Shown here: positions 1-64,000 of the stretch, piece after piece
Position numbering within the stretch: position 1 is the stretch's first letter
How the letters are laid out: each line of letters starts with the position of its first letter
The notes under the pieces: model-generated
Told to the model about the DNA's origin: nothing
Databases searched by the model: none
Seen by the model: the letters and a program-made list of their open reading frames with translations, nothing else
Assembly: GCF_025698545.1 (NCBI RefSeq)
Contig: NC_068569.1
Location: 22,692,001 to 22,756,000 of the forward strand
Length of the DNA: 64,000 nt
Reading direction: 5' to 3'
DNA from: Gossypium raimondii
Taxonomy: Eukaryota > Streptophyta > Magnoliopsida > Malvales > Malvaceae
Position numbers and translations under genes: made by a program

Positions 1-174
1 CTGCTGTGTTTTTGAACTACATTCGACGTAGGAAGGGGATTCTATCTGTTTCCTTAATTCCTCTCCCTCAAGAAAAAGCAATGCAACACAGATATTTTAA
101 ATAAATGAGACACATCCCACATCATAAAAAAGAAAGAAGAAACAAAAAAGAATCAATATCGTTTAAATATGTAC

Positions 175-1460
<1,286 letters not shown>

Positions 1461-1857
1461 TTCCCTTCGCCGCCGTACGGAAAACCGCCTAAAGCCTGCT
1501 TTACCCCTCTCTCGGATATATATATATATAGTTTTCCTCCAAAAAAATGATATTCTCAGATATGGTTGACGGTGTTGTTGTTGTTGTTGGAGTTAAGCAA
1601 AGAATGAGGATCCATAGGCCTCATCATTTGTCTCCACGAGGCAAACCCTAAGGAGCAGAAAGATTGGAGAGAAAAATGCAAAGTTAAAACGAGAGAGAAA
1701 ATGTGGAGAAAGAAAAGGGGGGAAATGTGGCAAAATGAATGGAAGGAAATTTGGAGGAATTTAGAATAAATCACAAATGACGATTGCGGTTTAAGCGTAA
1801 GCCTCTATTAACAACTCCCTTACTATTAATATCATCCTTTTCACATTCCAATGATAT

Positions 1858-1901
1858 CGTCGTCGTCGTCCTCCTCCTCCTCCTCCTCATCATCATCATC
1901 C
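1858..1901. repeat. Compound trinucleotide microsatellite (GTC)n(TCC)n(TCA)n
   Basis: Three adjoining perfect trinucleotide runs (CGT, then CCT, then CAT) lie in the spacer upstream of the ROP gene. The progression from one unit to the next by single-base change is typical of a microsatellite that has mutated and re-expanded. Confidence 0.9.
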
Positions 1902-3689
1902 AATAATTAAACAAAATTAGATCATTTGTTAATTTAGACGAATGGATCAATCATTCGCATGATTCAGGTTGATCATTCATATAGTACTTGTTTTTTTTTT
2001 ATCATTATAATATTAATAATAATAATAATAAATTTAAATTCAGTAACATAAATTTTATCCATTTTTCCAAACTCATGTTAACACCAAATTTGAGTAAATC
2101 ACACAGGAAAATTTCCTTCTCCTTCTTTTCATCTTTTCATCATCGTCTCATCGCGGATGCTCTTTGAAAAGATAAACAGTTGACTATAAAAATATGCTCT
2201 ATTTTCATGAGTGAATATCAAACTTCAAGTACATGGTTAAAAAAATAAATCGAGCAATCACACTACACCTCATTTATAGAAAGCTTTAGCTGATAAATTT
2301 CCTTTGTATGGAGTGAATTTGCCTCCGATGAGATTAAAGAAAATGATGTGGTGTGCATTTAGATTCAACCGCAACTGTAGTGATGAAGTGAAAATGAAAA
2401 ATAACTATTAAGAATATTATATTAAAAATAAAATATAATATAAGTTTTAGAATATTTTACTTTTATGAAATTATTAAAAGTGCCTGAAATTATAATTTTA
2501 TTTAATAAAATAACAATGTGTATCATAATATTTTTATAAACATTTTAATTATTTGTTTTATATTTATTTTAAATTATTTATTATATTAAATGATAAATAT
2601 TATTTATTTCTATAGTTAACTCATTTCTTTAAAATGACAAGTATTATTTTTAAAAATAATATAATAACACCATACTTTTGTCTTTAAAGAATTTACTTGG
2701 ATTTTTTAAATACAAGAAAATATATTAAAATTGGAAATTGGAAATTATAATATTATTAATAAAACTATATGTATAAAATATTTTTGAACTTTTTGATTGA
2801 TATAATTAATTATTATTTATTTAAATAATTATTTAGCTTAATCCTAATGTATTGATAATGATTTTATAAGTACTTAACGATATTTAACCTATAAATTTTT
2901 TAGTATTAACATATAAAAATTTACTTTAAAAAACCTATGAAATTTTAATAATGTCATCTATATGTTCATATAAAGTTTTTAACTAATGTATTTTTATTAT
3001 ATATATTTTTTGTAATTTAAATTAAAAACGCACTTCAATATGAGCAATTACAAAAGAAGCTAATAACCTTCAGCATCGAAAAACATTATAAAATGCAGGG
3101 ATAATTTTGACAGAGAAGTTTTGTTTTTCTAAACCCACTTCACCCAATTACACTTCAACTTAGATAAAAAATGTTGAACTCAAGTACGATCAAGCCCACC
3201 CGCATTAATTTTTTATATAAAAATAAATTTAAAAAATATAATACATTAAATACACTAAAAATAGTTTAGGCAAATTCGGACCGGACAGGACTTGGGACAA
3301 AAATACTCGTATCCAAAGCCCAACTAATTTAGAGAATAAATCTTATTTTTTTTGTTGCAACTTAATTTTCAGACCTATATTTATTTAAATCCTTTTACTT
3401 TTCAAACAAATATAACCGGATTCATACATAAACGCCGGTTGAACCAAATATGCTTCACTTTCATGTATCGTTCACCGAGAAAAAGAAAAAGGGAATACAA
3501 GACCGAACGGCATGTAGCCTGGACAGCAATTAAAGCTTTTGCCTATTAGCTCTAAATGGCACAATTGTAAATTTACTTAGGCATAATAATATTTTTAATC
3601 TTTTAACTTTTCTCTAAAAAAATAAATTAGCTTTTAATCTTTAAATAATAGTGCCGTTAAAACATGACGTGGCATCCGCACGAGTATTT

Positions 3690-3870
3690 TTTAATCCAAC
3701 AAAACTCTCGTGTTTTTATCTGTTTTTTAACCTTTTCTGTCTTCGTAATTTTTTCTTATTTCTTCTTTTCTCTTCTCCTTCTTCTCCATAGAAACCCTAG
3801 CCGCCTATTTCAGGTGACAGGTGCGCTCTTCCCTTTTTCCTCCTATTTTCTTTCGATCCTAGCCCTAGGA
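3690..3870 (+). promoter_or_regulatory. Orphan 5'-UTR/promoter-like patch with telo box
   Basis: A pyrimidine-rich stretch (TTTTCTTATTTCTTCTTTTC and similar) leads into a telo box, AAACCCTAG, at 3792-3800. It continues with CCGCC, CAGGTGACAGGTGCG and more pyrimidine tracts. In plants this pattern marks the leader of ribosomal-protein and other translation-related genes. No such gene follows on the plus strand, so this is either a relic of a lost gene or chance. The assignment rests on composition only. Confidence 0.3.
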
Positions 3871-4972
3871 CTTATTTGATCTTTTAGAGAAAGGTTAAGT
3901 GCTAAAAGTATCATTATGCAATTTATTTATTCCTAATTATTAACAATTTAGTTTAATCCATTTTAGTTTCTTTTGGTAAATGATTTTTTTTCATAAATGT
4001 TAAAAGAAATCAATTTAGATAATTGAACGCAAAAAGTTTAGATTTTTCTTTAATTCTATCTCACTTCTGTGGAGGTTTTGTCAACATGTATTGCGAGGAG
4101 AGACCCTATTGGAAGCAGAACAATATTGGTGGCTTTATTCCCTAAAACACCCGTTTCATATTCTTCTACCATATATTCTAAAAGTATTCTTCATACCTAA
4201 AATTCTCCAACTAGCCTGTTTAACAGAATATGAATTTACAGTGTATAGACACCTGGGAGACTAGCCTTCTCACTCTGCCTCTCATAATCTACAAAGCAAC
4301 CATTTCAGTTTTTACTTATTACACCATTTAAATTAATCCTATTTACTACTCTACTAACATAAATATTATTAAATTTTATATATTAAATAAATATGTAAAA
4401 TCATATAGGGTGAGTATTGGAATCAAAAAGTTTTGAGTTAATCGAGTTTACAAATCTTTTTTATCATTCTAATTGATTTGAAATTTTCTTCGATTCAATT
4501 AAGTGAAATAGAATTGAATCTGATCTTAAATTAAAAAATGACTGGAGCTTTTTATTTTTATGTAATTTTTCAAAAATGTTTTTTTAGGTTTTGAAATTAA
4601 TTTGGTGGTAAAGGAGAGAAAATAAAAGATTTTGGGGGTAAAGAGGGAAGAAATACAAAAATTGTGGGGATTTTGATTCTCAAGTAAAAAAGGAAGGGAA
4701 AGTAAAAAATTTCGAAGAGAAGTGGGGTAAAGTGTTGATCGGGAGGAGATTTTTTTTTTAGTAGTTTGATATTTGGTTTATTTGAATTATTTAAGTTATT
4801 TTAATTTGAAAATTTAATTTGATTTAATTTAAAATTCGAAAAAAATATTGGAATAATTAAAAAAATTCGATTTAAAGTTGCTTCTGAGCATGAGAGTGTC
4901 AACTTTCAAGCCTTAGAATTAACCAGCAGTTCACTTTCCACTTATTCTGTTTCTCTAAGCAAAGAGAAGGAA

Positions 4973-6873
4973 ATGAGAAGTTTCTACAGTTACCTTCTTC
5001 TCTATATTTCCATGATTCTTCTACTATTCTGTACCAGCACCAAGGGTTACAGTGATCTTGAAGTCCTGTTGAAGCTCAAGTCTTCCATGATTGGACCCAA
5101 AGCTTCAGGGTTAGACGACTGGGAATTCTCGTCGTCTCCATCAGCGCATTGCCATTTCTCTGGTGTCAAATGCGACGAGGATCACCGTGTTGTTGCTCTG
5201 AATGTGTCGTTTACTCCCCTCTACGGCACCATATCTCCCGAGATAGGGCTTCTGAACAAGCTCGTGAACCTTACCATTTCTAAGGTTGAACTTACGGGGA
5301 ATATTCCTACGGATATGAGGAATTTGACTTCTCTCAAGACATTCAACATCTCCAATAACTATTTCCGAGGGAGTTTCCCTGGTGAAATTCTTACAGGTAT
5401 GACCCAGCTTGAGATTCTCGATGCTTATAACAATAACTTCACCGGCCTTCTCCCCGTTGAACTCGCCAACCTGAAACATCTGAATCATCTGTCTTTCGGA
5501 GGCAACTATTTCACGGGAGAGGTCCCCGACAAGTACTCCGACATCCAGAGCTTGGAATTCTTGGGTCTAAATGCCAATGATTTAACTGGGAAAATCCCTG
5601 CCTTCTTGGGTCGTTTAAAAAACCTTAAAAGCTTGTTCCTCGGATATTCCAACGCCTTCCATGGAGGAATCCCACCTGAGTTTGGGTCCTTAACTCAACT
5701 CAAATCCCTCGACATGGCAAGCTGTAACCTAACCGGTGAGGTTCCCGAGAGTTTGGGTAAACCGAGAGTTTGGGTAATTTGAAACGCTTGCGTACATTGT
5801 TCCTTCAACAGAACTCCCTCACTGGTCGGATACCTTCCCAACTCGCTGGTTTAACTAGCTTGAAGGATCTTGATCTTTCCTTGAATGAACTAACGGGGGA
5901 GATACCAGAGAGTTTCTCTGCCTTGCAGAACATTTCTATGATCATTTTGTTCAAAAATAAGCTCCACGGTTCAATCCCGTCGTATGTAGGTGACTTACCC
6001 CAACTCGCAGTGCTTAAACTGTGGGAAAACAACTTCACGGGTGAATTGCCGGAGAATCTTGGCCGCAATGGGAAGCTCTGTAATCTTGACGTTTCTTCGA
6101 ATTACCTCACCGGATCGATTCCACTAGATTTGTGTAAGGGAGGGACGTTACAGGAGTTGATTCTGATGGATAATTTCTTCTTCGGTCCACTCTCTGAAAA
6201 ACTCGGAAACTGCAACTCTCTTACCAAGATTCGTATCAAGAAAAACAATCTCAATGGAACGATTCCGGCCGGAATTTTCAACTTGCCCTCGCTGAGTTTC
6301 GTCGAGCTAGACGATAATTTCTTCGCCGGTGAACTCCCACAGCGTATGTCAGGTGATTCGCTTGAAATGTTAAAAATCTCAAACAATTTGATCAGTGGTG
6401 AAATCCCTCCAGCGATCGGAAACTTGCGCAGTTTACAAGTTTTGGAGCTTGCAAGGAACAAACTTTCAGGTGAAATCCCTCCTTCGATCTCTCGCTGTAC
6501 TTCGCTCACTTCAATTGATTTCAGTCAGAACAGTCTCAGCGGTGAAATCCCAAAAGGAATTAACAAGTTGGAACATTTAAGCAATCTCAATGTCTCCAGG
6601 AACCGGTTAACAGGTGAAATCCCTGCTGAAATCGAGAACATGACGAGCCTCGCAACACTTGATGTTTCGGACAACAATTTGATTGGAAGGGTCCCCTGTG
6701 CAGGCCAGTTCTTATTCTTCGACGATAGCTCGTTTAGTGGAAACCCCAACCTCTGTACCCCGAACGATAGTCATTGTCCAGCTAGAGGTTCAAGCCATGG
6801 TCACGCACCATGTTTCGCTGCTTCCAAGCTCATAATCACAACTATCATGTTAATCATACTAGAGGGAAACTAG
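4973..6873 (+). pseudogene. CLAVATA1-like LRR receptor kinase pseudogene (frameshifted, kinase lost)
   Basis: CLAVATA1 is a plasma-membrane LRR receptor kinase that perceives CLE peptides and restricts stem-cell number in meristems. The frame opens with a signal peptide (hydrophobic [14 protein letters not shown]), an LRR N-terminal cap ending in [15 protein letters not shown], and then about 20 LRRs of the LxxLxxLxLxxNxLxGxIP type. Motifs typical of the CLV1 subclade are clear ([18 protein letters not shown]-like, [28 protein letters not shown]-like). A 17-bp tandem duplication at 5745-5778 breaks the frame after EVPESLG, and the downstream frame resumes with [11 protein letters not shown]. 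Compared with CLV1 as I know it, one repeat is missing between RNKLSGEIP and PSISRCTSL. The frame ends inside the would-be transmembrane segment ([11 protein letters not shown] then a stop), and no kinase sequence follows to 7.1 kb. A secreted truncated LRR protein is conceivable only from the part before the frameshift. Confidence 0.9.
5745..5778 (+). repeat. 17-bp tandem duplication causing the frameshift
   Basis: CCGAGAGTTTGGGTAA occurs twice back to back (5745-5760 and 5762-5777), one extra base completing each 17-bp unit. Removing one unit restores an uninterrupted LRR frame across the junction, so the duplication itself is the inactivating lesion. It looks like a filled double-strand break or replication slippage. 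Confidence 0.92.
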
Positions 6874-7900
6874 AGTTTGGAGTCCAACCAACACAAAGGA
6901 TGTTGAATCTTATAAATGTATACGTAATTCGTGTATTATAAAATATACTAGGTTAATGTAATATGGAGATGTTACTTCACTTCCAACTTCCTTGCTTTCC
7001 AAACTTGATCAAGCTTGGTGTTGTACTAAAATATGGGTTGGGAAGATTTACTGTTGTGTCTACGGACGTCGCATCAGCATGCATGGTTTCTTCCCTCTTG
7101 TTACTTTAAAGCCTTTATAAGATAAATGCCCTAAAATAGTTTTTAATCCAATCAACTCCGTTTAGCAACTTATGGAATATAGTTGCAGTTTACAACTGAT
7201 GGAAAAAAAAATGGTAACTAATTAGGGTTTAATGTGGAAAGCTTAATTGATTTTTAAATTATTCAAGTCTAATAATTATTAAAATATTATAAAATTATCG
7301 AAAAACTATAAAAATTTAAAAAGAAACTATTAGAGATTAAGCAATATTACCAATATGTTATGAAATTATTATAAAAATTATAAAATGATAAAATAATATA
7401 CAACATTTAAATATAAAATTTATAAAAATAAGGGACATATTTGATAAACTGCCAATGAAATTTAAAAATTTTACAAGTAAGATTGGATTAATGACAAGTG
7501 TAGATAGAGTATATTAAAAAAATTGGGCATGGCACTGCCAATTTACCAAATACTCACCTAATAAATTATAAATAAATATTATAGAAAATTTTTGTTGTTT
7601 TGTATGTTTGGGATCTTTAGTTTTAGTAATAAGAGACTCTTGAAGTGTGATGGTGATCGTGCTTGTATAGACTACTGACTAAGGAGTTTGAGTGACAATA
7701 AATTTAGTATTTGGTGGCTTAAAATGAATTATGAATAATAGTTTTGGCCAAAGAGAGGTGATGCAAGAAATTAAAGATAATTTTAAAAAATATATTATAA
7801 ATTATTAAATATTATTAAAATAAAATAAAAAGTAGAAAAATATAAATCATTAAAAATTATTGAATATTATAAAAATTTAAAACTACTACTTTTATAAATT
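6874..7900. other. AT-rich spacer after the LRR pseudogene
   Basis: The first ~200 bp may be the former 3' flank of the receptor pseudogene. The remainder consists of long A/T tracts such as AAATTATAAAAATTAT repeats. I see no gene, RNA gene or kinase remnant on either strand. Confidence 0.65.
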
Positions 7901-7986
7901 TTCATGATAAACAATCGAGTACATTTAATATTCATGATAAACAATTAGAATACTTTTATAAATTTTCATGATAAACAATTAGAGTA
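7901..7986. repeat. Three dispersed copies of a ~23-bp unit, TTCATGATAAACAAT(T/C)(A/G)GA(G/A)TAC
   Basis: Near-identical copies start at 7901, 7931 and 7964, separated by short AT spacers. They lie at the likely 3' (U5) side of the minus-oriented LTR remnant and may belong to it or flank it. Confidence 0.8.
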
Positions 7987-7999
7987 CATGTAATAAATT

Positions 8000-9882
8000 T
8001 TCAACCAAACGACCTTCTCTGCAATTCTCGTACCAGGAACTGCTTCGAGTATAGGCTCAAACGAATTCAAATCAAATATAGAACCATAAATTATTTACTT
8101 ACTTTTGAGTGAGAAAGCAAAATTCTCTCTTTAATAGAAATCGATAGAATTATTATTTCAAAAAAATTAGAATTTATATTTAGAAAATAAATTCTCACTA
8201 TTTTCAAGTCTCAAAATTGTGTATTTAGCCCTACCGGTGTCATCTATTTATAAGGAGAAGAAGTAGAACACTTGTTGGATTAGTAGAAGTTTATTTCAAT
8301 AAAATAAAAATAAAAACAAAATACAACTAGGAAAGAGAAGGGCGGCAACCCTAGTTAAATATACTAGGGTTTGTCGTCCTATATACTAATATAAGGGGTT
8401 TTAAGGCCTCTCCTATATCGGGTCTAATTATAAATGCTTCCTGAACTTTTAACCCAACACTTTATAATTCAATCCAATCCAATACATGTTTTTCTATTTT
8501 TCAAAATAAACATCATAAATTAATTTAAATAAATAAATAATTTTCTCAATTAAATAATTTTCTCAACCTGATTCTAATTCCGTCAAAATCACTACAACTT
8601 TACCGTAAAAGAATCTATGAGAAAACATATTTAATATTTCTACATTCAACGAAGCCACAATGACCAAATAATTTAATTCCATTTTCAAATTCAATTAATT
8701 AATTAATGTTCTAGGTCATTTCCATTTAGTGAAAAACTACATTAATTTTTGAATGTTTCTGATTTCTCTAACTTTACCATTTCTATTCATTTATGTTCAT
8801 TTGATTCAATGTGTAATTTTTTTCTAGTTTCAACTAGCTAGTGGAGCGACCGATTGGACATACTCAAATGATTAATAATTAAGTTCCAGCCTTTTGCCTA
8901 TTAATTATAAACTCATTTAGTCACGAAGTCATTCTACTATAGTATCGTGACTAAGCTCTCCTAATGACATACCATTAAGAAAGCAACTCGATCAGTATTC
9001 GTCTAATGACCTTGTCATAAGTGTGTTACCCGCATATGATATCCTTAATCTCTTTTGGATAAATCTTCTCTCCCAATATGATCCTATTTTATCTCATGGT
9101 AATCATTACATCTTTCTTCACGAAAAGTCAATTACTACTAAATAGTAATCAAGTCATTCATCACAAATAAGAACAACTCGTGGCCACTTTTACTTTTCAT
9201 CAATCATGTAATGCTAATGAGAGAATATCATTTACTCGTGTATTGGGTTATGAATTCAACTATTGTGAATGATGCTACATAATGTAGAATTCATATACCT
9301 AACACACCAACTTTTGATTCTATTTAAACTCAGGTTTTTACTTACATCAAAGTATTCGAGTCACGCATATATAATTCATCATCCACTCAAGATTAATGTA
9401 TGACACTCTTTAAACGTCATAAGTGAATAAACCCATAAACAAATTTAGAATCTATTCTTCTTGGCTCAAATCCGATGTATTGTTAGTCCAGCCAGTCACA
9501 TCTATGTTTCTATCTTCTGAGAGTTATTTACTCTGATACCCAAGATAAAACATCTCTCCAATTGGACTTGATATGTGGCATATTAGTCTTTCAATCGATT
9601 TACTTATTTTCGATTAGACTAAGGACATGTTTAGATTTGTCTAATAATATAAGTTGTCTTTCTATATTGCAATCCGACCATGTAATATCGCTTAGTAGTA
9701 GATTAAACATTAAAAAACCAATAAGCTAATATTTGCTTCTATTTTGCTTTGCATGCAAAAACCATATGAGGACATTATACAAATAATATTAATTTAATTT
9801 ATGAATAATTTTATTAACTAATCTATTTAAAAATTACAAGTTTACAAATGAATATAGTACACTTAGGGTACAAAATCCAATA
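8000..9882 (-). mobile_element. Old Copia-type LTR remnant (solo-LTR-like)
   Basis: Read on the minus strand, the segment begins TATTGGATTTTGTACCCTAA at 9882, which is close to the TGTTGGATTTTGTACCC start of many plant Copia LTRs. It runs through a long non-coding U3 to a TATA box (TATAAATA, complement of 8245-8252), followed by a leader-like R/U5 region to about 8000. An internal TGTTGGATT at 8273 forms an inverted match with the 9882 end. No gag or pol frame is present and no second LTR is seen, so this is a solo LTR or fragment. No target-site duplication is evident and the U5 boundary is uncertain. Family assignment rests on the terminal motif and is inference. Confidence 0.55.
8245..8252 (-). 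promoter_or_regulatory. TATA box of the LTR remnant
   Basis: The complement reads CTTATAAATAG. It sits after a long U3-like stretch and about 20 bp downstream (minus strand) of the AATCCAACA motif, a plausible Pol II core promoter of the old LTR. Confidence 0.45.
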
Positions 9883-10815
9883 GTTTACATACTCATACGC
9901 GTGTGATAAGATTTTTAATATTTAGTAAAATAACTTTCTTATGTTTTCTACTTATGAATTTTAATTCAACTTTTAACATATAATTAAGATTATATAATAT
10001 ATATTTTATTTTATTTTGTGAATTTAATATATTATATAATATTGTTTAAAATTTCGAAACAGATAAAACCATTTCAAGATAAAGAGCAAGAAATTTAAAT
10101 AAAATCAAATTTAGAACAAAATTTGAAATTTAGTCATTGTACTTTTAACTTTAAGAATTTAGTTTCTTTACTTTTCAACTTTTAAAATTTTGGTCAAATT
10201 GTTAATTGTTTTAAATAATTTTATTAAATTTATGTTCACTTTTGTTATACCTCCTTTGGACTTGGACACGTGTTAGCATGACAGGTTACATGAGAAGTGC
10301 CCATGGCCAGCTCTTTGATTCCACTTGGGCGCTTTTGTGACTAGTCGTCCTGGATCCTTTGATCTCAGCATGGGACCTAAACTACTCACTCCCTCTTGGA
10401 GGACCTAAACCACCTGTATCTAGGAAATGTCCACTTGTTTAGCAAGTATCTTTGACAGGCACATACTCTTTAGGTATGAACACTCATTAAGTCTTACCAC
10501 ACCTCTAATGACCACTAAACTTCACCTGAGCGTAAGAACCTTGCATTGTCTTAACAGAATGGGGTCCATGGTGCGCGTTTTGCACATCCTACACGTCCTG
10601 CATGTACCCTATGAGGGTAGCCCCTTTGCAACGATCTGTCATGTCACACTAGTGACAAACAATCCTTCTCTCACCTCTATATTTACTACCCATTCTCCTC
10701 CCTTCCCTTTTGCCAAAACAAACCCCCCCCCAAAAAAAAAAACAAAGAAGCCTCTAAATCCCTCCCTCTCTCCTTTCTCTGTTTCTAAATTTCCATCTCA
10801 CCCAAACTCAAAACC
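9883..10815 (+). promoter_or_regulatory. Spacer, then upstream region and 5' UTR of the tubulin pseudogene
   Basis: 9883-10240 is AT-rich with no gene. From about 10245 the base composition changes abruptly to GC-richer sequence (ACACGTGTTAGC, GCCCATGGCCAGC, GGACCTAAAC repeated) that could be either promoter or an inserted fragment. From about 10690 to 10815 it is a pyrimidine-rich leader with a poly-C/poly-A tract at 10724-10741, as expected of a beta-tubulin 5' UTR. An open frame at 10427-10819 covers this region but has no protein-like features. Confidence 0.45.
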
Positions 10816-11223
10816 ATGAGAGAAATCCTTCATGTTCAAGGAGGTCAATGTGGGAACCAAATCGGCTCTAAGTTTTGGGAAGTTATCTGCGATGAGCATG
10901 GCGTCGATCCTATGGGAAGGTACCAAGGAGATGGATCGTCTGATCTTCAACTGGAACGTATCAATGTGTATTAGAATGAGGCTTACGGTGGAAGGTACGT
11001 CCCTCGTGCGGTTCTCATGGATCTAGAACCCGGTACCATGGATAGTATTACATCCGGTCCTTATGGCCAGATCTTTAGGCCTGATAATTTCATCTTTGGA
11101 CAATCCGGTGCCGGCAACAACTGGGCCAAAGGTCATTACACTGAAGGAGCCGAGTTGATTGACTCTGCTCTTGATGTTGTTCGTAAAGAGGCAGAAAATT
11201 GTGATTGCTTGCAAGGTAATACA

Positions 11224-11267
11224 AACATACATACATACATACATACATACATACATACATACATAAA

Positions 11268-11296
<29 letters not shown>
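11224..11296. repeat. (ACAT)n followed by (AT)n microsatellite in tubulin intron 1
   Basis: About ten ACAT units are followed by about thirteen AT units just after the intron 1 donor. On both strands they give spurious open frames of Tyr/Ile/His or Met/Tyr/Val/Cys repeats. Confidence 0.95.
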
Positions 11297-11298
<2 letters not shown>

Positions 11299-11889
11299 GT
11301 CTTAGAAATCTATATTTGGCTAAATCTGCATGGATTTTTCGGGGTCTTGGTTCTATTAATATGGCATTTCACTTTTACCTTAAAATTTTGAACTCTTATC
11401 CGTTTTGAGCTACCGTATCACTTTCATGATAAAGATATACAATTGCTTTTGCTTTTGTTTTTTTTCTTTTAATTTTTCCAGCTTTTGACGATGACCACAT
11501 CGAGAGGAAATACTCATTTAGACCTATCAAGATTAACTCTCTTGAATACAAATAACTGTGAAACTGATATGGAAGGATTGATTCTTTCGTCATTATCTAC
11601 CCTTTCAGCTTTAGTTGGTTAGCAGTAGCTCTTTACATTTTGTTCTAAATAGTAAACATATTTTATCGACGATATTGAACTATGATTGGTAAGGCTATTT
11701 TTTGTCTGGTCTGAACCTCTGAAGTCAAAAAAGGGCATGGGTTTTTATCTACCTTCTATATATATAATATTATCTATATAAGCTGATCTATGTTTCTATA
11801 TGATTTATTTCTTATCGTGATTGTGATTGTCCCATATCTCTTTATCATTTTGTCCTTTATCGTAACCACAATCTTCTTTTCTGGTAATA

Positions 11890-14150
11890 AAAGAGTGGTA
11901 ATTAACAAATCAAACAAACTAAATTGAAGCTCTTAACGCATTCTGGGCATCATTTTTGAGCAAGGACCATGAGCTTGGAATCGGATGCTCAAAACAATGA
12001 ACAACTCCATCTTGAACAGACCCAATCTTTGCCATAAAATCAGCCACTTCGTTCGCTTCTCTCGAAATCTTAGCAAACTGGACTTCCCAATCCCGACGGC
12101 AAATTTCCTGGATATTCCCAACAAGGCCTGTTGAGTGTTGGTCCGTATGCAAGTCGATTAACATCCGAACCATCATCTCGTTATCGCTCTCAACGATGAC
12201 CTTTTTGTAACCCCTTTGCTAAGCTAAACACAAACCATCCCATATTGCTTATAATTCAACTTGTAAAACTGAACCAGTCCCCATAAATCTGTTTTAACCA
12301 AGCAGCCAATTACCAGATTCATCTCGCAGAATTCCGCCCGCAACCGCCCAAGGATTAGTCGTTGCAACTGCCCCATCCGCATTAAGCTTACCCCAACCGT
12401 TGGAGGAGAAATCCAGGTATTGACAGGGCTGCTATCCGTTCTCTGAAGAGAACCCGAAAGTGAACTGTGTGCAACATGCTTAGCCCAAGACCAGCATTGT
12501 CTAACAAGATCCTCAGCACTACACGATTCCTCCTTGAAAATAATCATACAACGGTTTTTTCCAAATTTGCCAACAAGTTATCGAGAAGATAAAGCACCGT
12601 GGGACGGACTCATTGCGCCAACCGAATCTGTCATAGATGCCATCCATTAACCATTGGGATAAATCTGAAGAGTAGAAAATGGACGAGCCTAATGTAGGGA
12701 CCAACTTCGGCCATATTGACTGGCGACATGGCAGTCTCGTAAAGCAGGCGAAACAGTTTCCTGATCCGCTCCACAAAGCTGACAAGAAGTAAACAATGTA
12801 AGATGGCGTCTCCACCACTCATAATTACAGAGCAAATGATTTTTCATTGCAAGCCAGAAGAAACTCCTAACCCATTGCGGGACATGTAGCTTCCAAATCT
12901 TTTTCCAAACATTATCCTTGGGATCAAATGTGACTGTGACGGCACATTATATGCATTGGCAACAGAAAAGGGTTGTTGATTAGAAGTTAGAACCTTGCCA
13001 CACAAATTTATCTTCACCCTAGCTTCGCATGGGGAGGCATAGATGCGATCCGCACCAAAGCAAAACAATCAATTAAATGAGCAAATGCATCTCACCTCCA
13101 AATCTCATTCCCATCCACCATATCAGCCTCCCTAGGTCACAATTAAATGGTCTTTAAGCGGCCCTAAGCCCGAAATCTATTCATCCGTCCAAAATTTCAC
13201 TTTCTTATCATTGCCAATAGACCACCCAATGTGTTCTTTAAAAGAGTTCCAAATGTTCACAAGGGATCTCCATAAAAAAGAACAATTGGATCTTGCTAGC
13301 AAAGTTGGACAAGCTTCCTGAATCTTATATTTACTCCTCAAGATCCTAACCCAATAGGCATCCAGCTTTGTCACCATACCAAGCCCCGACTTAAATTAAA
13401 AAAACATTTATTTTGAACCTCTAAATTCCTGATCCCTAGCCCTCCATTTTCAATCGGTTGGCAACAAGTTTTTCAATTGACAAGTGCAATCTTCTTCTCA
13501 CCATTTCTTGACCCCCAAACAAAATTCCTTGCAATTGTCTCAATTTTCTTGCACACCCCCACAGGAATAAGAGCAAAAAAAAATTAGGAATCGTTAATGA
13601 AACAGATTTAGCATGCGCATTATACCCAAGGTGTTTCCGGATTTTGTCAATAACAAACTGAAAAGTCTCTTGGTCACCCTCGATGAAAAAGAGGCATTCC
13701 CAAGTAGCTTCCCAAATCAGAAGCAAATCCCATGATACGACAAATAGAATCCGCACTAGATTCAGAAACATTAGTCGAGAAGAAGACTCTACTCTAGCCT
13801 TGTTTGAATTCACTTTGTGGCCTGAAAAGGAGTAGAAATAATTAAGCACATCAATAACTATTTTCGCTTAAAAATCATCTGCTTCACAAAAGGGAACTAA
13901 ATCATCCGCGAAAAATAAGTGCATCCCTACTAAGTCTAATTGGTTTCCAAGCTCCTCGCATCACAGAAGCATCAACACTTTGCCCTAACCTCTTCATCCC
14001 TAGCACAAAAAGATAGGAGACAATGAGTCTCTTGTCGAATCCCTTTAGTCGGCTTAAATTCATCAGAAAAGGAGCCGTTCCACAGGATTTGCATGAAAAA
14101 AGTAGATACACACTCATAATCACCTTTTAATGCATTTGACGGAGCCTTGA
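11890..14150 (-). mobile_element. Degenerate LINE (non-LTR retrotransposon) 3' part in tubulin intron 1
   Basis: Minus-strand frames, in order from high to low coordinates, show a reverse transcriptase remnant (YLFVLGMKRLGQ near 14000, then FSGHKVNSNKARV near 13820), a zf-RVT-like region (12519-12818, with WQIWKKP) and an RNase H region ending ISREANEVADFMAKIG (11919-12176). This is the domain order of plant L1-type ORF2. Many stops and frameshifts separate the pieces, so it is dead. The 5' end (endonuclease, early RT) is missing, as usual for 5'-truncated LINE insertions. The 3' end lies near 11885, where the complement reads TTTTATTACCAG. It is oriented opposite to the tubulin gene. Confidence 0.85.
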
Positions 14151-15221
14151 TGGCCCTTAATTGCCACTCTTACCAGCTCATCATCATATGAATGATGTCT
14201 TCACAGTATTATGTGTTGGCCACATTTTAATATCTGAATCTTGAAGGAAAATGAAAGATGTTAAATGAACAAGGAGAATAATGATTATTTTATCCGTCTA
14301 AGAATAATTCACATAGTAAATTACCGCGCCCATTCGAGTATCAGATTTATATTTTACCCAAAAGTTGAAGAATAGTAAGTATAAACCTATTATAAAAAAA
14401 AAAAAAGGGACTATTTCTTTCATCATCTGATAACGGTATGATTGCTGTGAAACTGTGAAATATACAACACTATATTGTAGACGATGGTAATGGTAGACTA
14501 CTGAGTACCATCACATTAAGGGAACACAAATATATGCGTGGGATACATTAGGTATCACGATGTGGAGTACAATGATCATGGCTCACTTCGAACATGTAAG
14601 GTAGCTCGGGTGTTGCAAGAACTTTTCCATCCAGATTCCGAGTGGTTAGCTGTTTGGCTCCTGGTATTAGTAAATTATAAAGCATGCATGATAATCTTAT
14701 TATTCAAATTGAGTTCTTTTGCTAGTACGAAAGGGTTACTTTGAAAAAAATCCTTGAGTTGAACTGTTGCCAACTTAGCAATAAAGTCTTGCTGGCAAGT
14801 AAACAATGGTTATTTTCATTTTGATGATGATGCTCACTTCTTCACGTTACTTATGGACCAGGCTTCCAGGTATGCCAATCACTTGGAGGAGGCACAGGTT
14901 CCGGGATGGGAACTCTCCTGATATCAAAAATCAGAGAAGAATATCCAGACAGGATGATGATGACATTCTCTGTTTTCCCTTCACCTAAAGTCTCTGACAC
15001 AGTTGTGGAGCCTTATAATGCCACCCTCTCTGTGCACCAGTTGGTAGAGACTGCTGATGAATGCATGGTCCTTGACAATGAGGCACTTTATGATATTTGC
15101 TTCAGGACCCTAAAGCTCACCACTCCAAGCTGTGAGTGATATAATCTTTTCATTTTGATGGAAAGTTTGCTATATAGTGTTAAAACAATTTAAAATTCTG
15201 ACCCTAACGCTACATTTGTAA

Positions 15222-15401
<180 letters not shown>

Positions 15402-16371
15402 TAGTACTTTTCTCTCACTGTCCCGGAGCTGACTCAACAGATGTAGGATGCAAAGAACATGATGTGTGCCGCTGACCCTCGCCATGATCGCTACCTGACA
15501 GCTTCAGCTATGTTCCGGGGCAAGATGACCAAAGAAGTTGACGAACAAATGACCAATGTCCAGAACAAGAATTCATCATACTTTGTAGAGTGGATTCCCA
15601 ACAACGTTAAGTCCAGTGTTTGTGACATTCCACCAAAGGGTCTGAAGATGTCATCCACATTTGTCGGAAACTCGACATCGATCCACGAAATGTTCAGAAG
15701 GGTAAGCGAGCAATTCACGGCAATGTTCCGTCGCAAGGCCTTTTTGCATTGGTATACTGGTGAGGGAATGGATGAGATGGAATTCACAGAAGCAGAGAGC
15801 AACATGAATGACTTGGTGGCAGAGTATCAGCAGTACCAAGATGCAACTGTGGAGGATGAGGGTGAGTACGAGAAGGAGGGTCTTGAGGAGAACTACGAGT
15901 CATAAAATGTGTGGCCAATCACGTTTAAACCAAATGAAAATTGCAACCTTTACCTGCCTATATACCTACTATTGTGCGGCTACTGCTGTTTGTTCAGTTC
16001 TCTGCTCTGCACTTGTATTTCCCAAGTTAATATTGTTTGCTTTTCTTTCACCTTTTTTTTAGACTTCCAAATAATGATTTCTGGTTTACTTACAGCCCTC
16101 AAACTGAATTTATTGATTCTTCTGACAATTCTACAAATTTTTAGAAAAGAAAGAAAAGAACAGCCATTTAGCATACATATATACATACATAGTAATTAAA
16201 GAAGAAGTTCATAGAAACAGCTGTCGATTGAAAGAGAGACAATATGACATACACAGTGAGGAACAAAATGGAATGAAATTTATAATCATCTAGCACGACA
16301 AACTAATAGAACCCCCAAAAAATAAGGAAATAGCCATTCATCATTATAATCAATTAATAATATATCATTAG

Positions 16372-16476
16372 AGGCGTACGCATCAGAGTCATGGAAGTAT
16401 GAGGTTCAAACATCGCTCGCATTAAAGTATCGGCGAGCTTCTCATACCCAAAATGATTCTCATCATTTGCATGCCT
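16372..16476 (-). ncRNA. Candidate box C/D snoRNA (alternatively a short terminal exon)
   Basis: On the minus strand a C box, ATGATGA (complement of 16460-16466), and a D box, CTGA (complement of 16383-16386), lie about 84 nt apart. Flanking sequences AGGCATGC and GCGTACGCCT can pair as a broken terminal stem (AGGC with GCCT plus three inner pairs), as expected of a C/D snoRNA. A telo-box-like motif and a TATA box lie ~170 nt upstream, a plant snoRNA promoter style. The likely guide upstream of the D box is CATACTTCCATGACT. Against this, the same strand reads as an open frame (DRHANDENHFGYEKLADTLM) that looks protein-like. I cannot decide between them. Confidence 0.3.
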
Positions 16477-17874
16477 GTCTGGTCTATTACATTATAAAAA
16501 TAATCAGAAATAAATGACCCAACTCAACCTCCATTGGGAATAGCATAAAAAGAAAAAAAAAACAGTATCACTGTTGTCGGAGAGTGGCAAGTTGCAGCGG
16601 CAAGTAGGAGAAGGATGTTGGCGGATTGAGATTATCAAAGTTTATATACCCAAGGAAGGTTCCCTAGGGTTGCTGGGAGAGTTTAACTTAACCAGGTCTA
16701 AACCATGGAGCAGAACTAAGGTTAAATAAATGAACGCACAAGATTTCCTCTCTGCAGACTGGGCTGCCGCCAACACGATCCGATTAGAGAGTAGATGGAC
16801 AAGTACTTAATGCTATAGAGTGTTATCACGTGACATTCATCCTCGTTTGATTTCATAACCCCTCTCGCTCCACATGAAATCCTAACTCAGCTTAAACCCA
16901 TATTCTCTAACTCACTAAAAAACTATTAAGGTGATGAAACAAGCAAGAACAGAAAAATATCGATTACCCAAATGAATAGGTCAAATTTAAATTTATCTAC
17001 AAGATAGAGATTTAAACAAATTTAAACTCCCTGTTATATCCTTTAGAATTAAAATTTATAAAAATATTTATCGGTTCACTGGAATTCAAATAAATAAGTT
17101 TTTTTTTTTTTAAATTATAAAAATTGTCTTATTTTCTTAGATGAATGCTTTGGGCTACATGTATGTCTTGACCATAGGTCTCTGTGCGTGGGCAATGACA
17201 CTAGTGCATACCTTTAGCCAACGAATTTTTGTTTTATCTTTTTAGTCAAGTGCTATGTCCAAAGAAAATGAAATGCTCGTTATGCATCTTAACTAAAACA
17301 ACTAACTGTTATTAGCTTATGGTATCTGATAGTCACATTGAATCTCGATTTAAAATCAAATCATCGGACCCTTAAAAGTGAACAAAATTCTCTCATTACT
17401 ATTTTTTTCTTTTCATCTGCGATATTCACACTGAAAACTTTGCTTAAAAGATATTAAATGTCTTACTTCTTGACTCAAGAAGCATAGACTTACAAAGTTT
17501 GATAGTATTGTTCTGTTAGATATTTAGATCAAACATGGTTTTCGAGAACCACTCCACCAAACTTGTACGGTCTTGTAATAAAATGCTACGGCGGCGCCAT
17601 AGCCTTATATCTATATGGCTGCTCCTGGAAAAAATATATATATATACTCTTCACAAGCAACCATAGGGTATCTAATCTCTCTTCAAGTTTACCAATTAAG
17701 AGTAGAAGGGCTTTGGATAATGGCTGATCTGATCTTCTTCCTCTTAGCCTTATACTGGAGAACCAGCCAAAGATTAGCAACTTCTTTATCTGAATCGTTG
17801 ACCCATTTTTTTAATGCTTGCTGTTTCACTAGTTTCACAGCCATAATGCAGGTTTTCTTGTTGTTAACAAATAG

Positions 17875-17960
17875 GGGTTAATCTGTCCTCAGACAACTTC
17901 CATTGGAGTCAAGTGTCAGTGTCATGCAAGGGTTAATCTGTCCTCAGACAACTTCCTTTG
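17875..17960. repeat. Direct repeat, period 55 bp
   Basis: GGGTTAATCTGTCCTCAGAC and the next bases (AACTTCC) occur at 17875 and again at 17930, followed by similar TTGG-G sequence. It is a short tandem duplication in non-coding sequence near the 3' side of the lysine-rich protein gene. Confidence 0.85.
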
Positions 17961-18186
17961 GGGTGTAAGAACATAGTTCTCCATTCAGCAGAAACAATTT
18001 TAGCAGATTAGGGAGATTTTGAACACTTCCAGTCTTCCATTGAATGTTCACTAAACAATGCAATGATCATTTAAGATCAGTTCAATCAGGCCCGGATTCA
18101 ATTAGTATTGGTACAACTAATCAAATGAGTTAAAAAGTACCACAACAGAACAAACTAGAAACAATCAGTTATGGTGGAAATCAAAA

Positions 18187-20268
18187 TTAGTTTGCTTTCT
18201 GTTTCTTCATTCTACTGACCAAAGTATTCTCAAAATCATCATCAGAGCTTTCGCTTTCTTCGGCCTTGCGTTTCTTAGTCTGCTTTGGGGCAACCTTGGA
18301 ATCTGTTTTCTTTTTATTCGAAGAACCCGGGGAGACCATAGGAGTTCTCTTAACGGTGACGGATCCTGTACTACTCTTTACAGCTGAACCAGGTTTCATT
18401 GGGGAACTCAGCTTTTGCTGCTTAATCTTCTTCTGTTTCTTTTCGAAGACTTTCTTTGCTTCTGCTAAGGGGAGCAAACCAGACTCCATCATCCTGCAAT
18501 TACATATCAGAGCATCCTTCTCAGTAAATGCATTCAACAAAATATGGTAAAGAGAATATATGTTCTCCAAGATGAATGAAAAAGTTATGCAAAGGATTTT
18601 TTTTCTATTCATTTCTGTGTGTAAAATCAGTTTAATCAACCGTGCACTGTATTGATATGAGTTGAAATGGAATGGGTATAAAGAGATGACACTGATCACA
18701 AGAACCAAATAAATGAGACAAAAATATTCATCATCAATGTAGCAACATATTGCAGTATCATTCTTCCATCCAAGAAGAAGAAAAGTCTAAATGTAGCAAC
18801 ATATCGAATTGATGAGCAAATTATTGAGGTACGAATCAGCAGATTATGACACTCAGCTAGAGATTCTGAAGAAAGCTTTCTTGCATTGTACAAAGAAGGA
18901 TCACAGACCATTTGGCACAATATTAGCTGTTTCAGTTTCAGATGCACAATCAATTTTCTTTCAGATTGATGAGTTCATAGCAATAAAGTAATATATTTGG
19001 GGCAAGGCTTGCCCCATTGCGGGAATTAAAGAGAACAAATAAGAAAAATTCTGGCTATTACAAAAGAAAATTCGTCACTTGGGACTTGAGAGACAGAAAT
19101 AGGAATTACAAAAGAAAACGAAAAACTATCAATAGAACCAAAACCTAAAGATACACACTTTAAGTTGCATCAACTCTATCTGGGCAAATTTTTGCATTAC
19201 TTCTATGAATAAACCCGACCGACCGAGGGAAATATAGTAACCCAAATGACAACCTTGACACCCCAAATCTGGTCAAGATTTTGTTTATTCACCATTCTTA
19301 ACTGCACCAGTCTTTGTTAAGGCAAGGCTATCACAGCATTCAAGCACATACTGCCCCCAAGGAAAGTAGCAGACACAGCTTTCAGTTCTCAAATTAATGA
19401 GATCACAGCACAAACAGTCGATAAAATGACTTCTAAGCATTCACAATCCTTATATTGCATACATTACAGAACTACAACACGCCACAGAAATGAACTACAT
19501 TATCCATAAAAAGTTAATGCAGGACTTGGGGAATTATGTCTTACCAGAATTGTGCCATTTCACTATGGGGAATTTGCTGGTACATTGTTTCATAAAATAT
19601 CCGCAGTGGATCCCTCTGAAATTCAACAGTGAAAACAATGATAAATTACTCAAAAATTAGGAAAATAAATCCCCAAAAAAAATGCTTAAGTCCAGGTACC
19701 TCCTCAGGAGGATCCCTCTTCTGACCAGGCAAATCATAAACCTTCTTCTCCCGCTTCACTTCCTTCCCAGCAGCCGCTTTCTTTTCTTCCCCCTTTTTCT
19801 TCTTTTTCTTCATCTCCCTTTCCTTCAAAAATTTATAGCGGAAACAAAAATACCGAACACATTATCTTTTTTTTTTCCTGCAAATACCGAACAGAACAGA
19901 AGTCTTTTTGGACAAAGAGAAAGCACAAAAGGAATTCCAAAAACCTTATCTGCTTTAGTAGCGGAGCTCCTTTTGGAGATGGGTTTTTCGTCTTCATCGT
20001 CGCTCTCTTCCTTCTTGGGCTTGGTTGCTTTAGTAGCGGAGCTCCTTTTAGAGATGGGTTTTTCGTCTTCATCATCAGTCTCTACGGGATCTTCTTTCTT
20101 CACTTTGGCTTCTTTGGGACGCGATTTCGAGTTAGAAACAGCAGCATTGTTGCTATTACTCGCGGATTTCTTCTTACGATTCTCCGCCATCGAACTCAGG
20201 CTTTTGAGGTCCTCATTATCGTCTTCGGGTTCCTCCTTTTTCACTGACTTGGAGTCCTCAAATGGCAT
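18187..20268 (-). CDS. Lysine-rich, probably nuclear/nucleolar plant protein, 274 residues
   Basis: Four exons join in frame with GT-AG introns: 19945-20268, 19700-19822, 19545-19615 and 18187-18493 (825 bp including stop). The N-terminus is rich in Lys, Ser and acidic residues and holds a duplicated segment (DEDEKPISKRSSATKA at residues 66-81 and 91-106). A Lys/Glu-rich stretch follows, then a compact conserved-looking core (VYDLPGQKRDPPEE, RDPLRIFYETMYQQIPHSEM, then MMESGLLP). The basic C-terminus contains KQTKKRKAEESESSDDDFE and ends RMKKQKAN. Several KKRK-type clusters suggest nuclear localisation, and the SESSDDD tract resembles a casein kinase II target. I do not recognise a named family. 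The exon pattern and lack of defects mark it as a real gene. The ATG used is the first one followed by continuous coding frame. Confidence 0.85.
19960..20082 (-). repeat. Intragenic tandem duplication in exon 1
   Basis: Two copies of a ~48-bp segment coding for DEDEKPISKRSSATKA, separated by a lysine-rich spacer, lie within exon 1 of the lysine-rich protein gene. The copies are nearly identical at the DNA level (GAGCTCCTTTT(G/A)GAGATGGG on the plus strand), so the duplication is recent or kept homogeneous, and it is in frame. Confidence 0.85.
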
Positions 20269-21238
20269 GCTTAATCTTCAAGAGAACAAACAAGTTCTGC
20301 CTTTGTGCCCCCAAAGAAAGTATACAGAAAAGGGATTGGGATTTTCCAACTGTTTCGGCGCAGAATACATGTAAAAAATCCCTCCGAGCTGCCGCTCCAA
20401 TCAGAAAATGGTTGAAGACGGGCCCTCCAAGCCCTAACCAACCACACGTTACGGGACCTAACGGCATCGTTTAAACGTCCTTGACCCAAAACATAAAGTT
20501 GGCTACTTTTCTTTCTCTTCATCAAATTTAAAACCAAAGATAATGTAGGAAAACCCGCCTTCTTAAATTTGCACGGAAAGAATAAATTATGTTTTCTCTC
20601 TCTATATCTTCTTCAGAAAAACATATTCTCAGCTACACCTCATCATGCCCCTCTTGAGTTTGGCCAGCTTCAATCTACAATTTTAGGTATATCTTTTTAA
20701 GATTCGGGTTGATTTTAAATATGAGTTTAAAATTTTCATCAAGTGTTAAATTTGAACCTAGTTCGTTTGTATTAAAGTTTTCATATTTTTTACATTAAAA
20801 CAAGTTTAAAAATATAATATATCAAATATATTAAAAACATTAAAATAAATGTTTTCTAACAAATTAAAAATACATTAAAAAAGTTGTATACTTAAATAGC
20901 TGCAACTTAACAAATAGATGTCTCTAAAATAGTAATAAAAATAATAATAAAACAACAGTTATATAATATCTAAATAATAATAATAAAATAGTAGTAATAT
21001 AATAGTAAAATAGTAACAAAATAACATCAGCAGTGAAAAAATTAGACAAATTTGAGCCGAGTCGAACCCAGGCAAAAAAAAATCTCACCTGAGACCCAAT
21101 CCATTTAAGAAAATATTTTTACTTAAATTCTTCCACTTTTTGAATGAGGCTTACGATGAGGTTTATTTCCAACCTTAATGATAATGAGTTCAAAAGAAAT
21201 ATGTTGGTTAATTATAAGGTTTGGTCATTCAGTTATAC

Positions 21239-21280
<42 letters not shown>

Positions 21281-22103
21281 GTAGTAAGGATAAATTAAAA
21301 CTACAAATCACTTCTATGGCCATTCAAAAGGTCTAAAGCTGAAAACGCATGTTTAATATTTTTCACATTTTATTAATTTGATCTTAATTTTAATTTTAAA
21401 AAATTCAAAAGTTATTAAAAATTTAGTAATTTCTCCTAAATCTCTAGAATCAAAATCAATCTGACAGAATGTATAAACATTGAACACTAAATTTGTTATT
21501 ATACTAATTAAAGCCATTATTAATTTTCCCTAATTTACTTCAAAATTGGCAATGCTTTTCTAGAAGAATCAATTTACTCAATATCAAAACTACACAGGTT
21601 TTATAGGCTCTCTAAATTACCTTCTCATCACTTATTCTTTTACCTAAAATGAAAACTACATTCACTTTTTGTGTTAATCGCTTACTTGCTTTTCACATTA
21701 TTGGACGAGTAATACAGTTAACTCTTTCAATAAGAGTCCTATTTGTCTGTTCAAATTTTGACTGGTATAAAAAGATGGTTGTTATACAGAGATAATTGTT
21801 ATAAGCTTGTCATATAAATTATATTGTGAATTTTCAGAGAGAAATAAAACATAAAAATAATTAATTCGTGAAAATTTATTACAAAAGATTTAACTGTTAT
21901 AGCATGAGACTGTGATATAAAGGGTTAATAGCACCCACCACTTATAAAAGGAAAACATATCCAGATTGATATAAGAGGATACAAACATATCCAGATTCAT
22001 TAATAATTAGCCTTGTTCCAGGGTATGGAACCAATACATATTGCACAAACTACTTAAGACAGACGTTGATGGAAAAGCAAGAAACGAAAATGACGGTGCA
22101 GAG
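20269..22103. other. Intergenic AT-rich spacer
   Basis: 20269-20600 is the 5' UTR/promoter side of the lysine-rich protein gene. The rest is AT-rich, including AAT-rich tracts near 20930-21010, a perfect ATT microsatellite (listed) and, near 21040-21110, a patch (GAGCCGAGTCGAACCCAGGC) that looks like transposon debris. No gene is supported. Confidence 0.65.
21240..21280. repeat. (ATT)n microsatellite
   Basis: An uninterrupted run of about thirteen TTA/ATT units lies in non-coding sequence. Confidence 0.97.
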
Positions 22104-23688
22104 TCATCTTGTCTTGGGAGAGGAGGTTTTCAATCTGGGAACTTTAAATGTAGAAGTGAACAATTTTGGAGTTTCAGATATGGGTTTAGCATCTTCTTTT
22201 TTTCTCTTCGAGCTTCTACTTCCCTGAACGACAATAAGAAATTAACATTTGATTAGACAATGAATCTTTCATGCTATTAACAGAATATGTTCTGCCTGCA
22301 AACTAACATAAAGAAGTACCTTTTCATTCTCCTTCTGAATATCAGGAACATGAGGAGCAGAATTTTCTTTCTTCACAGTAATGTTACAGGGATCCCTGCC
22401 ACTGTTCTTACCGCCCATGACATAAGTTCTTCCGCCTGCTGCGCAACGTTTTATTACAGGTGTACAAGAAGCACTTCTCGACTTCCTTAACGATTCTACA
22501 TCCCCAGAAGTTTTAGAAACCTGTTGGAATCTACTTGCATCAGCCTTTTTCCGAGACAGTTCCGCTTTTAATCTCTCGATTATTTCATCCTTTTCAGCAA
22601 TGGATGACCTGAGCTCCTCCATATCGGACATAAGTGCCTCAATTCTCTTGTTAGCCTTGTCTAGTTCAGACTGCTTGGTGTTTAAATTATCAGTGTACCG
22701 ACTTTCCAGAGCATTAAACTGATTCCATGCAAATTTATTCTCTGCCACAAGTGCAGTGACTTGACAACTCTTTTCCGAAACAAGATTTTTGTATTGAAGC
22801 TGCAGCCTTCGTATATCGTCTTCCAACGCCTCCAAAGTAACAGACTTGGAGCCACTACGCTTGCGTGCCGACGTCCCTTTTTTGGTTTCTATGGAGTCCC
22901 TTTGAGAAATATCCTGAAAATTATTAAAAAGATTAGAAACTGTACAATGGATATGATTATGCAAAGAAGAAAAGCCGTGGGAACATACTTTTGAATTTTT
23001 ACCGAGGATATCAAACCAGATTCTGAAATCAGTCAGTTCATCCTCCGCTTCCTCTGTAAAAAGCCAATTTAAAAAAAAAAAATCTACAAACATCAGACCA
23101 TAACTAAATTACCAAAAAAAAAAGAGCATAAAATCAAAACATGAATCTAATTCAACATAAAAGAATTCGAAACCAAATTGAACAACCACCATTACATCAC
23201 AAGTTTGTTCTTCCCTAGTGAATTTGACCAAAATATTAAGACGAAAAATAACAGGTACCTAATTTCATTTTGCAAAGATAAGCTTCTCTGTGCTTCAATC
23301 CTACCATCATATCGGCTTTTGTAGCCTCAAGCACACGTGCTATCTCTTCCGATTCCAAACCACTTTTCATCTAAACACCAAAATATAACCAAGATCTCCA
23401 TTATGAACCCTCCGAATAGGGGAGCAAAAAAAAACCCTGAATTTACAAAAAAAAGGGTCAAAACCCTAGATTTAGAAGTCATACCTGAGAAATGTGATCT
23501 TCGTAGAGGCGAACATCAGAGACCCAACGTTCATATTGCATCTTGATCCGATCTTCGAGAATCTTTCTTTCTTTACTGAGAGTTTCAAGCTGTTGTTGCT
23601 GGGTTTTAAGCATCTTAACTAAACCCTCAAAAATTTTGTCCCACTTTTGACGCTCTGACGAGCCTTCAGACCGCGTTTTCGCCCCCAT
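22104..23688 (-). CDS. Plant coiled-coil protein of unknown function, 364 residues
   Basis: Five exons join in frame: 23485-23688, 23259-23370, 22989-23053, 22320-22913 and 22104-22223 (1095 bp with stop), all bounded by GT-AG. The N-terminal third is helical with heptad-like hydrophobics (KIFEGLVKMLKTQQQQLETL, then RKILEDRIKMQYERWVSDV). Residues ~128-155 contain the short acidic DELTDFRIWFDILG. A basic segment (KKGTSARKRSGSKSV) precedes a second long coiled coil (LEALEDDIRRLQLQYKNLV to ELRSSIAEKDEIIERLKAEL). The C-terminus is Ser/Thr/Lys-rich with KRKKEDAKPI and several SP/TP sites (TPVIK, ETPKLF, SSPKT), suggesting a nuclear, phospho-regulated protein. I do not recognise the family. A structural or chromosome-associated role is only a guess from composition. 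No lesions are seen. Confidence 0.85.
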
Positions 23689-25428
23689 TGTGGCCTTCTT
23701 GATAGCAGAATTACCAGAAGATGAAGAAAAAGAAAATGATTGAGAGAAAATTCAAATGTTGCAATTTGAAAAGGGACTTCAACGGTCTGATTTCTAGTGT
23801 ATTTCAAACAAAAAGGATAGGGGGTAATACTAACGTACGCACCTGGCGTACTAATACCTTTTCGCTTTTTGGGCTCTCACTTGGGTTCTGAACTGAAACG
23901 CTTAGCCCATCATAAACACTCGATTTAATTAGAAAAATAAATAAATCACATTTAGTGTAATACATTTAATTAGAAAATTTCAAAAACCAAAAAAGTTATT
24001 TCATCCATCAAAATCAATGTTTTCAAAACTAGACCAGGAACCAATAGGGGTGTTGGGCCAGATATAAGGGTTGAACCGACTGACTTGTAAATTGATACAT
24101 ACCAATTGAACCAAGCTAAAAAAATCAGTTGAACTGAATTTCTATCTATTTTCTTAAATATTTTTATTTTTATGAATTTTAATAATTTATTTGATTGAAT
24201 CAAATGAATTGATCAAATCAGGAACTGGTTACATGACCGGCTTAACCTTTAATCTAGTTCTAAAGAAAGAAAATAAAAAAGAATATATATATATATATAT
24301 ATATATAAAAGAGAAATAATACTTTTTGTGTTTTTTTTTATCACATGTCAAATTTTAATTGGTTGTTTTTCAAATAGACTTAATAGCTTAACTAACGTTT
24401 GGACTAACAGAGGCACCAACTTAGAAAAAAAAAAGTTTAGGTACCACTTGTGACCTGAAAAATATTTAGGTACAAAAATGAGAAAAAGAAAGGACATATT
24501 TTAGGTACCAATTTGTAGGTTAAGCCTCTTTCAAAATAGACTTAACAGTTTGACTAACGAATATACTAATTTGGAATTAGGTATCACTCATGACTAAAAA
24601 AACAAGTTAGATACCAAGACGAGAAAAAATATATAATTTAAGTACAAATTTGTAGGTTAAGCCTTTTTTATAATCATGCAACACCTCTCTAATGTTACTA
24701 TAAATGTGAAAACAACATGAGTCCAAATTTAACAAAATTAGAAAGATTAAGCCAAATGAGTTTTAGCTCGGTTGATATCAACATTATTGTTAGTATAGGA
24801 GGACGTGAGTTTCGAGTGCATTAAAGCGTGTTTATCTTTTTATTTAAGGATTGAGAATGAACTATGAATAGTTCTAGATGTTGTATAATAATAATAATAA
24901 GAGGTTAAAATATCCTTCAATTCTAAAACTCGCTAGCTAAAAATTATATTGTAATGAACCGAAATTTATTAAAAGAATATTAACTGTATTAATAATTGAA
25001 GTTGAATTTTCAAATCCAAAAATTAAGAAAACTAATATTATTTTAAATAAAAGGAAGAGAATGTATTTTTGTATTGCAATAATTGATATTTGTATTGCAC
25101 ATTAATTAGGCATTGGCTGCTAAGAAAGCAAAGTAGGGGAGGGCCCTGAAACTGATATAGTAGAGAGTGGGGGGTCCTTTGATCCGTTGGGTATAAGATA
25201 GTTAAAGAGTCCCTCTCTTCCGCCATGAAACAGGCGAAGCGAAGCCCATATGAACAGATATTCCAGTGAAGTGGACGCGAAGCAACGAACCTCCCCCTTC
25301 CCTTCCCTTCCCACCAATATTATTATAATTGCTTTTGCTCTCCTCTCTCTAAATATTTAACTAACAACACCCTTCACTGCTTCCCTAACTTTCCATCTTC
25401 CTTTGTCTGCCAAAACTAGTTCAGCAGC
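23689..25428. other. Intergenic spacer between divergent genes
   Basis: It holds the 5' flanks of the minus-strand coiled-coil gene and the plus-strand WEB-like gene. The middle has an (AT)12 run at 24283-24307 and a direct repeat listed separately. 25090-25428 is GC-richer with CCTTCCCTTCCC and CTCTCTCTAAATATTT, consistent with promoter and leader of the WEB-like gene. No additional gene is supported. Confidence 0.65.
24370..24668. repeat. Diverged direct repeat of ~140-160 bp
   Basis: Copy 1 (24370-24528) and copy 2 (24531-24668) both begin TCAAA(A)TAGACTTAA-AG-TT-ACTAACG, have a middle like AGGTA(C/T)CACT-(G/A)TGAC, and end AATTTGTAGGTTAAGCCT. The end motif resembles the terminus of MULE-type MITEs such as the one at 45396, which begins GGCTTAATGATAAATTTGG. 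It may be a decayed tandem MITE fragment. Confidence 0.7.
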
Positions 25429-26515
25429 ATGGACCGTGAAGGGGGAGTTGTGATGATGAATAGGGCAGAAATCGATACCAGGGCACCATTTAGGTCTGTC
25501 AAAGAAGCCGTTGCCTTGTTCGGTCATAAAGTTTTGTCTGGCCAGCTTTATCCCATCAAGCTCAAGGAGGAGGAGGTAACCTCCTTCTCATTTGCCCATG
25601 CTTCAGTTCACTACTTTGATTTATTAATGGTTCCCAAATCCCTGAATACTATTGTGTTTTGCCCTTCTTCATATTAAAAATATGGATGTTAGTGTATTAT
25701 GAAATATTTCTTGATCAAAAAGCTTTACTGTGGTGTTTAAACTCCAGGTAATTTCTTTATCTGATGCTTGCTTGTCGCTGAGTGTAAGTGTTATCGGTGT
25801 AATAGTAGAGAGAATATAAATATAATAATTATCAGGGGGCTTAATTTAGCTTTTTTTAAGGAATCATTCTCTTACTCTTGATGAAGATATCTCCATTAAA
25901 AGTTTAAACATGGAGGATTATCTATCAAGCAAGCAAGCATATCTGTTACAGTACTTCCCTGAAAATATCCATATATAGTCTTCTAAATTCATCAACTGAA
26001 TTAATAATCAGGAAATGTTAGTTTACCAAGTTCATTTACGACAGATGAATGGGCGTGAAGGCAGTGAAAATGGTTGTTCAAGGCTTGGAACTGTTACAGC
26101 TGAACTGGAAGAGACAAAATACAACCTTGAAAAGGCCAGAGAAGAGAGTTTGATGATGGCGAATTGCCTGTGTGCTCTTAAAGAAGAGCTCGAAAGAACA
26201 AAGACCGAACTGCAGCAAATGAAGGAACGAGAAACCGAGAAACTGATGATGGAGTTCGAGATGGAAGATGTCAAGATTGTTCCAGGCTCCGCAAGATATG
26301 AAGTCAATGAAACACGCACGTTTAACGAAGAAGGTACCACCGAGTTTCAGCAGAAGAGATACGTGACCTTTTCAAATCAACCTTGTTTGACTCAAGTTGT
26401 TGGTCCACAAGGTGTGGAGAAACTTGAAAGGCACCCTTCATTGCGCAAGAAGAAGAAGAAGCCATTGATCCCTCTGATTGGAGGGTTATTTTCCAAGAGA
26501 AAAGGGAGTCAATAA
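25429..26515 (+). CDS. Short WEB family protein (DUF827-like), 205 residues
   Basis: Two exons, 25429-25575 and 26045-26515, join phase 0 across a GT-AG intron (618 bp with stop). The N-terminus has the family signature AEIDTRAPFRSVKEAVALFG followed by KVLSGQLY. Exon 2 gives SRLGTVTAELEETKYNLEKA and a long coiled coil to about residue 125, and the C-terminus ends in a basic, leucine-containing tail, RKKKKKPLIPLIGGLFSKRK. WEB proteins (related to WEAK CHLOROPLAST MOVEMENT UNDER BLUE LIGHT 1) are cytosolic coiled-coil proteins; the best known help chloroplast photorelocation, while short members like this one are mostly uncharacterised. I start exon 2 at the AG before ATGAATGGGCG because this keeps the frame; an earlier in-frame ATG at 26015 lies in the intron. 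Confidence 0.9.
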
Positions 26516-27037
26516 GTTCATAGTGCCAACATAAATAATACCTTATAAGATTTTACTTTTTGTAAGGTTTCATATTTCTCTTGTATGTACACGCCTAGCA
26601 AGTTTAATGTATAAGAAGGGTGTAGATGTTTTATGCGAGAGTTATATAAGAAAAGATCACATAAATCACTTCATTTTCTACCTTAAAGAATAATCCAAAA
26701 CTTAGCTTAATTGATTCATTATATTCAGGTGGCTTAAAGTTCGAACTTCGAACCATTGAAGCATCAGAAGCGTCGAGAAACCTGAAAGAAATCAAAACCA
26801 ACAAAAACATACCTCATGTGAAGTGTACAAAAGAAGAACAAAGTAACATTCCAAGTTTCCCAATGTCTCTTTCTATGGTAGATTCGTAACCCACGAAGGA
26901 AGAGACTAATCGAATATATATTCATTCCAAAAAGCTGCTATGCATTAATAAAATAAACTTCCAAACGAAAAAAACAAGGAAAATATAACGAAGAAGATCA
27001 GCAGCAGCAGCAGCAGCCAAAATTAAAAATATGATGA
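26516..27037. other. Convergent 3' flanks
   Basis: This lies between the 3' end of the plus-strand WEB-like gene and the 3' end of the minus-strand small gene. It holds the likely 3' UTRs and a (CAG)n run at 26999-27018 that reads CTG/TGC in the small gene's 3' UTR. No further gene. Confidence 0.7.
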
Positions 27038-27301
27038 TTAAACCAAAACATCAGACTTTCGACCATCATAAATCCCTTCTTGCGATGACTTGTTGAAGAA
27101 CTCAATGCAGTCAGCAATGGCCTCAGTGTAATGGGAGTGAGAAGAGTAATAAGAGCTGCATGAAGTCTTGGGTGGATCGAACCTGTCGCAGCAGTTATTT
27201 TGCTTGGCAGCCATAGTTGAGGTGCTAGAAGGTCCACCACAAGGAAGGGAAGAAAATAAGAGCCGCATAAGAAACTTGCGGAAACGGTGAAAGAGTTTCA
27301 T
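27038..27301 (-). CDS. Small conserved plant protein, 87 residues
   Basis: A single uninterrupted frame runs from ATG at 27301. The N-terminus is basic and amphipathic/hydrophobic (MKLFHRFRKFLMRLLFSSL), the middle is Ser/Cys-rich, and the C-terminal half has a motif I recall from similar small proteins in other dicots: DPPKTSCSSYYSSHSHYTEA then IADCIEFFNKSSQEG. The basic N-terminal helix recalls small membrane-associated plant proteins such as DVL/ROT4, but the DVL domain itself is absent. Intronless, with no lesion. Function unknown; the call as a gene rests on composition and recalled conservation of the C-terminal motif. Confidence 0.75.
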   Translation of the reverse strand: MKLFHRFRKFLMRLLFSSLPCGGPSSTSTMAAKQNNCCDRFDPPKTSCSSYYSSHSHYTEAIADCIEFFNKSSQEGIYDGRKSDVLV

Positions 27302-28960
27302 TGTAGATCAGAGAAAGAACTGGCTAGAAGGGTATGGTGTTTATTGTAGGGTTTCACTGCTTCATCGATCTTTCATCTGAGGCAACATTGTGTGAATTTG
27401 TAGTCTCTCTCTCTCGGAGGTTTTGGCTTTGCCACTTTCCAGATACCCTCGGGCTATCATGTGTGTGATTCATTGTGAAGACATTAAAAAAAGTTCGAGG
27501 TTATGAAAAGGGTGTGTTTATCCATGTGCCCAAATCATTTGTATCTGTGCGCTTCACTTCACTTGTGTTCTCCTATGTAGTTTTGTTTATTCTAATTTTA
27601 ACTGTGAATAAATATGGATATGTATATTGCTTGTTTACTATGAATGATCTGAAGTAAGCAAATCCATGGATGAATGTACATGGAAAGTTTTAAAAGGCAA
27701 GGTGAATGATGAACAGTGACCCTCATTTGTCCCATAAAAGAACCCTTAAAAAGTGTCTTTAACCCAAGACTTGAACATTTGTGGGGCCCATATACTCATA
27801 CACTTTCACTGTGTTGATATCAAAATCCGCCATTAAAATTTTAAAAGCTAAAAAGAATGGTGAAATAAAGTGAAGGCGCTGGAGCCGGGTATGGGTAGTA
27901 TGTTTATTCATGTTCTTTGGCGGCCTTATTAACAAAGCTATGATCATTCATTGATTAGGTAAGTTTGTCTAATGCAGAACAAGTACTATGTTTTTAGGCA
28001 TTCCAAAGGCAAGGAATTTGTGGTCCTAACAAGCTAAAATTCATAGTTTTTATCCTCCGTACATGGACCAATCCCAAAAGCAAGTCAAAGAAACGAACAG
28101 TAGGGAAAGCAAAACAAATTATCTGAAAAAGTGGGGGGGGGGAGAAAAAAGAAAAATTGGAAAGAGTGAGCGATGATGAGAGTTGAGATGAAATCATTAA
28201 GAGTGGAGGGTTTAGATAATGATTCGGTTAAGACAGACATACGTACATGATTGTGTCCTCGTACTTGCATCTTTAAACTAATTAACACAAAAAGGAACAA
28301 TCATGAGCTTTTACCACATTTCCTGTTAAGTTTCATTAACAAGATAATAACATTACTTGCTTTCTTTTCTTAAATGATGTGGTTTGGATCTCTGCCCATT
28401 AAATCGGGTTTAATTATTTAAAACATAAATCCAGCCATTTTGATCATTTTATACTACTCAACACGTTTGAATAAGCTCACCACAAAAATCAAGCCGCATA
28501 ATTTACTAAAAAAATAACAATTTTACCCTCTAACGAGATGAAAAGTGACCACATGCATCAGGTTCAACCATTTCCAACAATCAAAGCAATTTAGATTGCA
28601 ACGTTCATGTTCAACAGTTCCTTATAACAGAAAAAATAATGCTTGATATACAAGACATTATTGTTTTTTTCAAGTCATTAATTGGTAAAATGTCAATTCA
28701 AAAGTTGATAGGTGATCAGAAAAAAAAAAACAAGACTACTTTACGGCCACCTTCAAAATATGTAATATAATAGAAGACAGAAAAGAGGGGGGAGAAGCGA
28801 CCATCTTATGCAATAAGACTAACGCAAACAAATCAAGAAAATAAACCCACGTTACATAATGCCTAACAACGAAGGACTTATCTTTCACCCGCAAGGAAAC
28901 CCCTAGCCACTCGAACAAGTAGTATACAACAATTCAAACATCAAATGAGTTAGAGGAGCT
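27302..28960. other. Intergenic spacer, 5' flank of small gene to 3' flank of XRN3-like gene
   Basis: 27302-27480 includes CTCTCTCTCTCGG and is the likely leader/promoter of the small minus-strand gene. The rest has poly-G/A tracts near 28130-28150 and generic AT-rich sequence. The last few hundred bases are the likely 3' UTR of the exoribonuclease gene. No other gene seen. Confidence 0.65.
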
Positions 28961-36178
<7,218 letters not shown>

Positions 36179-36498
36179 TTCCAATCGCTTGCAATTCCAA
36201 CCGCTCGCGGATCTCTAATAAAATCGAACACCAATGAGGAAACCCTAACCCCTAAATTCGAGAAAAATGCGGAAGAAGAAAACAATTTGGATAGCTTCGA
36301 TTTTTCTTTATAGCTTCTGCTAGTGTATGTTTCGCAAACAGTCGGGTTTAGGGCACAAAAATAATGTGAATGGACAGTTATACCCTTATTGATTTGGCAG
36401 TCTGCTAGTCAGAATAGTTACAGGTCTTTGTGCACACACGTATGGGTAAGGTAAGTTTGGAATTTTGCTAATGGTATCATTTATATCCATTTAAATTG
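36179..36498 (-). promoter_or_regulatory. Remaining proximal promoter and 5' UTR of the XRN3-like gene
   Basis: Only about 311 bp separate the XRN3 start codon from the target duplication of the MULE. On the plus strand 36238-36252 reads AAACCCTAACCCCTA, a telo-box-like sequence just upstream of the gene; telo boxes are usual in promoters of housekeeping and RNA-metabolism genes in plants. No TATA box is obvious. Confidence 0.55.
36490..36498. repeat. MULE target-site duplication, left copy (TTTAAATTG)
   Basis: TTTAAATTG at 36490-36498 directly abuts the left inverted repeat and is matched base for base by 43792-43800. Nine bases is the standard Mutator-superfamily target duplication. Confidence 0.97.
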
Positions 36499-36617
36499 GG
36501 ACAATTTACCAATAAAAGCCCTTTTTTTTAAAAAATTACTGAAATGGGCCCATTATTTAATTATTTACCGGAATGGTCCTTTTTTCCGCGAAATCGCGTC
36601 CACGTCAGCGCGAGTTG
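36499..36617 (+). repeat. MULE left terminal inverted repeat
   Basis: This pairs with the complement of 43674-43791 with only scattered differences and small indels in the A/T tract. It is rich in ACGT-containing and CGCGATTTC-type motifs near its inner end (ACGTCAGCGCGA). Confidence 0.93.
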
Positions 36618-36750
36618 TTGACATGGACGCGATTTCCTGGCGCGTACCCTGACATCGTGCTGACGTGGACGCGATTTCGCGATTTTTCCCACGTTAGGTT
36701 TTTTTGGCTTTTAGGATTTAGGGTTCAGGCTTTTAAGGGTTTTTAGGTCC

Positions 36751-37152
36751 TGGAAGAAATAATTTCGAGTTGACGTTTCTAATAAAATAGTATAAAATCG
36801 CTTCTAGCAGAATGCTATTTGAGAATAATTTGTGAAATCGCGCCCTCGTGGACGCGCTTTTGCTACAGTAGGTCACGGAAGAAATAATTATTTTTTTGAC
36901 ATTTCTGAGCAAATAGTATAAAATAGCTTCTAGGAGGATCCTATTTGAGAAGAATTTGTGCAATCGCGACCTCGTCAGCGTGCTTTTGCTATAGTAGGTC
37001 ATGTAAGAAATATTTTTTTTTTGACGTTTCTGTAGAAATATTTTTTTTTGACGTTTCTGAGCAAATAATATAAAATCGCTTCTAGCAGGATGCTATTTGA
37101 GAAGAATTTGTGAAATCGCACCCTCGTGGACGCGCTTTTGCTACAGTAGCAT
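36751..37152. repeat. Three ~130-150-bp tandem repeats upstream of the MULE transposase
   Basis: Units at about 36751-36875, 36876-37003 and 37004-37152 share GAAATAATTT/ATT, TTGACGTTTCTGAGCAAATA, a TATAAAATCGCTTCTAGCAG core, GCTATTTGAGAAGAATTTGT and end CGCGCTTTTGCTACAGTAGG-like. The third has an extra internal duplication of the TTTTTTTTGACGTTTCTG block. Each includes a TATAAAATCGCTTC core. Confidence 0.93.
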
Positions 37153-37166
37153 GTTTGGGCTGAGGC

Positions 37167-37173
37167 TATAAAT
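37167..37173 (+). promoter_or_regulatory. TATA box of the MULE transposase gene
   Basis: GGCTATAAATTAGG lies 80 bp upstream of the transposase start codon and just after the tandem-repeat block, a normal distance for a short leader. Confidence 0.6.
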
Positions 37174-37251
37174 TAGGTAGAAAATGTTCTCAGAATGCAT
37201 AAGTCACAGCAGAAACAATTTAGAGAGGTTAAGAAGGTTAGAGTTTCAAAT

Positions 37252-40128
37252 ATGAGTAAACGTATTAGTGCTGTTATTTACTACGATGGGGAGGTTTGCC
37301 ACACCGAGAATGGTGTTATTTTTTTTGTCGGAGAATACGGTGCGACTGGTTTTTAACCAGAACATAGATTTGACAGAACTTCGTAAAAGGATTAGGCGTA
37401 AAATTTTTGGAACGACGCCAATGAAAGTTCTGTCTATCACGTATCGATTTTGTTCGTCTGTTGATCCGGTGACATATGACTCGTTCGACATAAAAGGTGC
37501 TCGTAGCTTAGAGGTAATGGTGCAGGCTCATCTTGCTAGTGGAGCATCTTATATTGAGTTATATGTACAATTTACATCGCCAACTGATGTACCAGCGACC
37601 GGTGTTCGAGATGTATACACCACCCCTGGCCGACACTCAGTCAGCGGGTTACAAAATACGGAATAGCCCATGTTTGGTAGCAGTGTCGAATGCACATCCC
37701 CTGCAAGACACTCTGTCAGTGGATGGGACATGTACGTCGGTGGCTCGATGTTTGATGCTGGAAATACGTACTAGGGAGCGACATCAAGTTCTAGTGGGTG
37801 GCAATCTACGTCCAATTGGGGACGTTATCAAATGCCCAGAAGAAGGGATGATGTACTCCCTACGACGTCAACCGGTGAGGGGACTTCGTACACTGCAGAT
37901 GATTGTGGGTTAGAATATGACTCCAATGTGGATCCACCTCGAGAGCTCGGGCCGGATAGTGCAGAAGTTGGCTTATTTTCTGAACCGGAGTCTATTCCAA
38001 CAGAAGCTGAAGATGCTGAAAGGAGTTTAGATGAGGAAGAAAATCCACGATTCAGAGCATACTCACTTCTAGCCCACATGCATAATGTCGATCTGTCTGC
38101 AGATGATGCGTTAGAGTTTCCAGATCTACCACACTGGTTGCGTGATCGTACAAGTTCGGGGGTAGCTTTCAGTAAACTTGAAGTTGGTAATCAGTTTACC
38201 AACAAGGATAGTTTTATTGGTGCTTTGAAACAACATAGCATCAAAAACGGCGTTAACACCACGTCGTTAAATCAAAATCTGATAAGTTTGAGGCGAAGTG
38301 TGCGGTGCAAGACGGCACATGTTCATGGAAAATTTACGCCTCGTTAAGTAAAAGGACAGGGTTGTGGGAGATAAAAAAGTACAAAGGTCCACATACATGT
38401 GCTGCAGGTACAGTATTGACTGTATCTGAATAATACTTTTATTATGCAATGTTGCATTATTTAATGTACTCCCTTTGTAGGTGTTTCACAATATCACCCC
38501 AAAATGGATTCAGCTATGTTAGCTAGCTTGATACTGCCCACGATAAAAGCATATCCTAGGACTTCAGTGCCGGTGTTAATTGCCAATATCCGTAGCCAAA
38601 TGGGGTACACGTCCTCTTACCGCAAGGCTTGGATAGCTAAGCAAAAGGTGTTGGAGAAGATGCATAGTGGGTGGGACGCCTCATATAATAAAATATGGCA
38701 GTGGTGTCAAGTGCTAGAGAGATACGTCCCCGGTGCCATCACAGACCTTGAAACGGAACATGCGTACTACAACGGCCGATTGCTACATGGATGCCAAGTG
38801 TTCAAACGCCTGTTTTGGACCTTTAAGTAATGCCGAGGCGTGTTTCCATACTGCAAGTCGTTGGTATAAATTGACGGTACCTTCATGTTCGGTAGGTATA
38901 CTCATCAGCTATTGCTTGCAGTGGCACAGGATGGCGGTGAGAGAATTCTTCCAATTGCATTTGCAATAACACCGGGGGAGTCGTCTGATGACTGGGATTT
39001 CTTTCTCTCTAGGTTAAGGAGGCATGTGTGCCCCCAACCTGATATCTGTGTTATTTCAGATCGGCTCACCGGTATACTAGCTGCATTTGATTGAGAGGGA
39101 AGCTTATAGCAGCGCACACACCATAGATATTGCCTAAGACACGTTGCTTCGAACTACTACAGGCAATATCCATCTAAGAGCGAACGACGACAAGTGACCA
39201 ACATGAGTATTTAGTCTATATATGTGTTATTTTGTTTGTCAATTTGAATTAGTTTTATTGGTAGAAGTGGTATAAATTATTCGCTATGATCTTATATTGG
39301 CAGGGTATGAAATAAATAAAGATCGTTTTCACGAGATGTTGGCAATTTTACGATCTCAAAACGGAGAAGGGGCGGACTACCTTTGTAACATACGTTTCGA
39401 ACAGTGGGTACAAGCATACGACGGTGGCCTACGATATGGCCATATGACGTCGAACCTGGCAGAATGCATAAATTCTGTTCTTAAAGGAACGCGCCATCTA
39501 CCGATAACATCAGTTGTGCGAGAGACATATTTTCGTTTGGCAGCGCTATTTCCAAAGCGAGCAGCAAGTTATGCAGGCCAGATTCAGGGAGGCCATGTAT
39601 GGTGCAGTAAGGTAGTTCAAGAAATTAACAAGGCCAAGGTAAGGGAAAACCCTATGCACACAGTGTGTCATGATCGAGACAATTTATGGTTTCGCGTGAC
39701 AGAGTTTGACAGACCGCACCAAGGTGTTGTTGGCGGGCAATATCATGTACACTTGGGAAATAGGACTTGTGATTGTGGGATGTTTGATGCACTTCGTTAT
39801 CCATAAACTCATGTTATTGCGGCTTGTCAGAAACTCTGTCTGGATCCGATGAGTTATGTGGACGAACTGTACAAATTAGAAAACATGTACAACGTATGGA
39901 GACACGTTTTCCCACCGGTCCCAGATGAACGTAAGTGGCCGCCCGTATCTCTTGCTCTTTTAAGTCATTACGGATAGAGAATTACGTCGCAAACTAAAGG
40001 GTCGACCTTGCTCGACTAGAATACGTAACAATATGGATATCCGAGAAATAGCTAGTCAAACGAAGTTGTGCGGATGGTGTAGGAATCCAGGCCATACAAG
40101 TCGATCATGCCCCAATCACAATAGTTGA
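37252..40128 (+). pseudogene. MULE (MuDR-type) transposase, frameshifted
   Basis: The start ATG at 37252 gives MSKRISAVIYYDGEVCHTEN, an N-terminal domain that precedes the catalytic part in this MULE group. The frame breaks near 37310 and resumes as SENTVRLVFNQNIDLTELRK. A later frame (37832-38347) holds the acidic linker and the start of a MuDR N-terminal domain (FTNKDSFIGALKQHS). An intron fits at 38408-38480. The catalytic core keeps DGTFMFGRYTH near 38875, CVISDR near 39055 and NLAECINSVLKG near 39460, so the DDE acids are present although in different frames. The SWIM zinc finger reads CDCGMFDALRYP then a stop where Cys/Ala is expected, followed by THVIAAC. A C-terminal zinc knuckle (CGWCRNPGHTSRSC) ends at the TGA at 40126-40128. 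A second intron fits at 39205-39302. At least three frameshifts/stops make it non-functional. Confidence 0.93.
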
Positions 40129-40189
40129 ATGTAATTGTAAAAAAATTAAGTTTGTGAAATTATTAATTGATAAATTGTATTAAGTCAAA

Positions 40190-40410
40190 AAATTGTATTA
40201 ATGGTTAGTAAAATTATCAAATTATATAAAATTATTAATTGTTAGTACCAGTCAAAACATTTTTTCAAATCTAACATTATGTGAATGTAAAATTATTAAG
40301 TCAAAAATTGTATTAATGGTTAGTAAAATTATCAAATTATGTAAAATTATTATTTGTTAGTATCACCAAAACATTTTTCCAAATCTAACATTACGTGAAT
40401 GTAACATTGT
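40190..40410. repeat. 115-bp direct repeat inside the MULE
   Basis: TTAAGTCAAAAA(A)TTGTATTAATGG through ATCTAACATTA(T/C)GTGAATGTAA is present twice with a 115-bp period (compare ATGGTTAGTAAAATTATCAA at 40201 and 40316). It lies just downstream of the transposase stop. Confidence 0.92.
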
Positions 40411-40414
40411 TAAC

Positions 40415-40985
40415 TTAGTTTAGGTTTTTAATTAAATTAGGTTAAGGTTAGGGTTTTTAAGTTAAGGGTTTAGGGTTTTAATTAAACTAGGTTAGGGTTA
40501 GGGTTTTTAATTAAATTAGGTTAGGGTTTTAATTAAATTAGGTTAAGGTTAAGGTTAGGGTTTTTAAGTTAAGGGTTTAGGTTTTTAATTAAATTAGGTT
40601 AGGGTTAGGGTTTTAATTAAATTAGGTTAGAGTTTTTAATTAAATTAGGTTAGGTTTTTAATTAAATTAGGTTAGGGTTTTTAATTAAATTAGGTTAGAG
40701 TTAGGGTTTTAATTAATTTAGGTTAGGGGTTAGGGTTAGGGATTTTAATTAAATTAGGTTAGGGTTAGGGTTTTAAATTAATTTAGGTTAGGGTTAGGGT
40801 TTTTAATTAATTTAGGTTAGGGATAGGGTTTTTAATTAAATTAGGTTAGGGTTAGGGTTTTAATTAATTTAGGTTAGGGCTTAGGGTTTTAATTAAATTA
40901 GGTTAGGTTTTTAATTAAATTAGGTTAGGTTAGGTTTTAATTAATTTAGGTTAGGGTTTAGGGTTAAATTAGGTTAGGGTTTTTA
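40415..40985 (+). repeat. Telomere-like TTAGGG-rich minisatellite
   Basis: A degenerate tandem array whose unit is approximately (TTAGGG)1-3 followed by TTTTTAATTAAATTAGG, about 20-35 bp per unit, covers some 570 bp. Variants insert GGGTTTAGGG (the plant telomere heptamer TTTAGGG) or lose one TTAGGG. It sits between the 3' ends of the transposase and PMD genes. It is neither a real telomere nor a simple microsatellite, because an AATTAAATTA spacer separates the G-rich parts. Confidence 0.95.
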
Positions 40986-41193
40986 TTACATAAAATAAAC
41001 TTCTATTTTATTACATCAAATAATATCAAAATATCTCGAAATTTTTTATTTTATTACATCAAATAAATTTCTATTTTATTACATCAAATAAACTTCTATT
41101 TTATTATATCAAATAATATCAAAATAACTCAAAAAATTTATATTTTTTACATAAAATAATATCAAAATATTCAAAATATTTGTACAAATAAAT

Positions 41194-43357
41194 TTAAATA
41201 CGGCAATCAATGTCTATGCCCGGGGGATTCAGTGCCACATGGCGGCCGTCGACGGTTACGTGCTGGATTCCTGCTTCTCTAACTTTCGGCGGCAGTTGTT
41301 GTTCCTCCGGTGGGGATTCTGGGTCTTCCGGTTCGGCATCTAGTTATCGGACTTGGGACGATGATCCACCTTCAAAGAATAGTGTATATGGAGTTGTTTG
41401 CATCAGGAACGGCGACGGTGTTTGAAACCCATACGTTGGTGGGGATTGGTAAAAATGAGAGCTCCCCAACGGCCCCCCTTGCGATCCCTCGTGCGCCGTT
41501 GGCCTACACATCGGTGGTCTGCTCGGCATAACAGGAAATGGAGCTAAACCGGGCATTTGGCTCCAACCTGCTTTCTCTAGCTTTCTCTAGATTCAGTGCC
41601 ACATGGCGGCCGTCGACGGTTACGCGCTGGATTCCTGCTTTCTCTAGCTTCCGGCGGCGGTTGTTGTTCCTCCGGTGGAGATTCTGGTTCTTCCAGTTCG
41701 GCATTTGGTTGTCAGACTTGGAACGATGATCCATCTTCAAAGAATAGTGTATGTGGAGTTGTTTGCATCAGGAACGGCAACGGTGGTTGAAACCCATACG
41801 TTTGGTGGGGATTGGTAAAAAGGAGAGCTCTCCGACGGCCCCCTTGAGATCCCTCGTATGCCATTGGTATATACATCGGCGGTCCGCTCGGCATAACAGG
41901 AAATGGAGCTGAATCGGACATTTGGCTCTAACCTGCCATAGGACTTGGAAAAGGATACATATAAGGGTTAGGGTACATATAAGGGCTAGGAAATGCACCT
42001 GGCATCATCTAAAAAGGCGGTTGCGTGGGTATCATCGGTTGAACTGCTGCGTCAGTGCTCTCGTTGGGCCAGGCGATTGCATGGCCGCTGATGATGAGCC
42101 GAGTGAATGTCTGGGCCTCGTTGAGGGGCTACCTTCGTCTTGTCGTCTTGGATTTAGAGGCCCTCGCCTTTCCCTTTCGACACGTATTTGTCGCTGCCTC
42201 TCCTCTGGCGTCAGTAAATACGGCTTGCCATGGATCCTAAACCATGGCATGTATTCTGGAACACACGATAACTCCGGAACGATGATTGGTTCCCGAGTAG
42301 GTAGATATTCATACCGATCTTTCCACATTTCCATATACTCAGACCAGTATCTCGTCCAATCCGTATTCAATTACCGAAGGTCAACTTTGTGTTGATCGTC
42401 AAACACATCAGGATCCACCAGAATCGGTTGTCTACATCCAAACTGCTGTAGCACTCTGTCTGTCTGGTGCAGCTCCACGGTTGCGTAGTTGACCAACACA
42501 ACTTTCACGTGTCAAGCTTGTGGATTTTGTAAAAACTCTTCGGGGATTACTGCCCGAATTGTCGGATCCTCGTATGGTGTCCATTGAAACTATATGAACA
42601 TGATAGAAATATTAGTTATATACATAATACTAAATACTAAATACTAAATATCAATCGAATAAAGAATGTATGAAATATCTATTTGCACTAATATTAGTTT
42701 TAGCAGCCATCTTAGATGTACGCGGCTCCGTGACATGTCGGGCATCAGATAACCTCCAATTAATTGAAGAATGTATGTCCGAGCATATCAGATTCTTTCA
42801 ATTTCGGTTGAATCTTCATCCGGATCAGGGAATGTGTTACGTAACTAGCCCATCTCGACCTTACCTCCCTCCATTTTCTCCGGAATAGCGCACTAAAGCT
42901 CGTAGCACACCGCCTCCCAATTGCTAGATTGGGCAGTCCCGGTGACTGAGTGCCTATCCACCGGCAATCCCAATGCAGACTAACATCTTCTAGAGTGATA
43001 GTACACTCTCCACATGGAAGATGGAATGTGTGCGTCTCGGGTCTCCACCTCTCAATCAACGCACTGATCAGTTTCCGGTCCAACTTGCATCCCCGGCCTA
43101 CCGTCGCCACGTGCCAAAAACCCGCTTCCCGCAGGTAGTTCTCTACCAATGGTAATGGAGAAGCATGCATATTCCGGATATTGCATTCCAATACCCGATC
43201 TACAGACTTTTATAACAAATAATAAATTAATAATTATCTAAAAATGCATAAATAAAAAATTCTTAAATAATATTTAAAAATTAAATTTAACACTTACCAT
43301 TTTCATTTGTTTCATCGATATGTGATGCCTATCAAGACGAGTCAATGATCCGGCCAT
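41194..43357 (-). pseudogene. Plant mobile domain (PMD) gene carried by the MULE, broken
   Basis: PMD proteins (relatives MAIN/MAIL1 and long-form PP7 in plants) occur both as host genes and inside transposons. Exon 1 (43298-43357) gives MAGSLTRLDRHHISMKQMKM; exon 2 starts at 43206 with [12 protein letters not shown] and continues with [20 protein letters not shown] and [17 protein letters not shown], the PMD core. A 1-bp deletion after VSL shifts the frame (the old frame continues [13 protein letters not shown]). Further down the expected ERIRYAR has TGA for Arg. The C-terminal part is recognisable (YMEMWKDRYEYLPTREPIIV, MPWFRIHGKPYL, RQIRVERERRGPLNPR) and is followed by a Pro/Met/Tyr-rich tail (SPYMYPNPYMYPFPSPMAG) and a duplicated segment, ending near 41194. 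It is oriented tail-to-tail with the transposase. Confidence 0.9.
41227..41937 (-). repeat. 364-bp tandem duplication in the PMD gene tail
   Basis: Copy A at 41227-41590 and copy B at 41591 to about 41937 align along their whole length (both start ATTCAGTGCCACATGGCGGC on the plus strand). They code for the Pro/Ser-rich tail (APFPVMPSGPPMYIP, then TYGFQ-PLPFLMQTTPHTLF). The copies differ at many positions, so the duplication is not very recent. Confidence 0.93.
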
Positions 43358-43673
43358 TGATGAAATCGTACAAATTTTTACGATTTATAAAAATATAAAA
43401 TTATTTTAAAATTATTTTAAAAAAGGAAATTGAGAGGAAATTGAAATTAAATATGGATTTGAGATAATTTTGGAAGGAAATTGAGAGAATTTTGGAAGGA
43501 AATTGAGAGGAAATATGAGAGATGATTTGTTTGTGAAAAAATAAAAAGGGGTGGGGGTATTTATAGTTTTTTTTTGACCGTTGGGGTGGGGCAATGGTCA
43601 AATTTTTGACCGTTGGGTACTGTTCACGTGCGGGTCGAAATCGCGTAGTGGATGCGATTTCCAAGCGCGTACC

Positions 43674-43791
43674 CTAAAATCGCGCTGACGTGGACGTGAT
43701 TTCGTGGAAAAAGGACCATTCCGGTAAATAATTAAATAATGGGCCATTTCGGTAATTTTTGAAAAAAAGGGCTTTTATTGGTAAATTGTCC
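43674..43791 (-). repeat. MULE right terminal inverted repeat
   Basis: Its complement begins GGACAATTTACCAATAAAAG and continues as in the left repeat. The outer end abuts the second TTTAAATTG copy at 43792-43800. Confidence 0.93.
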
Positions 43792-43800
43792 TTTAAATTG
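43792..43800. repeat. MULE target-site duplication, right copy (TTTAAATTG)
   Basis: Identical to 36490-36498. The two copies, each immediately outside an inverted repeat, fix the insertion boundaries. Confidence 0.97.
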
Positions 43801-45386
43801 GTGTGATAAATTAACTTGATGAAACAAAAAAATAGTAATGAATGAATGTTTTCGTCTTTTATTAGTATTGAAAGAGATTAATTCTTTTGAGAGAAATTTT
43901 CAAAATGTTAATAGATGGATTCCTTAACAATCAAATGTATTGTCTCTCGTATTTTGTCGAGAGTTAATATGTCATGAGTGGCTATCAAATAGGCTTAATT
44001 CATAGAGTTGGGAGGGCTTCGGTTGGTGGTGACCCATGCAAGTAAGCAGTACCATGATTGCAAACAAGTGACCTATATGTCTCAGGTTGGTGGTCTGAGT
44101 CCTCCATGCTTAGGTAACTTCATAATTATTCTACACAAAATAATAATAATTTTCTCGAGTCTTGTAAGTGCACCAACCAAGATGCTCCTGGCTTTGTGAA
44201 CCAAGCCCATTGGGTAACGGCTCAAGAAACATTAGTTTTCATCAGAGTACAATAGACAAAACTCTTATAAGGGAACAATAACTTTGGTTGTTGAGGACTT
44301 GAACAACTGCTTGACGGACGATATTTCGAAGCCTTGGGGCATACAAAAAGGGATAATTGGGTCAAGATATCCCTTTTCTTCATTTATCTATTTTTGTATA
44401 TACTGCAACATTCCTATGGATGAGAAAAAGGGGCATCCATCAAAGTCTTGTTTTCTAACCAATTTTATTGAGACTTTGGTCAGTTAGTTAAAGCTAAAGT
44501 ATCATGTAGACCTATGTATTATGAATTAAATTGTATTTTATTCTCTTTACTCAAAAATTGAGTAAAATAATTTCATTTTTATTGTTAAAGACTAGTCATT
44601 TCTATTAAAAACTCCATTCATTTCTATTATTAAAAATTGACGTGACTGACAAACTAGCTAGACAATTATACGTGGCATGCCACGTGTTCCTCTTCAAGAT
44701 ACATAGATTGATTTTTTAATTTGCTCATTAATCTAATGTGTATGAATTAATTTACCTATTTAAAAAAAAATAGCAAAATGTAATACAACTCTGTAATATA
44801 AAAGTATTTTTGGAGTATGGTGCTTGGAGCACCTCTTTCTGTTTTTAGCTACCCTAGGTAGTTTTTAAGATTCTCATACATCTTATGATATTTTGTTAAA
44901 ATGATGATGATGAGAGCATATGGGTAGTCGGGGTTTTTATATTTGGAATGGATATTTGAGTTTAGTAGAGATGTAAATTTGTTTAAGCGTTTTTTGGGGT
45001 TTTCTTCTTTAGATTATTTTTTTAATTTTATATTTTTTTTACACGTCATCTTCAACTTGGCATGTCACACTTACTAACGGTCAACTAACGTTTTTCGTTA
45101 AAATTAGTCGATTTATGAAAATTTTACTTTATATTGATAATCAAACTAATAAATCAAACCTGTGATTTTTTTTCACATTGGTTAGATTTATATTTTATTG
45201 ATTTCTCAATTTTAGCTACAAATTTTATTTTAGCAATTTAAATTGAAATTTTACTTTTAATTTCAAATTTTTTACTGAAGAGATAAAATTTCCAAAGTCT
45301 CATTGCTGTCTACCATATTTATTTTTATTAATTTTAATATTACATGTGTGGGATGTAAATTACACATTTAATTTTTAATTAAAGAA
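43801..45386. other. Spacer between MULE and MITE
   Basis: Mostly AT-rich with no recognised gene. Short open frames near 44000-44490 have no protein-family features. ACGTGGCATGCCACGTG at 44670-44686 is a near-perfect palindrome containing CACGTG/ACGTGG-type (G-box-like) cores, with no nearby gene to regulate. Confidence 0.6.
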
Positions 45387-45395
45387 TTTTAATTA

Positions 45396-45902
45396 GGCTT
45401 AATGATAAATTTGGCCACTAATGTTTGCATGTTTTGTTAAAATGACCCTAATTGTATTTTTGAGTTTTTTGCCATCAACCTTTGTTTTTTTTCCAATATG
45501 TTTTTTCTAATGATTTAATGAATAAATTTAATGTTTCAAATTTTCTTTTCTTTCAAAAGGTTTCAATCTTTCATACGTTTTTTACTAGGTTAACTTTTTT
45601 TAGATAATTAGGTTTATTTTCTTTAAATTAAGAGTTATTTTTTAATTTAATGTATTGTTTTTTATTTTATTATTTTCCACATGTAATTATCTTATTGGGT
45701 TATCTAAGTAATAAATTACATCTCATTAAAAATATTCCACATCATCCCGTTAATTTTTTAACGGTATTTTCATTAAATCTGTTAGAAAAAGCAGATTGAA
45801 AAAAAATAACAAAGGTTGATGGTCAAAAAAGGCTTAAAAATACAATTAGAGCCATTTTGACAAAAACATGCAAACGTTATTGGCCAAATTTGTCATTAAG
45901 CC
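45396..45902. mobile_element. MULE-type MITE with 9-bp target duplication
   Basis: A 507-bp non-coding element. The left end reads GGCTTAATGATAAATTTGGCC and continues with TTTGCATGTTTTGT and AATGACCCTAATTGTATTTTT. The right end is the complement of the same (CAAATTTGTCATTAAGCC), so the inverted repeats are about 90-95 bp with a few mismatches. The 9-bp TTTTAATTA lies immediately outside both ends (45387-45395 and 45903-45911). That length points to the Mutator superfamily. It has no coding capacity and a different terminal sequence from the 7.3-kb MULE, so it belongs to another family. Confidence 0.92.
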
Positions 45903-45911
45903 TTTTAATTA

Positions 45912-46469
45912 TTACTATGATCTATCATTAATTATGATCATATCTCTTAATTTTTAAAAATATATAAATTTGGAGCTATATGAAAAAGTAAACTATAATG
46001 TTAATTTGAAAAATAAATAGATAAAACAACATGCAACAACTATAATAGTAGTTCATAATAAATAAGAAAATGTTTAAACTAAATTAATAAATACATTTAA
46101 TAATAATAATTAAAAATAATGGTTGAAATTTGATTTTTTTCATATACAACAAACAAATAATAGTAAAAGAAAAGAAATAAAGTTTTAAGAGTGTTTACTT
46201 CACAGTATAAACTTATAATTGTTTTTAAATATTATATTGCCTCATTAATCTTTGATCTCTCTAGTGCCATTGTTATTCAAATATGATACGATATTACCTC
46301 TTCAAAGAACCTTGGCTTTAGTTCTCCGTTCTTTTTTTTTTATATATAATTCTAACTTATTAAAGCTAAAATTTTCCATCTTTTTACAGGTAATTTTTCT
46401 TAGACACTACTCGATTAAATATGCTTAATCACTGAATACTATTTATAAAGTTAAACTTAAATTAGAGTT
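45912..46469. other. AT-rich spacer before the LINE
   Basis: AT-rich sequence with poly-T near 46330-46341. No gene or repeat structure recognised; it may include the unrecognisable 5' part of the LINE. Confidence 0.55.
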
Positions 46470-49400
46470 TTTTTGAAAAATCATATTGATGTGGAAATTC
46501 AGGAGAATGTTGATGGGGGATAAATGGAGGATGATAGGATTTTATGGTTCTCCTGATATGCGATTTCGTTCAGGGACGTGGGATCTTTTACGGGTTTCGG
46601 GTCAGGATCAGGACTTATATTGGTTAGTGTGCGGGGATTTCAATGAGACTCTCTATTCTTTTGAGAATAAGGGAGGGGCTTTTTAGGATAGGGGTCGTAT
46701 GGAAGATTTCTGAAATGTGTTAGCAAATTGTCAGTTAGAGGATTTGGGGTACGAAGGGCCTTGGTTTATATGAGAACGTGGGAATTTTATGGAAAATAAT
46801 ATTAAAGAACAGTTAGATGAGAGGGTTGCCAATGTAGCTTAGTAGGAGCGATTCTTTACTTTTTCATTTAGGCATCACCTACCTCATTCGTTCTCTGATC
46901 ATTGCCCGTTGTTGATAGATACGGTATAGAGGATGGAAAAGCAAAGGGTGGAGAGGTTCCGCTTTAAGACCTGTTGGACTTTGAAAGAGTCGTGTAAAGC
47001 TAAGATTAGTCACTTACAGAAAAATAGTGTAGAGAGTGTTCCCCAACGGTTAACGTCGTTGTGTAAGGGTCTGAATCAGTGGGTAGCTCACTTGAAATCA
47101 AGGAATGGGGCAAATTAATAGGCTACAAAATTGTCTAGTGGATCTCAATAAAGATTATAGAGATGAGGAAAATCTCTCTATCTTTTAGGTACTAAGTTGG
47201 AAATGAACCTGAAAATTGACAAGGAAGAACTATACTGGGAGTAGAGAGCGCAGGTGAATTGGTTGAAGTTAGAAGATAAGAATATGAGGTTTTTTCATCG
47301 ATTTATGTGGCAAAATAAGAGAACAAATAGAATTAAGGGTTTAATAGGGGGTGATGGGCAAACTGTTTCAGATAGAGATAACTTGTTTGCCATTGCAGAT
47401 GACTATTTCATGCAACTATTTTCTTCGTAATGAGGGGAATTTTGATCATATTTTAAAGGGGTGGAAGTATGCATTATTGATGAGATGAATGTTTGTTTAG
47501 ATGCTAGCTATAAGAGGGAGGAAGTTTTCACTACTTTGAGAACTATGGCACCAACAAAAGCGTCGAAACCAAATGGTTTACCAGTTTTGTTCTATCAGAA
47601 TTATTGGTACATTATGGGACAGGATGTTGGGGACTATTGCCTTGAGATTCTAAATGAAGGTAAATCACTTGCTGACACTGATAAAACAAATATAGTCCTT
47701 GTCCCAAAAACTACTAACCTAAGTGTATGCAACAGTTCAGTCCCATTAGTTTATGCTCCATCTTATATAAGATCATTTCAAAAACAATGGTGAATAGGTT
47801 CTAAAAAGTGTTGAATGTGTGTGTGGATGAAGCGTAGAGCACTTTTGTTCTTGGAAGGCTAATCACATATAATATTCTTATTGCACATGAAATTCTCAAT
47901 GTGTATAAAAGGAAGATGTTGGGCAAAAGAGGCCATGTCATTCTTAAATTGGATATGAGTAAGGCTTATGATAGGGTGGAGTGAAATTTTTTAGAGAAGA
48001 TGATGTTGAAAATGAGTTTCTCAAAAAGATGAGTGGATTTTATTGTGCATTGTATTAGTATGGTGCCTTATTCTGTTGTTCTGAATGGTGAGTTGGGAAA
48101 AAGACTTTTCTCCTGAGAGGGGTCTTCGTCAAGGGGATCCTTTTAGTCCTTACTTGTTTTTGATTTGTAGTGAGGGATTGCCTTCCCTTATGTGAATAAC
48201 AATATGGGAGAAGTTGGTTAGGGGAGCAAAAATTAGTTAGAGAGGCCCGAAAATCTCACACTTACTGTTTGTGGATGGTTGTATTCTATTTGGGGAGGCG
48301 ACAAAAAATGGAGCTATGTTTTTTTAAGTAGATTTTGGCAAAATATGAGAATACGTCGGGTCAATGTGTTAATTTGATAAATCAGTTGTTTATTTTAACA
48401 CAAATGTTCGAGGGTGTAGTAGGGAAAATATTGTTGAATCCATTCTTCTATTGATCCAGAGTAGTATTTGGGTTTACCCAACATGGTGGATTGAAATAAA
48501 ATGTGGGTTTGTCAGGTTTTGAAGGATCGTTTAAGAAGTTGTATTGCAAGTTAGTGTGTTAGACATTTGTTGCAGAGGGTAAAGAGATTTTTATTAAAAG
48601 TGTTTTACAAGTCATTCCTACCTTTGCAATGTCATGCTTATTGTTACCAACCTTGTTTTGCTTGGAGTTGGAACTTATTATTAGTCGATTTTGGTAGCAG
48701 AAACATGGAGGAAGAAAGAGAATTCATTGGTGTAAGTGGTTGAAGTTGTGTGAACTAAGAGAGGATGAGGGCTTGGGTTTCAGAAATTTGGTGAAATTTA
48801 ATATTGTTTTACTTGCGAAACAAGGGTAGCGTTTGATTAAATATCTGGATTCACTGTTAGCATGATTGCTTAAATGACAGTATTATTCGTCTACTGATTT
48901 CATGAATGCAAATCTATGTACTTACCCATAATATACTTGGAAGAGCATTTTTGCTGCAAGGGCTCTGCTCCAAACGGGACTGGGCTGGCGAGTGGGTTAT
49001 GGGACCAATATTAAAATTTGGGAGGACGTATGCGTTCCCGGGCTGCTTAGAAGGAAAATAGAACCATGTGAGGGGAACTCATTAGTTCGATTAGTGTCCG
49101 AATTGATTAATCATCAAGAAAGACAGTGGGATGAGCAGAAACTTATTGTTCATTTGGGTGAGGAAATTGCTAAAAGGGTACGATATGTATTTCTATTGCT
49201 GAGAATCTATAAGAGAATAGGATAGTTTTTGGGAGAGGAGCCGTCAGGTGATTTTTCAGTAAAGAGCAGCCATAATATCTTAATTCAGAGTGCTGAGTGT
49301 ATTGATAGTAACTATAATTATACAACTTTCTTTAAGAGGCTCTGGCAGATTAGTTTACCAGAGAAAATGAAAATTATAGCATGGAGAATCATTAAAAATT

Positions 49401-52400
49401 ACATCCCTAGCTACTACATTTTGTACAATAGAAGGTTACGAAGTTCACCAATGTGCCTGAAGTGTACAAGATGTCGAAACCTCTGAGCATGTTTTTAGAG
49501 TTTATCCATTTGTAGTAGAAATATGGAGAAAGTTAGATTTTGAATGGCTTGATGATATTGTTAATGGATCTTTATTACATTGTTTCCGCGTTATCTACTA
49601 CTACATGCAGGATTGTGATTTGTACCCAATGGTATATGTGGTCAGTAAAAAAATATTAATTCATGACAGGATAATTTTATTATCTCAAGACATAATTAAA
49701 AGGTTCGAGTCCTACATTAGAGAAGTTGATGTGGTTTAGAAGAAATTACTTATTCGAAGGGTTGAAAATGAACATTGAAGGCCTCTAAAGGATCCTTTCC
49801 TCAAAATAAAATTTGATGTAGCGTTTCAAGGTAACAATAGGAAATCCTGCACAGAGATAATTATTAGAAATTTGGGAGGGTTAAGTGGTGGGCTAAAACA
49901 CAATAGTAAACTATCACATACTTACACGTTTTGCAGTTGAGGCTCTTGCATGTCTCCAGGTAGTGAGTTTGGGGATAGATTTAAGTATTCATGAGGTGCT
50001 AATGGAAGGGGACACATTGTCAGTTATAAAAAAGATGAGGTCCTTGAATGAAGATGGGTCGGTTATAGGGGCTTATATATACGATGCAAAGAAAAAAAAA
50101 GTAGAAGGGTTCTCAAGATGCTCGTTTAGACATGTTGTAACAACTCAATTTTGACCCTAATCGGACATAGTGGTTTCGGGACCATAAATCCGAGTCTGAA
50201 AACTATTTTAAAATTATTTTTGGTATTTGCAGTATGTGAATTACTATGTGTGAAAATTTCGTATGAAAATTTAATCGTTTGAGTCCTCAATTTGATAAAA
50301 TGACTAAATCGTGTAAAATGGAAATTTAGGGGGTCAAATTTAAAAGCACCCAATTGTTGTTGTCTTTTAAAAATGAGGGTTTTAAATTGGAATTAGGCCA
50401 TTTAGTTGATAGTGGGCGGCAATGGTCAATATTGCCCTTAAGTTATATGTTTTGTAATTTATTTAATTAGGTTAAAATAGCAAATTAAAAATGCATGATA
50501 ATATATGTTAATTAAAATAAATAAATTACAAACCATGTTCTCATCTTCCCTAAGCCGAAACTAAGAAAAGAAAAGAAAGAAAAAAACTCAAGCAAGGGTT
50601 CGACTATTAAAAAGCTTGATTCAAGATCAATAAACGAAGAAAACGGGATTAGATCGGGAAAAAACGAAGATAGTCGAGTAGTCGATCGTGTCTGTCGATA
50701 TCCGAGGTAAGTCAGTTAGCAATTAAATGTTATTTAAATTGAATATATATATTTATTTATAATACAAATGATAAGCTGAAACTTAAAATATGTAATTTGA
50801 ATAAAACTTTATTAGTTTTCTATTCGATACCCGGATATATGAGATGGTCTTGGTAGGTTGATTTTAATTATACAAATTATAGGTATGTTAGCTAAATATG
50901 CTTTAAGTTCAATGATATGAAACTAGCACTAGAATATGTATATATATATATATATATGTACATAGATATGTAAATCGAATGTAAGGCTTATTCCTTGGGT
51001 TGAATTTAAAGTTATGAGTTATAAATATATGGTTCAAAAGTATAATATAAGTTCTTGAGTTAAAATTAATATTATGAATTACTTATATTTTTATGCATGT
51101 GGTTCAACATGTATATATATATATTCAAGTTCATAAGTTGGAAATTAATGTATGAATTTTATATACATAGGGGAGTTTGAACATAGGTTACAAAACCCCT
51201 TGTGCTGAATGTAATATTTTTGAGTTATACCTATGTGGTCCGAATGTAAGTTTACTATGAAGAATCGAATATAATCCAATGTTACTGATATACAGTTATT
51301 GAGTAATATTTATGTAATTATAAAGAACTATACGAAAGATCATCTTTGTATTTGAGATTCTCGAGCTCGTATGTAGTGTGCTTAATGCCGATATTCGACT
51401 TTACGCCTAATGTGCTTTTTGTTGGTGTACTGAAGGTGCTTTAAGCCTAATAGACTATGTGCCGGTGAATTTATTCAAAACATGTGTTCAGAAAGTTATT
51501 GTCAATGTAATATTAAATGCAGTCGAACATGTGAATGAATTTCATTTGCAAGTATTTATTAGTTAAATGAATGAATGGAAATAAGGTAAGTTGTCTATTT
51601 GGAATGAAATATCATAAGTGATTGTAATATCATAAGTTATCATGTTTATTTAGAGATGTAAATTGGCTTAGTTGATAACTAAGCTACCATAATGAAGGCT
51701 TATATATTTATATATAAATGAATTAAGGTATGTTTAGATAAATAGAAAAGTATATGAAATTAAAAGTGTAACCAACAGATGTATATTATCTTTATAAATA
51801 AGTTAATTGCTCTTTTATTTATTTAGTTAAATTTTATCTATGCTATTGATTTACTAAGCTCTCAATGGCTTACTGTATGTGTTTGTGTCTGTTTATTTCT
51901 GTCTTATATATTTTGAGGTTGTTACGAGCTCGGGGATCGTCAGTAAAGCTTATCACACTATCGGCTAATTACGGTATCTTAAGATGAATTTTTTTTTGAG
52001 ACTATGGCATGCATAGACTAAGACTAGTTTGAAATTGTTTATTTTGAAAGTAAATATGTATTAAAGCCATGCGAATATGACTTAATTATCTTGCCTTATT
52101 CGGTTTTGGATTGGATTGAAGATCATGCATATTTTGATTTTGGTATATATATATTTGATAAGTAAAGTTGGTCATATGGTTTATGACATTCAGAGTTAAA
52201 GTGAGGAATTATTTGTATATGTGTTCGGTTTAGATTTAGGATAATGTTAAATATAATGTTTCATAGAATAGATGAGCAATCCGTTTGATATATGTTTATA
52301 ATGGTAATGTTGAATACTTATGTGTGGTAAATGATATGAGATAATTGGATTAATGAATTTTGATTTGTGCATAGATTGTTTTCGAATATGATATGTGCTA

Positions 52401-53600
52401 AATTGGTGTTCATAAATATCGTATATGTAAATGGAATGTATTGAAATTTGTTTAATTCAAGTATATAGGTGGCTTTGAGATTTATTCGATGTTTACGTTA
52501 TATTGATAAGGTGTGTTATATTCTAATTGATGTAAAGGTATATTTGATTAAAACAAGGAAACATAAGTTTAATATTAGTTGATTATATAAATAAATAATT
52601 ATGTTCGAATATACCTAGATTAGTTAATTTAGTTTGAATTGATAGGAATGCAACCTTATTTAAATTTGAATAGTTCATTAAGTGCATTTAGCATTTAAAG
52701 TAAGAAATGCAAATTTGATATAATGTGAATTGTACTTGTGTCTTTAAATATTAAATGTGATCGAACATTTGTGCGTTTAGTAATAACGACTGAGGTATAT
52801 ATATATGTCATATCATGATTTATTATATGATTAAATTGATAAGTAGTACTTGTGTCATTAAGTTGGGATATGTTGTATTGCTTAAATGTAAGTTGTTTGA
52901 ATAAGTAATTATAAATTTCTAATAGTGCAGTTATGACTTTATAATTAAATCTATTTGTGAATGGTTAAACCAGTCAAAGTAATAAAAGTAACATTGTTCT
53001 TGAGTGACTAAGAATGTTCAATAATTGTGTTTTAACGTGCTATGTTCAGTAATGCCTCGTAACCCTAATTCGGCAACAAATACGGGTTAGGGGTGTTGCA
53101 TATATACTAGCAAGAGGGGTTGATGAGAGGTAGGAGTACTTATTTGGAAGGGGGTGTGCTGGACTTTGCGAGGGATGTGGTGGAGGACAACCGGCGCGAA
53201 CGACAGTTGGGGGAAGGAGGATGAAATGGTGGAGATGTTCTCTGATGGCATCGTAAAGAACTTTAACGGGGTTTGAAAGGGAGTACGGAGATCAATGGAT
53301 TACTTTTGAGATGGTGATGGTTTTTGAGTTTTTTGAGTTTTTAAAGATTCTTGAGGGGCCTCAAGTTGGATCAGGGGAGGTGAACGATGTGGTTGTTACC
53401 TAGGAACAAAGGTTACCGTTTTGGATTCCATGGTGCTGCTGATTGCCTATGGAAAAGGAAAGTGGGTCTAGCTTTGGAAATAATGCTCTGCCGAGTGATG
53501 CCAGCTAAATGTTGGGTTCTTATTTTATTTGTTTAGTCCCATTATTTTTCTGCTTGATTTGAATTCTTTCTAGTTGTTATTATTATTAAAATAACCCAAA
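46470..53600 (+). mobile_element. Degenerate LINE (L1-type), split by an LTR insertion
   Basis: Plus-strand remnants follow the ORF2 order. An endonuclease part is at 46470-46690 (KWRMIGFYGSPDMRFRSGTW, then LVCGDFNETLYSFENKGG). The reverse transcriptase start is near 47520-47800 (TMAPTKASKPNGLPVLFYQN, KTNIVLVPK), and the RT middle is near 47935-48170 (HVILKLDMSKAYDRVE-like, [13 protein letters not shown]-like). zf-RVT-like sequence is at 49320-49490, and an RNase H part at 49960-50130 (VLMEGDTLSVIKKM). After the inserted LTR the RNase H tail continues at 53101 (YILARGVDER, then TYLEGGVLDFARDVVEDNRR). Numerous stops and frameshifts show it is long dead. The 3' end is near 53600, where TTATTATTATTAAAATAA may be the remnant tail. 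Confidence 0.88.
50136..53100. mobile_element. Solo-LTR-like element (~3 kb) nested in the LINE
   Basis: It starts TGTAACAACTCAATTTTGAC and ends GGGTTAGGGGTGTTGCA, i.e. TG...CA termini, and interrupts the LINE RNase H frame, which resumes at 53101. The complement of the end, TGCAACACCCCTAACCCGTA, matches a common cotton LTR start as I recall it. The two ends are loosely similar in inverted orientation. Internally there is no coding frame, only AT-rich U3-like sequence, a GAGCTCGGGGATCGTCAG motif near 51930 and many ATATAT runs. Possible 5-bp flanks are CATGT and TATAT, not identical, so a target duplication is unproven. Gypsy-type origin is inference. Confidence 0.65.
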
Positions 53601-56600
53601 TTCTCTTAATAAAGTTGAATTTAAATTTAAATTGATATGTAACTCTAATATTAATTTAGAGCTTTAATATTAATAAAGTAATAACTTTATCTTATATCAA
53701 TAAAACTAACACATTTAAAAAAATAAAATTAACACAATTTTTTCATGTCAAAACTTTTAACTAATAATTTTAAATTAAATTTTAATTATAATTATTATAA
53801 TTTTTTCTATATTTTATACTCAAAATTTTATCCCAGAAATAACTATTTTAAAATTAACACAACCTTTTCAACTAATAATTTTAAATTAAATTATAATTAT
53901 TTTTAAAGTTAATTTGATAATATGATGAAAAATAAAATTTATTTTGTCAGTTCAAAATTTCTTCAAACCCTTATTTTTATATAGACTAGCTCCCAAGTCA
54001 CGTGATTTTATGGGTTTATTTTCTAAATTTACTAAATAATATATTTAAAAAAATACATTTCTAATTAAATGAGAGTTTACTTAATTTATAAAAGTCTATT
54101 AATTTTGAAAATAATTGAGAGAATAAAATAATATTCTAAAAGTTGTTAAATAATATTAGTAAAATTAGATAACACAATGATAAATAACACTCACAAGCAT
54201 GTAAATTTTAGTAAAATTAGATAGTAGTAAAACTATCAAATATCAAATATCAAATGATAATAACTAAGCATCTCAAATAATAATGAAAAACCATAAAAAA
54301 AAATTGGTGATGAAAACAAAACCTTTTAAATAATATTAAAATGTTAGATATTTTGTTTTTCGGTCCGTGTGGACTGCATTTAACCAGTTTTTTTCCCCTG
54401 TGATTTCACTTTGTTTTAAAAGCTGCTATAAAGCTTCTGGCATTGTTGCAATTACTGCATAAACATACCATCATCAATTCGCTGATGGACTCCCACTCAT
54501 CTTGGGCTCACCCATCGTAGCCTACAAGGATGCAGCTTGTTAGGCTAAAGCTGCCAAGGCCCAATAAAGCAACCCAGTAGCTTCATCCAACTCCAGCAAC
54601 CGTACACAGAACGCAGCCAATGTCAACAACGTGCGCCATTGCCATCTAACCCACGGTAGATAAGCTTGACTTTACCAGAAGTTTCATAAATAGCTATCGA
54701 AATATCTGACTTCTGGGTCTTTCATTCTCAACGTCGCCTCTCCCCCCTGACCCATACACACAGTCATTCACCAAGCTGGCTTGGACCCCTCCCGATGAAC
54801 TGTTGTTCCCTAAAATCACATTCAAAACGACAACAGATGCACAATACAGTTGTATTGTAGACCATCATCTCAAACATCTCATTTATTGTTTCCTTCATCT
54901 TACACGGTACATGCCGCACCCCCTTGGATCCCTGTTTTTTTTTTTTTTGAGGTACGTCCGTAAGTCCTTTGGCTGTCCGGATTCACGGTCTTAAGCTGTA
55001 AAATGGGGGCATTCTCCTTTTCATTTATTTTTACGATTGTGCTTTCGAAATTAAACCAAAAAAAAAAATTTGATGCTTTCATTTTACTTTGTTGTTATAT
55101 ATGTGTGGTCTCCATTGATTGTCTCATCCAAAATTCCTGATCTGTCGAGCTGGTTACGCCCTAAATAAAATTCATGCTTGCAATGTCGAATTCGTGTCAT
55201 ACTCTGCAATCCTGGCTCACTCAAATCTGATATTGTAGTGGCTTAGGCCTTAACTTAATTTCGATCACCCCTCTATAATATGATTGCAAACGAAAGGTGC
55301 ATGCAGCAACTTTATCTAAGCTCAACTATATTTGTAAATATGAATATTTGTTTAAGTTTAGCCTTGTTTAAAATATGAATCTTAATTTTTATCTAAGCTC
55401 AACTCTATTTGTAAATAATTAACCTAAATCTGTTTATGTCTGTTAGTAAAATAAGAAAAGGAATGAATTGACCAATTATTGAACCGATGGTATAAAATCG
55501 GATATAAATCAAATCACTATTTATTGGTAGAAAACTAAAACTAGGACAAAAAACCGCAATTCAGTTTGCTCAACTAGTTTATGATTTCTTTATATATTTA
55601 TTTAATTATTGTTGATTCAACAATTTATCTAATTTTACAGCATTAAAGTACATCCATATTATTTTTAAAATAATTTTTACTTAATATTTAATAAATATAT
55701 ATCTTTTATTCTCATTATATATATTTCTCTCTTACTAAATTTCTAAATATAAACAACTAATTAATATATTATTTTTATATTTACATTATTATAATATAAT
55801 ATAATTAAATTTTATAAGATATAAATCACATAACATAAAAAAAGCGATGTAAGTTTAAGCTTTAAATATAAAAATCGAGTCTAATTCATATAATAAATAA
55901 TTTTGATGTCTCGAAAAATTCAACTTGGATAAATAAGTCTACATCAACGAAGTAATTAATACACATACAATAAATGTGATTAGGGAGTTCATAGATAGGG
56001 TACAAAGCAATTGGCCAAAACGTACGTAGCCGTAGCAAAGCATTAAGAAGAACAGGGATTAATTTGATAGAAGTTAATGAAGACCCTTTCTGCACCTTAG
56101 AACATGGGGTACCCTACATTTATAAGAGAGTCAAGTGGTCCTACTTTCATTTATTTCTAATTATGACTATATATGTCCATCCTGCCAAAAACTCCATGCA
56201 CTCAAAAGAGATCTTCAACCAGAGAAAATTAAAATATGTGCTTTCCATAATCAAATTAAATCAATCAGTCACATGTGCTAGCTGAAACAATCATGGGTTT
56301 TTTCCCCATTAATTTGATTTAATTTTTAGAGATCATTAGTAATATTATTAAATTAGTACAATTTTATCGTATACATAAACTATTATATTAATTCAAGATT
56401 AAAATAAATGTATGTATTTATTTCTTTAAATGTGTATAATTGAATCAAAATCAAAATTCTTTATATACATATGAGCCGTAATTCAAGTTCCATATGTATA
56501 ATTACACAAAATCAAAATTTATGTATCAAATTGCACGTTGAAACAAAGTTTATGTATAAATTTGATATTTACCCTAATAAATTTACCAAAGATGGTATAA

Positions 56601-58170
56601 AAATCTAAAAAGTTGAATTGGACTAAAATTTGAGAGTTTTGATACTATATTGGTTCAAATAACTGAAAACATTAAATTTGTAAGAAAAAAATCCAACTAT
56701 TTATGATTTCTCCCATTCTCTCCAATTTTCTTGTACCAGTAAGGTATGGCAGGCAACTGGTAGGAAATATGCCACCCAATTAATGCCTACGGAATTAGCT
56801 CCCTAACATTTATTTATTTATTCATCTGCCAAGTTTAAACAATAGAAGAAATCCTATGGTTGCAATTTACATATAGGGGTACTGGATGTGGCGTAATATT
56901 GTAACTAAAACAAGAAAGTTTTGCATTTCTGCATACAAGAGGAAGAACTTGTAGGATTTCACTGTAATATGAGACGGCATAACCTGTAAACAGAGAAATA
57001 TTGAAATGCTGTGAAACCCTGAAAGCTCCTTTCACTGTCAAAATATTCAGGGATAATGTTTGCAGATGAGACAAAGACCATATAATTCAAGGCTTCTCAA
57101 TGAAATGATTTGAATCGATAAAGGCTATCAAAAGCCTGCAAAAAAACATATGCAACTATAGCAAGCACGTACATGCATGTGAATCGCTGCTGTTTCATCT
57201 GTCAATGGGATTCTCAGAAGAAGCTCAAAAATTAAGAAAAAGGGGGGAGGGGTGCCCAAGTGGTGTGATAAGCCATCAGTACACCTAATATTCACACTTG
57301 TGCAAAATATAAATCAATCAGTAACCAAAAGGGGGGAAGAATTGGCCTTGGGAGTTCCACCCATGTCGTCCCCCCTGCATGCGTATGTTTGTTCATTTGT
57401 TTACAATGTTTCCTTTCTTTAAAATTTATAGTCAGCAAGGCATCGCTTCCCCTTGTTCGGCCATGGGGTGTTCCATTATCTTCAAAGCTATTAGTATGAA
57501 TGATCTCTTCACTTAAACTAAAGGCAAGTGTGTTTTAATTGGACAGGGTTAACTTCCCCTCACTGAAACTTTTAAGCTTGAAAATAAGCGTCCCAAACCA
57601 CTTAACAAATAGCAAGAAATTAATTATTTTTTTACTGCAGATGTCCATTTTTTTCTCCCAAGGCAAAGGATATGAATCCAGGAAAGCGTTGAAAAGTAAG
57701 TGGAAGAATAGAAATATAGGGAATTGAAGGGGCCGGCCTACCTCTCTCACAAGTACTAAATTACACTAGTATTTTGGTTGAAGTCAGGATATTATTTTGC
57801 AATTTCAATTATGTTTATCTTCCACATATATCATAATTATTTATAATAATATATATATTTTTTAAAAATTAAAGTGTCTTTCATTATCTAGAGAGTGTAA
57901 TATTGTTTATCATTATACTTATAAGTGATTATAATATTATTTGCTAAATCAACAAATACATGAATAAACGCGTTTCTTAAATCCGAGAGAGAGAAAGAGG
58001 GACCATGATGTCCATAGGGAGCGCAACAAGGGGGGTGTAATACCAATGGGGTTTCCTCCAGGCATGTCCTATAAGCTCTCAAAGACCCCCCCAAAAAACA
58101 CTCATGGTTATGTTCTTGTCCCTACAACCCCCACATGCCTTTGTTTCTCTCTTTACACACCCATTAGCTC
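53601..58170. other. Long gene-poor spacer
   Basis: 53601-54360 is AT-rich debris. 54440-54960 has a GC-richer patch (GCTGATGGACTCCCACTCAT, GTAGCCTACAAGGATGCAGC) that looks like degraded coding sequence, but no family is recognisable in any frame. 55250-56700 is AT-rich with no signal. 56700-57750 is mixed, with purine-rich stretches such as AAAAAGGGGGGAGGGGTGCC. 57750-58170 is the distal promoter of the SAUR gene. I find no tRNA, rRNA or intact gene. Confidence 0.6.
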
Positions 58171-58176
58171 CCACCA

Positions 58177-58183
58177 TATATAC
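58177..58183 (+). promoter_or_regulatory. TATA box of the SAUR gene
   Basis: CACCATATATACCCCCCC lies about 120 bp upstream of the start codon and is followed by a pyrimidine-rich leader (CTCTCCTTTCTTCTCTAAAC), the usual arrangement in SAUR genes. Confidence 0.65.
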
Positions 58184-58300
58184 CCCCCCTTTACTCTCCT
58201 TTCTTCTCTAAACCTTTCTCTCTTAGCTCTTTTCTCTCCATTTACTCCCGGCCCACAATATTTTAGTGTTCCTCTCTTTACAGTTTAGTAAGAAAAGAAA

Positions 58301-58615
58301 ATGGCAATCAGGAAATCAAACAAACTGCCACAAACAGCAGTGATCAAGCAAATCCTGAAGAGATGCTCCAGCTTGGGAAAGAAACAAAGCTACGACGAAC
58401 AAGGCCTCCCTTTGGATGTTCCCAAAGGTCATTTCGTTGTGTATGTTGGTGAAAACAGAACCAGACACATCGTTCCCATCTCTTTCTTGACCCGACCCGA
58501 GTTTCAGTCCTTGCTTCATCAAGCTGAAGAAGAGTTTGGTTTCAATCACGACAATGGCCTCACAATTCCTTGCCAAGAACATGTTTTCCAGTCTCTAACT
58601 TCCATGCTCAGATGA
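58301..58615 (+). CDS. SAUR family auxin-responsive protein (SAUR50-like), 104 residues
   Basis: SAURs are early auxin-induced small proteins that inhibit PP2C.D phosphatases and so activate plasma-membrane H+-ATPases and cell expansion. The intronless frame starts [20 protein letters not shown], then [20 protein letters not shown]. The SAUR core follows: [20 protein letters not shown] (about 40-59), [20 protein letters not shown] (60-79), [12 protein letters not shown] (80-91) and [10 protein letters not shown] at the end. The N-terminal [19 protein letters not shown] pattern places it with Arabidopsis SAUR50 (At4g34760) and its close relatives. Length and motifs are normal and there is no lesion. 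A TATA box and pyrimidine-rich leader precede it. It stands alone here, not in a SAUR cluster. Confidence 0.97.
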
Positions 58616-61430
58616 ACAGGAAAGGCTACCATTGGTGAACAAGATAAGGCCCGGTTAATAGTTTTTTCTGGAGAAGATGATTATGAGCAAGCTGCTTTGA
58701 TTGCTTCTCTGATTAGATCTTTCTCCCTTTTTTTCCCCTCTCTGACCCGAAAAAACCCATGAATATATTATTATTTAGTTTATATCTGGGTTTTAGATTT
58801 GTAAAGCTGAGAAAGACAAAGTATGAAAATTTTCCTCACTGAGGTGTTTGGGTTGTAAATCAACAAATAGCAATGTAACCCAGTGAGAGAGAACTAATGT
58901 GAAGGATTTTGGGGTTGCCTGTTGGCTCTCCATTTTTATTTTATTTACCCTTTTTTTCTCTCTGGCATTATATTATATATGTGTTTTGCAATGCACGCCT
59001 CGCCTCGGCCGGCACTAAGTCGCAGGTTAGGCACACGCTCACCCGTTTTTCTGCCTTTTTTGTCCCATTGTCTCTTACCTTTCAGTTTATTTTTCTGGTT
59101 AACTCAACAGTTAATGCCGTTAAAAACGTTATCTACCATACAACTCATTGGAATGTTTTGCCGGAGATGAACCCAAACTCATCAAATAATTATTTTCTGT
59201 GTTAAAAAAATAATAATAAAAGAAAACTGAGGAAAGAAGGTTCTTGAAAAACAACTTTGCAAACCCCCCCCCCCCCAAAAAAAAAACACATTGGTTGTCT
59301 GAAGGACAAAAATAGGCGGAAATATACGAATACGCATAAAATATAAGCAGGAGAAATTGTTATAATGATTATCCAATAATTTTGTCAAAATTTTTGCATT
59401 CAAATTGGAATAACATAGTTGTAATTCATTTTATTTTTTATCCTCGTAATTCTCGTTGTAATTCTCGTATTTAAGGGTTAAATCATGAATAGTTTTAAGA
59501 ATGGAATGATTTAAAAAAACTAAAATTATAATAATTTTCATTGAGAGAAAAAAAAACGTATTTAAGTTTTTTTTTGTTTTTTTGCAAAGAATTTTCTTCT
59601 TTGAAACTCAAAAGAAAGTTTAAAACCATATTGATCAATCAACATCGCATCAAGGATGGGCATGTGATGGAGACCCACAAAAGGAAGAAATCAGGTACGA
59701 TGATCGTCAATGGGTACAGTGAAGTCATGTGATGACCCACAAATTGGACGGCTCAGATTGCAAACCAGCTTACCCCATGATCTACAAATAACACGTTAAC
59801 AGATCTTCAACACTATGGGATGATATTAAGAATCTTTACGCAGATCGTACTCGTACACTCGTACTCTCGTCTCTCCTTTCTAAAAGGTTAGAATATTTTA
59901 TTAGTCCCTCTACTTTGACAGAAATTGAAATTTAATTCAAATTGGGGCCGATAAATTGCATAAGAAGAAGCACATGGTTTTATTTCTTCCAAAATCGTGA
60001 ACCGTTATCAAACTGCCTTCATCTAGTGGTCCATCAACTAGGGTCTAAAACATTAAAAAACTCCAAGCTATTTGAGTGGGCGCATTCCATCAACCAAAAA
60101 TGCCATATTTCTTAGGTATAAAATTCTAAGAGTCATTCCAAAGAAAGATGGATAGATTGGGTGTTAGTTTAAAACTTTAAATGCTTTATATAAATGTGAG
60201 ACAGTAAGTTTAACCGATTTGGGATTTCTTTTATATAAAGGAATGGAAACGGGCGTTGAAATTATACAACTCTACTGTCCTTGATGTTTATTATATATAG
60301 CTTTTGCTTTTAGGAGACAATAGGTTTTATTTTTGCAACTGATTTTATTCCAAAATTAATTAACATTTTGAATTAAATAATTTGAGTTAATCTAATTATT
60401 CGGATAACTTTAAATAAAAATTAAAATTTTCGGTTTAACTTGAATATGAATTACACAATTTGAGTTATACGAAAATTCAAATAAGAAAAATTAAAATTAC
60501 GCCGTTTTGATAAATATTTACATTTTCTAAAGTTAAAAGTCAAAACAAGGTACAACTATGTCGTTTTGGTAAATGTTTACCTATTAAGTTAAAAGGCAAA
60601 ATCATTATATTATTTATGTAGTTAAATAATCTTGTACTTCGTCTACTAATTAAATAATTGGTCCGTATAAACGTAACATTGAGTATAAATAATAGGATTC
60701 GTTAACTTAATTCAACTTGACTCAAAATTTTTTAACTCGATTCGATTAAAAAATATTTAAATTGAATTTAATTGCTGAAATAGGATTTATCAATTCAACT
60801 AACTCAAACTTTTTTAACTTGACTTGACCGAAAGCTCACTACTAACAATAACCCACCACACCACCATTGTTTTTCCTTCCTGTAGTTTACCATTTTAGTG
60901 AAAAATGGCATTTGAATAATAAGGATTGTTTTGTGGATTTTAGGATATATTTTTATGTAAAAGAACAGGTCATGATTCATAAAGTTGTTTATGCTTTTGC
61001 TGTAAATAATGTAAGAGAGCTTTCAATAGTTTTCCAAGTTTATTTGTATTGATCTTCTTCTAAAAACGATAAACATGAAATTACTTGTCTCGAAAAATAA
61101 AAATATTAAAATTTGTGAGAAATCTTGAGGGAAGTTTGAGTAGTTAAATTCACTATTTCTAATTTCACCTTAAAAGTGGTTTTTTCAAAAATTTCATGAT
61201 TTTATTTCATTTAATACGTATGCTTAAATTTTAAATATTATTTAATAATTTTTTAATTTAAAATTTTTATTAATCTAATTGATGTGTTTTTGAATCGATG
61301 AATTCTAAAAAAATCTCCAAAATTTAAATATCAAATTCTAAAGTTTTTGTCCTTCATGAAAATTTTAACTCTAATGTAAAAAAAAAAGTCCATAAATCTC
61401 ATTTAATTTTTTTTAACCATAAATCTCACC
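58616..61430. other. SAUR 3' flank and AT-rich spacer
   Basis: 58616-58910 is the likely SAUR 3' UTR. 58985-59050 is a small GC-rich patch (GCCTCGCCTCGGCCGGCACT) of unknown origin. A C14/A11 homopolymer pair sits at 59263-59287. The rest is AT-rich; short tracts such as TTCAACTTGACTCAAA and TAACTTGACTTGACC near 60700-60830 look like transposon debris. No gene seen. Confidence 0.6.
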
Positions 61431-61440
61431 GAGGAGATAG

Positions 61441-61790
61441 GGTATTGGCCGGTTGTGCAAGCAGAACTGTGGGCGATTGCCGATGGTGTTGATGTCGCAT
61501 GGAATGCTGGATATCGTCGTGTTGAAGTTGAGTGTGATTGTCTTCAGGCGATTAATGGTCGAGATAATAGGAATGATAGCGCTGCTGCTTTGTCAAGGAT
61601 CAAGGAGTTTTGCAATAGAGACTGGCAAGTTAGCTTTTCCCATATCTACAGAGGTGCGAATATGGTAGCTGATCCTAATGGTTAGATCCATTTGTTTGAT
61701 ATACCACCAGAGGAAGCTACCTCTTTTCTGAGGGACGATTTTAGAATTGCACCCACTTTTGTGACCTCTCGAAATATTGTTTAATTGCTA
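61441..61790 (+). mobile_element. LINE RNase H domain fragment
   Basis: The plus-strand frame reads VQAELWAIADGVDVAWNAGY, then RRVEVECDCLQAING, IKEFCNRDWQVSFSHIYRGAN and MVADPNG before a stop. This is the RVT_3/RNase H-like domain at the end of plant LINE polyproteins (E of AELWAI, D of EVECDC, N/D of GANMVAD). It is followed by a short tail, LLYIFFLQNRI-like, typical of LINE 3' ends. Only this 3' piece remains, as in a heavily 5'-truncated insertion. Confidence 0.85.
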
Positions 61791-61883
61791 TATATATTCT
61801 TCCTCCAAAACCGTATTTTGACATTCATTAAAATTTTACATTGATATTGTATTAAACATTAACCCTTAATTGATGGTCATTAT

Positions 61884-62340
61884 CACTACAAGAAACATAG
61901 GAATTATTAATGTTGAAAGTGGTCACAAAATGCTACTTTATTGTGACGACAAAAAATCATTGCGGGTTGTTGTGTATATGTTCGTCGTCTAAAGTATACT
62001 CAACGACTTTGCAGATTAAAAGAAAAAAAACATTTTTAATTATATATATATTGCAACGACTTTTGTTATTTTCAAATATAATGTTTTTAGAAACAACTTA
62101 ATTTATTTGCTGAAAAATGCTTTAGTTGCAATACAATTGGTTACGATATCTTTAACCTAATGACAAGATTTTAGTTACAAAAACTATTGGGTAGCAACAA
62201 TTTATTGGTTGCAAAATTGAATTTGTAGCAATGTAAATTTAGAGGCTAAATATTTTATGAAGTAATATTATAATGATTGTCAAATATTATTTTGTGATGA
62301 CATTTTAGTTGGTTGTGTATTAGATTGTGCATCGACTAAA
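61884..62340 (+). mobile_element. CACTA (En/Spm-type) transposon left terminus, fragment
   Basis: CACTACAAGAAA at 61884-61895 is the canonical terminus of plant CACTA elements. It is followed by subterminal repeats around GCAACGACTTT, TTGCAATACAATTGG, TAGCAACAATTTATTGG and TTGCAAAATTGAATTTGTAGC. No matching TTTCTTGTAGTG right end is present in the remaining 2 kb and no transposase is seen, so either the right part is lost or another insertion (the MULE remnant) truncates it. The right boundary is uncertain. Confidence 0.65.
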
Positions 62341-62378
62341 TGTCATTTAAAAAAATATATTTTAAAGACCTTAAGATT

Positions 62379-63095
62379 TGACAAAATTAACGAAAAAGCC
62401 GATTTTGAAAAACAATAAAAGAAATAGGTTGAATTTTGAGATATCTAGGGAAATAGGTTGATTTTTGGACACATGAAAGAAAGTGCTTCTACCATGGTGC
62501 GGCTTTTGCTGACATGACGCTTATAAGGCAAAAGTGCACCCTGTAAGATGCACTTTACATTTTGCCCTATAGATGTCATGTCATCATATTTATTTTAGGG
62601 TTACGATTTTTTTAACCGTTCAATCGAAATTAATAAAAACTTGATGATTTTTATTGTTTATAGTGTGATAAACATGTTTTGTTTCTCAAGATGAGTAAAA
62701 AAAATTAAAGTCGTTATTTATTACTATAGTAAAATTCATAACACCGAGATTGGGGTTGCTTTTGTATCTGCCCAATCTATAAATTTGGGTTTCAACAGGA
62801 GTGTCAAACTAAATGAGTTTCTTTCAAGAATTAAAAAAATATATCGAGTTCAAGCTGGAGGAGAATTTCGAGATTGAAATATAGATAAAAAAATGTCAAA
62901 GAACCTTATAAGATATGATACGTTCGAGCCACACGATGATGTAGATGTTGAGTTAATGCTTGATGCGCATTGCTCAACTCGAAATGATGCAGTAGAGTTA
63001 TATGGCTAGACGATGTAGAGGAAGTTGATTTGAGTTCTTCAACAGTTCTAATTAATACGTTTCAGGGTTTTGGTAACAACACGGTTGTTCGGTGA
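62379..63095 (+). mobile_element. Second MULE, left end and transposase N-terminus only
   Basis: TGACAAAATTAACGAAAAAGCC at 62379 resembles the left inverted repeat of the 7.3-kb MULE (GGACAATTTACCAATAAAAGCC). After ~300 bp of upstream sequence, ATGAGTAAAAAAA at 62691 begins a frame, slipped by one base in the A-run, that would read KIKVVIYY then NTEIGVAFVS, parallel to KRISAVIYYDGEVCHTENGV in the larger element. Later frames give NLIRYDTFEPHDDVDVELML and a DDVEEVDLSSSTVLINTFQG stretch to about 63095. The catalytic domain and right end are missing. It represents a different subfamily from the 7.3-kb element. Confidence 0.7.
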
Positions 63096-64000
63096 TTTCA
63101 TCAATGGGATAACATCTGTTGAAATAATAAAATTAAGGTATTAAAACTGAAATATAGTTTTAGATTTTAGGTATTAGTCTATAAAAGGAACAACTTAGGA
63201 GTGAATTTTTCACTTAATTAAAACTCAACTTCAATACTTAAATACAAGGAGAGAGATTCTAAATTCATTAATTCAGTAAGAACAATTTAGTGATTTTTTT
63301 TCTTCTTCATAATAAATCCTATAATTAAATTAAGCTGTAAAGTTTAATGGGTTTTGTTATTGAATATTCGAATAATAAATATTTTTTAAAAATGTCAGAA
63401 AAATCCAAATGTAATTGCCAATCCTACTAATTTGATAAAGACATGGCTGAATTCCCACTCGTTGGATCCGTAACTTAGTGGAGAACAATTTTGTATTGGG
63501 GAAATTTTAAATTTGCTGTAATGTTTGGCCGTAATTAGTTCATCCTTCACTCTCTCTCTCTCTCCATTTATGATTGGTTTTGGCAGAAATTTCAAAGGGT
63601 CGCAGTTAAGAGAACATGGCATCACCTTCACCCTCCCTACCTACCTCTACACAATTCATCTTCTGTTATCTTCTTTCACTAAATCCCTTATTAGTTGAGA
63701 TTTTAACCTAAATCCTAAACTACTCTGCATATAAACAACACTTTTAATACCATGAATGACCCACCTATTTTAAGCTTTGTTCTGATTAAGACCTACCTTA
63801 AGCAAAGATAATGGAATCCAAGGAATTTGAACATCTCTTTCATCTTTGATCTATCAAAAAAGATCTCTCTTTTTCATCGTTTCTAAATACCCAAAGCTCT
63901 TCCGTCTTTAAGTTTTCAACCTCCAACTTTGGGGTTAAGTTAGAGAAAAATACCGTTTTTAAAAATAATTAAGGGTTTAGACCATTTTTCTCAAATTTAA
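63096..64000. other. Right-edge spacer
   Basis: AT-rich sequence with a (CT)n run at 63550-63565 and pyrimidine-rich sequence near 63620-63680 that could be a leader of a gene beyond the right edge, but no coding exon is visible. A minus-strand open frame at 63395-63631 has no recognisable features. Confidence 0.5.

Follow-up and report, generated by a model that had tools for sequence, protein, structure and literature searches.

Why would a transposon carry a gene for a plant mobile domain (PMD) protein of its own? The PMD proteins MAIN and MAIL1 silence transposons in Arabidopsis, according to what PMC5418596 and PMC7156037 report of them, yet we find a transposon family that keeps its own PMD under selection in each full-length copy that we examined. 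One member of this family is a 7.3-kb MULE in Gossypium raimondii. It lies at 36490..43800, including its target duplications, in the 64,000-nt stretch of NC_068569.1 that we analyzed (the window). Its features, by position in the window, are:

36490..36498 (no strand): left target-site duplication, TTTAAATTG, perfect 9 bp
36499..36616 (+ strand): left terminal inverted repeat (TIR), transposase side, 118 bp by end-to-end alignment; the family TIR
36744..37173 (+ strand): subterminal array of tandem repeats (about 126 bp) that contain a GC-rich motif
37256..37666 (+ strand): N-terminal piece of the transposase, open, with no Pfam match; by eye, its counterpart is L042 801-1454
37943..38461 (+ strand): transposase region of the DBD_Tnp_Mut type; the aligned piece contains 3 stops
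38573..39211 (+ strand): catalytic (MULE) region of the transposase; the aligned piece contains 4 stops
39678..40125 (+ strand): transposase region with the SWIM finger and the C-terminal CCHC knuckle; one frame change, and two aligned pieces with 1 stop apiece
40410..40985 (no strand): minisatellite of telomere-like sequence, GGTTAGGG along with TTTAATTAAATTA, lying between the ends of both genes
41226..41936 (- strand): tandem duplication of 365 bp within the proline-rich tail of the PMD, whose reading frame is seen in L040
42056..42589 (- strand): PMD exon 3, corresponding to codons 1-179 of the L039 piece; the aligned piece contains 2 stops
42692..43206 (- strand): remnant of PMD exon 2, codons 1-173 of 239, with a frameshift near codon 79 and 3 stops; the end of the exon is deleted
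43298..43357 (- strand): PMD exon 1, about 20 codons, with a GT donor
43677..43791 (- strand): right TIR, PMD side, 115 bp by end-to-end alignment
43792..43800 (no strand): right target-site duplication, TTTAAATTG, perfect 9 bp

A preliminary description of this DNA had proposed exact boundaries, with TIRs of about 118 bp inside a perfect 9-bp duplication of TTTAAATTG. Our alignment agrees: the two TIRs (118 and 115 bp) match at 93% over 118 bp. Long TIRs and a target duplication within the 8-11 bp range place the focal element among the MULEs, as does the MULE transposase domain, which scores above the cut-off in the sister copies L039 and L040. GC-rich motifs are enriched at the element's ends. 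All five of the full-length elements that we examined, counting the focal one, have perfect 9-bp duplications, the same TIRs, and the same layout, so the focal architecture is not due to chance. In a short derivative (L004), the duplication is imperfect.

The same description had claimed a MuDR-type transposase with a SWIM finger and a CCHC knuckle, and pieces of all of these types are indeed present on the + strand. The focal MULE, SWIM, and CCHC pieces fall below the Pfam cut-offs; in the sister copy L039, DBD_Tnp_Mut (39.4 bits), MULE (47.3 bits), and SWIM (33.3 bits) are all above them. The PMD of the focal element, on the - strand, is above the cut-off at 61.3 bits, and the two genes are convergent (tail to tail), as had been described. 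The claim that the PMD gene has two parts does not hold up: in sister copies it has three exons (exon 1 of about 20 codons, exon 2 of 239 codons, and exon 3 with a proline-rich tail), and the focal copy is broken, with a deletion that takes out the final third of exon 2 together with most of intron 2. The focal transposase is broken too, with stops in 4 of 4 aligned pieces. Given the stops in both genes and the frameshift and deletion in the PMD gene, the focal copy encodes no complete protein. It is a decayed member of an abundant family of TIR-type MULEs.

Is the PMD a regular part of this family? It is present in all eight of the full-length (6-8 kb) elements in which both TIRs were recognized, and six of these eight, which are those where both genes could be placed, have the tail-to-tail layout. 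Also, at 42 of 42 distinct places, which were chosen by searching for the PMD, the family TIR lies just upstream of the PMD, with 569-755 bases between it and the point where the exon 2 match begins. Working from the transposase instead, 35 among the 150 matches listed have a PMD within 8 kb (33 tail to tail and 2 head to head), as compared to a mean of 0.47 in a shift control. The other 115 of the 150 transposase matches listed have no PMD within 8 kb among the 150 PMD matches listed. We sampled three such places: at one, the 3.5 kb that we fetched contained no PMD, and at the second (L073) there was only a 44% match to the PMD. There are also short non-autonomous TIR pairs (267, 288, and 915 bp). 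These are too small to hold a PMD. In a divergent lineage (L025), the PMD again lies opposite the transposase. These results support the expectation that the full-length family members, as far as we have seen them, carry the PMD as a fixed component. Members without the PMD, together with an insertion signature around it, had been named as grounds for rejecting this, and no full-length element showed them.

The suggestion that PMD codons would be under purifying selection was also supported. For exon 2, w is 0.32 on the inner branches and 0.54 on the terminal branches, as compared to a neutral expectation of 0.72 derived from the intron spectrum; the loci were picked for their similarity to a protein or a profile, a choice that lowers dN. 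The terminal-branch value is only mildly below neutral. These estimates support the conclusion that the PMD gene was kept by purifying selection.

We also asked how the PMD relates to the PMD proteins of the host. Over codons 34-223 of exon 2, it is 38% identical to a host MAIL-like gene (L013), and in both genes exon 3 starts at the identical place (profile 239). This shared exon start bears out the description of the PMD as host-like. It differs from the MAIN/MAIL proteins of the host in being borne by an element, inside TIRs, and in many copies. Whether the MULE PMDs form a single clade as against host L013 is not decided by the AU test (p 0.34). The tree used for it left out L073, which had a long branch in an earlier tree, probably because its translation runs across a frameshift.

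A possible clue to function is DUF1985, which is found in VANC anti-silencing proteins (PMC5735166, Fig. 5 legend). Among 26 PMD proteins, many of which are near-copies, 22 match the Pfam model of DUF1985 at E up to 1, and none of three reversed control sequences do. The best match (E 9.5e-05) scores 22.8 bits against a curated cut-off of 35.1, so every match is below the cut-off. In a search of this genome for DUF1985, nothing reached an E of 0.001 or better, and 14 control genomes likewise gave nothing, so that this genome provided no DUF1985 protein for comparison. The match in the PMD proteins looks new, and it is weak but consistent; by this sequence similarity, the PMD may be the counterpart of VANC in TIR-MULEs. 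Comparisons of structure gave nothing further: our model of a host PMD (L010) was too poor for fold comparison (pLDDT 40.4), a model of the MULE PMD exon 2 (pLDDT 64.7, pTM 0.67) had no PDB fold match with an E of 0.001 or below, and no PMD turned up among solved structures when these were searched by sequence (best E 0.79). If the link holds, then the PMD gains a mechanistic relative whose action is known. More speculatively, and with the odds well against it, PMD, DUF1985 (VANC), and perhaps DUF7745 might form one superfamily, in which the antisense PMD of TIR-MULEs would correspond to VANC and would be an element-borne anti-silencing factor, directed to its targets by sequence through the GC-rich motifs that are repeated at the ends of the element. 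If so, then the silencers of the host (MAIN/MAIL) and the anti-silencing proteins of transposons would belong to a single family that serves both sides in an arms race.

What, then, does the PMD do for the element? The TIRs, the duplications, the layout, their recurrence, and the purifying selection are what our sequence analysis shows. As to function, we favor the following explanation, with a probability of roughly 55%: the working form of the family has two convergent genes near opposite TIRs, a MuDR-type transposase and, in the mudrB slot, a three-exon PMD that is selectively kept as the second gene and acts as an accessory factor, most likely against host silencing. A promoter at the right TIR would drive the PMD, which would work in trans on the DNA of the element, most likely keeping the family expressed in the face of host silencing. 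It might do so as VANC does, if it is a distant relative via DUF1985, or by competing with the MAIN/MAIL proteins of the host. An anti-silencing use of a transposon PMD has already been proposed in PMC5418596. Since the PMD is kept and selected in a family with many copies, that speculation becomes directly testable.

It is also possible, although we consider it rather unlikely, that the PMD is an accessory protein for transposition (for integration or the choice of targets) and is a functional counterpart of maize MURB with no role in silencing. The slot and the convergent layout are those of mudrB, which is described as necessary for Mu integration (PMC8224964), and purifying selection would be expected on this account as well. 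But the host PMD proteins are reported to have roles in silencing and in the expression of genes (PMC5418596, PMC7156037), and the weak DUF1985 link also points to VANC instead. It seems improbable that the PMD represses its own family and so controls copy number, much as MAIN and MAIL1 silence transposable elements in those two reports. The family is large and most of the copies among those listed are broken, as such repression might predict, but the selection that we measured could fit either sign of effect.

Equally improbable, in our opinion, is that the PMD is a passenger, a host gene that the founder picked up and that has since been replicated with the element while serving no purpose. 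MULEs can capture host sequences (as noted in PMC5418596), and by our by-eye count, 109 among the 150 exon 2 matches listed contain a stop. A useless passenger would not be expected to show an inner-branch w so far below the neutral value, nor to lie opposite the transposase in the divergent lineage as well. Finally, an AT-rich inverted pair (26 nt, 81%, 40158-40183 / 43210-43235) brackets most of the PMD gene, as if a PMD element had inserted into the MULE just once. However, the right arm of this pair falls within PMD intron 1, and by eye there is no duplication around the pair. We consider a one-off nested insertion to be refuted, with next to no chance of being correct, because the position of the PMD is the same in 8 of 8 full-length elements, and it is beside the TIR at all 42 places from the PMD search; its pairing with the transposase is also above the shift control. 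An accessory factor that opposes silencing is still the explanation that we prefer.

Among known systems, maize MuDR has a similar plan, with convergent mudrA and mudrB genes that each start in or near a TIR, which has promoters (PMC3440606, PMC8224964). The likeness is in layout; the second gene here is a PMD. In the fusions of PMD-C to MULE transposases that Ikeda et al. 2017 (PMC5418596) describe from grasses and from Amborella, a PMD also lies inside a MULE and an anti-silencing role was suggested, but the PMD of our family is a separate, convergent gene on the opposite strand instead of a fusion. The Arabidopsis VANDAL elements such as Hiun are MULEs with an extra gene, VANC, and with non-coding tandem repeats, and the DUF1985 of VANC is weakly matched by our PMD (PMC5735166). 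VANDALs lack TIRs or have short degenerate ones, in contrast to focal TIRs of 118 and 115 bp at about 93%, although some relatives in the VANDAL clade do have TIRs (PMC6446971). A VANC-type protein is also expected to hypomethylate its own family. A further close match is to the PMD-carrying plant MULEs of groups 47-50 (Dupeyron et al. 2019, PMC6446971). As described in their Table 1, these have SWIM or CCHC transposases, 9-bp duplications where given, TIRs of up to hundreds of bp, and a PMD in most members that is sometimes, often, or mostly antisense, as it is here. Because antisense PMDs in plant MULEs were already catalogued in that table, the architecture is not new; what we add is a copy-level test of fixation, the exon structure, an estimate of selection, and an account of the decay of the focal copy.

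The 7.3-kb MULE at 36490..43800 belongs to a family (family A) in which two genes converge between shared terminal inverted repeats (TIRs), and in which this anatomy has been maintained. The preliminary description gave the element exact ends, and we agree, as identical target-site duplications flank TIRs that align over their whole length:

36490-36498 and 43792-43800: target-site duplication TTTAAATTG, both copies identical
36499-36616 and 43677-43791: TIRs, aligned with each other end to end

Domain reading also bears out the transposase and oppositely oriented plant mobile domain (PMD) gene: the transposase is MuDR-type and on the + strand, and the PMD gene is on the - strand. This copy is dead. 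Its transposase has 3 stops in the DBD piece and 4 in the catalytic piece, and the SWIM/CCHC region is in two overlapping pieces, in different frames, with 1 stop in each. The PMD gene is a deletion remnant, because exon 2 changes frame around codon 79 and breaks off after 173 of its 239 codons, and because the spacing from exon 2 to exon 3 is shortened to about 100 bases, versus about 480 in the sister element L039. So the PMD gene is not "two-part" as was claimed: the gap between the parts was shortened by deletion, and in two sisters (L039 and L040) a short first exon opens the gene, with GT-AG intron ends. Next to the element, at 35912-36214 (- strand), is the N-terminus of an XRN 5'-3' exonuclease (PF03159, 67 bits). 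About 0.3 kb separates its likely ATG, near 36178, from the left end of the element, which places the MULE just upstream of a gene. Elsewhere in the window, at 4823-6873 (+ strand), are leucine-rich-repeat receptor-like reading frames that are divided by a frame change.

It had been proposed that the genome be searched with the paired TIRs, and doing so (750.8 Mb in 281 contigs, with C1-C13 of 48-63 Mb each) confirmed that PMD recurs. Two TIR searches, in which the best 40 of 1927 and the best 40 of 1759 first-look candidates were scored, yielded 10 pairs of TIRs that face each other across less than 20 kb. Three are short (267, 288, and 915 bp) and seven span 6.2-7.6 kb (the focal copy, L039, L040, L041, C8:52146939, C6:9344243, and C4:33891203). 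The second TIR of L042 was recognised in its fetched sequence, which makes 8 full-length elements. Among these (matches listed plus L042), PMD adjoins one TIR in 8 of 8, and the genes are tail to tail in all 6 with both genes placed (all but C8:52146939 and C6:9344243). The four sisters that we picked by their TIRs and fetched whole (L039-L042) each have a family TIR at both ends, with the transposase and PMD on opposite strands. Their 9-bp duplications are perfect, as in the focal copy, which makes 5 of 5 elements. L004 is a short derivative with an imperfect target duplication; its positions 1501-2527 hold about 1 kb between two family TIRs, with space for neither gene, and it is likely non-autonomous.

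From 5127 first-look candidates for PMD exon 2, the best 150 were listed, at 81-100% identity; 41 of them, by hand count, have a stop-free match. After dropping 7 duplicate loci, there were 47 distinct loci with exon 2 identity of at least 75%: the focal copy, 4 chosen by TIR, and 42 chosen by PMD searches (partly also present in the TIR lists). All 47 have a family TIR upstream of PMD, and in the 42 PMD-chosen loci the outer TIR end is 569-755 bases from the start of the matched exon 2. We did not find the family TIR in the examined flanks of the non-family PMD loci L013, L018, L025, L034, L035, L037, and L038; at another, L033, a family TIR lies about 1.4 kb away. Family TIR sequences also occur upstream of an intronless host PMD gene (L009, 72-886). 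A listed PMD lies no more than 8 kb from 35 of the listed transposase matches (the best 150 of 3440 first-look candidates), with 33 of these pairs tail to tail and 2 head to head; a shifted-coordinate control gave a mean of 0.47. The other 115 of 150 lack a listed PMD within 8 kb, the PMD list being a best 150 too. Three such places were fetched in part: L074 has an opposite PMD (74% in exon 2), L073 has an opposite PMD (44% match) that is probably frameshifted, and L075 has none in the 3.5 kb examined and matched 0 of the 4 whole sister elements.

The preliminary description also proposed testing PMD for a dN/dS (w) below 1, and w is below 1. For exon 2 we used the 46 family rows of 200 codons or more (which excludes the focal copy, at 173); their median pairwise w is 0.377. 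Sixteen of these rows have at least 236 codons without an in-frame stop. On a tree, w is 0.323 for inner branches and 0.541 for terminal branches; neutrality on this scale would correspond to 0.72, as judged from the mutation spectrum of intron 2 (41 rows, including the outgroup L018). The w values come from loci picked by protein similarity, profile similarity, or TIRs, and the first two of these criteria depress dN. Purifying selection therefore preserved PMD along those lineages that transposed, with selection relaxed in the end copies.

The MULE gene, as read in L039, and a host gene, L013, share the start of exon 3: profile position 239, directly after AG. By its sequence style, L013 is presumably MAIL-like. 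In trees, family A groups with L018, and a second PMD lineage, B, comprises L025, L033-L035, L037, and L038. L013 falls near lineage B with low support (63 in one tree; 77/70 in another), and an AU test did not reject a single clade of MULE PMDs (p = 0.34). Because L025 also has an opposite, divergent SWIM/CCHC transposase piece (47% identity to family A's), the genome holds at least two PMD-MULE lineages. Ikeda et al. inferred that PMD-C had been captured twice, in the form of fusions (PMC5418596). The architecture itself was already known, since Dupeyron et al. 2019 (PMC6446971) tabulate PMD in MULE groups 42 and 45-50, for group 50 "in antisense for most of them"; the accessible part of that paper gives no function for PMD. 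In tea, 175 PHAS loci were reported at PMD genes (PMC10673657).

Between the ends of the two convergent genes, at 40410-40985, is a telomere-like GGTTAGGG minisatellite (92 counted on both strands of five elements, 1.0 expected). A GC-rich motif around CGTCCACG/ACGTCAGC is repeated in both orientations at both element ends (36587-36681 and 43649-43712), and CGTCCACG was counted 26 times in the five elements (0.4 expected).

Many of the PMD proteins weakly match DUF1985, a domain of the anti-silencing VANC proteins of VANDAL elements (PMC5735166). Pfam DUF1985 matches at E up to 1 in 22 of 26 PMD proteins (best 9.5e-05), many of which are near-copies, so these matches are not independent. At E up to 0.1 it matches 6 of 8 proteins searched, always on profile positions 82-140 of 141, with no such match in L018 or the host protein L009. 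Every match scores under the curated cut-off, and all three reversed sequences that served as controls gave no match. DUF7745 matches weakly in 5 of 26 PMD proteins in our alignment (best E 7.9e-05). A whole-genome search for DUF1985 gave 0 matches at E up to 0.001, which does not prove absence, as control genomes were equally silent; PMD matches in the same genome, unlike DUF1985, are very many. Our literature search, of limited reach, found no paper naming both "DUF1985" and "plant mobile domain". The VANDAL row of Dupeyron et al. reads "PMD and/or DUF in half the members" (PMC6446971), which would fit exchange of PMD and DUF in the same slot, with the type of DUF left unnamed.

We suspect that PMD works in trans on the element's DNA, most likely to counter silencing. 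Among known two-gene MULEs, MuDR also has convergent genes (PMC3440606), which are under TIR promoters, and its mudrB is needed for integration (PMC8224964). According to PMC5735166, VANC strips methylation from its own family, its targets are often tandem repeats, and VANC proteins carry tandem peptide motifs in regions that vary; the focal PMD gene has a 365-bp tandem duplication (41226-41936) in its proline-rich tail.
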